Shown one piece after another: positions 1 to 64,000 of a DNA stretch of 64,000 nucleotides (position 1 is the first letter of the stretch; every line of letters starts with the position of its first letter). The notes beneath the pieces were generated by a model. It ran no database searches and was not told the origin of the DNA. It saw only the letters and a list, made by a program, of their open reading frames with translations. Location: positions 1,054,001 through 1,118,000 of the forward strand of contig JAXQJY010000027.1 of assembly GCA_037042185.1 (NCBI GenBank). Direction: 5' to 3'. The DNA is from Sordariomycetes sp. S80-01Y. Its lineage: Eukaryota; Ascomycota; Sordariomycetes. Both the position numbers and the translations under genes were made by a program.

Positions 1-1183
1 CCTTTCCAGGGGTAGATGATCAGCGTACCTTATGTCGGTAATGTCTCTCCTTCGCAAGTCGCTGCCGCTTTCCAACAAGCTTAAAACTCGGACCACTTCC
101 AAAGCACAATAACCTCTGCACTAGGGGCGGCGAGCTCATCCTCCGTCCTGCACTGCTACGGAACGATGCACGCTTGGAGACTTCACCAGCGCAGCGGTGG
201 CGCGAAGCTGCACAGTGACGAGTTGCGGCAAATCTCTGCAAAGTTGATCTGGCCCTGGACCGACTGAAGGCTCACATAAAACTTAATGAATAGATGAGGC
301 AGGTAAACGGCCGAAGGCACAAGTGGCACGTGAGGAAGCGTAGGGAACACCTTGACCCCAATATGCTACGCCGTTCGCATCTCCGTTGTGAATCGTACGT
401 CACCCATCCAGGTCGAGCATGAGTTGACTTAGACTGCTCCCTGGCTCACCATCCGAGTTTGCAACTCGTAGGGGATTAATATCTGGAAAATCGTTCGTTA
501 TATAAGGACGCGCCTCTATTCCAAATACTTCCTTGCCCTGTTGCCTAGGCCCACTTCAGCCTGATGTCTGCGCCGCAAAGTCGAAGCATGACCGCAGCAC
601 ATAAAAACTTGGCAAACGCATCACAAACGATGCTCTCCACGAGAAACGCCTGGCGACATATCCATCGCAACGCCGACAGGTTGAGGCACACTGTGCCCAT
701 CCCCGGCTCGGGGCTTGATCCCAGGCACCCCGATGCACTCGGTATGGGGCTCGTAAGATTATAAGCCACAGCGATGAACGCATTGGCATTGCATTGGCTC
801 TCATAGGCAGGTCTTTAAGCATCTTACTGTCGTCAGTATTTGAAATGCCTTCATCCAGCCGCTTCCTCCTAAGGCTGAAAGTGACTGCTTGTGTGGTTCT
901 TGTCCGCGTACTGCGCCCCGGACGGGGCTTACATGCTTACGGGGACTCTGAAGGGGGTAGCTCTGGGACCTTGGCTTGACGATATTTCAAATTCCTACAT
1001 GAGAATGGCAGAATATTTCAAATATTGCAGAGAGAGTTGAGAGCGCTGACGAAGTATATAAGCGTGTGGTGATTCCAAACGTCTTCTGGAATATCAGCGA
1101 TCACCACAATTAGCAATCATCCAGCCCAACATCACTAAGCCCTGACTGTGCCGCTCATTTCGAGATCTCACCCTTCTCAAACC
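1..1183. other. Gene-free left edge and upstream region of the peroxygenase gene
   Basis: No open frame here reads like a protein on either strand. The stretch ends in the probable promoter of the peroxygenase gene. Two copies of an ATATTTCAAAT motif lie about 30 bases apart (near 981 and 1012), shortly before the TATA box. Nothing else is supported. Confidence 0.5.
1055..1062 (+). promoter_or_regulatory. TATA box of the peroxygenase gene
   Basis: TATATAAG lies about 120 bases before the ATG at 1184, the spacing expected for a fungal gene with a 5' leader of roughly 90 bases. The downstream leader is C/A-rich, as is common before fungal start codons. Confidence 0.5.
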
Positions 1184-2000
1184 ATGGTGTCTATACGGGT
1201 TGCGCTGAGCCTCCTTGTGGCAGCTGCGAGTGCTCTGCCTGGCATGGACATATCGAAGGAACATGACTGGCAACCACCCAAGGACAGCGACTCTCGCTCG
1301 CCTTGCCCTATGCTGAACACCATGGCCAACCATGGGTATCTGTAAGGCTCCATTAGACACACCTCGACCATCCAGGAACTGACTATTACTCTTGGTTAGT
1401 CCTCGTCACGGCCGCGGCGTTTCCGTGGCCGACATTGGCCTCGCCCTGAAGCGCGGCATCAACTTCAATGTCAACGACGGCGAGGGCGCCGCTCAGATGT
1501 TCTACACCAAACTCAATAACGCCACACGACTAGATCTCGAAGACCTCAACGCGCACAACCTCACCGAGCACGACGCAAGCCTGACCCGTGCTGACTTCCG
1601 CGAGCCCGGTGCCGACAGCTTGCATGTGAACTACCTCCGTCTGAACGACATGCTCCTTGACACCGGCACGGACAAGTACCTCTCGCCCGCGTCCCTCGCC
1701 AAGAGCCGGGCGAGGGTCGAGCAGATCCAGCCGATACCTCAGGACTTTGCCAACCAGGTTCTAGGAGAGGCTGGCTTTTTATTGCAGACTATGAGCGAGG
1801 AAGAGCTGCCCCAGGGACTGGATGCGGACTACAGCGGTGTCAGGGCGCCCAAGGAGCGAGTTGCTGCTTGGATGGCCCTGGAGAGACTGCCGTACGAGTT
1901 CGGTTGGCACAAGCCTTGCAAAGAGTTCAGGACTGCGCAAACAGGAGGCTTGGCGGGAGCCGTGGGCGCAGAGCTGGCCGCGTTGGCTGGCTCTGCGTAG
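1184..2000 (+). CDS. Secreted heme-thiolate peroxidase (chloroperoxidase / unspecific peroxygenase family)
   Basis: Exons are 1184-1341 and 1400-2000, giving 252 aa; the 58-nt intron (GTAAGG..TTAG) restores a perfect family match across the junction. Residues 1-19 look like a signal peptide. The proximal heme ligand motif P-C-P is at 40-42 (Cys41), followed by the typical N-H-G-[FY]-L-P-R stretch spanning the junction. The distal E-H-D-x-S motif is at 109-113. Family members are extracellular heme-thiolate enzymes that use hydrogen peroxide to halogenate or to insert oxygen into organic substrates. The length matches the short peroxygenase group. The substrate cannot be told from sequence. 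The gene stands alone, with gene-poor DNA on both sides. Confidence 0.9.
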
Positions 2001-2456
2001 GACATGCCGCCACTCCTGATCACACAGCTTCACTCAATATTTCTCAGTATGTCCTCTAGAAAATACCGGAGCTACATATCGCTACTAGATTTTGATAACT
2101 TAGATAGACTCACATGCTCCTAACGTCAATTCTATATCGTCAGTCCAATTGCCGATCATTGATCAACGGCACATGCAGCATGCGCTGATCAACGTGACAT
2201 GTGGACGACTAACAAAGAGGTGATCAGCGCCAACGCAAGCGTATATACGCAACTGCCGCGTCGGCAATGATAAACGTCACTACAGATCTAACAGTCGCCC
2301 GCCGGTATGACCATTCCCTATGGCTACGTCAGGGGAGCCAGCCCTCGGACGTTCCAAGATGAACGATTCGGGCGCAGGCGTGTTGCTATCAATTTGCCAG
2401 CGCAAACATTTGCCAAGCCCCCCTGACATGGCTTAGCCGAGGATTCGCTCGATTCG
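2001..2456. other. Intergenic, no gene seen
   Basis: No coding potential was seen. Three TGATCA-type palindromes occur near 2160, 2186 and 2221, and a GTATATACGC palindrome at about 2241. They could be promoter elements of the next, doubtful gene. Confidence 0.4.
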
Positions 2457-3420
2457 ATGCTGCAGCTTCTCGGGTGTGGAGCTCAACACCAACTGGAGCG
2501 GTGGCGGCTCTTTTGGCAAACCATTGAATCAGCCCCAGAGCCACTACAACCTTCAGAAGTCGCGATAGGATCAGCATCACCACTCACGACGTGCTGGGGT
2601 TGGACCATTCTCCGTACCTCCTACGACGACGATGAAGCGTGTAACCAGGCTGTCGCTGCTATTCAGAGACTAGATTCAGTTCGCCTTGAAGACGAGTACC
2701 GTGATAGCAGGACACATGGGGAGCCGAATAATGATACCATGGAAGCTGCCGAGGAGAAAATATCCCAAGGTCGGAATCCCCTAGAATGGGTATCGCAGGC
2801 TTGGGGCGCGATGGTCGGACGGGCTCAAGGTGCTCTGCCTGGACAATCACTCATGCCCGATTTTATTATAACCCACGGATCGGTACGTCGTTACCATGTG
2901 ACTATCGTTCAGGACAGCCTGGCCCTAGACAGGGCCGACGTAACAAAGGCTTGGGAGTATGTCCACGCACTGGACCTCGAGGAACGAGAGCGCGGCGCCC
3001 GCGGCGCACTCTTATTTACCTCGACCAAGAGTCAATCCATCTACTAAGCAAGCACGAGGCCAAGGAGAGCTGGCGAGTATGGACCCTGGTACCCGAAGCA
3101 AGACTGCGTGGGAGTACTGGGTAAAGGCCGTCTGGACTGAATGCGAGACAACAGAGGACGACGAGGAAACGGATCGGGTGATGGAAATTCTCCAGGGAAG
3201 AACGCTGATAAGGCTTTACTACATTTTCGCCTCATTCATGAGTCTCTGCTCTGGGGGCTTAGATGAAATGAGCATCGAGGGGCGTGATCGTGAGCGGTCT
3301 GATCGTGAGCGCCTCGTAGGGCCGGGCAGAGAGTGGGAGATCTGTGGCCAAGAGTCTTGGGCTAATCTGAGAGAGCCTTGGCTGCGCGAGCTGTATGGAG
3401 AGAGGGTCCGAGCAAGGTAG
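2457..3420 (+). pseudogene. Possible decayed fungal hypothetical gene, split over three frames
   Basis: An ATG at 2457 opens a 196-codon frame containing GWTILRTSYDDDEACNQ, a pattern I recall from a widespread Pezizomycotina family of unknown function. Near 3010 the likeness moves to another frame (I-Y-L-D-Q-E-S ... E-S-W-R-V-W). After about 3085 it moves to a third (W-E-Y-W-V-K-A-V-W ... to the stop at 3420). No GT..AG intron of normal length joins these frames; the only well-placed candidates are 30-50 nt and would use an arginine-rich, non-protein-like frame. I therefore infer a frameshifted gene. A real gene with unusual introns, or a chance likeness in the later frames, remains possible. 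No function can be given. Confidence 0.35.
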
Positions 3421-6400
3421 ATTTGCCCCTGATGAGTGTGTGCCCGCTCATTCAACCTGATGTTCGCTCTCCGGGGTCACACATGCCGGACAAGGATTCA
3501 CGAGTAACAGCTTAGGATATTTTTTCTGAAACACCCAAGAGAAATTCACCAGTAAGAGGTAAAAGTAACTTCGTCGCGCCGTGCGCCCCGGACCCAAGGC
3601 GGCTGCCGGGGGCATAGACGGTCACTGATCCGAATTTGTGACCGCGTCCTATAAACATTTGCCCATGCCGAGCACAGAATGACCTCAGTCACCTAGTATA
3701 TAGATATACCATGTATATAGGGCTTCGTGAGGTACGCCGGACCAATTCCGGACGGCACTTCGGGGGGGGCTTTTTTCAAAGGGCACGAAGAGGTGCAGCC
3801 GGGTGCATCCAATCTCGAGCCCAAGGACCACGACACAGGTATTAACTTTTCCGTTTCCAGTCCCAGCCCAATAATGTTGGCGTTCGCCTGATGTGTCAAG
3901 ACCAGGGTTCCCCCACGCCGAGCCGTGCTTGATTGACCGATTAGGTATCCTACATATCCTCTGCAGGGTAAGGTGCAGCCGTCTGCATGGCGAACATCCG
4001 CTCACGAGACCTCTTTCAAAATTTGTTCAATTGGACAACTTCAGCTTCGCGACCAATCGACGTTGATGGCAAATTTTTGCCGCTGTGGTGCATTGTTGGT
4101 GATCGGCTCTCGGATGAGCGTCGCGTTGAGAGTTCAAGTAGGAGGGGAGTGTGGAAGCACGGTACATGGCGTCATGGAAAGCTCTGGACAGTATGGAACA
4201 ATTAAATGGTTGACATTCATAATAGAATCGAGGACAGCTGCCGAGGTGGCCGTCATAGCATTTAGCCAGCATGATAAAGGAGAACCATTCCAGCGAGACA
4301 GCTCTATCCGTAGCTCCTTGCTTTGCTAACGGCGTGCCTTAAGTAAACTTAAGTTTGGGCCGGCTTCACATAACGCCTAAAAGGGAACGAATTACGAAGA
4401 CCATGTTTGAAATCAACCCCTCAGTTCAAGTGAACAACGCCAAAGGCTCGAATCGATCGTGGCAGCTGATGAACGCCCCGCGCTGAACCCCTCTTTCAAC
4501 ACCATATCCGCGTATTCGGCACCGCCTTCACTCGCATGCTCTACCTTGAGAAGCTTATTCGCTCAACATCAAAAATCCCTCAGCAGCTCGAAGCGCCAGT
4601 ACACTTTGGAACTCTAAGGGTTGCTATAAATCAATAATGATGGGTGGCGTGTCGGGCATTCGCGCCTTCATGAGCGAGCCCTGGGCCTCACACGGTCTCT
4701 CCCGATCTCCTTTGTCTCGTAGGACACTCATCGCCAGTATATGCGTGAAACACACCATGGGTTTGCGATGGCCAAAATCTTTTTCGCTATCTGTATAAGC
4801 AAGACGTGAGCTTCGCTTTGCCCGTTGATGGCCACGTTGTTGCAGCGAAATGACGCTTTCCCCGATCTCAGCTCAGGTGTAAGATCCGAGATCCAGCAAG
4901 AAAGCTTGTTTCCTGCTCAATTTTGCCGGATTTACCCTGCACTTGGGGGACGAGTGATATTGAGCCCTTGGTGGGCGTGCTGCCCATGGGGAACGGGCTC
5001 GACCGTTCTGGTGGTGTCGGCTGGGTCCACAAGATGATCGTCTGAGTGGTCGACCATGATGACAGCTGCAGAGGCCGTCCGGAAGGGTTAGGCGGGATTT
5101 TAGATGCTCAACGAGACATACCAATCTTTGGGTTATCTGGGTTTACGTTCGGGACAACCCCTCGCCGTCCGCACTGCAACCATTGCAACCAGCTTTCCAC
5201 GCATCTGATATAGGAACAAGCCCCAGCCAGGACTCCTCAAGAAAGTACCCACGGGGTCTGATCCCTTCTATGATGATGTTCGTAATGCCGACATAAGTAC
5301 ATCTTTGTCTTATAGGTCCAAGGATAGAATGGGTACGTCTAGTATGCTAGAGATTGTCCTCGCAATCGCTTCCTGCATCGCACTATGTCTGTGACTGGAT
5401 AGGAAGGCATCTGGAATTGTCGCCCTATGATTTCCAGTACATGGTGAACTTCCGATTCAACTGGACTTGATGTTCCTTATGGATAGGCTACCTTGACTCT
5501 ACGGGTGGCCCCGAGCCTTGCCAGAGCTTTGCGAGATGATGATTTGTGGGGGAGAGCCCACAAGAGCATATTCTCAACTACCTAAGAAGCTCACCATAGC
5601 AGAAATCGAGACGTAGAAGCTTATTTGTGGCCTCAGTACACACATTGAGGAGGCTGTAACGATGCCCAGGAAGTTCTGCCTCACTTGAGCATCATAGAAT
5701 ATCATCACCTACCGACCAAATACGATCCTTGTAAACTTCGTTGTTCGTTCTTGCGTGTATTTCAATTCTTCTTGCCGCGCTACCTCCCATGGCTAGGGAA
5801 TGTATGACACGCTATCCTAGTGCTCTGCGTTGAAGTGGACAAGGTGGGCACCGAGAGTGCTTCGGACTCGGGCGAGCCCGCTCTCGTAGAATATTGTAGT
5901 GTCGAGGAGCAGATCGCCACGTTGCTCGGGTTGTCAGCCCTTGTTCAAGAAGTCACCCCAGTACGTGTCACTATGAAAGAATGACGAGACAGACCAAGAG
6001 CGATGTCTCTGGCATATATGTATACATTTAATTAACCCCTTTGCACCAGTTTCCTCACTACATCTTCGCCGGTATCTCTTCCTCTGGTCTAAATAATACT
6101 TGCGTGGAAGGGTAGAAGCCATTCATAGTGTCTTCGGTCTCTCAAGACAGATACCATCGCCTCGCATATGTCCTTCTGACCACAAGGCCAATCCCCTGCA
6201 TTGTCAGAGGTTCATCAGTGTGGGAGATAAATAGATCAACACATGTAGCTAATAAGTGATTTCACATTTTGTACGTTTTTTTTGTGAGATTGGGGCCAAA
6301 TTTGAGTTTCTTTTTATGAATTCGTTCGTAGGAGGTACTGCCTAATTAAAGGGGTGTGAATGCTGATACTTGACCAGTGGTTTCCCCTTTTTGTACTTTG

Positions 6401-6779
6401 GCTTATGGCTAACAAGGTAGCGACTGTCCTTTTCCTGTGTATTCCTCTTTTCTCTCCTCCACTTTCTTTCTTAATTTTCGATATTTTACCCTTTTTTTGT
6501 TACTGAGAGATCGTCTTTCCACAAAGAAAGTTCCCTCCCTCGGATTTGTGGCATGGGAGAAATTCCCAGCACATTGGGAGCGTGGTCCTCATCGACAGAA
6601 AGAGGTAAACCTAGAGCTCAAGCACTGGCTTGGTTCGTAGATTCCCGTGTTTCTTAGATATGTGTATCCCTTGCCATGATTTTGGCTGCGCAAAATCAGT
6701 CACGTATGCCCCTGACTGTGGGTGGTGTGCCGAGGGTCAGTTGTAGTGGGTCTTGTAGGCGAGCAGAGGACATCATCCT
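3421..6779. other. 3.4-kb gene-free block
   Basis: Short frames exist on both strands (for example 3973-4329 + and 4873-5124 -), but none shows a domain, biased codon use, a plausible intron structure or a recognisable family. No terminal repeats, transposase or reverse-transcriptase motifs were seen. Between 6240 and 6500 the sequence becomes T-rich. It may hold non-coding or heavily decayed DNA. Confidence 0.45.
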
Positions 6780-6992
6780 CTACTCACAGTCGGAGTGGTT
6801 GCCGTAGCATTCATCCCAGCAGTCGTTGCAGATCTTTCGGATAGCGTCAGAATGGTTGTCACAGGTGTGGTGCATGCACTCACACTTGACAACAGCATCA
6901 GCAGGGGCAAGGGAGGATGGCTCGCCAATAAGGTTGCCAGACAGGGTGATGGTGTCCTCGATGAACAGAGTATTGGCGGCGTTGGAAGGCAT
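6780..6992 (-). CDS. Small seven-cysteine acidic protein, function unknown
   Basis: This is a 70-aa single-exon frame with no signal peptide. Cysteines lie at 37, 39, 44, 55, 58, 62 and 69 (C-x-C-x4-C ... C-x2-C-x3-C-x6-C), with five histidines among them at 41, 42, 47 and 66 and nearby acidic residues, suggesting metal binding. Codons are strongly biased to C-ending forms (AAC, GCC, ACC, ATC), as in highly expressed fungal genes. The 95 bases before the ATG form a typical C/A-rich fungal leader, with a CATAAAAG box further up at about 7134-7141. A GTGAGT overlaps the stop, so a spliced longer C-terminus cannot be excluded. I do not recognise the family; metal binding is an inference. Confidence 0.6.
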   Translation of the reverse strand: MPSNAANTLFIEDTITLSGNLIGEPSSLAPADAVVKCECMHHTCDNHSDAIRKICNDCWDECYGNHSDCE

Positions 6993-8361
6993 GTTGTTTT
7001 AGCTTGCTTGTTGAGTTCTCTGAAGATGTTGAAATTGGTTCTCGTTACAAAGGCTGGGCGATTGTGGGTTGGAGTGTGGTGGGTGAGTTTGAGATATGAA
7101 GAGGGAACTGACATCGACCCGAAGGGCTAGAGGCTTTTATGTTGCGGCAGCATCGTGTGTTAGAGAAGCTCGGTTCACTGTTCAATCATGTTCTGGAGCC
7201 GTGCGTGCGGCCATGAACTTGTTCTCCATGTCGAGGCTGAACAATGGCTTCGTCTACCAGTGTCTTCCGAATGAGGCTCAGTCACGCACAGATCCTTCGC
7301 CTCGTTCAAGATCCACAAAGCCATTCCGTCAGCGTTCTGGGAGAGAAGCATTAAAGATGGCTCCTGCGCATTAAGTGACAGTGTTTCATGTCATTGTCTT
7401 GCAGGGGCGCATGTAACTGAGAATGGCTATGTCCTTGAATGACGGTGTGATGATGAAGGTGATATGTCAGGAACATCCAATTGAGAGGTTCGATGGCTTA
7501 AAAGCTTCAATGGTCTGAACAGTGCTGTATGTGCGGCATTTTACTTCTAGAAGAAAAGAAACGAGAAGTTGAATGTCCTTGATAGGCTTTGTTCGAGTGA
7601 CTCGGCGAGGATGCATGTTCTCGGCATCATCACACAATCACGGTGCAACGTTGTGCCCATACACTTGTTCGACCTGGCACACACACTCATCATGGAACTT
7701 CTGGGCGCCTAGCTACCCTATTTTGGTAAGCGAAAGCGAGTCGCAAACATCTGGTCGCGGTCCTGATGGCGTATAAGATGCTCCATATGCTGTTTCTTGC
7801 GGCTCCCCAACGGGCCTTGAGTGACAACTAGAGCAATCACGCCGTGACGAGACCAAGAAAAAAATAGCTTGTTTGTCTCAATGAACAGGGAGTTGATCTT
7901 CGGGACGCCGCTGTATTTTCAAGCCCCTGTGCAATCGGATGCATGATCCCAACTACCCACAACCTGCATCGTCTGATGCATCCTCTTGTTTGACTTGAAC
8001 AACTCAACTGAACTACGTTTATCCCACCAGGCCGTCGAGGAAGAGTACCCAAATGACCTTGCCATGCGTCAAACACCGTGCCTTGCGTGCCAGCTTGGTG
8101 TACTGATAAGGGGTTCAATCAGGCCAAAGGTAGCTGGTCCAAGGATTATCGTCTGACAGAAGCCATGTTGCGACAGGCACGCACCAATATCACGGCCCCA
8201 TGTCTCTTAGTAGCAGGGCTCGGCGATCAAGGGTCGGCCACGCTATCGAACATTGCTTCCGACCCTGTGTCGAATTTCGGTGACTTCGGCAAGAAATCAT
8301 GAGACGCTCGCATTCAAAACTTGATCTAGACTCTAATTGCTCTATAATGTCCGAACGTGAA
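6993..8361. other. Promoter of the small Cys-rich gene, then gene-free DNA
   Basis: The first 150 bases or so hold the leader and a TATA-like CATAAAAG (minus strand) of the small cysteine-rich gene. The rest, up to the 3' end of the membrane-protein gene at 8362, shows no supported gene on either strand. Confidence 0.45.
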
Positions 8362-9626
8362 TCATTTCGCATGGGGCGTAGTCTCCTCCCCGCTGACCAT
8401 GACCGACGTAGTAACCATGATCTTGCTACTCCTTTCAGGGTACACCAGCTCTTCCTGGCTGTCACTGTTCGTCTTGGCCTGCGCACTGGCGCGCGAGTAA
8501 TTGTGCATCTCGACGTCGTTGTCGACCGTGGCACCGGTTTTCGACCGTGAATTGCCAGTGGCTTTGATATAGCCCCCTGCAGTAGGATAATCGTAGGCCC
8601 CTTGGTATTGTGCGCGTCGGCTCGATGAGATGACCTTCGATTCGCGGTAGAGACCGGGTCCGCATCCGATGAGAACGGCTGTTGTCACGAGCGTTAGCTA
8701 TTGCAAGTTGAATTGGCGCAGATGTTGGACATACCAATGGCCGACTCCACGATGCCCCAAAGTGCCAGCCATGACGTCGAGGGCTGCTGGAACTTCCCTC
8801 GCATCGCGTTCTGACCGAGATACGTGGCGCGGATAGTCGACACGGCAATACAGACCCAGCCGAGACAGAAGAGACCGGCGATGCTGAGCTTGCGCTTCCA
8901 TTGCATTTGGAGGTTGCGGATGAGACCGAGGGGCAGCAGCATAACTGTGAGTGTGTTAATCGCACATCCATGACGATGCGTGGGCCAGACGGGAACTTAC
9001 CAAGCAGATCGGTGAAGACGTCGACCGAGTAGGAATACCACAGACTGATGTATGCGGCTCGAGTATCGCGGGGTGTTGCGCACGCTCCTGCTGTGAACCA
9101 GGCGCTCATGCTGGAGCACGACAGCATGGATGAGGTGATTGCACCTGCGAGAGTCTGTTCTGTCAGCATCGCCCTTGATACAGATCTTCTGTATACGTAC
9201 AATGACACAAATGGCAACGACAATCCACCACATGATGAGATACAGCCGCAAGTTGTTCATCAGGCGCTTGTAAAGACTCAACAAGGAGGCCTTCACAAGC
9301 CACAAACAGATCCAAAGACCAGACGTCGTGACAAAGAAAGTCTTCTGGATGTGCAAGCCGTCCGCAGCCATCTTCTCAGGTTCGTACGGCTCTACCAGAC
9401 CCGTCGCGAGGCCCTCCAGCCTGAAGATGACCTCGCCGGCATTGAGGTAGAGACCGGTGATGACAATGAAGACGACGTAGGCGGCCGTTAGCCAACCGTC
9501 CTCCCATCCGAACTTGCGCTGCTTGATGCAGGCCAAGTACATGTGCGCGCCGAAGACAGCAGTCGTGAAGATGCTCATGGCAATACCAGTCCCCATGAGG
9601 GCCGTGACCGTCAGCGTGGAAGACAT
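8362..9626 (-). CDS. Seven-helix integral membrane protein (fungal rhodopsin-fold, PTH11-like without CFEM)
   Basis: Minus-strand exons are 9626-9197, 9144-9001, 8944-8735 and 8678-8362, giving 366 aa; introns are 52-56 nt and all phases agree. Seven hydrophobic segments can be read in order, beginning with LTVTALMGTGIAMS and ending with the segment that spans intron 3. A hydrophilic tail of about 100 residues follows and is presumably cytoplasmic. The N-terminus is short and has no CFEM cysteines. The pattern is that of the large fungal family of rhodopsin-domain integral membrane proteins, a family in which some PTH11-type members act in surface sensing; no ligand is known. Exon 1 could end at 9201 instead of 9197, but only 9197 keeps the frame. 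Confidence 0.82.
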
Positions 9627-11243
9627 GGCGGGCGGTCTCTGGCGTTACTGTCGGCGACTGACTCGTTAACCGTTGATCGGTGCCCTCCGGGCGGGAGCTA
9701 ACAGCTAGGGGCCGTTGGAATGTCACTTTTGTAAGAAGGAAGGCGATTAAACTTTGAAATAGAGTGAAGGGGGTCAAAGAGGACTGTTATACATCCTTCG
9801 CAGACCGGACAGGTTCTGCACATGTTTCGCCATCCTGCTGGATCGCATCCTATTTTGGGAGGCCCGACGAGGCCACGGAGGAGCGCGCGCAGAAGCGGCA
9901 AGTTCCTGCACTGAAGCACAGATAAAAAGAGGCCTAATGGACGCACACGGTTAGAGACCACAAGCAATGTGTGTGGGCCTGACCGGAGCGTTGCGTCTTT
10001 AGCACCTGGCGCTCCAGTAACGAAAGGCCATACCAAGACACTACCACCGCACGGCACGGGGGGCCAGATCCCAGCAATGTTGCGACACTAGCCAGCGAAA
10101 AGGCAGCAGCGTGCAACGAAATTTCTCATCCAGGTGTCGCTCCTCGGGGGGCAACCTGTTGTGAGCGTCCAAGAGTTCAATCAACAAGGGACATGACGAT
10201 CTAGAACTGCGTCAACACGAATTCTCGGCGGCCGGCGAGCTCATCCGAGGGCTGGGATGTGTTAGCTCGCCGAACCCAGGCATGGCCCCGTCGCAAAGAT
10301 GGGCTTTGTCGCGATAGTGACGGGCCTCGCTTCTGACGGACTAAGGGTTCTGCCGCTGTGGGGGGAAAACCAGGATCACGGGTCAGGGGTAGCGGGCTTG
10401 GTACGGCCTGTGTGTTGTTTTCGACGAGGCCAAGGCTGGCGTCGGAAGTGAACCTTGAAGGATGCCCGTTAGCTGCGTCCAGGAGCTGCACGACGAAATG
10501 GCCTCTGCGCAGCCGCCACTCCTTTGCTCCCTCTCTCCTCCTGTTCCGGGCATTAGCTTCGTGCCTCGAGGGAGTACGGCCGAGGTGATCATGCTTACAC
10601 TGGGGCTTTCCGCATGCTGTGCCGCGCCCGTAATGTAATCAACGACAACCCACGATGTCTGATAGCATTCCGGACGTTCAGCCACATCATCACTGCCCAG
10701 AGATGGGGCACCCTCTGTCCACGTTCTTCAGCAACGGGGATCCACGGACTCGGGCTCGGGGCCGGTGACCAACGCGAGGAGCCTGCATCGAACCAGATCT
10801 CCTTGCTGCACGCCAGACCAGCCACGAGGGGGCACAGCCTGTCCGACCAGGCGGGGGCCAAACCCGACTGCCAGGGTCAATCCGCGCAAATCATGAAGCT
10901 TCCCGGTTCGTTGGCATTGTCATCCAATCTTAGCCGTATGATTTTGCTTGGATTTCCCACTCGCAACTCGTGGGCTCCCTCCATTTCGCCTCCCCCCTCC
11001 CCACGATATCCTCAGCGAACTCCGACCAACACGCGGCGGACTTGAGCTATCCGGGCACCGCTAGCAGGGGAAGAAGCAGGTTGGCGGCCGAGCCTGGGTC
11101 CTTTGTGGGGTGTTGGCCGGTTCCGTTCAGCTTCGATAAATATTCCTCGGTGTCAGCCTCCTCTGCGCCTGATCTCCCTATCCTTTCATCGTCCTCCCAT
11201 TTGCTCCCCTCCCTGCACGTGTGTGAAGGGTCCGTGTCTCATC
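9627..11243. other. 1.6-kb intergenic region between divergent genes
   Basis: The stretch lies between the start of the membrane-protein gene (-) and the FAD oxidase gene (+). No coding region is supported. An ATAAATA element at about 11136 lies 100 bases before the oxidase ATG and may be its TATA box. Confidence 0.45.
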
Positions 11244-12986
11244 ATGAAGTTTGCGACGGTATCTTCCTTGGTTGGGGCCAGTCTCTTGGCTGGCTCGACC
11301 GTGGCCCAGCAAGCCTTCGAGACATCCGACTTCAATGCCACGGATGAGCTGCTGCATCTCGGTGTAGACGTGAGCGAGATTCCCGAGCTCGCTGACTTTG
11401 TCGAGAAGCGCTCTCTCGACAAGTACGCGTGCTCTGCTGCTGTAAGTAGATACGGACCTCGTAGTGGCTGCGTCGCATCTGCCATGGCGACGCAGATCCC
11501 AGGTCGCGACAGTGCATGCTGATATCTTGGCTCGCAGTGCATCTCCCTGTCAGTGGTTTACCCAGGCTCCGTCTTCACCGAAGACGATCAGGAATACAGC
11601 AAGTTCACCGACTCATACTGGTCTGAGCTCCAGATGAACGTCAACCCTCGCTGTATCTTCAAGCCTGCGAAGAACGTGGACGTGTCCGTCCTCGTCCTCG
11701 TGTCGCGTTTGACGCAGTGTCCTTTCGCCGTCAAGAGCGGTGGCCACGCCGCGTTTGACGGCGCGTCGAGCATCGAGGGCGGCATCACCGTCTCTCTCGA
11801 GAAGCTGAATGAGGTCACCCTCTCTTGCGACAAGGACAAGGCTAGAATTGGTCCTGGTAACAGGTGGGGTGACGTGTACGAGAGGCTGGACAAGGACGAG
11901 GTCACCGTCCCTGGCGGCCGCGTAGCCAGTGTCGGAACAGGTGGCCTGACTCTTGGTGGTGGTATCTCCTTCTTCTCCAACCGCCACGGCTGGGCATGCG
12001 ACAATGTCGCCAAGTACGAGCTCGTCACCGCCTCTGGCATCATCCTCCAGGTCACTGAGAAGTCCCACCCGGATCTCTACTGGGCTCTGCGCGGCGGAGG
12101 CAACAACTTCGGCATCGTCACTGCCATGACTTTCGACACCATCCCTCTGCCCAAAGCCGAGGTCTGGGGAGGAACCAAGACTTACCTCGAGACCGACTTC
12201 GACGCCGTCTCCGACGCCTTTGCCGGTGTCATCGCCGACGCGCCCAAGGATCCCAGCGCCGGCCTCTGGGTTGCCTGGCTCCAGAACAGCGGCATGAAAC
12301 TCGCCGCGACTGAGCTTTGGTATGTCGAAGCGGATGGCTCGGATGCCGAGATCTTTGAGAACTTCCGAGCTATTCAGCCCATTGCCGACACCACCGCCAC
12401 CCGCTCTCTCCACGACTACGCTGAGTCCCTCAACAACGGCAACCCCTACGGTTACCGCGAGGTCTACTACGGCCTCACGGTCAAGGCTGACGCCGAATTC
12501 GCCAAGATCGCCCGCGACATCTTCTTCGAGGAGCTCCCCGCGACCTCGGGTGCTACCGGAGCCAACCCTGTCCTCATCTACCAGGGCATCACCGAGAACC
12601 AGATCGAGCACATGAGCAAGCGCGGCGGCAACCCTCTGGGTCTCAAGCCCGAGGACGGCCCCCTGTATCTTATCCACGTAGCTTGCTGGTGGGCAGACGA
12701 GGCCGACGACGAGACCATCTATCAGTTCATCTCGGATGTGCTCACCCGCATCGAGGAGGGAGCCGCTGAGCGCGGCATCCAGAACGACTACATCTACATG
12801 AACTACGCCAGCCTGTTCGAGGACGTCATTGCCAACTACGGGCCTGACAACGTGCAGAAGCTGAAGCAGGTTGCCTCGAGGTACGACCCCTCGGGCGTCT
12901 TCCAGAAGCTGCAGCCCGGGCATTTCAAGCTCGACCGCGCGCCGGTGCCCCAGGACAAGTACTGGTCTGGTGTCAGGAGCCAATAG
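11244..12986 (+). CDS. Secreted FAD-linked oxidase, berberine-bridge-enzyme (BBE) type
   Basis: Exons are 11244-11441 and 11538-12986, giving 548 aa; the 96-nt intron has GTAAGT at its donor. Residues 1-22 form a signal peptide ending at about A-Q. The FAD-binding PCMH/FAD_binding_4 domain follows. Its S-G-G-H motif has His136, the usual histidyl-FAD attachment site. L-T-L-G-G-G-I-S lies further on, and the second cysteine of bicovalent family members is not apparent. The C-terminus carries the BBE-type N-Y-A-S sequence with Y-D-P-S-G-V-F-Q soon after. Such enzymes oxidise sugars, alkaloids or polyketide intermediates with O2 and often act as tailoring enzymes in fungal clusters. Codon use is strongly C-biased. 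The complementary strand shows a 464-codon shadow frame with no merit. Confidence 0.93.
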
Positions 12987-13559
12987 ACTTGTTGATAAGA
13001 CTTGCACAAAAAGTTATCACTGATAGAGTACATAATTATAATCTTAAATTTGTAACCACAACTCCTCCCCTCGGCTTCGTTCTGGTAATGACTTACACGC
13101 GCACAACCCATAACTCAACAGTAAACCTTATTGTCCAAATAGTCGAATGCACCAACAGCTTTCCGTGCGACGACTGTGGCATGCCACCTCTAAGAGTTTC
13201 CTTGCTTACGTCCGTCGCCAGATGGCCGACTATGTGGCCTGTCAGCCTTGGCTAGGAGCCGAAGCGGCCAACCCAACGGCCGCCTTTCCATGTCTACATC
13301 TGTCGGTCTCGCCCATTTCGTGAATATGATTGCAATACATTACAGCGTGATCCCTCGAGAAACGATCTTGAGCTGCCAACTTTTGGAGCCTTTTCTATCC
13401 TGAGATACCTGAGCAACTACATCCTGCGATGCTGGTGCGAGAGCAGTCCAACGCAAACTCACTGGGGACCGAACATCACGCTGTTGTCCGCCGAGCCGTG
13501 AAGAACGTGTCGCGTACCGACATCGCCATGCATCACTACGCCCAGTTGATCGACGGATT
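12987..13559. other. Intergenic between FAD oxidase and pseudogene
   Basis: This stretch holds the 3' flank of the oxidase gene, AT-rich just past the stop, and the undefined start of the downstream pseudogene. An ATG-initiated frame at 13429-13620 reads partly in another frame of that pseudogene and is not convincing alone. Confidence 0.4.
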
Positions 13560-14474
13560 GCCGACGCAAGAGACTGCGCGGATCAGATCACGGAGGCTCT
13601 TGATGCAAAGCATCCAGTGAACCAGCATAAGGGGCTCTGCTCCGGGTCGCTGGACAGAGCCATAGAGTTCAGGGAAAACTTCACAGCAGACAATTTGACG
13701 TTTGATAAAAAGGTTCGTCCAGCAACACGATCCTCGAGAAATCAATGCTGACATGCGTAACAGCTACTACACGCATATGAGGCTGCGCCCCTTGGATCGA
13801 AGTCGTCCACCCTGCGACTGATAGAGCTCACGGCGTGTGCCGTGCACCAAATCGGCGTATTCTTGTTCCATCAGCAGGACAAACTCCATAATTCAAGCAC
13901 GACCGGGGGCCTGGATGTCGACCAGGTGATGAAATGGGAAACCCCTTCAGATGGCTGGGAACGCATCCCCGCCGCTCCAACTGTGCTCATGCTCCCGCAC
14001 TTTGCAGCGCACGATAACTACCCCAACGGCATCGTAGACATAGCCGGCTACTGGGCTCAAGATCGCATCCTGGGCGGCGTTCCCCTGTTCCACCGCTCCC
14101 GGACCTAGGCCTTGGACGGTGACGAGCCTAACGTCTACTTCCAGAGCTGCCGACGACGCAACACGTTTCGCACCTGGCAGCTGCTGGATAAACAGCAGCA
14201 GGATCTCGTTTCATTCCTGACGAGCGACGATTCGGATGCAGGTGCCAGTTCAGGTATGCTGCCTCCCCAGGCGAGCATGGACAACAAGGTACGGTGTGAT
14301 CCGGAGGAGGCCATACCAGTTCACAGCATATATCGGGACGTGTGGGAGAGGACGCCTCCCGTCGAGCCGTGGAGGGGATCTTGTATGCGCCGTACGCTTG
14401 ACGCCCACGACTATCCTGAGCTGGATGGTCAGGAGACTACAGAGGAGAAGATCGAAAGGATGAGGAGGATGTGA
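13560..14474 (+). pseudogene. Broken member of a common Pezizomycotina hypothetical family
   Basis: One frame can be followed from about 13560 to a 51-nt intron (about 13711 to 13762: GTTCGT donor, CTGAC branch, AACAG acceptor), then on to 14474. The motifs S-S-T-L-R-L-I-E-L-T-A-C-A, A-G-Y-W-A-Q-D-R-I-L-G-G-V, V-Y-F-Q-S, Y-R-D-V-W-E-R and D-P-E-E-A-I-P-V are, from memory, hallmarks of an abundant fungal family of unknown function. One in-frame TAG at 14106-14108 interrupts the frame just after the G-G-V block, and likeness continues directly after it. No good start codon is seen at the 5' end, so that end may be missing or shifted. I call it a recent pseudogene; a sequencing error at the stop is the main alternative. 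Confidence 0.6.
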
Positions 14475-14539
14475 AGAGACATGGTTACTCATATTATCTG
14501 TACGATCTCACAGGCCCAAATATTCAACAGAGAAGTTTC

Positions 14540-15949
14540 TTACATCTTTGTATCTCGTAAAAGCCCCTGAACCTCGTCCACAACATCCTCGAGCTTCACC
14601 AATTTCCCTCGATCACTCCCCGCCACATCTTCGTTCCTGACGCGCAAGTCCTTCACCCTGACCAGTCCGGCCTGCATCTCCTCCTGTCCAAGGATGATCC
14701 CGACCAACGCGCCCTCCGAGGCCTTCCACTGCGGCAGCAACTTCGGCTTCACCCTCGTGCTGAACTCGGCCCGGACTCCCGCATCCCACAGCCTAGAAGC
14801 CACCTCCATCCGCTGCGGCAGGAAGCCGTCAAAGTCCTTCCCGCCCGCCGCGATGATGTAGGCCTCCGGCTTCCGCGCTAGGACGTCCTGCTCGCCCCGT
14901 CGACGGGAGTCGAGGATGGTGAAGATGCGGTCGACTCCGAAGGACAGGCCTACGCAGGGGATTGCCTCTTTTCCGTACATGCCAACGAGGTCGTCGTAGC
15001 GGCCGCCGCCGGCTATGCTGCCAACACCTAGGGACGGGTCGCGTGGGAGTACTTCGTAGATGATACCGGTGTAGTAGTCGAGGCCGCGGGCGAGGGAGAC
15101 GTCGAAGGAGATGTTGTCAGCGGCTCTCATGGCTTCGAGATAGGGGCGTAGCAGAATCATGTCTTCGAGACCGGCTTTGACATCCTCGTTAGCGAAGAGC
15201 ACCGAATCATCCTTGATGGTCTCGATCATCTGCTTCACAGGGCCTCTGAGCATGACATATTGGCCGATGCGATCAGCAGCGTCTTCCGCAAGGCCCCTTT
15301 CTGCGACCATTTCCCTCCTGATCTCATCCCACGGCGTCTTGTCCAGCTTGTCCACCGACGAGCTGATCGTTCGGAACTGACCAGGCGGCACTCCACAGAC
15401 GGCAAACACCCCGTCTAGTATCTTCCTGTGGTTGATCTTGATCGTGACATCCACGGCGAGCCCACGGAAGACTTCCATGACGATCCTCAGAATCTCGGCA
15501 TCCGGTATCATGGCATCATAGCTCCCGGCGATGTCAAAATCGCACTGCCAGAACTCCCGCAACCGTCCCCTCTTGATGGCAGGCTGGTCGCGCCGGTACA
15601 CCTTGGCAATCTGGTAGCGCCTGATGTGCTTGACGTTCCTCATGGCCAGCCACCGCGCGAAGGGCACGGTCAGGTCGAAGCGCAGGGAGCAGAGCTCGCC
15701 GCCCTGGTCCTCGAGGTCGTAGATCAGACGCGCATCCTCGCCGTACTTGCCAGCGAGGACGGGGCGGAGCTCGAAGACGGGTGTGTCGAGAGGTATGCCG
15801 CCGTGGTGTTGGAAGACGCTGGTTATGACGCTGAAGATTTTCTCGCGGAGAAGGATGTCCTGGCCGACTCAGTCGCGTGTGCCTTTGGGTGTTTTGAGCT
15901 GGACTTGTGATCGTGAGCGTTGGGGTTCGCTGTTTGCCATTGTGCTCAT
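14540..15949 (-). CDS. Histidine--tRNA ligase copy with one in-frame TGA at a conserved Trp site
   Basis: One intronless frame of 470 codons runs from ATG 15949 to the stop at 14540. Codon 27 (15871-15869) is TGA, exactly where relatives have Trp in the K-T-P-K-G-T-R-D-W block. After it come class II synthetase parts: P-V-F-E-L-R and Y-D-L-E-D-Q-G-G-E region, motif 2 with R-E-F-W-Q-C-D-F-D, the HisA loop A-R-G-L-D-Y-Y-T-G, motif 3 with G-L-S-F-G-V-D-R, and the C-terminal anticodon-binding domain. All catalytic signatures look intact. The enzyme charges tRNA-His. The copy is compact and lacks the lysine-rich insertion I recall before the G-G-R-Y-D block of the usual fungal cytosolic enzyme, so I infer a paralog. 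A 45-nt in-frame intron could remove the TGA but would also delete the conserved K-T-P-K-G-T-R-D block. Confidence 0.8.
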
Positions 15950-16907
15950 TGTGAGGCTTTCCAGGGTCGATCTGTCAATAATGGTAAATCATCCTAGTCA
16001 GTTCAAAGTCTCCCTCAGAAGCATCTTACAAATACTCGGATCCATCACTTGTTGATCTCTGACTCATGTGCCGATGTCCTCCAGCCTGGAGTCACGACCA
16101 ACACGAGTTGGCTCGGCCTAGCGAGGCTGTGTTTGCACTACGCAACTGCAGCTCGCATCGGCAAGGCATACCGGGCTGCAAAGCCAAAGAAGCCAGGTTT
16201 GTAAGCCCGTTGGGTTGGAAGTAGACACTAAGCTTCAATCGGGACGTGGGAGTTGAGGTCGCAACGTGGTAGGCACATACATTCGCGTATGCGCATATCC
16301 ACCTTGCACGTCGTCGATTAAGCAGTCCCTCACACACTTCACAAACTTACCACACCAACAACGTCGCATCCCCTTCCCCAATATCAGGCTCCTCCGTAAA
16401 CATGTCCAAACTCCGAGCATCCTTCGCATCGCCTCCAGGACTAAAATGCTGACGCCCCATCCGGCATGGTGGCTGACGCCCTCCAAAGCTGGAGATAACC
16501 ACTACCGCCGACCATCGACTCAGCCCTGCATGCGGTGCCGCCCACTACAAGCCTCAGTCGTCCGGCAATGAGCTTATTTCAGGGCAATGCACGTCCATCT
16601 GTCGCGTGGCTAAAGTCCGCGTTCGGGTCTCACAAAGTCTCATCGCGCGGGTTTAGACTTTCGGGGATTCCCTCGGAGATCCGGTTCGGCGGCATAGACA
16701 TGAGGGCGTCGAAGGTTGAAGTAGTGCTTTCCACACGCGAGTGGCAAGCGAGAGATTGGGACTAGGGCAGCATACTATGGAATCACGACGAGCATCGTGG
16801 GGTATTAGAATGAGCGGACGCCCGCTGTTGAACAGGATGGCCATCGAGAACCCAGTACCGAGCCAGCACCAAACTCCCACACGACAAGCGCACTTCATCA
16901 AGGCATC
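15950..16907. promoter_or_regulatory. Divergent promoter region between HisRS copy and SDR
   Basis: The two genes point away from each other across 958 bases without another supported gene, so both promoters lie here. No clear TATA box or known regulator site could be assigned. Small frames at 16092-16486 (-) and 16266-16571 (+) overlap each other and show no family. Confidence 0.4.
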
Positions 16908-17741
16908 ATGTCCAAAGTCTGGTTCATAACAGGCTCCTCCCGCGGCATCGGCCTCGCCATCACCGCCGCCGCCCTCCGCGCCGGGCACTCCGTCGTCGCC
17001 ACGGCGCGCAACCTCTCGGCCTCGCCCCAGCTAGCATCACTGATGACCCAGCACCCGTCCAGCCTCATCGCGCCGGCCGTGGACGTGAGCGACGAGTCCC
17101 AGGTCAGGGCCGCCGTCGACGCCGGGCTCGCGCGCTTCGGCCGCATCGACGTGGTGGTCAACAACGCCGGGTACGCCAACCTGGGCGCCTTCGAGGACGT
17201 CTCCGCGGCGGACTTCAAGGCCCAGGTGGACGCCAACTTCATGGGCGTGGTCTACGTGACGAGGGCCACGCTGCCGGTGCTGCGGAGGCAGGGCGGCGGC
17301 GGGCACATCTTCCAGATCTCGTCAGTAGGGAGCCGCGTCAGCGCGCCGGGCCTGAGCGCCTACCAGTCCGCCAAATGGGCCGTGAGTGGCTTCTCGGCGG
17401 CGCTGGCGCTCGAGGTGGCGCCGCTGGGCGTCAGGGTCACGGTCGTGGAGCCGGGCGCCGTCCGCACCGACTGGGCCGGCAGCTCGATGGAGATACCGGC
17501 CGTGAGCGAGCCCTACCGGCAGACGGTTGGCAAGAAGGCGGAGATGACGAGGCAGATGGACGGCAGGCAGCCGTCGCTGCCGGACAAGGTGGCGGGCATC
17601 ATCCTGGACGTGGAGGGGCGGGAGGATGCGCCGGTCAGGTTGCTGGTCGGCACTGATGCTGTCGAGCATGCCCGTGCTGCGGCAAAGGCGTTGGCTGTTA
17701 GCGATGAGAAGTGGGAGGCGGTGAGCAGGGCATCTGTCTGA
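16908..17741 (+). CDS. Short-chain dehydrogenase/reductase (classical SDR)
   Basis: This is an intronless 277-aa gene. The nucleotide-binding T-G-S-S-R-G-I-G motif is at 8-15 and N-N-A-G at 85-88. The catalytic residues are Ser139, Tyr152 and Lys156 (Y-x3-K), all with normal spacing. P-G-A-V-R-T-D follows, as in members that use NADP(H). The enzyme should oxidise or reduce a carbonyl/hydroxyl substrate in the cytosol; the substrate is unknown. GC content is very high, so shadow frames appear on the other strand. It is divergent from the HisRS copy and sits near the FAD oxidase and acyltransferase, so a shared metabolic role is conceivable but not shown. Confidence 0.93.
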   Translation: MSKVWFITGSSRGIGLAITAAALRAGHSVVATARNLSASPQLASLMTQHPSSLIAPAVDVSDESQVRAAVDAGLARFGRIDVVVNNAGYANLGAFEDVSAADFKAQVDANFMGVVYVTRATLPVLRRQGGGGHIFQISSVGSRVSAPGLSAYQSAKWAVSGFSAALALEVAPLGVRVTVVEPGAVRTDWAGSSMEIPAVSEPYRQTVGKKAEMTRQMDGRQPSLPDKVAGIILDVEGREDAPVRLLVGTDAVEHARAAAKALAVSDEKWEAVSRASV

Positions 17742-18679
17742 GGTATTCGGCATTCACGTTTGTGTCTTCGCAGCCTTTATCGAGACAGGTAAATCCTTCC
17801 TCGCGGGCTGAGGTATTGGTCTAAGTAGTAGATCCATTAGCAGACGATAGTCGTCCGCAACCACACTATCAAGTAAATCAGCACGTTCGGGTTAGAAAGC
17901 TCCACCCCTGCAGGATCACTCTTGGCTTTCACTGTCTGACGTCTTTCAAGAGCCAAGGGGCTAGTAAAGGCGCTAAGATCGATGCTGCCCCATTCGGACA
18001 TGGTAGGTAAGCACAACATCTCACCATCTCCCCTACTAAAGCTCGATGCTCAGCTTCAATCACAAAATACACAAAGTCGACAGCCATGGCTTGTAAAGTA
18101 CAGCCACGCTCTTCAATCATTTGCCGACGGTCATCAGGTGTCAGCCATGTCTCTCATCTCGAAGCTTGGCACGGGTGGTGTGAACGGACGTTTGTCTAGT
18201 ATTACAGAGGCCGTGACTCGTTCTAAAAGGAGTGAGGAAAAAGGGAAAGCAACGCAAGCGCAGTGATTGTGTGTAATGTGTGTACCGGTCCCATGTCCCG
18301 GCCGTAAGATCTCTCGGATCGTATACCGATTACTTTCTCCTCCTCCGTGGGGGCTTGCTTACGCTCCCACCCCTGGCCATGCTGTCGCTTACGCTCGTCG
18401 AAGGCACAGACCAATCGCGTGTAAAGCGCCCGAAACCGCCCAAGGAATGTCGGGAACCAGCCCAGAACGCCCCCGGGCTTTATTTCGACGACGTGCCCTC
18501 CCCTTGGCTTCAATTTACCTCCGCCCTCTCTATCCTTCTTTTCTCGGATGAGAGCAAATATTACACATGTATGTGAATGCGAACCAATATGCGAACCCGT
18601 CAACGCCGCGGCCGTAACATGTATAAACCTCCCGAGCGTGCGTGCCCCTTGCAGCCAGATTGATCGGCAGCAATTTGTA
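17742..18679. other. Convergent 3' flanks, no gene seen
   Basis: This is the space between the stops of the SDR (+) and acyltransferase (-) genes. Small frames on both strands show no family or codon bias. It probably holds the two 3' untranslated regions. Confidence 0.45.
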
Positions 18680-20037
18680 TTAATGACGATTGTTCTGCGG
18701 CAGCAGCGACGGCTGCTTCTCGTTGGGGTCCTCCTTGATGAAGCTCACCATGCGCTCCGAGACCTTGGCGCAGTAGCTGTCGACGTACGTTGTCCACAGG
18801 TGCGCGCAGCCGTACGTCAGCGCCAGGTAGAAGGGCACGAGGCAGAAGAGCTTCAGGGGGCTCGTGAACTCGAGCACGGCCTCCTCCGCGGCGGGGATGG
18901 AGATGCCGTACACGAACCAGCAGAGCACGGACCTGAGGATCTGGTTGTGCAGGAGGTACACGGCGAAGGACATGCGGCCGAGCCACAGGAAGAAGCGGTT
19001 CGACAGGATGCTGCGCGCCAGGGGCGACAGGTGAAGGCCGATAACGATGACGTCGAGTCCGAAGCCGGACGAGAAGCGCGGGAAGTCGGGGTTGGCGGGC
19101 AGGATGGAGGCGAGGAACCCGCGCAGGGCGGAGGACCAGGGCTGCCAGTCGTGGTGGTCGTCGGGCAGGGAAGCGATGAAGAGGCCGACGAGGAGGAACA
19201 TGATGCTCATGGCACCTCGGATGGGGCCGTTGGAGCTGGCGCTCTGCAGCTTGCTGAAGGTGCCGGGATCGAGGTTCTGCAGGTCAGCCATGAAGGCGCC
19301 GAAGAAGAACTGCATGCCGAAGAAGGGGTCGTTGCAGGCCCAGCGGAACATGGTCAAGCCAAGGGCAATCGCCATCCTCCACTTCTGCTGCACGTGGGCC
19401 GTGGCGATGAGGAAGATGTAGACCCAGAACGCACCCTTGAGGATGGGCATCATGGTCCACAGCTCACTGCCGTACTCGGAACGGCCATGCGTCCAGACGC
19501 TAAGCAGGTCCTTGACCATGGCTCCCAGCGCGAGGAAGATGTTGTCCCTCATCTTGGGGCTCGTCTCGGGCAGCCCGTAGCCGTCGCAGTTGTTGGCCAC
19601 CTCGAAGGCGCCCAGCTGGGTGGCGATGCCGGCCAGGGTGATGATGATGGCGACGGGCAGGACCAGACGGGGCACGCGGCGGATGGCGGAGCGGGACATG
19701 GAGTTGAAGGCCTGGGACTGCTGGCCCTGGTTGAAGTTCTTGACGGGCTTGAGGGCGCAGACGTAGCCGGTGACGAGGCAGAAGATGGCAACGCCGATGC
19801 GGCCCTGGATGAGGACCCGGAAGTAGGGGAGCTGGAGCAGCACGGGCGAGGACTCTTCGCTGGAGGCCGGCCACAGCAGGTAGGTGAACCAGGCGGCAGT
19901 GATGTGCTTAATAACGACGAGGGCAGAAGCGACGCCACGAAGGCCCTGTTTCGCGTCAGCGGTGGTCTCGTCCACGGGGAGGAGGGCTTGGGACTCACGT
20001 CTACCCATTTCACGTTTCCTTCGTCACCAATCGCCAT
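18680..20037 (-). CDS. Acyltransferase-3 family membrane protein
   Basis: Exons are 20037-19999 (13 codons) and 19945-18680, giving 434 aa. The 53-nt intron has a GTGAGT donor, a CTGAC branch and an AACAG acceptor. Using the ATG at 20037 places G-L-R-G-V-A-S at the start of the conserved domain. The first helix carries a histidine (V-V-I-K-H-I-T-A-A-W), the residue important in acyltransferase-3 proteins. About ten hydrophobic segments follow, including R-M-S-F-A-V-Y-L-L-H-N-Q. Family members transfer acyl groups onto carbohydrates, lipids or secondary metabolites at membranes; the substrate here is unknown. The antisense strand carries a 502-codon shadow frame, a GC effect. Confidence 0.88.
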
Positions 20038-22628
20038 GGTGCGGGATTCCAGGTAAAGACGACAAAGACGGACGGGGTCAAGAGAGTGTCGGTACTCGCG
20101 TGCGTGCCGTCGAGCAAAAGCGAGTCGGGGGCGGCGAGAGAATAGCTGCTGCGATGTTCTCACAATGCCATGAAGAGTTGAGGCTCAAAATTACACAAAG
20201 CAACGTCTGCCAAGACGCTTCTTCTCAGGGTCCAGGAGAATCTTCCACGGAGAAAAAATAAAGAACGAGTGGAACACGCAGCAGATACGCGCGGTCGAAG
20301 GAGAGGACGGAAGCAGTCGGCGTATAGCAGAGGCAAACAGCAGAAGAATCAGACGGACGAGGACGGGGACGAAGGAGCAGTTGGTGATGGCAGGAGAGGA
20401 GCAGTGAAGGGGAGAGAGCGGTGTTATGCTGTGCTGTGACGAGGAAGGGGAGCAGCGGTGCATATACAAAAGACACCACAATTACGCATACGTGTGTTCG
20501 GCAAAGGATGGATAAAGTTGCCCCTGTCCTGTCCACTCACTCCCACTGGCGCTCGCAAGGCCGAGATGGAGCTGGAGACGGAGATGGAGATGATGGCGCC
20601 GAGTCCGTGGACGGCGGATACCCACTTAGCAACGCATCCCAGACCTTCATTGCTCCGTCGAGCAGCACGCCACTGCCCAGGCAAGCCAGGTAAAACGCCT
20701 CGGCCACGCTTGGAAGCGCCAGCTGCTTCGTATCGAGGCTGCGAGGCCGCGGCAGTCCACCAGTCCGTCGCAGCGTTGGCTCGCCCCCCAAAGTCCCCTC
20801 CCCAGGATCTGAGGGCAATGCCGGCACGGACGGCAACTGAAGATCAGTCTCTTCCTCTCGAGCCTGCTGTCACCTGCTGGATTCTGAAGCGGGAGGCCAT
20901 CTTCCTCTGCTGCTCGCTCGCGAACGCAATGATGGACCAAAATGACGTGCTCTGCCCCTGTTTGCAAATCGTGTCTCTCCATCCTCACCTCAGGGCCCGT
21001 CTTCAGCAACTCGACCCCCCCAGAGGTCTGCTCCGGGAGTTTCATGACGGCGGAGTCGGTGGATCGGGATCGGCAGCGGGTCATCTATGATTGGCATGCG
21101 GTCTGCGCGAGTGCAGCCGCTAGCCCCCAGTAGCCAGGGGTAGTCCTGAACAGACGCTGGCGTTGGCGAGCTAAACCCCCGGCGGCTAGATTCGAAAATG
21201 AGATCGGAAGGGGGGGCGGGCGAAGGAACCGTGGCTGCTTAGAGCCTCGGCGCAGCGTGTCAAGCCTTTTGAGCAACGTGGGATGGGGATGGGGATGGGG
21301 ATGACCACGGTTGTGCCGCAGCTTGGCATGAATCCCATCCCAGATCCGGGGACGTCGTGTGCCCTGACTTGGCTGAGAAGGGACAGACATAGTAGCAGAG
21401 GGCAGAGGGCAGAGCAAAGTCATGGTGCTACAGACCCAAAACTGGACATTGGTGTGGGTTCGCGGCCGTGGATCACCCCCCCCGGGCCTCAGGTGCGAGC
21501 CTCTCCTGATACGCGTCGGAGTCTCCCGAGTACAGCCCTTGGTTGGCTGGAGCGCCGATGCTGGTGCGGTGCGAGCACGAGCACGAGCACCGTGGTAATT
21601 AGGGGGTGGCTTGTCCTGGCTGTCCTGGCTGCCCTGGCTTGCATTTCTTTGCCCTTTTCTGGTGGCCGATGCAACCGGCTGGTGGCGGGCTAATGCTGCG
21701 AGACCTGGTCCTGGAGATGAGATCGGCCCATCGTCGTCGCTGCAGCCCACCAACCAGCTCCATCCGGCGACGCGGAGCAGCGCGTCCACACGCACCAGAG
21801 TGCGCGGGAATAAGCTTTCGATAGACTCAGGGCAGGGCAGGGCAGAAAGGGGACTTTGCAAAGGCCCTGGACGTTGAGCCTGGCTCTCCGTTCCGCCCCG
21901 TTGCTCCGTGGAAAGAAAAAATTAATAAAAAACCTGGGGTCCCGGGCCGAGGAAGCTTCGGCTTGTGATAATCCGCAGCTCGCCTCACCCAGGTAGTCAG
22001 TCACTACGACTGCTATGGAATGCATCTCTCGTCAACCCGTCAGCAATATTCAGCACGAGCTTCTCATTCAGTCGTCAATGCAGTCTACAAAAGGCTACGG
22101 GTTCCAGGCGCAGGCGCAAGCGCAAGCCCGGCTGCTGAACTCCCAGAAAACGCAAACAGAGCCCAGAAGCTCTAGAGCTCCAGCAGAGGTCTCTCTTCCC
22201 CGTGATAATTCTCCCGCTTTCCTCAGGCTCAGATGCTCCCCGTTCCTCTGCCGTTCTCTGCGTGTATATAATCAAAACATGCTCTGTCTGGTGTTTTTCT
22301 GCCCCTTCCTCCCGCTGCTTGCCGGTGTCAAGAATGACTCGTACGTAGCGATACTCAAATACAATTATAAGGAAATAAAGGCCATGTCGGTCCGTAAAGT
22401 AGCGATTGTGGTGTTCAGTTGGTCTGTGGTGGTAGATTAGGTATTCGTCCCTGTAGGGCGCGGTCGGAAGAGATAAGCTAGGAAAGTCGTCATGGTCGTG
22501 AGTGAACTCCGTCCACCAATCGTCGTCGTGACAAGCATGCTGTGCATGCAACGGTTATGCTGTTTGCTGAAGCTTCCTTCGCGCTTCAGCACACTTCAAC
22601 ATCCGGTGTGCACCTAGACAAGGTGCTT
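20038..22628. other. 2.6-kb region upstream of the acyltransferase and downstream of apsA
   Basis: No supported gene was found. The stretch is GC-rich with many simple repeats: GGAGATGGAGC-like runs near 20564, a G-run repeat at 21280-21300, GAGCAC repeats near 21570, TGTCCTGGC repeats near 21612 and GGCAG repeats near 21830. Long frames at 20458-21090 (+) and 21085-21861 (-) are repeat-rich and show no family. Confidence 0.45.
21280..21300 (+). repeat. G-run microsatellite, possible G-quadruplex
   Basis: Four runs of three to four G separated each time by AT fit the classical G-quadruplex rule (four runs of at least three G with short loops). It lies in the gene-free region between the acyltransferase and apsA. 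Whether it folds or acts is not known. Confidence 0.6.
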
Positions 22629-25600
22629 CTAGGCCCTTGATCGGAAGGATGCCATGGGAGTCGAGGTGGTTGATGGCCCCGGGTGGGAATGCGTGTGGCC
22701 TGCCCGTCCCTTTTTGCTGTGCCCGAGTGTGCCCACGTCATGTTTGCCTGCATAGTGTTAGCCCTTGCTCCGTACTTCAAAGACGCCGCATGTTGAACTT
22801 ACCATCGCAGCAAGCGCGGACGTTCTCGAGCCTGTCAGCTTCCCTATCCTGACGCTCAATCATCTCCCGCAGGTCCTCGGCACTGTCATGCACCTCGCTA
22901 GCCTCATAGATGCTCTGGTCCGGCGCGCCCCTACTTCGTCGGCTTGAAAACGTCCTCGATCCCTTCCAGTACCCGCTCAGCTTGCTGAGCGTCCCGGTTC
23001 CTCCTGAAGCCCGCGTTCCCTGCGCCGGCGGGTGCTCCCTTTGCGACGAGGGTGTGAGGGTGGGAACTTCCATGTGGACATCGGGGCTCTGGTTGCGGGT
23101 CGTGCGGGAGTTGTATGATGACAGCGACGGAGGCGCGCGTCGAGTGCCGTTGGCCGGTCGTTGGCCGAATTGAGGGTTGAACTCGTCCACGTCCTCCTGC
23201 GTGATGTTCTGGGCCATGTCCTCGGCGTCTGCCTCGCCTTCATCGTTGGTGCGCAGCAAGAGGTAGGACAGCGAGTTGAACCAGGTTTCGTGCCGCTGAC
23301 CCGTCGTACAGGTGAACTTGACGGTGCGCCCTGGTGATATGATGACGAGACTCTTGCGGTGCAGGCCAGGTGGCATAGGGTTGTCGTCCGTCACCACCCG
23401 CACAGCCTCGATGGGGACGCTCTTTGCTTTCAGCTCGTGGCGCCCGGCGGTCGACGGGTCGCGGTCGCTCCAGTACAGCGTGCGCGTGTACGGGTGCACC
23501 CAGAAGTAGCGACGGTGACGCTTCTCAGACATCTCGCCGCGACCCGTCTTGCGTGTGTACTTCCAGAGGTACTCGCCGATCATGGTCTGCGTAATAGCCT
23601 GGATCATGCGAGGATCCGTGTTGGGGCCGAAGCCTGTAGGGCCCATCATGCCGCCCTGGCGCATGTTGAAGCGGTTGTCGATTTCAGATGCGAATGAGGA
23701 CACCGAAGACTGTCTTGAGCGGGCTGTCAACCTCGGGGGCGACTGGGGCACATCGAGCTGGGCTTGGTTGGAGATTGAGCGCATAGCCCTGGGCGTGGGT
23801 GTACCACGCTGCGAGTGTCCCGACGTCGGTCGGTTGCTGGGAGTCCTCGGGCGGTTCTTCATAGCCGACGCTGGCCACAAGGGAGGTCCCATGTTGCCCT
23901 GTGACGAGCCGGTGCGCGCAGCTTCGATGAGCTCGCGGTGGTTCGAAGGGAGGGGTGGCGCGTCCTGAAGGGAAGCTCGTCCGCTAGCGGCGCTGTCTGG
24001 GCGCTTCAAAGCCTCTGCCTCAACGAACTCGTCCGCGCCCTTGGCCCTACCGAGTATCGGGCTGCCCGCATCAGACGTGCGATGGATTCTGACAGTCCCA
24101 GTAGTGCCGGGAGAACCAACACTGCTGGAAGAGAGTTGCTTGGAGTGGCCAAAGCCGTTCCTTGGACCCGCCTTGTAAAGTTGGTCGATGGCATCAGCAG
24201 TCAAAGATGTCTGCGCACCGTGATCGCTGGTAGCAATCGGTGTCTTGCGGCGCTGAGCATCAGTATTGCCGGATATCTCTCTGAACGGTCGCTGCGACTC
24301 GGGCGTGCCGTTCTCGGGTGTGTCTCGGGGGGATTGCCTTGTCTCATCCTCGGCGATGATGGGTGGCGAGCCCTTGCTAGTTCCGAAGAGTGCATGGAGA
24401 GCCTTGCTCCTAGGAGTCTCGGGCTGCTCCTGCTTGTCCCTGGGCAGGATGAAAGCATCCCTGCGCGGGCTTCGAGGTGAGATGGGACGTGTCTCAATAG
24501 ATTCGATACTAGAAAAGCCAAAGTTTGGCAGCTCGTTTATCTCCACTGGACTAACCGGCGTGACGCCTTCGGCAGATATGGAAGACAAGACCAGCTTTGG
24601 TGGTGGCGGCGGCGCCTCAGCGACCGGAGCAACATTCTCGGTCGCGATGGTAGAGAGGGCCAAGCTCGGCGGCAGAGGGGCGGGCTCCGACACTGGCTCA
24701 ACTTGTTGCGTGGACAAGCTAGTAAAGCCAAGTGGAATGGGCTCGGGAATCACCTCTGGCTCCGCAACAGGTTCCAAGTGCTCTGCTTGTATGCTGGACA
24801 TGCCTAGCGTAGGCTGGGGCACGATGACCTCGGGCTCGATGACCGGCGCGGTCTGTTCAGTGAGCAAGCCAGTCATGCTGAGTTCTGGTGCCTCGGGTAC
24901 CACGGGCTCTGCCTCAGGTACAGCTGCAATGGCGGGCACGACCAGAGGAGCCGCTTCGGGCACAGGCTCCGCAACGGGCTCGTATCCCTGGCCTGAGATG
25001 CTGGAGAAGGTCAGGGCGGGAGGTGGTACTTCGGGCTCGGCTTGGGGATCGACGATCTGCGACACTAGGTCCGTCATTGTCAGTACAGGAGCCCGTGGTT
25101 GAGGCTGCTCGATGGGCTCGACGTGTTGTACATCCACGCTTGAGAGCGTCAATGCTGGTGGCAGTACAGGAGGCTCCGCGATGGGCTCGAGGTTGTGGGC
25201 TCTGATGGAAGAAATGCTCAAAGCTGGAGGTGGCACTTCGGGCTCAGCAACTGGCTCAATTCTCTCGGTGGACACAGGAGTAAAGCCCAAAGCTGGTGGT
25301 GTCGGAGGCGTAATGATCTCCTCAACAGGCTCGATGCCCTCGGACTGAATATTGGAGAATTCGAGTGCCGGAGGCGCGGGGACGGATGTCGGGGGCACAG
25401 GGAACTGCGCGAGATCAATATCGTTTTGTGACCCAGCGTCGCTGTAAGAAAAGCCCGAGACCGGCCGGGTGCCGTCTGAACGAACACTCAACCATGAGGC
25501 AGAGTCACGGTTGTTCTGGTCTGGAATAACCGACTCCATCGTCTTAGGGCGACCATCTGCCTCGTCGACTGACAAGCCCGTAGGTACTGGCACAGTTTCA

Positions 25601-27825
25601 TCTTTGATCTCGATGGGCTCTGTCATCATAGCACTGTCAACCATAATGACTTTCGGCAAGGCGGGCACAGCTGGAGGCGGAGATAGGGGCCGACGGATTG
25701 AGCCGGGAGTGACTGAGCGCGTGCTTCGACGACTGGGCGTGGCGTTGTCGACGGACTCGTCATCGCTAGGGGCGAAGTCCTGTAGTTCGGCGAAGAGGCT
25801 CTGGCCAGCGGCTTGGGGAGTGCCGTTGCTGCTAGCGAGGCTGGTGGGGCTGCTGCGAAGGTTGGGCTCCTCGCTCGCTTGACGCGAGTCGCGGCCGAAT
25901 GGACCACGACTGAGGCGGAAGCGGCTCCTCTGCGAAGAGATGGTACCGGTTGGCGTCTTGACCTCAAAAACCTCGTCGTCGTCTGAAGTGGAGGCTGTGC
26001 TGTGGATAGAAGCCTTGGACGAGTGGCGAGACAGCCCTGGAGGCAAGCTAGGGGTCTGCTTTATCCGTCCGAATCCTCTCGAGGTGGTCTCAGTCTCAGT
26101 GGCGGCCCCGTCGTCTGACATTTCTTCAGCTCCAGTCTGGAAGTCCTCCGTCTCTGTCGCACGCTCATTGGCGGTCTCAAAAGCGGACTCGCTGGCCTCG
26201 TTGGCTGTGTCAAAGTGATCAGTCGAAGACTGCGCGAGGTCGTCGTCCTTGGCAGCAGATGTCCTCGGTGACCTGTCCTGGTGGTCCTCCCATTCTGGGT
26301 CGTCGGTGATGATCTCCTGCCTGCTGGATCTGAAACTTCCGAGCATACGTGAGTTCTTCTTAAATTCCTTAGAGTCGACCTTCTTACTGCGCCTGTTGGC
26401 ACCGCTGGCGCCCGAGTCAGCCCGACCGCGCTCGAGGTCATCTCGGAGATCCTGGATGATGCGACGGAGCTCGAGCTTCTCAGTCTTTTCACGATGAATC
26501 AAGCTGCGCTGGCTCTGAATCGTTCGCTGGGCGTGATGGAGCGAAGTTCTCATCGTTTCGGTCTCAAGCATGCTGTGTCGTGGAGTCCCCTTAACGGGCG
26601 ATGGCGGTGGTGAGTGCTCAGGAGTAGCGTTGTCAGTAGCAGTCTCGAAGTCATCCTCGCTCTGTCCAGACATGGGCTCTCGCTCCTGCGTCCTCCCTCG
26701 CTGCGTAGAGAAGGCTTTGGCGAGCTCCTGATTCTGGTTGGTCAAATCGTCGATCTTGCGCTGGAGGGCAGCTCGTTCGCCCTCAGCCATGACGGCGCTG
26801 CGCTTGGCGGTGCCGAGCTCTATGTCATGGTGCTTGATCGAGGCAGCATGCTCCTCGGTAAGCTTGGCGTGTGACAGCTTGACCTCATCCAGTTCCTTCT
26901 GTGCAGCGTTCTTCTCGAGATTTGAGGCGTTGAGGGCTTGCGTAAGCTTCTTCTCGCGATCTGAGGCCTCCCGCTGCTGGGAAGAAGTCTCTTGCAGTTT
27001 CGTCTCGAGGTTCCAGTTCTCCTCCTTGTAGCGGTGCTCGCTCTCGTCCAGAGTCTTCAGCCTCTGTTGAAGGCCCTCTGATTCGATTTCAAGCGAGGAC
27101 TTTTCATTCTTCAGGTCTCGAACCTCTTCATCTCGTTCGGCGAGGAGAGATTGCAGGTTGCGCACCTGTGCGATGAGGGACGTGCTGATCTCGGCGGCGA
27201 ACTCGATGTCGTGGACGCGGTTGGACGGCTGGTTCCTAATCTTGCGGTTGGGCACGCTGAGCTTGGTCGGAGAACCGGTAGCCTGGCTCTCAAACTTGCT
27301 AGGACTCACGGAGCGCTGGCAAAGATTAGCTTCAGGGGCCGTTGTGCTGGCGCAAAGTCAACTTACCCTACCACTCCGACCTTCGGGCACAAACGGCGAC
27401 CCAGAGTTGGCCTCATTACTAGGGACCCGCTGCTTGGGCAAAAAAGCTCTAGCCGATTCCCTTGCCAAATCATTGTATTCCTTCTCGATATCAACCAACT
27501 TCTGCTTCAAATCATCACCCAACTCGCCCTCAGCCTGCAGCTTTTCGACCTCTTGGAGCTGTTCCGTGAGCGCCTTCCTCTGGGTCACAAGAGCAGTACC
27601 CAATTTGCCAGCCTCATCCAGTCTTCTGTCGGTTTCGGCCAAATGAGCTTCCAAGGCGCGCTTGGCCTGCCGTGGTGACGAGCCCGGCCCTGCGGCGAAG
27701 AGCTCATGGTCAAAGTTGGAGAATCGTTGGTGTGCGGGCGCGGGGGTCGACGACGCGTTGGACACGAAAGGATCCTCGGAGCCGGGAGCAGGCAAATTAG
27801 GCTTGTCGGCGGCGAAAGAGGCCAT
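22629..27825 (-). CDS. apsA: Cortical nuclear-migration anchor, ApsA/Num1-like, PH domain
   Basis: Exons are 27825-27367, 27315-22803 and 22747-22629, giving 1,696 aa; introns are 51 and 55 nt. The last intron joins C-C-D-G to K-H-D-V-G-T-L, the family's usual ending. The N-terminal third is coiled coil (about 60-130 and 190-370). Twelve repeats of about 24 residues (consensus P-P-A-L-x2-S-S-I-x5-E-P-V-A-E-P-E) fill about residues 785-1095. A PH domain follows at about 1398-1510 (starting E-Y-L-W-K-Y-T-R-K). By homology with Aspergillus ApsA and yeast Num1, it binds cortical phosphoinositide through the PH domain and anchors dynein to pull nuclei along microtubules. It is placed at the cell cortex by inference. 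The gene points towards the acyltransferase. Confidence 0.93.
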
Positions 27826-29827
27826 TTTGTCAATGGTGCCTGTCGGCAGCAATTGAGACAGAGACAGGCGACCTGTCTAGAAAGCGAGCGAGACCATCAA
27901 ATCTGGCGGGATCAAGCCTCGGCAGGCGGGTTTTGTCTTGTACGTGGGTGTCGAGGTCGACCGTCGATTGGCGGCGTGAACTGTGTTTGCTGTCGCCGCG
28001 AGATGGTGTCGTGGTGAGACGGAAAGAGAGCAGGAAGAGGTCGCACGGCACTGGGTACGGCCGGATTGAGGCCCTTTGTGTGTCGTTGACGTTGCCCCTT
28101 GCGTTGCGCTGTTCTCGGGGGAGATGCGTGTCCAGGAAGAGGATTTGGCGCTGGGCTGCAGGGAGAGATGATGGTGCCGTGACGAGAAGTGGAGTCCCGC
28201 CTGTAATTGTTCCTGGGCTAAGGTACACCTACCTTAGGCTTACCTTGCTGAGTGCAGGTGAGGAAAGGTTCCAGGCAGATCAGACCGGCTGGCTGCACGA
28301 TGCAAACAATCGGAAAAGAGTCGCCCAAGAAAACAAATGCCCAAGGTGAGTAAAACAAAATAGGTCAACGAGTGGAGGAAAAGCAACGTCCGTGTCCGAT
28401 GAAGCGCTGGAATGCGACGCGCTCGACAGCCTACGACCTGTCTGGTCAAGAACAGTCTCAGCCGTCTGTTTCTTCAGATCTCACTTGGACTCGGGCTACA
28501 AGTCTCACAGTCAGCCTCGTAAAAAGTCAATAAAGCATCAATTGCATTTGCGTAGTTCCAAATACATACGAGTTGATCTGGGATCTAGTATCCGTAATGC
28601 CGGCAATCTGGCAGATAACCTTCGACACCGTCCGAACTCTCAGCTTGTAAGACCAAATTGGAGGGGCCAGACGCGTCTCGACGCCAAGACTGTCTGGAAA
28701 GCCCTTGCAGGTACGTGGTCGAGATTCAGCAGCGCGGGAACAGGGTCTGCCGGATTTCCTTCGAAAGGTTGACGGTCGAAGGGAGAAATTGCGATGTGAT
28801 TACTAGGAAAAAGGGACAAGGAGGGAGGGGAGGGGAAGAGGTGTTGTTGACAGAAGGGGGGAGGAGAGTCTAAGCGCTGAATATAGCGGTGCATCAACGA
28901 TGCCTTCTCATCAAATTTTGGACGTCAACAAGGATTGCGGTAGTGGGACACACATTCCTGCGACGCGACTCGCTCATTCTCGGATCCAAATTCACGACGA
29001 TGGGCGTCTAAGCCTACATTTGTGCTCTTGATTCGAGTTGAAAGGCTTGCATCCATGTCTTCAATATCTTGAGGTGCATATGCTCGAGGTAGCTAAGGCT
29101 ATCTCAACAGGGAGAGCTCTCGACAGCTGCCCCTCCAGATCAGTAAGACGCGTCGTGAAGCCATGATCCGCCGGCAACAGAGCAGATCATGATCGGGGGA
29201 AATCGACACCCATCGCGATTACCCTTTTGCTCCATTTCACAAGTCCGTCTTTTCCCAATTTGCCATCATAGAAAGCCACGTGCGTCCCATTGCACCTCGG
29301 CCAACACGGATTCACAAAGTAAACATTATTTCCATTAACCCCAGCTCCCCCTCAAAACCCCCCTATCCATCAATTATACCTTCACCGACATTCAAAAAGC
29401 GAATACAGCCCCCCACTGCGTCATCGCCTTCAAAACAGATGACGCGCCGTGCATGACCGTCCCTCATTTCAGTAGAAAGAAAACAAAACAGGGGTGTCCA
29501 GCCAATCATAGCACAGCGTTCGTTGACGCCCACTTTCGGAGCAACCGACAAAAACAAACACGCCGCGAACATGGGAGAGGTCTTTTTGTCACTAGTGTTG
29601 GTAAAAATAGGTTCTCGAAGCTTTGGGGCCTTCGGTAGGGTGCTCTGTGCTTCAAGGCTTCACGTTGGCTGTACTCATGGGCGGTCCTCGCATGAAGAGG
29701 CAGGCTGGGTTGATCGTGCCATCGAGCGCTTGGTGCTTGTTCTTATTAGCTCATAGCTTCGTTGCCTTATGCTTCTAATGCTTCCAAAGTATGCAGAAGG
29801 CCAGGGCGAGATCAGCTTATGCCCTGA
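27826..29827. other. 2-kb apsA upstream region and cwc24 3' flank
   Basis: No supported gene. The 5' leader and promoter of apsA (-) and the terminator region of cwc24 (-) must lie here. Frames at 27933-28349, 28392-28772 and 28640-28897 show no family or intron logic. Confidence 0.45.
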
Positions 29828-30875
29828 TCACAACTTCTTTGCGCCTGGGTCCTCATCACTGACGTCCTCCCCCGCCTCTATCCGTTCCTGTCTTATTCTT
29901 TCCTGCCGCTCCCTCTTCTTCACCAGCAGCTTCTTTAACCGCTTCGCCGAATTGAATACTCCGTTGGTTCCCGCGCCACAAGCAGCACACGTAGGGTCCT
30001 TCCGGTATCTTTTCAGAGCACACGGTTCGCAGAAATAATGTCCACACCTTGTAATGATCGGCTCGCGGTAGCTCTCTTTGCAGATGATGCAAGCAAAGGG
30101 GATCTTCTCTAGGTACGCCTCGTCTTCGTCGTCTTCTTTCGACTTCGCTGGAGCGTCGCGGTTGGCGGAGGCTACGACGGTACCTTCGAGGTTCTTCTTA
30201 TTCTTCGTGACGTTTTCCCATTCTTTATCGAGTTGCCATCCTTGTTTCATGTCCTCTCTGCTGTGCAAGAAAATACATGCGTCGCCGAAACCGCAGTGAC
30301 TGTCCAATGTTAGCTCTCGAACTGCAATAGCTGTGGATGTGGGGAAACACATACCCAGTCTGTTTGTAATCTTTGCAAACGTCTGGCTTGAAGTCGAAGA
30401 ATGTGACTGTCCGTACATTCGTCGATGCCTTCATCGGTCCGACCTGACGTTGCGGCGCGTCCGGGTTCTTCTGGATGAAGCTCGTCTGGTTTTTTAATCC
30501 CTTGTAAGTTCCATCTGCTCCCTCCTTTCTTGTGGATCCTAATAGATTCTTTGTCGACATGGCACCCTCTGCATCCTCGTCGTACCAATTACTCGCCTTG
30601 GTCGCATCGTTGGAGCTGGTGATACCACTACGGTCCGCTGTGAAGACTTGTTGTTCTATATCCTGCTTCGAGCTCGTGTTTTTTGAAGAAGCATTGACCC
30701 CAACGGCCTTCTTCCGGCGTTTCACGCGCTGCCCCGATTCGTCTTCGGAAGAGGAGTAGTCGTCTGAGGAGGAATCGACGGGTGGTGGAGTGGCCGGTCG
30801 TTTGCGAATGTTGGCGTTTCCTTTGCGCTTTTTGAAGACGGCGACGGGGGCCGCTGGCGCATCGGCGTCTGTCAT
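29828..30875 (-). CDS. CWC24: Pre-mRNA-splicing factor CWC24 (CCCH + RING)
   Basis: Exons are 30875-30355 and 30299-29828, giving 330 aa; the 55-nt intron (GTATGT..ACAG) splits the glycine just before the second zinc ligand. The CCCH zinc finger uses C167, C176, C182 and H186 (C-x8-C-x5-C-x3-H). The RING finger uses C244, C247, C259, H261, C264, C267, C278 and C281. The N-terminal half is lysine/serine-rich with likely nuclear localisation signals. The CCCH-then-RING order and length match Cwc24/RNF113, which binds the 5' splice site region in the activated spliceosome. The C-terminus is a basic helix. It diverges from the NVJ2-like gene. Confidence 0.94.
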
Positions 30876-32012
30876 TTCGATGGTCTTCCGATGGCAAGAC
30901 AATTAGATAGTTGGATATGTACGGTTCAAGTTTGGAGGAAGTGTCAGTGGCAACTGTAATGTTGAACCCGAACCTCGAAGCCGTTCATTTTGGGATGACT
31001 AATGTGGGTCTACCACTTTCGACGTTGTTCGTCATCGCATTCCGCCTCCTTACCCTGCACCAATAGCGAGACGGCCATTCAAAACGCAGACTCTCTAAAT
31101 CAATGAATGAAAAGTGATGAATTAGAGATGCTGTGGTTCCATTGTTTTCATTTGGAGTAGCTTTTTTCGATTTTCGAACGAATACCATCATTTAACTTTG
31201 CACTGCTGTTTTCCACAGTGCTATGACACTTGGACTGGGAACACACTTATTTCATTCCTTTACCGAGGTATTCCAACGTAGTTGCCAACATGCCCCCAAG
31301 TCAAGTATCGCAGGCAGCTCACTCTAGCTTTGAGAACTCCACGTATGATCCGAGAAAGATCAGCGCCCAAGGGTTTAACACAGACGTGCCAGGATGAATC
31401 ATTCAATGACATTGACAGGGCTGTTTCGTCCACGCAGACTTCTGTATTATTATACCTGCCTTACATACGGCAGTCAGTCTGTACTGTGGTAACTCAGCGC
31501 GAGAAAAGACTTAGCCAGCCTTCTAAAGGCTCTGCAGATGGATCGACAGCGACTAAGCAAGCTAAGGTACGTTATGATAGCCATTGCCAATCCCACTGCT
31601 GTCTCTGGAAGGACTCAGACGGACTCGACGGAACTGGTGGAGACTCGAAACGGACGTTGATGGACACTACTGGCAGGGGCAGGGATGTCAGAGCGATCCG
31701 AGGTGGTGGACCTGCCCCGCGCAGTGCACGCTAAACCGGAAGAGACGAGACCGTGAAGCCAATCCTCAACGTGTTCTCGATGCTGCTTCACGCGCTCCGC
31801 ACCACATCACATGACGTAGCTCCTCCCGCTGTACACAGTACCGGTACCTTAGCTGAGGTGAACGTTGCCAACCTTGGCTCGCATACCAGGAGGCATATCA
31901 CCCGACCCCGACAAACCACATCATCCGACTGCTTTTTTGTCGACAATCGTCTCCTTGACTTCAAATGTTGTGATAGTTTTTCCATTCTTTGGGCAGACCC
32001 TACGCCGGCAGG
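30876..32012. promoter_or_regulatory. Divergent promoter region of CWC24 and the NVJ2-like gene
   Basis: The two genes start 1.1 kb apart on opposite strands. A frame at 31282-31734 (+) shows no family. A CCGGTACCTTAGCTGAGGTG segment near 31842 precedes the NVJ2-like ATG by about 170 bases; no specific factor can be assigned. Confidence 0.4.
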
Positions 32013-35000
32013 ATGGGGAGCTGGTCCGCCTTTCTGGCTGCTTATGTCCTCGGCGGCTTGACCTTCATACCTCTCGTACTCCTTGCCATTCTCGCACACG
32101 CTCATTACACTTTTCCGACTAGGCATGATACCGATCGACCGATAGAGCGCTCGCAGGACGATGAAGATGCCATCGTGCAGCCCGGAGACGATACCTCGGC
32201 CCTTGAGGCCGCGACCAAGCCCGACACGAAGCGCGACACATCGGCCGAGCAGGCGGCAGGATACTTTGCTGTTTGTAGGGAATATACACCTATGGGGATC
32301 AATGCAAAGCCGATAGAGCGGCCTACGCCTGTGGGGAGTACCACTGTGGCTGCACCGAGCCCCAGCGTGTACCAGACCATGTACAGATCGCTCTTCGACC
32401 GTAGCAAGGGAAACGTCGCCGCCAAGGGCCCGAATGAAGGAGCCGGGATGAGCCAAAGACCCAAGAACGCAGGCAATGTGTTCTATGTGGTGCTTCGACA
32501 CGGGCACTTGCTGCTCTTCGACGATGAGGAGCAGTTTGAGGTCCGTCACGTCATCTCGCTCTCGCACCACGACGTGAGCATATACTCTGGGGGCGATAAA
32601 ACTCCAGAGGGTGAACTTTGGATCAAGCGCAACGCAATCCGTCTGTCTCGGAGAGTGGACCAGAAAGAGACTGGTCCCGATGTTCAGGTCTCAAAGCCAT
32701 TCTACCTCTTCTCTGAGAACTGCTCCGCCAAGGAGGACTTCTACTTCGCTCTCCTACGCACGCAAGGAGAGTCTGGAGGTGCACCGACCCCCGTACATTT
32801 TGACGTCAAGAACATCATATCGCTAGTACAGAAGCTGCATTCTACTGAGGATAATCTTCACACAAGATGGCTAAACGCCATGATTGGGCGGGTCTTCCTA
32901 GCTATTCACCAAACCAAGGATCTCGAAACATTCATTAACGAGAAGATCACCAAAAAGATTTCGAGAGTCAAGACGCCGAGTTTCTTGACGAACATCAACA
33001 TTCAGAAGATTGATACAGGAGATGCCGCTCCATACTTCACCAACTTCAAGTTGAAGGACCTGACGGTCGAGGGTGAATGCGTTGCGGAAGCCGATGTTCG
33101 GTACACCGGAAACTTCAAACTCGAAGTGGCAGCCACCGCAAAGCTTGATCTCGGAACGCGCATGAAAGCCCGCGAGGTTAGCCTCGTGCTCGCCCTGACG
33201 GTTAAGAAGATCGAAGGTCACATACTCTTCAAGATCAAGCCGCCACCCAGCAATCGTGTCTGGGTGTCGTTTGAGAAGATGCCAAAGATGGAGATGGCTA
33301 TTGAACCAATCGTCAGCGCTCGACAGATCACGTACGCAGTCATTCTCCGGCAGATTGAGAACCGAATCAAGGAGGTGCTCGCAGAGACTTTAGTCCAGCC
33401 ATTCTGGGACGATATCCCATTCTTCAAGACGGAGCATAAGAACTGGCGGGGCGGTATATTTGAAGGTGACGATGCAGTAGTATCGGATCGGCCACAAGAA
33501 GCTGTCGCTCAAACTGGTGATGTCGAAAAGACCGAGAAGACTGAGGAAAACCCAGATTTACTTGCAGAGACAAGGCCTATGGAAAAGAGCCACAGCTTCC
33601 CTACAATCGACAACACAACACCCGAGAGGCCCCAATCGACTGGTACCGGACTCTTTGGACGAAAGCTTGGGAGACCCGCCACAGCTGTTTCTCCCGCTGC
33701 GTCATCTACTAGTATCGATACAAAGCCCCAAGCCAGCAGCGCTGCACCGTCACCAAAAACCTTCAAGAGCGTCCCAGAGCCGGTTATTGGAACAGACGAA
33801 GCACACGCCGAGCTCTTCAAGCCTTCGACGTCACCACCGGATCATGCAACAAACTACATGGCTGCGCTGCACTCGCGATCACAGGAGCTTCCTACTACCC
33901 CGGGACTGAGCAGTTCACCCGGCAAGCCCTCCTCACTGACCAAGACCCCAAGCTATTCGTCCGCCTCTTCAGGGAATCAAGAATCTGAAAAGGACGATCA
34001 TAACGAGGAGGAAGCTACACCTCAGCCCGTAGGCCGCCGAAACACCACCTCATCCTCCGAATCTGCATCCATCCGCGGCCAAGGCTCCGATGGTGCTGAG
34101 CCCTCCTCTCCTGCATCTTCCAAAGCAGCCTCTTTCAAAGACCAAGCTGGCTCTTTAGGCCGTAGCTTCTTCAACCGCCAAGCCTCCAACTTATCCTCTC
34201 ACTCTCTCGCCAACGCCAGCGACGGCTCGTCCTCCCAGAAGAAGAACACACTCGCCGCCGTTTCTAGCGCTGCAGCTCAAGCTCGCCAATGGGGATGGAA
34301 CGCCATCCAAAGACAGAAAGAAGCGCGCAAGATGAGTAATGCGTCAGGAGAGCAGCAGGTTGATCTGAGCCAGCCTATGGGGCGCGGCCAGCCGTTGCCT
34401 CCGCCGGGAACACCGCTGCCCCGGCCAACGAATGGAAAGACGAAGATAGGACCTGAGAATTTCCCGAAGAGGAAACCTCTGCCAGGGGAAAAGCACGAGG
34501 AGGAAGTGTTGCCGGTGCCAAACAGACGCAGGAGAGGCCACAGCCATGATGACGGAGCGGGTGAGGGGGAAACTGGAGAGATGTTGGTTGTTGCGGCACC
34601 CATGGATGAGAGCGATCTTGACACGCCTGGGTTGGACTTGACGGAGCGAGTGGATTACATGGGAACATCAATCCCTGACACTTCCTCTACAGCTGCTACC
34701 CACGACTCATCGCAAATTCCCACACACTCGTCGACGCCAACGACCGAGCCTGCAACAACTCAGAGCTCCCTCCAAGACTACGATCTCAACCAGCAGACCT
34801 CATCGCCAACCAAGACCTCGCGATCTCAAAGTCCGGCGAAGTCGGCGCAGCCACCGGCGGTGCAAAGCTCACAAGCGCCTGACGCCCCGCTGTCTCGAGC
34901 TGACAGCCTCTCGAGAAAGGAGGATGATCCTATCGTCGCCACACCTGCTGCCGCGACGAATGATGAAGATGATGACTATTCTGGCTGGATGGACGAGGAC

Positions 35001-35153
35001 ACCAACTACGGCGTCCCTTCGACGGAGAAAGATTTGCCGTTGGGGAACGGGCCTGAAGCAGTGGCCGTCCAGGAGAAGGTGATAGCAGACGTCCCCAGCG
35101 AACAGACAAAGAATGAGCGAGATGCTGCCCTCATACAGGAGGCTTCTTATTGA
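32013..35153 (+). CDS. NVJ2: ER-membrane lipid-transfer protein with PH and SMP domains (NVJ2/TEX2-like)
   Basis: This is an intronless 1,046-aa gene. I chose the ATG at 32013 (M-G-S-W-S-A-F) because a transmembrane helix follows at once (about 6-31). A PH-like region covers about 150-255 (N-V-F-Y-V-V-L-R-H-G-H-L-L-L-F). The SMP domain covers about 283-472 and includes R-W-L-N-A-M-I-G-R and D-L-T-V-E-G-E. The remaining 570 residues are Ser/Pro/Thr-rich and probably disordered. Yeast Nvj2 and animal TEX2 have this helix-PH-SMP order and move lipids, notably ceramide, at contacts between ER and other membranes. The long disordered tail is typical of filamentous fungi. Convergent with REV3, 273 bases apart. 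Confidence 0.93.
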   Translation: MGSWSAFLAAYVLGGLTFIPLVLLAILAHAHYTFPTRHDTDRPIERSQDDEDAIVQPGDDTSALEAATKPDTKRDTSAEQAAGYFAVCREYTPMGINAKPIERPTPVGSTTVAAPSPSVYQTMYRSLFDRSKGNVAAKGPNEGAGMSQRPKNAGNVFYVVLRHGHLLLFDDEEQFEVRHVISLSHHDVSIYSGGDKTPEGELWIKRNAIRLSRRVDQKETGPDVQVSKPFYLFSENCSAKEDFYFALLRTQGESGGAPTPVHFDVKNIISLVQKLHSTEDNLHTRWLNAMIGRVFLAIHQTKDLETFINEKITKKISRVKTPSFLTNINIQKIDTGDAAPYFTNFKLKDLTVEGECVAEADVRYTGNFKLEVAATAKLDLGTRMKAREVSLVLALTVKKIEGHILFKIKPPPSNRVWVSFEKMPKMEMAIEPIVSARQITYAVILRQIENRIKEVLAETLVQPFWDDIPFFKTEHKNWRGGIFEGDDAVVSDRPQEAVAQTGDVEKTEKTEENPDLLAETRPMEKSHSFPTIDNTTPERPQSTGTGLFGRKLGRPATAVSPAASSTSIDTKPQASSAAPSPKTFKSVPEPVIGTDEAHAELFKPSTSPPDHATNYMAALHSRSQELPTTPGLSSSPGKPSSLTKTPSYSSASSGNQESEKDDHNEEEATPQPVGRRNTTSSSESASIRGQGSDGAEPSSPASSKAASFKDQAGSLGRSFFNRQASNLSSHSLANASDGSSSQKKNTLAAVSSAAAQARQWGWNAIQRQKEARKMSNASGEQQVDLSQPMGRGQPLPPPGTPLPRPTNGKTKIGPENFPKRKPLPGEKHEEEVLPVPNRRRRGHSHDDGAGEGETGEMLVVAAPMDESDLDTPGLDLTERVDYMGTSIPDTSSTAATHDSSQIPTHSSTPTTEPATTQSSLQDYDLNQQTSSPTKTSRSQSPAKSAQPPAVQSSQAPDAPLSRADSLSRKEDDPIVATPAAATNDEDDDYSGWMDEDTNYGVPSTEKDLPLGNGPEAVAVQEKVIADVPSEQTKNERDAALIQEASY

Positions 35154-35426
35154 TTTTGGGATATAAGCAGGGAGTTATGGATGGATCATGGGTAATTGAC
35201 TTAGATGGATACACCAGCACGTACTTGACCAAATGTTCACCATAGAGAAGCTGACACTCCGTATCCATGGCAGAATGTTGCACTCATCGTTACCACCCGG
35301 CCTATGTGCTCAGTCGTTTGTCAATGACAACGGGTTTAAATTAAACTCGGCAGCTTCTCGTTTATCATTACGCAGAATCTACACGCAGACTTCTGCGGGA
35401 CCCAACAGGAGTGCTCATCCTGTTGC

Positions 35427-38400
35427 TCACCACTCCAAGGACATCTTCTCCACCCCCTCCAACATCCCCTTGATGACCGGTGCCGCAACAGCCCTTTCCT
35501 GCCTTACCTTGGCCAACTGTCTCATCCTCGTCCAGAACACAGGGCAATCCTTGCTATCACACGTCACCTCCTCCACAGGCCCGATACCCGAGCAGCCTCT
35601 ACAGATACTCAGCACCTCCTCGTACCTTCTCTCCTCCTTTGTGAGGCGCGACTGCAGGGTGTAGAGCGAGGCGTCGCTCCTCTCTCGACAGGCAGGGCAG
35701 AGTGGGTTGTGGGTCACGCCTGGGTCGGCCGTGAAGCGTTTAGAGCAGACGATGCAGTTCGTGGACCTCATGTATGATTCCAGCGTTGTCTTCCGGCCGC
35801 CGGCCGCGGCCTGGTGGTGTATGCGTTGGACCTTGGGCATCTCGTCGTACCAACCCCTGACGTTCGCACCGACAAGGTTGAATATTCGCTCGAGCGGTGG
35901 GATGAGGTTCTTGGAGATGTAGTACTCCGCGTCGAGCTGCCAGTGGGTGTTGATGAGGAGCTCTTCGGGTGCGACGCAGCGATCGATGAGACGTGCACCG
36001 GGGGCACCAGTAATGACCACGTAAGGTACACGCTCGCCGTATTGAGGTTCTGCGCGGGCGTCCTCAAGCATGCGTCTTGTACTAATCATGGCACCAGCTG
36101 GGGCAGTACCTCTGTCAGAGTACGTTCCCAACTTGACCTCCTTGGCAAAGCAGAAGTCCTGGACCGAGACGGCTCCACGCATGATCTTCTCGCATTGCTT
36201 CTGAAAATACTCCTTAATCTGACTCAAATCGGCAGTCTCAAACAGCATTCGAAGCGTCTTCTCCTCGATCTTCTGTTCGGCAGGGGTGCCGTCCCGCCGG
36301 ACCGTCTCGATACCTTTGGCGTCAAATTCAGGCTTGACTTGATCCTTACTCTCATATTTGTATCCGACGTAGCGCTTCTTCGCCAGTAAAACGCAGGGGT
36401 GGTAAACTTTTTCGAATTTGAGCTTTACGGGTCTCGGGTTCATGTCTGTGATAGCCTTGGCGATTTCGTTGCCAATGTCGAAGGCTTCGTCGCGAGTCTT
36501 GCCTTTGAGATAAACAAAAAGACTGTCAGTATCGCCGTAGACCACCTCGGCACCCCATTTCTCAGTCGCGTGTATGTACGCAATTGCTCGCTCGAGGGTT
36601 TCTCGGCCCGTTTGCACGATGCTGTCTGCTATCTCTGAGCATGGCATGCGGCCCGAGAACGAGGCCGATGTGTAGCCGTAAGTAACATTGGCAAGGAGTT
36701 TGAGGGCAAGCTGTCTGTTGTTGAGGAGCTGCTGGAGTGTTTTGTCACCCTTGTCCTGTTTCATACCGCTCTTCACCATCACCCTTGTTTCCAAGATCTC
36801 CGTGAGCATCTTGGCCAGAAGAGACTTGCGGATCTCAGTTTTGACATACATCATCCCGTTCGGGGCAATATTGATGTAGTCTTTGAGAAGGTTGAGGAGG
36901 CCTTGTTGGCGCCTGTATTCAGTGAACCCCATCTTATTCATACCTCGCCAATTAGTGATGCGCCCTAGGAAGGTAGAGTAGCAGAGGTTGTAGGCGATCA
37001 TGACGCTGGGATATAGACTCTGAAAGTCAAGGACCAGCAGAGGGCTGTTGTAGAAGGCACTCTGTGGTTCCATAACAAGGGGGAGGCATTCCAGGGCGTT
37101 CTGGCCGCCGACTTGCTTGCGATTCGGCGACACGAGCATGAAGTTCTCGGGCTTGGCGATTCTGAACATGATTGACTCGACTTTGAACTGTGAGCCTCGA
37201 GAGAAGACAGAGAAGAAATCCACGCCAAGTAGCCTTGCTTGTTCGCTCGTTCTGGGGATGAGCTCGTTGGCCTCGAGGAGTTCGATATCGAGCTTCGTCC
37301 GAGTCTGGTAGTACCGGAGAAGTTTGGCCAAATCCCGAGTCTTGCCGCTCATGTACCACTGCGTCAGGGTCCTCCAGGAGTGATGCGGAATGCGTCGGTG
37401 AAGTAGGTGCCAGCAGACGTTCTCCATCGTGTACTGCAGTAGGTTGAGCTCTCCACGCATCGCCCGCCAGATATTGATCATGTGTCTCCCAGTCACGCGG
37501 ATAGTGGAAGTTGTGTTAAAACCCCAGCGGTCAGCATCCTTTCCGAACCTGCCGTGAGACTGCGTCTTCATACGAGAGAACTCATCACACAGGTTGTATT
37601 CGTACTTCAGCCGAGCCCGTTCAATCAGATAGCCCCATGAGCTGCCATGAACTTCGTAACCTGTCAGGACGTCGGGATCATGGCTTCGTACAATTTCGAC
37701 AACGCGAACCATGAGATCCAACTCGCTTCCTTCCTCAATGACTTCCGTGGAAGTCTGTTGTTGCATGCGCCGGTGCATCAAACCGTCTGCACTACTGACG
37801 ACAATGCCTGACAGGGTAGCACCCGCTGAGTCCTGACTGGTCAAAGCCACCTCATCTGACTTGACAGTCCAGAACACGCATTGTACCTCGTCTTCTTCAG
37901 GATTGGGTATCAGCTTGCCTCGACTGTTGACGTGGATCTCCAAGCTCATGGTGCTCATGTACTGCGTCTCGTGTTGCACGCTTGTTGACTTCCGCTTCTG
38001 ACTATATGCAAAGCCGTGCTTGTTCTTCGGGGTCGGGCCATCGATTTGAGAGAGATAGCGTTTCTGAGTAAGCATGAGCTGGCGGTCATGCACTCGCCTT
38101 GGCTCTGTCCCCCTGGTCTTCTCGTCCAGCCAGTCTGCAACTTCAGCATATGGCGGAGGTGTCTGGGCAAAGTCCCAGGACCGACATCGTGCTTGTTTGC
38201 TCTGCCACCGTAGCTCCCTTCTCAACGCTGCCTGATCGACAGGCTCTTCCCTCCTGCCATCGTAGACTGCTTGGGATGTTCCCCTAGGGTCGAAATCTGG
38301 GAGAAAGGGTAGAGTGTTGGCCTCTAGGCGATACTCTCGTCCGGCATACTCGCGTGGTCGCGGCGGCACATCTTTCTCTTTGCTATAGTATGCGTCTTGA

Positions 38401-40619
38401 TAGATCATATTGGGCACATTCAGTTGCTGCTGTGATTGCGTGATGTACGTGGCTTCCGGCGGCAACGTCGCGAACACAGCCGTCCTCCTCCCGGTGCCAA
38501 ATTCGGCTATCGCATCTGCGAAATCTTCGACCGTGCCTTGCGTTTGAGTTGCCAGTGGTAAGCTAGGCGGGGAAGAGATGGAAGGGGATGAAGGCAACTG
38601 AGGGTCCGTGGCGGAGTTTGGACCAAATGCAACGTGTTTCCTTGCTGCTGTAGGCGACTCAACACCACCACTCCGAGTATTCCTCTGGCTTTTGACGGCA
38701 GATGGAGGCTGAGTACTAAAATCGATGTGGTCCTTGACAATTGGGTAGTTCAGCCTTCCATCTGGGGTGACTGCCGAGCCTGATGCTTGGGGTGGACTTT
38801 CAAGAGGATTCGCAAGATCTCGCTGCGAGGAAGACCCATCAGCCTGAGCACCATGGGGCTCGTCAACCAAGTCTGCTTCCGTAAGCTGTTGAGGCGAAGT
38901 ATTACCAGCTTTGGTAACCTTGGTTGGGATCGTCTGACGAGACTGCAAGTTGGCATCGTGCAGCGTATTTGTCGACACAGCGGGCTGTTGACGACGTTTT
39001 TTTGCTGGGGCATTACTCATACTTGTAGATCCATGGCGCTTCAGCGCCGGCGTGATAGTCGAGCCTGGCACCTGTGCTTTCGGTGTTCGGCCGACAAAGC
39101 CTTCGTCTTCGGCTGCGTCCAGTAGCTCTTGGCAAATTGGAATTCTTGGCACCTGGCCCGTCTTGAGACCGCTCTTGCACACTCCTCTAATGTCTACACT
39201 GTAAGCTTCGGACCGTGGATGTTGAGATGTATCAGTATGCTTCGACGCCTTGGCAGGTGTTTGGCCCTTCGCCTGGTCCCCGAGTGCTCTTAACGCCTCC
39301 TCGTCCGAGTCGTCGGGGAAAAAGTCCTCATCCCCTTCCTGAAAACGGGTTACCTTGTTCTCGTCGACTTCGATGCTTCCAGAGGGATCGTCATGTCCTT
39401 GAGAAGGATTGGCGGGCGGGCCGAGTGCGGCAATGAGCTTCGACGGATAGAGATCCTCCACAGACTGTAGCGCAGTGTTGACTATGGGTTGGTCGGCATG
39501 GGAGGACACAAATGTATCGAACTCAAGCTGGACTCCTTCCAAAGCTTCTTGCTCCTCGTGGATGAGCTCCTGGATCTTGTCACGATACTCATCCTCGTGG
39601 ATCCAGCCCATTGGTTGCGACTGTCGCGGATCGGCCGACATGGTGACTAAGACTTCGGGTGGGAAGGGGCTACTGCCCTGCTTCGAGAGGTTCATCTGTC
39701 TTTTTCGTCGCTTGGTTTCGTCGCGCCACAGCCCGGCCATACTGGACACCAACTTCAAATCGTTCGGTAGCGGGTCTTTACGCTCCACAAAGTCGTGATG
39801 CAGAGGGCGTTCCTTGATTGACCTCCGGTTGAGTATGTCTTGAACACACAGGTCGACTTCAATCGAGCAGTGGCTCACCCGTGGCAAACCAGGATCGTCT
39901 GTCACCTGCTCAGGGGTTACCGACTGGCTATGCCAGAGATGTTGGGAATGCGTTCCGTCGTTGTACTCTGGCACAGGGGATCGAAAGTCTGTCTTGCAGC
40001 TATCAAGATAGTCGCAGCCGTACAAGTTGTAGTCAATCATGAACTGCAGCAGGTACTGTAAGTGCGCTTCGTAGGGTTGAAATCTGCGTTTCATAATGAC
40101 CCCTTGCTGAAGTAGATCGGCCAGACGTGTCATTACAACAGGATTGAACATATAGACTTTCAGAAAATTCCGATAGCCGACGTGAAACCCGTAGAAAGGG
40201 ACTCCTTTGACGAGGGTGATGCGAGCCACGAACTTCGCATTATCGCCGTAATGGTCCCGCCGATAGCTCACGGCTAGTGCATGATCGATGGACAAGTGAA
40301 GGCGGTAGATAAAGGCTCCAACTGTAATGTTGGTCAGAATAGCGATTTAGTATCCTGACGATCCCGCGAGCCTACCTTGCTCAGGGTCCAAGCTGCCCTC
40401 ATACTCGACGTACAAGTATGGAAACGCGCCGTGAATGTGAGCGCACACCTTCTGACCTGTCTCGGTCGACCCGAAGACTCTCACAACCGGCACTTTCGGC
40501 CCTCTAGCAAGTTTATCAGAACGAACATCGTTCTGAAGCTGAGGGTCGTAACGCGTCGGTGTTGCTTGGTAGTGGTCGATGCAATTCAGCCTGACCCGGA
40601 ACAGGTCCATGTCCTTCAT
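35427..40619 (-). CDS. REV3: DNA polymerase zeta catalytic subunit REV3
   Basis: Exons are 40619-40376 and 40321-35427, giving 1,712 aa; the 54-nt intron is phase 1. The N-terminus (F-R-V-R-L-N-C-I-D-H-Y) and R-R-F-Q-P-Y-E-A-H-L-Q-Y-L-L-Q match family B polymerase zeta. A long disordered middle part covers about 280-770. Polymerase motif A is D-F-Q-S-L-Y-P-S at about 1181, motif B includes N-V-T-Y-G-Y, and motif C is Y-G-D-T-D-S at about 1343. The C-terminus has two cysteine clusters (about 1600-1670; C-I-V-C...C-P-A-C and C-R-G-C...C-D...C); in B-family polymerases the second holds an Fe-S cluster binding accessory subunits. Role: translesion synthesis in the nucleus. Divergent from SLU7. 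Confidence 0.95.
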
Positions 40620-41029
40620 GCCGCACCTCCATTGGGGATACTCATCGGCCAGTCACGAGCATTCCGAGCTCGGCTGTACGTTCAAGCTCTTCAGGGTGCA
40701 GAAAAAGAAGACGCAGAGGCTGCGAACTAATATGATGAAGCTTTCAGCGGGTTCAGAGGATGACGCGACAGAGTGACGCCATTGCCAGTGGCGCGTTGAA
40801 GGGATCGCGACATCACGTGCTATCGATAAGCAGTCGATTTGATGCTTAGTACATTTTAGAGCTTGAACTCGCAAACAATCAACTCCCCAAACCCAACGGC
40901 AGCACTTTCGCCTCCACAAAATCCTCGCATCGCAAGCACCTCTCCGAAGTACTGGCTGCCGTGCACAAGCTGTTCGGAATACGTCATCCACTCAGCATCC
41001 CCGTTGAAGGCTAAGCGCAAAACATCACC
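40620..41029. promoter_or_regulatory. Divergent promoter of REV3 and SLU7
   Basis: Only 410 bases separate the two start codons, so both promoters and leaders share this stretch. A CACGTG-less ATCACGTG-like element (TCACGTGC) lies near 40813. No clear TATA box is seen, as is usual for housekeeping genes. Confidence 0.45.
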
Positions 41030-42412
41030 ATGGCGGGACCGCCAAACGCACCGCCGACGAAAGAGACGGGCGCCGCGAATAAAGAAGAGAACATCTACAT
41101 TCCCTCATTCATCAGCAAAAAGCCCTTCTACGCTGGCGAGGATGGCGACGACAATGACTATCTGCAGCATCAACGGCGCGAACAGAAGAAACAAGACTCG
41201 AAATGGTACGACCGCGGGAGAAAGGCTGGCCCGGCCGCCACAAAATACCGAAAGGGCGCATGCGAAAACTGCGGAGCGATGACGCACAAGGCAAAGGACT
41301 GCTTAAGTCGGCCAAGAGCGAAGGGCGCAAAGTGGACAGGCAAGGATATCCAGGCAGACGAGGTGGTGCAGGATCTGAACCTCGGGTGGGATGCGAAGCG
41401 TGATAGGTGGAATGGTTATGATGCTAGCGAATACAAGAACGTCGTGGAGGACTTCAATCAGATGGAGGCGTTGCGGAAGCAAGCTGCCGGTGCCAACGAG
41501 GAGGACGGAGAGGATGGCGACAAGTACGCCGAGGAGAACGATATGAGCAAACACCAGAGCACGGCCACGAGACAGCTGCGTTTACGGGAAGACACGGCTA
41601 AGTATCTTCTCAATCTTGATACCGAATCCGCGACGTACGACCCGAAAACACGATCACTAGTCAACGGAGGCGCAACGAAGGACAAGGCCGGGGAGTTATA
41701 CGCTGAAGAGGGCTATATGAGGTCGACGGGAGACGCCGGGGCTTTTGAAAATGCTCAGAAGTACGCCTGGGAGGCTCAAGAGAAGGCTGGTGACACCTCG
41801 CAGCATTTGCAGGCCAACCCAACAGCCGGAGAGTTCTACCGGAAAAAGGAGATGGAGGAGGCAGAAAAGAGACGAGCCGAAAAGGAGAAGGCTCTTCACG
41901 AGAAGTATGGCGGGGGTGATCAGAAGGCCATGCCAGCGGCTTTACGCAGCATGGCTATCACCGAGTCTGAGCAATTCGTCGAGTACGACGAGGCAGGGTT
42001 GATCAAGGGCGCCCCGAAGAAGGCTGCGAAATCAAAGTACTCAGAGGATGTTCTCGTTAACAACCACACATCGATCTGGGGCAGCTGGTGGGCGAATTTC
42101 AAATGGGGATATGCATGTTGTCATTCGTACATCAAGAACAGCTATTGTACTGGAGAGGAGGGCAAGCAGGCCTGGGAGGCAGCGGAGCAGCAACGGACAG
42201 GTGCCAATCTGATAGAAGAGGCCCCTCTTGAGGAAGAGGAGACTAAGGAAATTGTTCCGGTGAAGGAGGAAGAAAAACCCAAAAAACGAAAACAAGAGGA
42301 GCTGTTCAACGGTTCGACTGAGGCTGAGATGGATGAGTATTGTCGGAAGAGGGTAGCAGCGGATGACCCTATGGCTAAGCACTTGGGAAAGGACGAGTTG
42401 ATAGAGCAATAA
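41030..42412 (+). CDS. SLU7: Pre-mRNA-splicing factor SLU7
   Basis: This is an intronless 460-aa gene. The N-terminus has the typical [12 protein letters not shown], then a CCHC zinc knuckle (C78, C81, H86, C91: [14 protein letters not shown]). Next comes [17 protein letters not shown], a signature of the family. A lysine/glutamate-rich region and S-I-W-G-S-W-W follow, ending with the Y-C-R-K-R segment. Slu7 acts in the second catalytic step of splicing, helping choose the 3' splice site. It is a second splicing gene in this window besides CWC24, without evidence for co-regulation. Confidence 0.96.
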
Positions 42413-42713
42413 CGCCAACTACTTTGCATTCTGAAGCTGTGACTTCAGCGTGCATAAATTTCCTCGACTGTCTCCACGTAACTAGTATCGGACGATCCCC
42501 GTTACGAGGTTGAATTGCATGGCACGCGAAGTCACATTCACGAATTTGGGGGGCCTTGATCTTGTCTTCATCGCATCGTGGGCGAAAATCATTCCATTTT
42601 GTCCTCTGACGAACGCCGCTACTATGACGAGAAACCGTAATCCATAAGTGGTATCCCTTCCAACCAGTCTTCCGGACGCGAAAGGGCAGCCATAATCACA
42701 AATGCTTAGGCAT
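42413..42713. other. Convergent 3' flanks of SLU7 and RPS9
   Basis: The 301 bases hold the two 3' untranslated regions. An AT-rich end follows each stop. No gene is seen; the minus-strand frame across 42482-42889 is a shadow of RPS9. Confidence 0.5.
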
Positions 42714-43416
42714 TTACTCGTCATCCTCCTCCTCCTCCTCACCGTCACCGCCCTCGGCGGCCTTGGCCTTCTTTCTGCGGACACGGCCGGGGCGACCGCC
42801 GCCGAACGGCGAGGTGAGAGCGAAGTCGATGTGCTTCTGGGAGTCGAGACGGACGATGAAAGAAGGCACGTTGACGATCTGCTTGCCAACGCGGATGTGG
42901 CGCTGACGGATCAGGACACGGGCGTGGTGGATGGACTTGGCAAGACCGAGCTTGTAGACACAGGTCTGGAGACGACGCTCCAAGAAATCCTCAATCTTCA
43001 AGGCCAGGACGTAATCGAGCTTCATGCGGGACTCGTCGAGGACACCGACACGGACGAGACGGCGAATGAGAGCATTGCCTTCGAACAGACGCTTGGGGTC
43101 CTTCTCGTCGAGGGTAAGAAGCTGACTGCAAAAGAATTAGCAACTCTCCACGTTTCATAGGACTCTGGGGGACCAACCGGGCAGCACGACGAATCTTGGA
43201 CAGAGTCAGACCGACTCGCCAGACCTCACGCTTGTTGCGGAGGCCATACTCGCCAACGAGCTTCAACTCAGAGTCCCTGTTATACAATCAGTCTTTGGTC
43301 ACAACGACTTAAACAGAGTCAAGCTCTAGTTCAGTGGCCGGTGATACTGACAATCGAGCGGCCTCGAAAGGACGGCGAGGGACACGCGAGGTCTTCGAAT
43401 ACGCGCGAGGAGGCAT
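42714..43416 (-). CDS. RPS9: 40S ribosomal protein S9 (uS4)
   Basis: Exons are 43416-43352, 43276-43178 and 43125-42714, giving 191 aa; introns are 75 and 52 nt with the uncommon donors GTCAGT and GTTGGT, and all phases agree. The product starts [11 protein letters not shown] and continues with [15 protein letters not shown]. The S4 RNA-binding domain includes R-R-L-Q-T and [10 protein letters not shown]-like sequence ([11 protein letters not shown]). The tail is Lys-rich then Glu-rich. The length equals the family norm. The base before the ATG follows a CATTACAG acceptor, so a 60-nt intron (43477-43418, GTGAGT donor) probably lies in the leader, as is common in ribosomal protein genes. uS4 is a primary binder of 18S rRNA. 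Confidence 0.95.
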
Positions 43417-43807
43417 CCTGTAATGATGTTAGAGGTGTTCGCAGACAATTATTGAGGAATTGAGGGGTTGCACTCACTTGGCTTGCTCCTGTGGTTAGTT
43501 GACTTGCGGATGCAAACTTTCGAGATGGGCAGAAGTTCGTGAAGTGAAGCTGTGGGGTGGTGATTTTTCGCGATCACTGATCACGTGTGTAGCCAAAATC
43601 CAACCCTAAGAGTCGGGTCGCGCCTGCCCCGCAGCGACTTGCCCTACGCGGCTCCCGCCAAAATGCACGAACTTTTCGGAATAACTCGCCTCCGCCCGCA
43701 CAAGCTGCAGAGGAAATCCACAACACCAAAGTGAAGGCTCGACATCCGCCAATTTTGACAACGACCATCACGACGATTTCCCCCGGCACCACGACAACAA
43801 CGACGCC
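43417..43807. promoter_or_regulatory. Shared promoter of the divergent RPS9/RPL21 pair
   Basis: Two ribosomal protein genes diverge from 391 bases. An AACCCTA element (CAACCCTAAG, 43601-43610), like the Tbf1-type box found at ribosomal protein promoters in many fungi, sits about midway. A palindromic CACGTG E-box (43582-43587, Cbf1-type) lies 20 bases away. A likely leader intron of RPS9 occupies 43418-43477. The factors are inferred from motif likeness only. Confidence 0.55.
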
Positions 43808-44452
43808 ATGGGTCACTCTTACGGAAAGCGTGCGGGCACCCGCGTATGTCGAACCTCGAATTTACGATCCGACGACCATTGCTAACTTTCTGCAGTATGC
43901 CTTCAGCAGGGACTTCCGCAAGAAGGGTATGATCAACCTGAGCACCTACTTGCGCCAGTACCGGTTAGTAGCGACGATGACGAACCACGGCGAGAACGAA
44001 GGGCTGACGGAAGGACAGTGTCGGTGACATCGTAGACATCAAGGTCAACGGTGCTCAGCAGAAGGGGTAAGGCATCCGCATTTCGATGGTGGGGGTTTAC
44101 CGAAGTTGACAATTTGGACAGTCTTCCCTACAAGGTCTACCACGGCAAGACCGGTGTCATCTACAACGTCACCAAGTCCGCCGTCGGTGTCATCATCCAC
44201 AAGAAGGTCTGGGGATCCTACATCGAGAAGCGCATCAACGTCCGCCTCGAGCACATCCAGCCCTCCGGCTCCCGTGACGACTTCCTGCGCCGAGTCAAGG
44301 AGAACGCTCAGAAGAAGAAGGACGCCCGCGCCGCCGGCGAGTCCGTCCAAGTCAAGCGCCTGCCCGCCCAGCCCCGTGAGGCTCACACCCTGTCGCTCAC
44401 CGACAACCCGCCTGAGACCCTCGTCCCTCTGGCGTACGAGACAACGATTTAG
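43808..44452 (+). CDS. RPL21: 60S ribosomal protein L21 (eL21)
   Basis: Exons are 43808-43843, 43896-43963, 44019-44066 and 44122-44452, giving 160 aa, the exact family length. Introns are 52-55 nt; the second has a GTTAGT donor and the CTGAC branch. The product reads M-G-H-S-Y-G-K-R-A-G-T-R, then Y-A-F-S-R-D-F-R-K-K-G, V-G-D-I-V-D-I-K-V-N-G, and Y-K-V-Y-H-G-K-T-G, all hallmark eL21 sequence. It is a structural protein of the large ribosomal subunit. Early introns in the first third of the gene are typical of fungal ribosomal protein genes. It is divergently paired with RPS9. Confidence 0.96.
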
Positions 44453-45239
44453 AGTGGGATTGGGAAAAGTGTTGTGGTTCTTGCGTCTATTTTCTTGAGG
44501 TGTTACGTCCGGATGGGAAAGAAATGAGCATGGCCAGGGTCTGCATTTCGGTGTCTATAGGGAATAAGATGACCCAATGATACCTCGTCTGCCGCGCACT
44601 TGTTGTGATGATGAATGACGAGGCCGCAACGGTCGTCCAAGCTGCTAACACGGCTCTTGTGAACCAGCCGAGGGCAATTAGGACGAGACCATGTCACATT
44701 GCTCTGAAAGTAGGTGTCAGGGGAGGCAGCTTTGCAGCCTGCTTGGCGGCCACCTCCCGCCACAGCAGCCTTCTAGTGCCTTAGAATAACATCAAATCCT
44801 CATTGAGGCCTGAATCTATGCTTGTTGCCTATCCCTTAATCGTAGCCCATACTGTTCCTTAACAATGGCATTGGTGAAAACCATGAGTGAGCGCCGAGCG
44901 GCCCGGAATTTCCAACCCCCGGCCGTACGGCGTGGCGTCCCACCATGACGGAGCTCCACGCAGGCTTGCTGCCCAGCCACGGAGCTGTCGCATGCTGATG
45001 AGTTGCTTCGTCAACGGCTGACGACACTTAACCTTCCCACTTCCCGTCGCTATCGTTTTCTTCTCTGTCTTTCGGCCGAGCACATTCCCTGCATACACGT
45101 CAGCGATTTCTGCTTGATCGAGCTACACTCCCGGCATCTGCGCTCTGGGGTGTGCTCCAACTTTAAAACACCCGCCAACCTGGTGCACCCCTTTATCGTT
45201 GCTCCAACCGCAGGCGAGCTGCGGTCTCGAGAGCCCGCA
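44453..45239. other. RPL21 3' flank and SLA2 promoter
   Basis: The 787 bases lie between tandem genes. No coding frame is supported. The part just before 45240 is C-rich with CTTTA and CACCC elements, consistent with the SLA2 leader. Confidence 0.45.
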
Positions 45240-48200
45240 ATGACGTCCCTTCGAAGCACGGAGCATACGAAGTTAGTCTCTGATCATAAACGATGCAGCT
45301 GCGAGCTGTTGGCTGTGACCGGCGCACGCTGACCCTTGCGCGACTAGGACCGACCAGGAGCTTGCCATCAACATCCGCAAGGCTACCAACAACGAAGAGA
45401 TCTCTCCGAAGCGCAAGCATGTGCGCGCATGCATTGTGTACACATGGGACCACAAGTCTTCGCAGGCCTTCTGGGCGGGCATCAAGGTGTAAGTGTTACC
45501 GGGTGCTTAACAAGTTTCATGCGCTGACTGTGTTCAAGCCAGCCCGTGATGGCGGACGAGGTGCAGACCTTCAAGGCCTTGATCACGATCCACCGAGTCC
45601 TTCAAGAAGGCCATATTGTGGCTCTTCGCGAAGCCATGGCGCACCGCAACTGGATCGATAGCTTGAAGCGCGGCATGACCGGCGAGGGTGTCCGTGGCTA
45701 CGGCCCCTTGATCCACGAATACGTCTACTACATTCTTGCGAAGCTCGCCTTCCACCAAGCGCATCAAGAGTTCAACGGCACCTACGAGTACGAGGAGTAT
45801 ATCAGCTTGAAAGCGATCAACGACCCGAACGAAGGTTACGAGACGATCACCGATCTCATGGCGCTGCAAGATAAGATTGAACAATTCCAAAAGTTGATTT
45901 TCTCCCACTTCAGGCATGTCGGGAACAACGAGTGCCGGATCTCTGCGCTGGTGCCCTTGGTCCAGGAGAGCTACGGTATCTACAAGTTCATCACCAGCAT
46001 GTTGCGGGCGATGCACTCCAGTAAGCAGCCTTGGTGGAACGACTCAAACTTGTACTGACCATTTCAGTCACCGGCGACGATGATGCACTGGCCCCTTTGC
46101 GCGAACGATACGATGCCCAACACTACCGTCTCGTCAAGTTCTACTACGAGTGCTCCAACCTCCGGTATCTCACCAGCTTGATCACCATTCCCAAGCTGCC
46201 TCAAGACGCACCCAACCTGTTGGCCGAGGATGAATCCGCACCGGCGCTACCAGCCCGCCCAAAGCAGGAAATCGAGCGCCGGCCGACACCCCCGGTCGAA
46301 CCCAAGACCGACGAGCCAGACGAGATCTCAGAGTTCTGGAAGGGCGAGTTGGACCGACAGAACCGGGAATACGAGGAGCAGCAGCGGGTCATGGAGGAGA
46401 GGCAGCAGGCGCAAATGCTTGCGCAACAGCAGGCTCAGATGCAAGCGCAGCGTGACTTCGAGGAGCAACAACGGCGTCTGGCAGAGCAGCAGCAGCGAGA
46501 GCAGGAGGCGCTGATGGCACAGCAATCACAATGGCAGACACAAGGCCGTCTTGCTGAGCTGGAGCGGGAGAACTTAAATGCACGTGCCCAGTACGAGCGC
46601 GATCAGCTTATGCTCCAGCAGTACGATCAGCGAGTGAAGGCTCTCGAGGGTGAGCTCTCGCAGATCTCCAACAGTCTGGGCCAGCAAATGTCGAGCAGAG
46701 ATGAGCAGATCCAGGCTCTTCAAGAGCAGGTCAATACGTGGCGAACCAAGTATGAGTCTTTGGCGAAGCTGTACTCCCAGCTGCGTCAGGAGCATTTGGA
46801 TCTACTCCAAAAGTTCAAGGCTGTGCAGCTCAAGGCTGCCAGCGCACAGGAGGCCATTGACAAGCGGGAGAAGCTGGAGCGCGAGATTAAGACGAAGAAC
46901 CTGGAGCTGGCCGATATGATAAGGGAGCGAGACCGCGCACTCCATGAGAAGGACAGGGGCGCGGGTGCCAACAAGGACGAACTCGAGAAGCTCCAGCGCG
47001 AGTTACGTATGGCCAACGACCGGGCTGACAATCTCGAGCGTAGCAAGGGCAACGAGCTTTCCATCATGTTGGCCAAGTACAACCGCGAAATGTCTGACCT
47101 CGAGGAGGCTCTGCGTACCAAGTCGAAGCAACTCGACGAGGCGCACTCCCGGGCTCGTGACGGCAGTTCAGACTTGGAGCAGCTGCTGCGTGACAAGGAG
47201 GAGGAGCTTGAGGTGTACAAGGCCGGCATGGACCAGACACTGGTGGAGCTGCACAACTTGCAGAACAACCAGGGCGAGACCGATACAGCGCTGGACGGTC
47301 AGATCGACGCTCTTATCATGGCCAACTTGGACAAGATCAACGACATAATCGACTCCGTCCTCCAGTCTGGCATCGCCCGCGTAGACGACGCGCTCTACGA
47401 GATGGACTCGAATATGCAAGCTGGTAACCAGAACGCCTCGCCCTCTTACGTGCTTTCACAGATCGAGAAGGCAACATCGAGCGCGATGGAATTTGCGACG
47501 GCTTTCAACAACTTCATTGCAGACGGACCTAATGCTACCCACGCTGACGTGATCAAGGCAATCAGCGTCTTTGCTGGTTCTATCGCCGACGTTTGCAGCA
47601 ACACCAAGGGTCTGAGTCGTCTGGCTACCGATGACAAGAAGAACGACTCGCTCATGGGCGGCGCGCGCCAAGCAGCACTTTCTTCGATCAACTTCTTCAG
47701 GGGCCTCCAGAGCTTCCGCTTGGAAGGGATGGAGCCTCTGCAGAAGACCGACGTGGTCATCAACAGCAACAACGACGTGCAGATGAACCTTCAAAAGCTC
47801 AACAAGATGGTGGAAGCTTTTGCTCCGGGCTTTGGCAAACTCACTAACAACAAGGGCGACATTGGTGATCTCGTCGACTCCGAGCTCAACAAGGCAGCCG
47901 ACGCCATCGCCGCCGCGGCCCAACGCCTTGCAAAACTCAAGAACAAGCCCCGCGACGGCTACTCGACGTACGACCTCAAGGTCCACGACTCCATCCTCGA
48001 CTCTGCACAGGCCATCACCAACGCCATCGCAGAGCTCATTCGCGCCGCCACCAAGACGCAGCAGGAGATCGTGCAAGCGGGCCGCGGCTCGTCCTCCCGC
48101 ACAGCCTTTTACAAGAAGAACAACCGCTGGACAGAGGGTCTCATCAGCGCAGCAAAGGCTGTGGCGTCTTCTACCAACACTCTCATCGAGACGGCAGACG

Positions 48201-48882
48201 GCGTCCTGTCCAACCGTAACTCGCCCGAGCAGCTCATCGTGGCCTCGAACGACGTCGCAGCGTCGACTGCTCAGTTGGTGGCAGCGAGTCGGGTCAAGGC
48301 CGGTTTCATGAGCAAGAGTCAGGATGGTCTGGAGCAGGCTAGCAAGGCTGTCGGTGCGGCGTGCCGAGCGCTCGTCCGCCAAGTGCAAACCATGATCAGG
48401 GACCGGAATCAGGAAGACGATCAGGTGGATTACTCCAAGCTGGGAGCGCACGAGTTCAAGGTGCGCGAAATGGAGCAGCAGGTATGTGAATCTCAATTCT
48501 CCTCATCGCCCGCCCCCAGCACCTCTTCGATCCCAGCAGACCGCCTCGTCGGGGATGGCCTAAACGAGCACACCCTTGGCCTCCGGGTACTGGAGTCAAG
48601 CTGTTCTCACTGTGGAACAAGTCAACGCCATGGGCAAGACCCTTTACCCGCACCAAGGCAGTCTGTGTGCCGAATGCCAGTCACTAGCGCCAACACTTCT
48701 TTTCCCCTCCAGAGGCGTCGCCGAGACTCCCTTCCCCCATACTGCCCACCCCACACAGTGAATCATGGTGTAGCTGACACTTTCGCGTCTTGTAGGTGGA
48801 AATTCTGCAGCTGGAGAACTCACTCGCGTCGGCTCGTCACCGCCTGGGCGAGATGCGCAAGATTTCATACCAGGAGGATTGA
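45240..48882 (+). CDS. SLA2: Endocytic adaptor SLA2 (ANTH + talin-like I/LWEQ)
   Basis: Exons are 45240-45271, 45348-45488, 45539-46020, 46068-48481 and 48796-48882, giving 1,051 aa, the usual length. The first four introns fit GT..AG with correct phase; the last is unusually long (314 nt). The N-terminal ANTH domain (about 12-270, including R-K-H-V-R-A-C-I-V-Y-T-W-D-H-K) binds phosphoinositides. A Pro-rich linker and a long Gln/Glu-rich coiled coil (about 340-640) follow. The C-terminal I/LWEQ module binds F-actin. The last exon ends L-G-E-M-R-K-I-S-Y-Q-E-D. Sla2 links clathrin coats to actin in endocytosis. Its gene is the classical flank of the mating-type locus in Pezizomycotina, as here. 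Confidence 0.95.
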
Positions 48883-51800
48883 GGTACGCGAAGCGGTCTT
48901 GAAATTGTGTGTTGTATTTCTGGACTCTCTCAATATATCACATATCACTGTGCCCCTGTTGAGGCAGGGGCTGCATAATCTATTGCCAACGTCTTTGCCT
49001 CCTGCAGGAGTCCCTTCTTTCTAATTCAGTTTGGTGACATCCCTTCAGGTTTAAATGGGCTGCGGCCATGTCGTGAGAGACTGAGAAGGGGGGTGAGCCT
49101 TGCTGCAAGGCTGGCACTTCGGCTTCGGATCGCGTCTAATCCCTTCCCGCATGCCTACCAGACCGTCGCGCGGTGAAGCGCCGGAGACGGCGATGCGGCA
49201 GGTTCGAGGAACGGGATCGAGGTGCTCGCATGGCATGCTTCTGCTGCCCCAACTTCTCCTATTCAAACCCCGCTCTGTCTGTTCTGAACCTCTGATCCGC
49301 GCCAAGCGTTCCCATGTCTGCCCAAAAGCTACCGCGTCGCCGCGCGCTTGTGCGGCATGCAACCATCACAGACCTCCCTGCTATCGTGTCTTAATTTTGG
49401 CACTGGCAGGCCCCCCCTCGCCCCCGGGACATACTTCGTATTCCCCGCCCCCAATGGTGATGCAGCTTGCCTAATCCAATCTGTGTCTGCCACACGTGTT
49501 CGGGTATTACACCAGTGACGAGGCGAGGAAGCCACGAGGGTCTGTACAGTGACGACTGAAGATCCTCGAAAGGGACACTGAGCAGCAACGGCGGCCACCT
49601 CCACCACACCCCTACCGGTTGACAGCTGACGGCTCTGGGGGTCGGTAGTCGGTGCTGGACAGGAGAAGGTTGGCGGTAGGGGAACAATGAGCGGCGCCCC
49701 CGGTGGCTTGCCCCTTGGTATTCAATTGGACAGCCTCCATTCTGGGCGTGAGGCTGGCCCTGACCTGGCTATGGAGTTGCGAAGACAGACTAGACTGGAT
49801 ATCGGTCGGAGAGAAGCGAACGGGAAATGTTCGTTCCGTGATCTAGTGGCTGGGCAAGATGCGTTTGGCTTTGGGAGCTTGTGCTGGTTCTTTTGATCAC
49901 TGAAGTTGGAGATCCCGATGACATTGACAATGTGGCCACTCAGCGCGGTTCCATCGTTCGAAAACCTGACAGTCCTGGAACTATTAGATTTGAAACCCAT
50001 CTTTGCATTAATCTAGCGCCTCCTCGGGGAGTTTATTCGTCCGATCACTCTGTTTTGTCTCTTCCACTGTGGTGCAGGGTAGCGTCTGATTGCTGGCCAT
50101 CACGATTTGATCTACCACAAGACATGTCAAGGAGCAGCGTAATTTCGACCTAAAACTGGATGACCTGATCATGATTCTGATGCGACATCACCTCGTCTCG
50201 TTCGGGGAACACTTGCGAATCTGTCGGCTCCGTAAGCCGGGTAGTTGGTTGGGGTGATGGGAGGGGAGGTGATGAGTTTCCGGAGTGTTGGTGAACCCCG
50301 ATCCTGGGACTTGGTCAAAGTCAAACTTGGACACGACCGCGCCCCCTGATACACCCACGAACCCGGTCGATATCGCGCTGTTATAGGCCTGGAAGAGCAG
50401 CTCGTTAGTGTGATGAATGTCATACTTTCCCGCGGGCAACGTTCACATTCAGTAAGCCCGGCGCTCAAGTGATCAGCCTGGCATGCACGGTGTCACTCAC
50501 TCCCGGCGACCACTGTTTGCAACGAACCTCGATGCGGCTCCGAAGGCCCTGCCATTTTAGACGAGCGCCACTCGCGTCTTCATTGGGCGGCGATTTGCAA
50601 GGAGCGGCGTCATCACTTCCAGCGACTGACCAACAGGTCCTAAGCCGCGTGCCGAACGGATGGAGCCGTCGCTCTGGGCTTTTCACGAAGCTCAGTAGCT
50701 GAACTTGACCAGAGAGAAGAATATGCGGGCACGGAGAGATTACCAAAGAAAGAATCACAGTGGCTTGAGGATTCTGCAAAAGAAACGCATCCAATGTCTC
50801 GACGTAACCAAGAATGTGAAAGGTCCTAGTCGGACCAAAAGAGAATAGCGCACCGGGATATTTTTGAGCAGACGCGCTGCTGTCTCTCCTGCCCGAGAAG
50901 TCACGGTGCACAGACCACCGTCTTCTCCAGCACGAGAGCATCTCTTGTTCGACAACTTGCAAACCTCGAGCACCCAGGCCCGTCACAATACATCGCTCTT
51001 CCCGCCAACGTGGCCCCGGACGCCCTCGAAACCCCTTCGCTTCTCCGACCTTCATAAGCGCTGGCTGGAAATAGTGACGCGCTTGAGTTGCAGTGCAGTC
51101 TGAGCTTCTGGGCAGGTGAGGTGGTGAGTGGAACTGGCAGTGGCCTAGCGTTGACACCCCAGACTGACGCCGCTCGATTGCCGCCAGCCAGCAGAACGCT
51201 ACCTCACACTTTCGCGCGCACGCCCCCCTTTGGTCGCAGATCCGGTGGCAGATCTTCCCCACCCCGCCCACCAACATCCCTGTCAGGACAGCGGATTGCT
51301 TCCGATCGCTAGACCCTGGCCTTCCTGCTCCGAGGTGTTCCAGATCTGAGAGGGCGAGCACCAAGGCTCGCAGAGGCTGCGTGGCTTCGGCCATCGAGAT
51401 GCCGCGCCAGCCTGCTCCGCAAGCGACTGGGGTTGAAGCGTTGCGGCGTCACGGCCTGCAGATGACAGGCCAGTGGGCGAGTAATTGTGAGCTTTGAGTT
51501 CATCTTTGACGACACTAGACGTGGGCTAACGCCTTTCTACAGCTTGACGTGAGCAATCCATCTCAAACTCAATCTCGGACCCCCCTGGACCAGAGCCGCA
51601 GAAGCAGGCCTCCGTTCTCCGGACCCGAAGCTTGTGTCTCGGAAGCCCCTGGACATTCATAACTGAGCGGACAACCAAACTAACTTGGTATTCCCCTGCG
51701 AGAAGAGAAGACCAGGCCTGATGCAGCATCAAAGGGCTACCAGAAAGCCGGAAATTCGACGGGGATCGACTCACCGGTTTCCAATGTCGTGGACTCGCCC

Positions 51801-53681
51801 AGGATCATTCCAAGCAAGGCAAGGAAGACTGGCGGGTTCATTGGCTCGATGTGTCATTGAGTCGAAATAGAAGAAGCAATGCAGCACCAGACGCAGTGAA
51901 GGTCCAGCTGTGCGCCCGTCGCGAAGCCGCTGTTCCAAACATGGCATTTGTCTGTTCCCCTCACCTGACGAGATTGGTCCGCTGCAGAGTCCCTCCCCCC
52001 ATCTTCGTGGGCCTACGCTCTGAGTCGTCAATGTGTTTCTTCAGTTGCAGGCCGGAGGGAGCACGCACCTCACCACGGCCACGTTGCGAGCGTTGCACAG
52101 TACCTGGCACACGGCACCTTGAACTTTTGCTGCCCACTGGCGTCCTCGCGGTCCTGGAAAACATGTGGGCGAGACCGCTCGTGCGACCGCCCGTTTCGAT
52201 CTGTCACTTGCAAGCCCTGAGATCAGAGGTCGTACTGCCGACGGCACAGACGTGCAACGCAAAAGTGCGTCAAACGTTGCATCAGCCCTACAGACTGCCT
52301 TGGCCTATTCGCAAACAACTGCCACAGGACGCTCCCTGGTCTGCAAGGTAATTATGGACCTTCCTCTTCTTCGCTTCAAACAGGGGCCAACCCTCCCGGA
52401 CTTGGCCGAGGCACCGTCACCCTTTTCCCTCCCGCCGCTTCGCCGTCAGGACTGGCGTCTACTGGAGCAGATGGCATGCCGGAAAACGTCTAACGCCTTT
52501 GCCGTGCGGCGGCCGCTCCCCACTGTTATTCTCCGAAAGCACATCACTGGCAGCTCACCGACACTAGTATACGAGGTGGACTGGAGAAGTGGGTGACTCT
52601 CGCTTGCGGAGCCGGTGTCGACCCCTGTCAGTAGATCTGGAGGCGCCAAAGTTGCGATAAACATGGAGTCTGAGCTCTCACGATGCTCGCCACACGAGCA
52701 CTCAGGTGCAGGCAGCCCTCACCTGGCGGGCGCATCAAGCTTAAAGCATAACTCCACGGTCGAGGAGGCTCCGTGTAAAGTCAAATTGAATATCAGCGAT
52801 CAGTGCATGTGTACGCGTGTACAACCAAGTCATGACGTGACGTCTCAGCCTCTTCCTTGCTTGCTTAGGCAGAAGGAAAAGGAATAGTGAAGTTAAGCAA
52901 GACGCAAGAGTCACATTCAATAAGTTCTCGACTGCCAGCAGCTGCTCGCAAGGCATCCGCAGGCGCCGTGGTCCAGACGACGAGCAGATGCTCCTCGACC
53001 TGACCAGACCAAAAACTGCCAGGACGCCCCTCTGCCAGACCAGCCAGAGCCCCACGCGACAGGGGTCACGATGGGTGGGTGCTCAAACTGCAGGACAGAT
53101 CCACACCGCACTTGTCAAACAGGCGCATGGTCCGTGCGCAAGGGGGGCGTGCGTGTGTCCCGCACTAGGGAGCCCCCTGGTCGCCCTCTAACTCAGCCCC
53201 ACCGCATTTAGACGACACTCTCTCTGGCAGTTTGGACCCTGGCGCCGCGCGCGCCGCGAGCGAGCGAGAGGGCACAGGCGCTTGCGGTCGCTGGGGGAGG
53301 GGGCGCCTGGCAGCTGCGCCGGAGACGCGATGTGAGCCCAAGGTCAGAGGTTCTTGACGAGCGGAGCGAGGGGCTCTCCCGGTGGAGGAATCCCCCCTGA
53401 GCTGGGTTGGGTTGAGGCGAGGGGCCTGGGCGCGTGGATGGGATTTGGCCTGGGTGCTGGATTGACGCTGGCTGTTTGGCGGGTTTAGGGGAGGACTGTC
53501 TGCTGGGAGGGCTTCACGATGATGGGGAGTTTGCAATTTGGGATTTGATGTGATTCTGAACTTCGTTACGTATCGCATTACCCGGCTCTTGGGAGCATCC
53601 TTCTTAAACAGATCTAACCATCATAAAAGACTCCAAGTGATATCCCCATCGATTGCAATCACAGCATCGCCTTAGTGACTT
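48883..53681. other. 4.8-kb region without a recognisable gene between SLA2 and MAT1-1-1
   Basis: Frames are plentiful but none is convincing. The longest, 50465-51394 (-), has 309 codons, mixed composition and no motif; 48576-48761, 49100-49474, 51851-52351 and 52165-52596 are similar. No HMG or alpha-box remnant was seen. GC-rich, GAGCGAGCGAGAGGG-like sequence occurs near 53256-53290. The left idiomorph border may fall here, but a single strain cannot show it. Confidence 0.45.
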
Positions 53682-54919
53682 TCAATACAGAATGTTGAAG
53701 TCATTCCTCGGTGAGTAGGGCGGGCTGTCTGCGTTGAAAAACTCGTCTGCCGATGTCAGCAACTATGGATTTCAAGAACGGTGTCTACAAGAACATACTG
53801 TGAGTCGGCAAAGGAGTATCTGAAATGAAGCTGTCGAAGCCAATCATGGCATTGAGGTCGTGAGAGCTTCCAACGTCGTAGCAATCGTGCTCAGTGATGC
53901 CGTTGATGTCCATTGGAATATTCAGATTCGGGTCCTTTTGCGGTTGCAGATTCGAATAGGGAAAGCACCTGGGATCAAGTGGGCGATGGAGAGGAATGTG
54001 CTGAATATCCGAAAGGGTTTCAACATCATGAACCTTGTACCCTGTTTCCCGCATGATGCTCTCGTCGTAGTGTTGTCCGAACAGCTTCTTAGTAGCTTCA
54101 CTAGGATCCTCCCGAAGAATATTCATGAAGTCAAGCTTCTCGATCGTACTGTCGACATGAACTCGAGGGACGGATACTGAGCTCGAAGTCATCAGGGCAT
54201 TTCCATTGGCACCCATCTTGCGGATCAGCTCTGAGCTCCAGCTTGGCAGGAAGCCAACTTTGAGGACTGCCAGAAGTAGGTCGAACTCGGTTGTAGGAAA
54301 CTCCTCAGACTCAAGAAGCCTGAGATCTGGCTTGGCAGAGGAGTCATGTCGGATGAGCTGGGGAACTTCCCCTTCTTTTCGCTGAACGTGCCAGCCAAGT
54401 GTAGAAAGATAGCTAGCGGGATTCGTGATCTTCATCAAAGGGCAGGCGATGTCAAGAAAGTTCGAGAGAGAAATCTTTTCTTTGCCAATCTCATCGCGAA
54501 CGAATGAGTAGACCTTGGCGACGAGAGCCCAACGAGAATGGTGGGGGTCTGGGCCCCAGAGGCTGGAGAAGAAGCCGGAGATGAACTTCTGAGGAATCTC
54601 GGGGAACATCCTGAGGTAATAGGCTAGAGCCAAAATGTTAGAAAGGTTTGCCATCGCAAGAGAAGCGGAAAATCTTACTGCGAAACGCTATGAACGCATT
54701 GAGAGCTTTCTTGACCTTTCTTTTGGCGGTAATGGTGGCAGAAGGATTGATTGTAACCTGGACTGCATTTGATCGTGCCAGACGCTGAGCCTCCGCAGTG
54801 TCGAGGTGCTCAAAATACCGACGAGCAAGCTCATGAAGAGTCTTGTCTTCCATGAAGTCAAGAAGATTGAGGGTCGGGACAGCCGAGAGACGCTCGATGA
54901 GCTCGATTCGAGTAGGCAT
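53682..54919 (-). CDS. MAT1-1-1: Mating-type protein MAT1-1-1 (alpha-box transcription factor)
   Basis: Exons are 54919-54679, 54623-53799 and 53746-53682, giving 376 aa. The alpha box covers about 66-165: K-V-K-K-A-L-N-A-F-I-A-F-R-T with Y-Y-L-R-M-F-P-E, then W-A-L-V-A-K-V-Y-S. The first intron (55 nt) sits at the conserved F-R/x-Y-Y site of the alpha box. A second intron (52 nt, CTGAC branch, GGCAG acceptor) joins P-T-H to the ending N-E-F-F-N-A-D-S-P-P-Y-S; without it the frame stops early at 53785. MAT1-1-1 is the master regulator of MAT1-1 identity, driving pheromone and receptor genes in the nucleus. It points towards SLA2. Confidence 0.94.
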
Positions 54920-55279
54920 CGTGGAAAGCAGTACTGGGATGATCGTTGAGTGAATGGCGAGAACAAGGAATTCTGCATAGATGAAGTCAAAGGAGGAGAA
55001 AAGAATATGGAGAGAAGAGTGTTGCGGATCCCTGGTTTTGGTAGTGGAGGTGGCCAGTGCTGACTCTGCTCGAGTTGAGTTGAAAGTGAGAGTAAGTTGC
55101 CTGGGCTCGAGCAGCCACCCGGGATTTCTGGAGGTAAGGTGGCGCCACGCACCACCTCTGGACTTAGCCAACCCGCCTCTATGATACCCTCGTGGGGTCT
55201 ACGAAGGCATAAATCTACATTGAATTGATACACTGAAAATACTAAACGCACCTTGCATATGTCTGCTAGGCTTCTCTAA
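54920..55279. other. Short spacer between MAT1-1-1 start and MAT1-1-2 end
   Basis: The 360 bases must hold the MAT1-1-1 promoter and leader and the MAT1-1-2 terminator (both genes -). A longer in-frame extension of MAT1-1-1 upstream uses only a TTG start and shows no conserved sequence, so it is not accepted. Confidence 0.5.
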
Positions 55280-56689
55280 CTACTGAATGATCTCGCCTGC
55301 TTCGATACCTCCAAAGACCATCACCCACAAGTCTTCCTCAATGGGCTCCGGCTCACGGTCAAATCTGAAGGCCCTTGCCGTAACTGTCATGAAAGACAGG
55401 GTGAGGTTGCCGCGAAGATCGGTAATTGGGCGGTAGGCCTGGAAAGCAACGGTCATGTTAGCTTAATACTCAAGCCAAGGATAACAGTTTCCACTGACCA
55501 AAGGAACCACGTCTAGATAGTCCTGGATAACGTCGTACATCTCTGTGGCATTTTCCTCATCAACTTCTGTGTTCGGGTACCACAGGCCAGTTGTCTTTGC
55601 GAGCTGGCAGTGCTGCTGATCCGATTCATCTTTGTCAGGCATGATCCTCGAAAACCCACGCCTATCCATGCCTTCATAGATGTGGTGATACAGCCCTTCG
55701 AATACTTCGGCAAACTTGATCGCGGTGCTAGGGAAACGGTGCATGATCTTGTTGCCATCATCTTGTTCAGCGGCGCTGGTGAAGATGGGTTGGTTCTTGT
55801 TCCTGAAGAACTTGTTCCAGGCTGATCCTGGAACTTGCTTTCCAGGGTGCCAGTAAGCAGGGTCCTCCCAATCTAATCGCCCAACCTGTACCAGTATCCT
55901 TCGCCCATCTCTCCGCATTCGAATTTCCTCTGAATTGGCACCGAACCGTGCACCGGGGCCGCCATCAGCCCACTTTCCATGAGTACGCGCGACTTGCCAT
56001 GTGGACTTCAGAAAGGCCCAGATTGACACAGAAGGTGGTGCAAAGGGGACACTTTTGTCCCAACAACTTTCGAGAGACGGCCCAAAACCTCGATAAATGA
56101 GATAAGCCCCACACACCACGGTCGTGACCGAGTTGGCGACAAAAACGGCGTCGCGAAGCTTGATGTTTTCGCATTCCTCAACTATGCTCCAATTTTGTGT
56201 GGTCAACAACATCGCCAGCAGGCCAAGGTTTCCTGAGTGCGTTCCAGTGTCGGAGGCAGGATCGTCGTTGACATTTCGAGTTAGGTATGGTGAAACTTCG
56301 CGAAACCATTCTGAAATCATCGCTGAAATCAGAAGAATAGGATCTCCGCATATATCGTAGCCAACAGCGGCGAGGAGTCGAACAGGTCGGGCTTGAAGTG
56401 CGGAAGGCTGGGATAACATCGAGCGAACTACAACCATGGTGTACTCAGCGACATCTTTGGCGACCCATTAGACCCTTATGATACTTCCAGAATACTCTTA
56501 ATTGAATAGGTTTGATATTCAGAGATGGGCGAAAGAGACATGCTTACCTCTAACAGTGTCTTGTTTGCCTGCATACTCGGAGAGTACGACTTCTAATGCT
56601 CTCGCTCGAATCTCCTGAACGGATTCTAGTGGCAGCTGTAATCGTTCCGAAGTGTCAAACAGAGGCTCGAACTTGAGAATGTTTTCCAT
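55280..56689 (-). CDS. MAT1-1-2: Mating-type protein MAT1-1-2 (HPG/PPF-type)
   Basis: Exons are 56689-56548, 56454-55499 and 55438-55280, giving 418 aa. The diagnostic Y-W-H-P-G-K motif lies at about 249-254 within V-G-R-L-D-W-E-D-P-A-Y-W-H-P-G-K, and P-F-A-P-P lies earlier. The second intron (60 nt, GTCAGT donor, TTTCCAG acceptor) is needed: without it the frame ends at 55463, while the third exon reads cleanly to E-I-I-Q. The first intron (93 nt) uses an AAAG acceptor, weaker than the rest, so that junction is less certain. MAT1-1-2 is confined to Sordariomycetes and near relatives and is needed for fruiting-body or ascus development in several. Its biochemistry is unknown. Confidence 0.9.
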
Positions 56690-57124
56690 TTCGATTAATT
56701 ATGCGGCACCAAGAAGAAGGCCCTGTGGTTGTTTCTTTGCGAAGTAGATGGTGCATGAGTGCAAACTCACATTGGAAGTGTGGAGTTTGCGGCTGGCTTT
56801 TCTGTAGGATAAGGTAGGAAAAGGACTGGAGACAAAGAAAATCTAACTCAGAGGTCGCTTGAACGGGTCTCAGGCACTGATCGCAAGTTCGAACGCATGG
56901 GTTGAGTTCCAGCGCGCAGGTGCCGGCAGCTGAAGCTACCTACATGTTTCCAGGTCATCTAATGTACCGGCGATACAGGCGCTAGCCCTGCTGTGGAAGG
57001 CACATGAGCCTCAGTGCTCATTCACTGTTCGTAAATACCACTGAACCTCTAATTTTCATGCCTTCTCCCATAACGACTGCACTCTCAAGGAATGAATGCC
57101 ACTTAACGTTGACACACGGCTACA
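56690..57124. promoter_or_regulatory. Divergent promoter of MAT1-1-2 and MAT1-1-3
   Basis: The two mating genes start 435 bases apart on opposite strands, so joint regulation is possible. No specific binding site could be assigned by eye. Confidence 0.45.
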
Positions 57125-57878
57125 ATGGATCCTCCGAATCCGCAAACACTTCCGCATCCTCCGCGACCGTTCTATGAACACCCTATCACTTTCGTTAAGA
57201 GTGAAAGCCAAGGCGAAGTGCATGTATTTCTCCCTGACTCTTTCGACTTGGAGTTTGTGCGTGAGATCGCAAACAATTTTAGGTACCGCCTCCGATTCAA
57301 AGAAAACGAAATGTTCCAGGAGTCTGACATGAGATTTAGCCATAGCATTCAGCAACAGGTGTTGGTCTATCACGATTCTGACCGTAACAAGTTTCGCCTT
57401 TGCCCGGGATCCAATGGTCTTCTCTCAGAGCGAGGTCAGACGGGACAGTTTGTCTTCATCTGTGGTAAGTGACATCGACATTTCGATACATCCATACTAA
57501 TAATGAGCAGACATGATCGATCCCAACCGACTCCAAGGCCTCAAAAGACTACTCGAACCATCGACCGAGGCAGCCAACGATGCTCGTCAAAACCCATCTG
57601 ATGAACGTATTCCACGCCCTCGCAATAGCTGGATATTGTACCGGCAAGCGAAGTCCAAAGACTTGAGCAAGCAGTACCCCGGAAAGACAGCATCAGAGCT
57701 ATGTAGGTTATTTTATTCATATGTGAATTATGGCTAACTCCTCCTAGCGACACTGATTTCTAAGATGTGGCATGAAGCACCCCAAGAAGAACGAGACTCC
57801 TGGCAGCTAAAGGCCAAGGAAGAAGACCGACTACACAAGGAAATGTATCCTTGGTACAAGTATACTACGCGAAAGTAA
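57125..57878 (+). CDS. MAT1-1-3: Mating-type protein MAT1-1-3 (HMG box)
   Basis: Exons are 57125-57464, 57511-57702 and 57748-57878, giving 220 aa; introns are 46 and 45 nt. The HMG box covers about 147-218 (I-P-R-P-R-N-S-W-I-L-Y-R-Q, then S-T-L-I-S-K-M-W and W-Q-L-K-A-K-E-E-D). The second intron splits a serine codon in the middle of the box, a position known for mating HMG genes. The R-N-S-W-I-L-Y-R form and its place next to MAT1-1-2 mark it as MAT1-1-3 and not MAT1-2-1, which usually reads R-P-P-N-A-Y-I-L-Y-R. It should bind DNA in the nucleus in support of sexual development. Confidence 0.92.
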
Positions 57879-58274
57879 TAGGCAGAGGAACGGCATACTT
57901 GCAGAACAACTCACAGCACATGGTGAAGTTCAAGAGCAAGCTTGGCATGAGGTTTATGTCATATTGTCGAGACTGAAGCGAAGAACAATGCCATAGAGCT
58001 TAGGCTGCATTAAGACGTTTAGACTTGGCGATCTGCGGTGAGGATACTGGGCATCAGCTACAAACCTGAGCCGCTCATCTTCGCTCCAGAGCAATGCAAG
58101 CAAATTGCCAGAACATGACTGCTTAGGTTACTTTGGGACCGAGCGCCAAGTTGTGGTGGCAAGTAGTATTAAGTGTGACAGCAGTAAAAGCAACTACTTC
58201 GCCACTAAGGACATCATACAGACCCAAGGAGACAGTCGCAATCGATTGTGTACATGATTTGTGGTTGATCTACT
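57879..58274. other. Convergent 3' flanks of MAT1-1-3 and APN2
   Basis: This is a 396-base spacer with no gene. The right border of the idiomorph is likely in or near it, since APN2 is a conserved flank; comparison with a MAT1-2 strain would be needed to place it. Confidence 0.5.
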
Positions 58275-60423
58275 CTAATGAGCTTGAGACCCATTCCAGT
58301 CACTACTCCATATGAAAGTGCTGCATCTCCATTCAGAGTCTTTCTCCTTCTCACCGGACGGTCCCAGGGGCCGCGGACAAATGTAGAAGGACCTTCCTGG
58401 AACCAGAGTATTAGCTTCAGGTACGTAAAACAATAAGAACGACTTTCCCCGACAGATATGGACTTACCACTGTTTATACCTGGCTTTTTGGTGACTAGGC
58501 TGATACAAGGCTCGTCATGTTCGCAACGCGGAACCACTCGCTTGCCCAGCAATCTCGACCATGACTCTTTAGCTTCAATTGGGTCGAAGACTTTCTCTTG
58601 CGATCCACCAGGCCATTGACCGAGGGAAGCATTAGTCTGCGACACTGCGCTCGTCTTATGTGTCGAGGTCGACAATAGAGGCGTCCCCGACGTGGATGGA
58701 AGCGAAGACGAGCTTGAACCCAGGTTGGTGATTGACGACTGAATGTTGTCATCACTCCTTAGCGCAGGGTCGCGAGACTGGAGGAAGGCCTTCAGAGTCT
58801 GTTGTGTGGAAGGCCCCTTTGTCCTGCTACTACTACTAGCAGGGGTTGAGACTTGCTTTGAGCGCTTGAACCCAACGCGTGCATCTGGTGAGTCGTTTGG
58901 GCGCTTGGGCACCAGGACTTCTGACTTGCGGCAAATGGTTGAGCCTGAGTCAATAGTGTCACCAGATATTGTGACATCGGAATTGGCCACAGGGTTGGAT
59001 ACAGACTGTGGGAGAGACCGGTTGGCTGATGTATGGCCTGTATTTCCAGGCGATGAAGACGAGGAGGGGTTGTTGGATTTCTTTTTGAACATATCACGGA
59101 TGCTCTGCCGGCGGTCGAACTCCGGGATAAGCTTGGCGGACAAGCTAAGAAGGTCTTGCTGTGACCATTGACGCTGTCGTTGACCTTTGAGAAACATTCC
59201 GGGAGGATTGGCGATGTCCGAGAAAAATTCTCTTTCATGATCAAACTCCCTCTGTTCATATATATCTGCAAAGACCGGGCAATGATCTGAACCCATGAGG
59301 CCCTCTTGTATGTCAGAGCCGGAGAACCAGTCCTTTAGACCATCGCTGCAAAGGATGTAATCAATGCGACTCCCGTAATTTGCGGGACGGGTGTTTTTCT
59401 TCGTGTCCCAACAGGTATTCATACCTGGTCGGGTTGGATGAAACAGTCGAGTAAGATCCCATAGAACAGGCTGCTCTTCGTCCAAGTGCCGCACCTCAGT
59501 ATACTTGTCCCTAAATATGAGTCGGTTGAAGAGACGTCTTGCCGGCATAGAAGCCCATTCTTCCATGGTTATACCATCTTTGCGTATACTTTCTGCCACG
59601 TTGGATGAATCGAGCTGTGACCTAACCACGTTCAAATCTCCAGCGAGAACGACCTGCTTGCCTTCAGCGACTAAGTTCCGAATGCGAGCATCCAAAGCCT
59701 CCAGGAACCCAAGACGGAAATCATCACGGGTCTCATCTCGATTTGCGGGGCTGTAGACGCCAAGCAGCACGAATCCGGGGAACTCGAGGATGACGCATCG
59801 GCCTTCTGAGTCAAGAATTGACTCCTCGACAAGACCTGAAAGCTGTCCTACTTTCGGGTACCCGCCGATTCTCTGGTCAGTAGGAAGATCCCGAAACCGA
59901 GCCGTGGCCTTGGGCGCTGCCAATACCCCTGTGATACCTTCCTCAGCTCGAATCGGCGCACAGGTAGCGTTGCGAGTGTAGATGGCGACTCCGGAATACC
60001 CTACTAATGATGAGCTATGCTATGAGACAAAATCGAATCGAACACACCTTTTTTGTGTTTCGGCAGACTGAAGTAAACATCCCATCCTGGGACTAGAACC
60101 ATGTCATCACGAAGATCTTTGCGTTGGATCTTGAGCTCCTGCATAATTACAATATCTGCCTCAAGCGTTTCGAACATAGCCTAGAGCTAGTCAGTCAACT
60201 GGTGCCCCCGGGCTCAAACTTCAAAGGAGGCACTAGCCTGGAATGTCCGATTTTCACGCCATGGCTGGTATGAGAAGGGGTTCCTCGAAGCTGTAAGCCA
60301 GAGATTCTACATTGGCTTAAACACATACCTGATGCCATTTACTACTGAGGTCAGCATTGCTCCAAGCATATAAATGTACGATACGAAAACAATACCATTC
60401 CATGTTGTGATTCTGAAGCCCAT
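58275..60423 (-). CDS. APN2: AP endonuclease APN2 (ExoIII family, Zf-GRF)
   Basis: Six exons: 60423-60396, 60341-60329, 60283-60238, 60180-60048, 60000-58468 and 58396-58275, giving 624 aa. The ExoIII-type nuclease domain opens M-G-F-R-I-T-T-W-N-V-N-G-I-R; Glu44 in M-Q-E-L-K is the metal ligand, with G-D-L-N-V and G-S-D-H-C-P later. A serine-rich linker and a GRF zinc finger (F-Y-I-C-P-R-P...W-R-C) end the protein; the last intron must be removed to read the finger. Exon 2 has only 13 nt, and intron 3 (60237-60181) seems to start with GC rather than GT. Role: repair of abasic sites and 3' blocks. It is a standard MAT-locus flank. Confidence 0.92.
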
Positions 60424-60884
60424 AGCTGTGCCGTCGAGGTTACAGGCAGCGTGAAAACCTCCAACGGTGGCTTGAGGGGAGAGAGAGCGCCATGGACTCC
60501 GCGGAGGCAAGAAATCTGAGCCTTTAAGTTGTAGCTTGCATAGAATGTTCAGAACCAAATTATGTCAATTAACAGAGCGTGTGGCGGACTCTGTATTGTC
60601 TGGTGCATTACAATCGTTCAGAGTTAAGGTGGAAGGTTTGTCTGGCCGTAATCAAGTAGGGTACTGGAGCGTCATTGCGCGCGGATAGTGTCTCCACCGA
60701 GCTCATGGGTGAGGCTAGGTGCTGCGACACGCCACAGACGCCAAATCACGTGCTCTCAAAATCTTTCTGCCTCAGGATCTAGGCATCAATAATTCGGTTC
60801 CCACATCTCATTCGACAATGACCTCAAGCAACTGCCTAACTTTCCAACTTCAATTGCCAACGATAACCACCCGAAAATCTCACG
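60424..60884. promoter_or_regulatory. Divergent promoter of APN2 and COX13
   Basis: The two start codons lie 461 bases apart on opposite strands. The COX13 leader is A/C-rich, ending CGAAAATCTCACG before the ATG. No gene lies here. Confidence 0.45.
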
Positions 60885-61561
60885 ATGTTCGCCGCACGAT
60901 CCGCACGCGCTGTCCCGCGCATCTCGCAACAGCTGCGCGCCCCCGTTCAGCGTCGCTTTGCCAGCGGTAGCGCCAACGAGTTCATCAACGAGCGCCAGCA
61001 CATCAAGGAGCATGCCAAGGGCACCACTGGTACGCACTACACATCGAAATGGTCCGGGTACGAATGAGAGCACATTCACTGACCAGAAACAGAGCTATGG
61101 AGGAAGATCTCTATCTAGTACGTTCCTCATCATCACACGAAACGACCGGGAAATGTGTCGTACGACATACGATGCGATATGCCGGACGCTAGAACCACTG
61201 AAGTCAGCTTACTGACAACATATAAGCGCTGTCGGCCCGTGCCTGATTGCTGCTGGAGTGAACGCTTGGTGGCTCTGGAATGCTCACTGGGAGCACTGGG
61301 CACACATGCCGCCTCTGGAGGAGCGCACCGAGTACGCTTACCAGAACATCCGCACCAAGAACTACCAATGGGGAAATGGAGACAAGGTAAGCCAATATCG
61401 CCTCTTAACGCTAATGTTCCGATACTGACACACTCTAGACGCTGTTGTACGTTAAATTCACCTACCCGACTAACCCGAATTCAGAGGCTCCGTAACAAGA
61501 ACTAACCTCGCGGAACAGCTGGAACGACGACGTCAACTTTCACCGCAAGGACAAGGTCTAG
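60885..61561 (+). CDS. COX13: Cytochrome c oxidase subunit VIa (COX13)
   Basis: Five exons: 60885-61029, 61087-61117, 61227-61386, 61439-61446 and 61519-61561, giving 128 aa. The fourth exon is only 8 nt but keeps the frame and joins G-D-K to T-L-F-W-N-D-D-V-N. The N-terminus is Arg/Ala/Ser-rich, fitting a mitochondrial import signal. E-L-W-R-K-I-S leads to one membrane helix (about 60-80: V-G-P-C-L-I-A-A-G-V-N-A-W-W), then H-W-E-H and R-T-K-N-Y-Q-W-G-N-G-D. It is a nuclear-encoded subunit of respiratory complex IV in the inner membrane. COX13 beside APN2 is the conserved right border of Sordariomycete MAT loci. Confidence 0.93.
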
Positions 61562-62880
61562 ATCTTAAGAGTTGGCAAACTCAATGATCGTTAGATTCAT
61601 TGCTGGCGGTAGGATAAGGATTATCTGTACATCCTCCTAGGCAATAGACACCAATACATGTTTCTTTTGTTTCGAACCTATAACCTCGAATGCTAAAGCG
61701 CTCGGACTACTGGGCTCCAGTCGTTTATCGAATCTCATGTGATTGATCATGTGCTGCAATCAGAGGACCGCCGTACGCCCTCTCCCCGGCAGATTATTGA
61801 AATCGTTCGTCAAGCACTTGTCTACAGGTGAGGCTGCGAAGATCGGCATGATTTATGTCGTCACGATTTCCACGGTGGAAGTCCTCCCAACTAAACACAG
61901 CTATGGACAAACTTTGTCTCGTGACGGTACTTGTAGAAACGCGGCTGGAACATAAGCTAGACCTCAATGTGTATAACACGCGCACGAAGTGCACTTCCAA
62001 TTGTAGGCGTACAAGGAATAAAGCTTGCGCGCACATGCGAACTTGATGCTGGCTACCTCATGCGTAACAGGACTTATCATCGGATCGGAAAGGCAATCTT
62101 GACGCCGACTGATGTCAAGAAACATCGGATAGAGCCGTCCGGCATTCAGGGATATGGCGAGATTCAGTACTCCAAACGGACTCAGCCAATGATATGCTGA
62201 GAAGTGAGTCCTGTTGGCGCCAACTGTGCTGCGTTATGCACGTCGCTGGCTGCCGGCGTTTAACAAGCGTCCCCCGTTGGCCCAATTTCCAGACCGGTGA
62301 TCACAGTCAAGGCTACTTACCTCCCACCAGCGGCTGTTTCTGTCAATCGACATTGATGATAGGTATTACGGTGACCTCAGAGCGTGTTGCAGCGCCCGAA
62401 TGCACATTCTATCCAATTTTCCGAATAACCGTCCCTTGTTCGTGGCATCGTAAGTGCGATGGTCAGCCTACCGTAGGTCACATGCAATTGGTTGCGACCG
62501 GATTAGGCACGACCAACAGCCAACTACCTGGCTACCAACAATCAAGACAGCACTGGAACAAGATGACCCCCTCCCCCACCTCTGGCCCCCCCAACCACAC
62601 CTCGAACTCTTCTTTCCGAGCTGCGCTTCCCTCTTCGCCCGGAAGCGAGCTGGTTCTGCTTGCGGTTTGATAGTTCGTCGCATGCATCCCTTTTGGTTTT
62701 GCTATCTTTCGGTACCTTTTCTCGTCTCTTCATGGCTTCGACTATCATTGAGCTTTGAGCATATACGCCCGCTGCGCCTGGCCAGTAGATGAGCGAGAAG
62801 AACGGGGGTTGTTTGTGTGCCCTACCGATGTACACTACGCGGTCAGCCCTCTGGACAATCACTCGAGAAGTTCGGTCAAG
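61562..62880. other. 1.3-kb gap between COX13 and the amidase gene
   Basis: No supported gene; small frames (61743-61955, 62194-62670) lack any family. Near 61670-61720 the minus strand holds a GGTTCGAAAC stretch and a TAGTCCGAG stretch reminiscent of tRNA B and A boxes, but the arms do not pair (see rejected items). Confidence 0.45.
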
Positions 62881-64000
62881 ATGCGCATCGGGTGTTTACA
62901 GTTCTCTCCCCAGGTGGGAGACATAGAAAACAATCTTAACCGTGCTGATGCGGTCTTGTCAAAAGCAAACCCTGATGAGCTGGACCTTCTTGTGCTCCCC
63001 GAGCTGGCTTTCTCTGGTATGTGTGCCCAAGAGCTAGCCTTCTGCTGAGCCCTCTCAGTACAGCCTTGAATCGGGACTGATATGTCAGGATACAATTTTC
63101 GGTCTTTACAAGATATTGCGCCGTTTTTGGAGCCATCTGGATCTGGAATCTCATCTTTGTGGGCTCGGACTATGGCGCTCAAGTACAATTGCACCGTGAC
63201 AGTTGGGTATCCTGAGAAGGTGGACGTCTCTTCGAATTGGCCTACCGGACCAGAATATTACAACTCGACTATCGTTGTGAACGGAGATGGCGAAACAATA
63301 GCGAACTACCGCAAGCGCTTCCTATACTACACTGACGAATCTTGGGCTCTGGAGGGGGATCAAGGTTTCTATGAAGGATGCATTCCTGGTTTAGGCAACA
63401 CGTCGATAGGGATATGTAAGTCAGGGTTCTCGTTGTCCGGAGATAACCGCTAACTTGTGTAGGCATGGATTTGAAGTATAAACTCCTTCTGCTGTGCGAT
63501 TCGCACTCGCTAACTGATTCAAGCCCGTACAAGTTCGAAGCACCATGGCACGCCTTTGAGTTCGCATTCCATGTGTTGGAAGTTGAGTCAAATTTGGTCA
63601 TTCTTTCTATGGCATGGATGACGAGAGAAGAACGTCGCAGATATACGAGGATGCCGAATGAGCCCGACATGGAGACCTTGACGTATTGGGTGACCCGGCT
63701 TGAGCCCTTGATACGATCAAACTCAAAAGATGAGATTGTGGTCATTTTCTGCAATCGCACAGGCGTCGAGGACGACGTTACTTATGCTGGCACTAGTGCT
63801 GTAATCGGGATTCTTGATGGAGAGGTCAATGTCTACGGATTGCTAGGACGGGGTGAGAAAGAGCTCCTTGTGGTGGACACAAACAACCCACCATATGCCA
63901 AGTTGTTGTATCGGCCCCCGGAGCAAGGAGCTCGGGCCTCTCCGGGAAAGTTGGCCAAACCCAGCGAACCCGCGAGCCAAGAGGAGCAAAAACCTCCCGC
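62881..64000 (+). CDS. NTA1: Protein N-terminal amidase, NTA1-like (nitrilase family), cut by window end
   Basis: Exons are 62881-63016, 63089-63415, 63463-63475 (13 nt) and 63524 to the window edge. The nitrilase triad is in place: Glu41 (L-V-L-P-E-L-A-F), Lys121 (N-Y-R-K-R-F-L) and Cys155 (I-G-I-C-M-D-L-N-P-Y-K-F-E-A-P-W). The tiny third exon carries M-D-L and its removal of a 48-nt intron recreates the conserved N-P-Y-K-F. Nta1 deamidates N-terminal Asn/Gln so that proteins enter the Arg/N-degron pathway. The window ends in a charged region after P-S-E-P-A-S-Q, so the C-terminus is unknown. Confidence 0.9.

Follow-up and report, generated by a model that had tools for sequence, protein, structure and literature searches.

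The window, a stretch of 64,000 nucleotides from Sordariomycetes sp. S80-01Y, contains a canonical and complete MAT1-1 locus, and we put the probability that this reading of the locus, and of the sequenced strain as MAT1-1, is right at about 0.95. Three MAT genes, all open and each with two predicted introns (six in total), lie between SLA2 and APN2-COX13, with genes and strands in the order SLA2(+), MAT1-1-1(-), MAT1-1-2(-), MAT1-1-3(+), APN2(-), COX13(+) (Table 1). On the minus strand, the MAT1-1-1 stop codon ends at position 53682; the stop codon of MAT1-1-3 ends at 57878, and the interval 53682-57878 given in the original prediction matches the limits of our gene models to the base. The same prediction had called the mating type MAT1-1, with three genes that are intact once introns are removed and with SLA2 and APN2-COX13 as flanks. 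These claims were borne out by the alpha box, PF17043/HPG and HMG box, by spliced models that are open and pass the Pfam cut-offs, and by the Pfam domains of the neighboring genes. As read from this one strain, the MAT1-1 form looks like a putative idiomorph. We presume that the fungus belongs to the order Hypocreales.

Table 1. Positions of the MAT1-1 genes, selected elements and flanking genes in the window
Feature	Position	Strand	Details
SLA2, cytoskeleton assembly protein, main exons, left flank	45528..48640	+	ANTH, I/LWEQ; first exons upstream and last short exon outside the model
SLA2/MAT1-1-1 spacer	48700..53650	.	left limit approximate, last SLA2 exon outside the model
MAT1-1-1, alpha-box transcription factor, 376 aa	53682..54919	-	exons 54919-54679, 54623-53799, 53746-53682; PF04769
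MAT1-1-1 intron 2, GTATGT ... CTGAC ... CAG	53747..53798	-	gene model; last exon best of six frames (coding score)
MAT1-1-1 intron 1, GTAAGA...TAG	54624..54678	-	within the PF04769 match, i.e. inside the alpha box
MAT1-1-2, 418 aa	55280..56689	-	exons 56689-56548, 56454-55499, 55438-55280; PF17043
His-Pro-Gly (HPG) codons of MAT1-1-2	55841..55849	-	translation; motif as in the available part of PMC3961304
MAT1-1-3, HMG-box protein, 220 aa	57125..57878	+	exons 57125-57464, 57511-57702, 57748-57878; PF00505
MAT1-1-3 intron 2, splitting a serine codon mid HMG box	57703..57747	+	gene model
APN2, DNA lyase 2, main exon, right flank	58217..60019	-	PF03372 Exo_endo_phos 49.2 bits; N-terminal exons lie further right
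COX13, cytochrome c oxidase subunit VIa, right flank	60885..61425	+	PF02046 COX6A 88.2 bits

All three spliced MAT proteins were recognized by their Pfam families. In case of MAT1-1-1, PF04769 scored 161.2 bits (cut-off 28.1) over profile positions 19-193 of 194, up from 128.1 bits before exon 1 was joined. A conserved intron place in the alpha box is named as characteristic in the available part of PMC3961304. The only solved-structure match for this protein was to a designed protein (E 0.0013, 19 residues), which we took as chance. MAT1-1-2 reached 78.7 bits with PF17043 (cut-off 26.3) and matches nowhere else in the strain's own assembly (one match). The excerpted text of PMC3961304 names PPF as the other motif of MAT1-1-2 and has PPF and HPG share their middle proline; the predicted protein lacks a contiguous PPF string, and the PPF residues could be spaced. 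For MAT1-1-3, PF00505 scored 52.5 bits (cut-off 25.4) over a complete box of 69/69 positions, compared with 20.1 and 21 bits for the two halves of the box taken apart. We chose the 220-residue model over the longest one (221 aa) because with it the HMG box stays complete and the serine codon is split.

Since hand-fitted introns could force frames open, every exon was scored for codon use, with seven long frames of the window as the training set and the SLA2-MAT spacer as background. The chosen frame was positive and the best of six in 9/9 MAT exons. Exons were additionally compared with stretches drawn at random from this spacer, the same sequence that supplies the score background. Two exons lie only narrowly above the 99th percentile in this test: MAT1-1-2 exon 1, with 47 codons, scores 4.2 vs 4.1, and MAT1-1-1 exon 3, with 20 codons, 4.4 bits vs 3.8 for a length of 22 codons. 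The two longest MAT exons exceed the sampled lengths, yet carry Pfam domains. Coding score and splice sites are the sole basis for MAT1-1-2 exons 1 and 3, MAT1-1-1 exon 3 and MAT1-1-3 exon 1.

The flanks were identified from their domains. SLA2 is represented by a first piece with an ANTH domain (161.8 bits on 45528-46055) and a second one at 46025-48640 with further ANTH (46.1 bits) and I/LWEQ (165.1 bits) matches. COX13 has its ATG at 60885 and the COX6A domain within the frame 61216-61425. The spacer between SLA2 and MAT1-1-1 is single copy, matching only itself in the whole assembly, and the two frames scanned in it, 50465-51445(-) and 51722-52348(+), showed no Pfam family at E 0.01; a hidden gene in this region was therefore rejected.

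Using the strain's own assembly (30.9 Mb, 16 contigs), we looked for MAT1-2-1 and for further MAT copies by methods in which only the best candidates are scored. A MAT1-2-1 gene elsewhere in the genome and a second alpha-box locus had both been named beforehand as observations that would speak against the original prediction, and neither was found. The second alpha-box locus was rejected, as the alpha box gave a single match in the assembly. Scanning for HMG boxes with E values up to 10 returned 10 matches, two of them the MAT1-1-3 exons and the other eight separate genes; the mid-box intron break that marks MAT1-2-1 was absent in all eight non-MAT1-1-3 HMG frames read. The pattern P-R-P-P-N-A-Y/F-I (S for R also admitted), which we take to be the start of the MAT1-2-1 box, had 0 matches in the assembly, and a box-end pattern had four, one being an HMG gene on contig C11 and three reading as no HMG box. 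A protein search with MAT1-1-3 found itself (two of three matches) and the same C11 gene at 30% identity. This gene (C11:1581801, locus L003/L041) was the best MAT1-2-1 candidate and was rejected because it has no mid-box serine-codon intron, reads PRPCN in place of PRPPN, and sits in a frame of 555 aa. Profile positions 7-69 are covered in one open frame and the sole break is at the N-terminal edge. We would liken it to the Ste11/FMF-1/PaHMG5 group. The earlier statement that no MAT1-2 gene was seen thus extends to the assembly by HMG scan, protein search and both patterns. No 5.8S rRNA match was found in the assembly either (39/980 candidates scored), so that either rDNA is lacking from the assembly or the search overlooked it. 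That MAT1-2-1 is absent holds as far as the assembly shows, and depends on a possibly incomplete assembly and on best-candidate searches.

With MAT1-1 being the only idiomorph found in the assembly, heterothallism is the best reading of this single strain, and we consider it likely. It is usual practice to label a species heterothallic on the strength of a single idiomorph, and PMC10569646 labels species in this manner. This falls short of proof because in species that lose MAT1-2 the self-sterile strains have the same appearance, as described in excerpts of PMC5608430 and PMC13334188.

That the strain is such a self-sterile product, left with a MAT1-1-only locus after loss of MAT1-2, seems to us quite improbable. 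Self-sterile Chromocrea spinulosa is reported to have all three MAT1-1 genes intact and no MAT1-2, as found here (PMC5608430, in part), and self-sterile Ceratocystis strains have lost MAT1-2 (PMC3961304 and PMC13334188, in part). This behavior is rare, however, with five genera counted in the available text of PMC3961304. Direct repeats of at least 20 bases that would point to switching were sought in 44000-64000, and just one weak pair came up, 25 bases long, 80% alike, at 45381 and 62530. Its copies flank the MAT genes 17 kb apart, and such pairs often arise by chance; the switching papers (excerpts of PMC5608430, PMC3961304 and PMC13334188) give repeats of 115 bp and 260 bp, beside which this pair is far weaker. 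Loss of MAT1-2 would leave a single repeat copy, so one genome is compatible with loss, and since no repeat pair is expected afterwards, the weak pair is no strong evidence either way. The more specific proposal that one-way mating-type switching produced this strain, in a further rare lineage whose self-fertile siblings would keep MAT1-2 beside the locus, we regard as very improbable.

A homothallic fungus with MAT1-2-1 elsewhere in its genome would be hard to reconcile with the eight additional HMG genes lacking a mid-box break in the frames read and the outcome of both patterns, and we give it only a slight chance, even though the missing 5.8S rRNA match leaves room for sequence absent from the assembly, and in most homothallic Clonostachys strains short contigs of their own carried the separate MAT genes (PMC13401452, as far as its available text goes). 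It is unlikely, to a lesser degree, that the species no longer mates and that the locus is decaying or kept for other uses such as asexual development. A fungus held to be asexual does keep MAT genes with non-mating roles (PMC13097639, in part). Against this stand the three open MAT genes, an open alpha-pheromone precursor (433 aa, with 11 WCERPGQSCW copies and one variant) and two receptors whose best pieces in the assembly are free of internal stops (STE2, 274.8 bits; STE3, 152.9 bits), all of which would still be compatible with a fungus that does not mate.

Returning to heterothallism, known functions of these families and the literature suggest how the locus may work. MAT1-1-1 would set mating identity and switch on the pheromone and receptor program of its own type, while MAT1-1-2 and MAT1-1-3 would act later in sexual development. 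The strain most likely mates with strains having MAT1-2 at the same site. MAT genes, receptors and alpha pheromone suggest that the sexual toolkit is in place. From the locus the sequenced strain can be typed as MAT1-1, and it offers a site for mating-type tests in other isolates, which would be useful for a species without a known sexual stage and is routine for the field.

The locus is not unusual and represents nothing new in kind. MAT1-1 gene content and order of this sort are described for Sordariomycetes in the available parts of PMC3583454 and PMC5608430, with which the original placement of the organism in this class agrees. Compared by gene content and order with the MAT1-1 loci of Clonostachys rosea, Chromocrea spinulosa and Grosmannia clavigera, as far as the partial sources describe them, it shows no notable difference. 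The gene trio, its order wherever one is given and the neighbors SLA2 and APN2 are shared with the locus described here, as are an alpha box with an internal intron and the PF17043/HPG and HMG-box proteins.

Introns were fitted to the three MAT genes by script, with lengths of 40-129 bases and a loose filter for donor, acceptor and branch site. When spliced anew, the MAT1-1-1, MAT1-1-2 and MAT1-1-3 models were stop-free through to their stop codons, and the two outermost of these end exactly at the limits of the interval 53682-57878, where the original prediction had placed a complete three-gene MAT1-1 locus. All three spliced proteins scored above their Pfam family cut-offs (MAT1-1-1: PF04769, MAT alpha, 161.2 bits; MAT1-1-2: PF17043, 78.7 bits; MAT1-1-3: PF00505, HMG box, 52.5 bits over 69/69 positions). 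The prediction was confirmed. The alpha-box score rose from 128.1 bits with MAT1-1-1 exon 2 alone to 161.2 after joining, and the HMG half-boxes of MAT1-1-3 from 20.1 and 21 bits separately to 52.5; two introns therefore have profile support. For MAT1-1-3, the 220-residue model was preferred over one a single residue longer because it yields the whole HMG box, in the middle of which intron 2 crosses a serine codon. HPG and PPF are the two motifs named for MAT1-1-2 in an excerpt of PMC3961304. His-Pro-Gly was found at 55849-55841 and a string search of the predicted protein for PPF as three adjacent residues gave no match.

Codon use was scored against the SLA2-MAT spacer as background, after training on 6680 codons from seven long window frames that lie outside the MAT interval. 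In 9/9 exons, the frame used in the model had a positive score, the highest among all six. Two exons passed narrowly, namely the terminal exon of MAT1-1-1 (20 codons; 4.4 bits vs a 99th percentile of 3.8 for 22 codons) and exon 1 of MAT1-1-2 (47 codons; 4.2 vs 4.1 bits). Percentiles were taken from random spacer stretches, and the two longest exons exceed the sampled lengths. The score is a consistency check rather than a blind test because the training frames were hand-picked and the spacer served as both background and control.

The predicted flanks were recovered as domain matches on both sides: SLA2 at the left (Pfam ANTH, 161.8 and 46.1 bits; I/LWEQ, 165.1 bits), APN2 at the right (PF03372, 49.2 bits) and COX13 beyond it (PF02046, 88.2 bits). 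To the right of COX13 lies a carbon-nitrogen hydrolase match (PF00795, 30.4 bits). The SLA2-MAT1-1-1 spacer (at most ca. 5 kb) is single copy in the assembly, and the two frames scanned in it gave no Pfam family. GC content is 54-59% in the spacer (48700-53650), drops to 47-52% across the MAT genes and stays near 50% in the right flank (58-64 kb); the GC step is thus confined to the left border of the MAT genes.

Coordinates of the MAT gene models, the other HMG-box matches and associated features
Feature	Position	Strand	Remarks
MAT1-1-1	54919-53682	minus	376 aa; introns 54678-54624, 53798-53747; longest of 11 predicted models
MAT1-1-2	56689-55280	minus	418 aa; introns 56547-56455, 55498-55439; longest of 29 predicted models
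MAT1-1-3	57125-57878	plus	220 aa; introns 57465-57510, 57703-57747; second longest of 182 predicted models
Carbon-nitrogen hydrolase	63070-63450	plus	
HMG match	C15:2294700		short, presumably NHP6-like from the look of the frame
HMG match (L003/L041)	C11:1581801-1581989		break close to N-terminal edge of box
HMG match	C15:2697035		break close to N-terminal edge of box
HMG match	C15:1786680		in a presumably amine-oxidase-like frame
HMG match	C10:2091546		
HMG match	C6:60336		in a presumably protease-like frame
HMG match (L008)	C3:23786-24010	minus	
HMG match	C12:1434115		weakest, 14.5 bits; box itself doubtful
STE2-type receptor	C9:786499		274.8 bits plus 29-bit piece
STE3-type receptor	C8:791138		152.9 bits plus 71.2-bit piece
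Alpha-pheromone precursor (L032/L033), predicted	C15:583261-584343	minus	433-aa frame

We searched the assembly (30,874,049 bases, 16 contigs; the window lies on contig C10) for MAT1-2-1 and for second MAT copies. The only alpha-box match and the only MAT1-1-2 match are the window's own genes; a second alpha-box locus was not found. At E up to 10, ten HMG-box matches were found, two being the MAT1-1-3 exons. An intron across a serine codon of the HMG box is given as the hallmark of MAT1-2-1 in part of PMC3961304; in the frames read, 0 of the 8 other matches had a mid-box break. A MAT1-2-1 box-start pattern gave 0 matches in the assembly (control 0), and a box-end pattern gave four vs three for its reversed control. 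As MAT1-2-1 candidates these four were rejected, one being the contig C11 HMG gene and the other three having no HMG box in frame. With the MAT1-1-3 protein as query, three matches were obtained, two in MAT1-1-3 itself and the third, at 30% identity, in the C11 gene. In keeping with the original prediction, no MAT1-2-1 gene was found among the HMG, pattern and protein matches obtained from the assembly. The C11 gene (PRPCN...AFILYR, 555-aa frame), the sole non-MAT match to the MAT1-1-3 protein, presumably resembles the Ste11/FMF-1 group. The C3 gene, ca. 24 kb from the contig end, has a 433-aa open frame ending in FPDYKYKPG with a weak HMG box (20.9 and 22.3 bits in two scans) and is neither MAT1-1-3 nor of an obvious housekeeping type. 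No 5.8S rRNA match was obtained at E 0.001 (39/980 candidates scored); either rDNA is not in the assembly or the search overlooked it, and the assembly may be incomplete.

The mating type of the strain is MAT1-1, and the original interpretation is supported, with a reserve for heterothallism. Heterothallism, as originally predicted, is the usual inference from the single idiomorph that was found, and species are labelled heterothallic on this basis in a section of PMC10569646, but it is not proof, since a self-sterile MAT1-1 strain that has lost MAT1-2 looks alike. In self-sterile Chromocrea spinulosa, the same three MAT1-1 genes are present and MAT1-2 is missing (PMC5608430, in part), and self-sterile MAT-1 Ceratocystis has lost its MAT1-2 genes (PMC13334188, in part). 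Between 44000 and 64000, a single direct repeat of at least 20 bases was detected. The MAT genes lie between its two 25-base copies (45381 and 62530; 80% alike), which we take to be chance; repeats cannot decide on MAT1-2 loss because one copy alone would remain afterwards. An asexual species keeping its MAT genes is also possible.

Matches to both pheromone receptor types were found in the assembly, in pieces without internal stop. The frame of the predicted alpha-pheromone precursor has a hydrophobic start, KR and EAEA-like processing sites and 12 repeats (11 WCERPGQSCW and one WCERPGQPCF). The pattern WCxxxGxxCW gave 22 matches, 11 of them in this locus, vs 1 and 3 for the reversed control pattern. 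A literature search for the peptide returned no paper.

From alpha-box sequences, the organism probably belongs to the Hypocreales. The locus belongs to a well-known kind and is an ordinary example of it. In gene content and order, the two features compared, it agrees with what is given for Sordariomycetes in the portions of PMC3583454, PMC5608430 and PMC13401452 consulted, in line with the predicted placement of the strain in this class.
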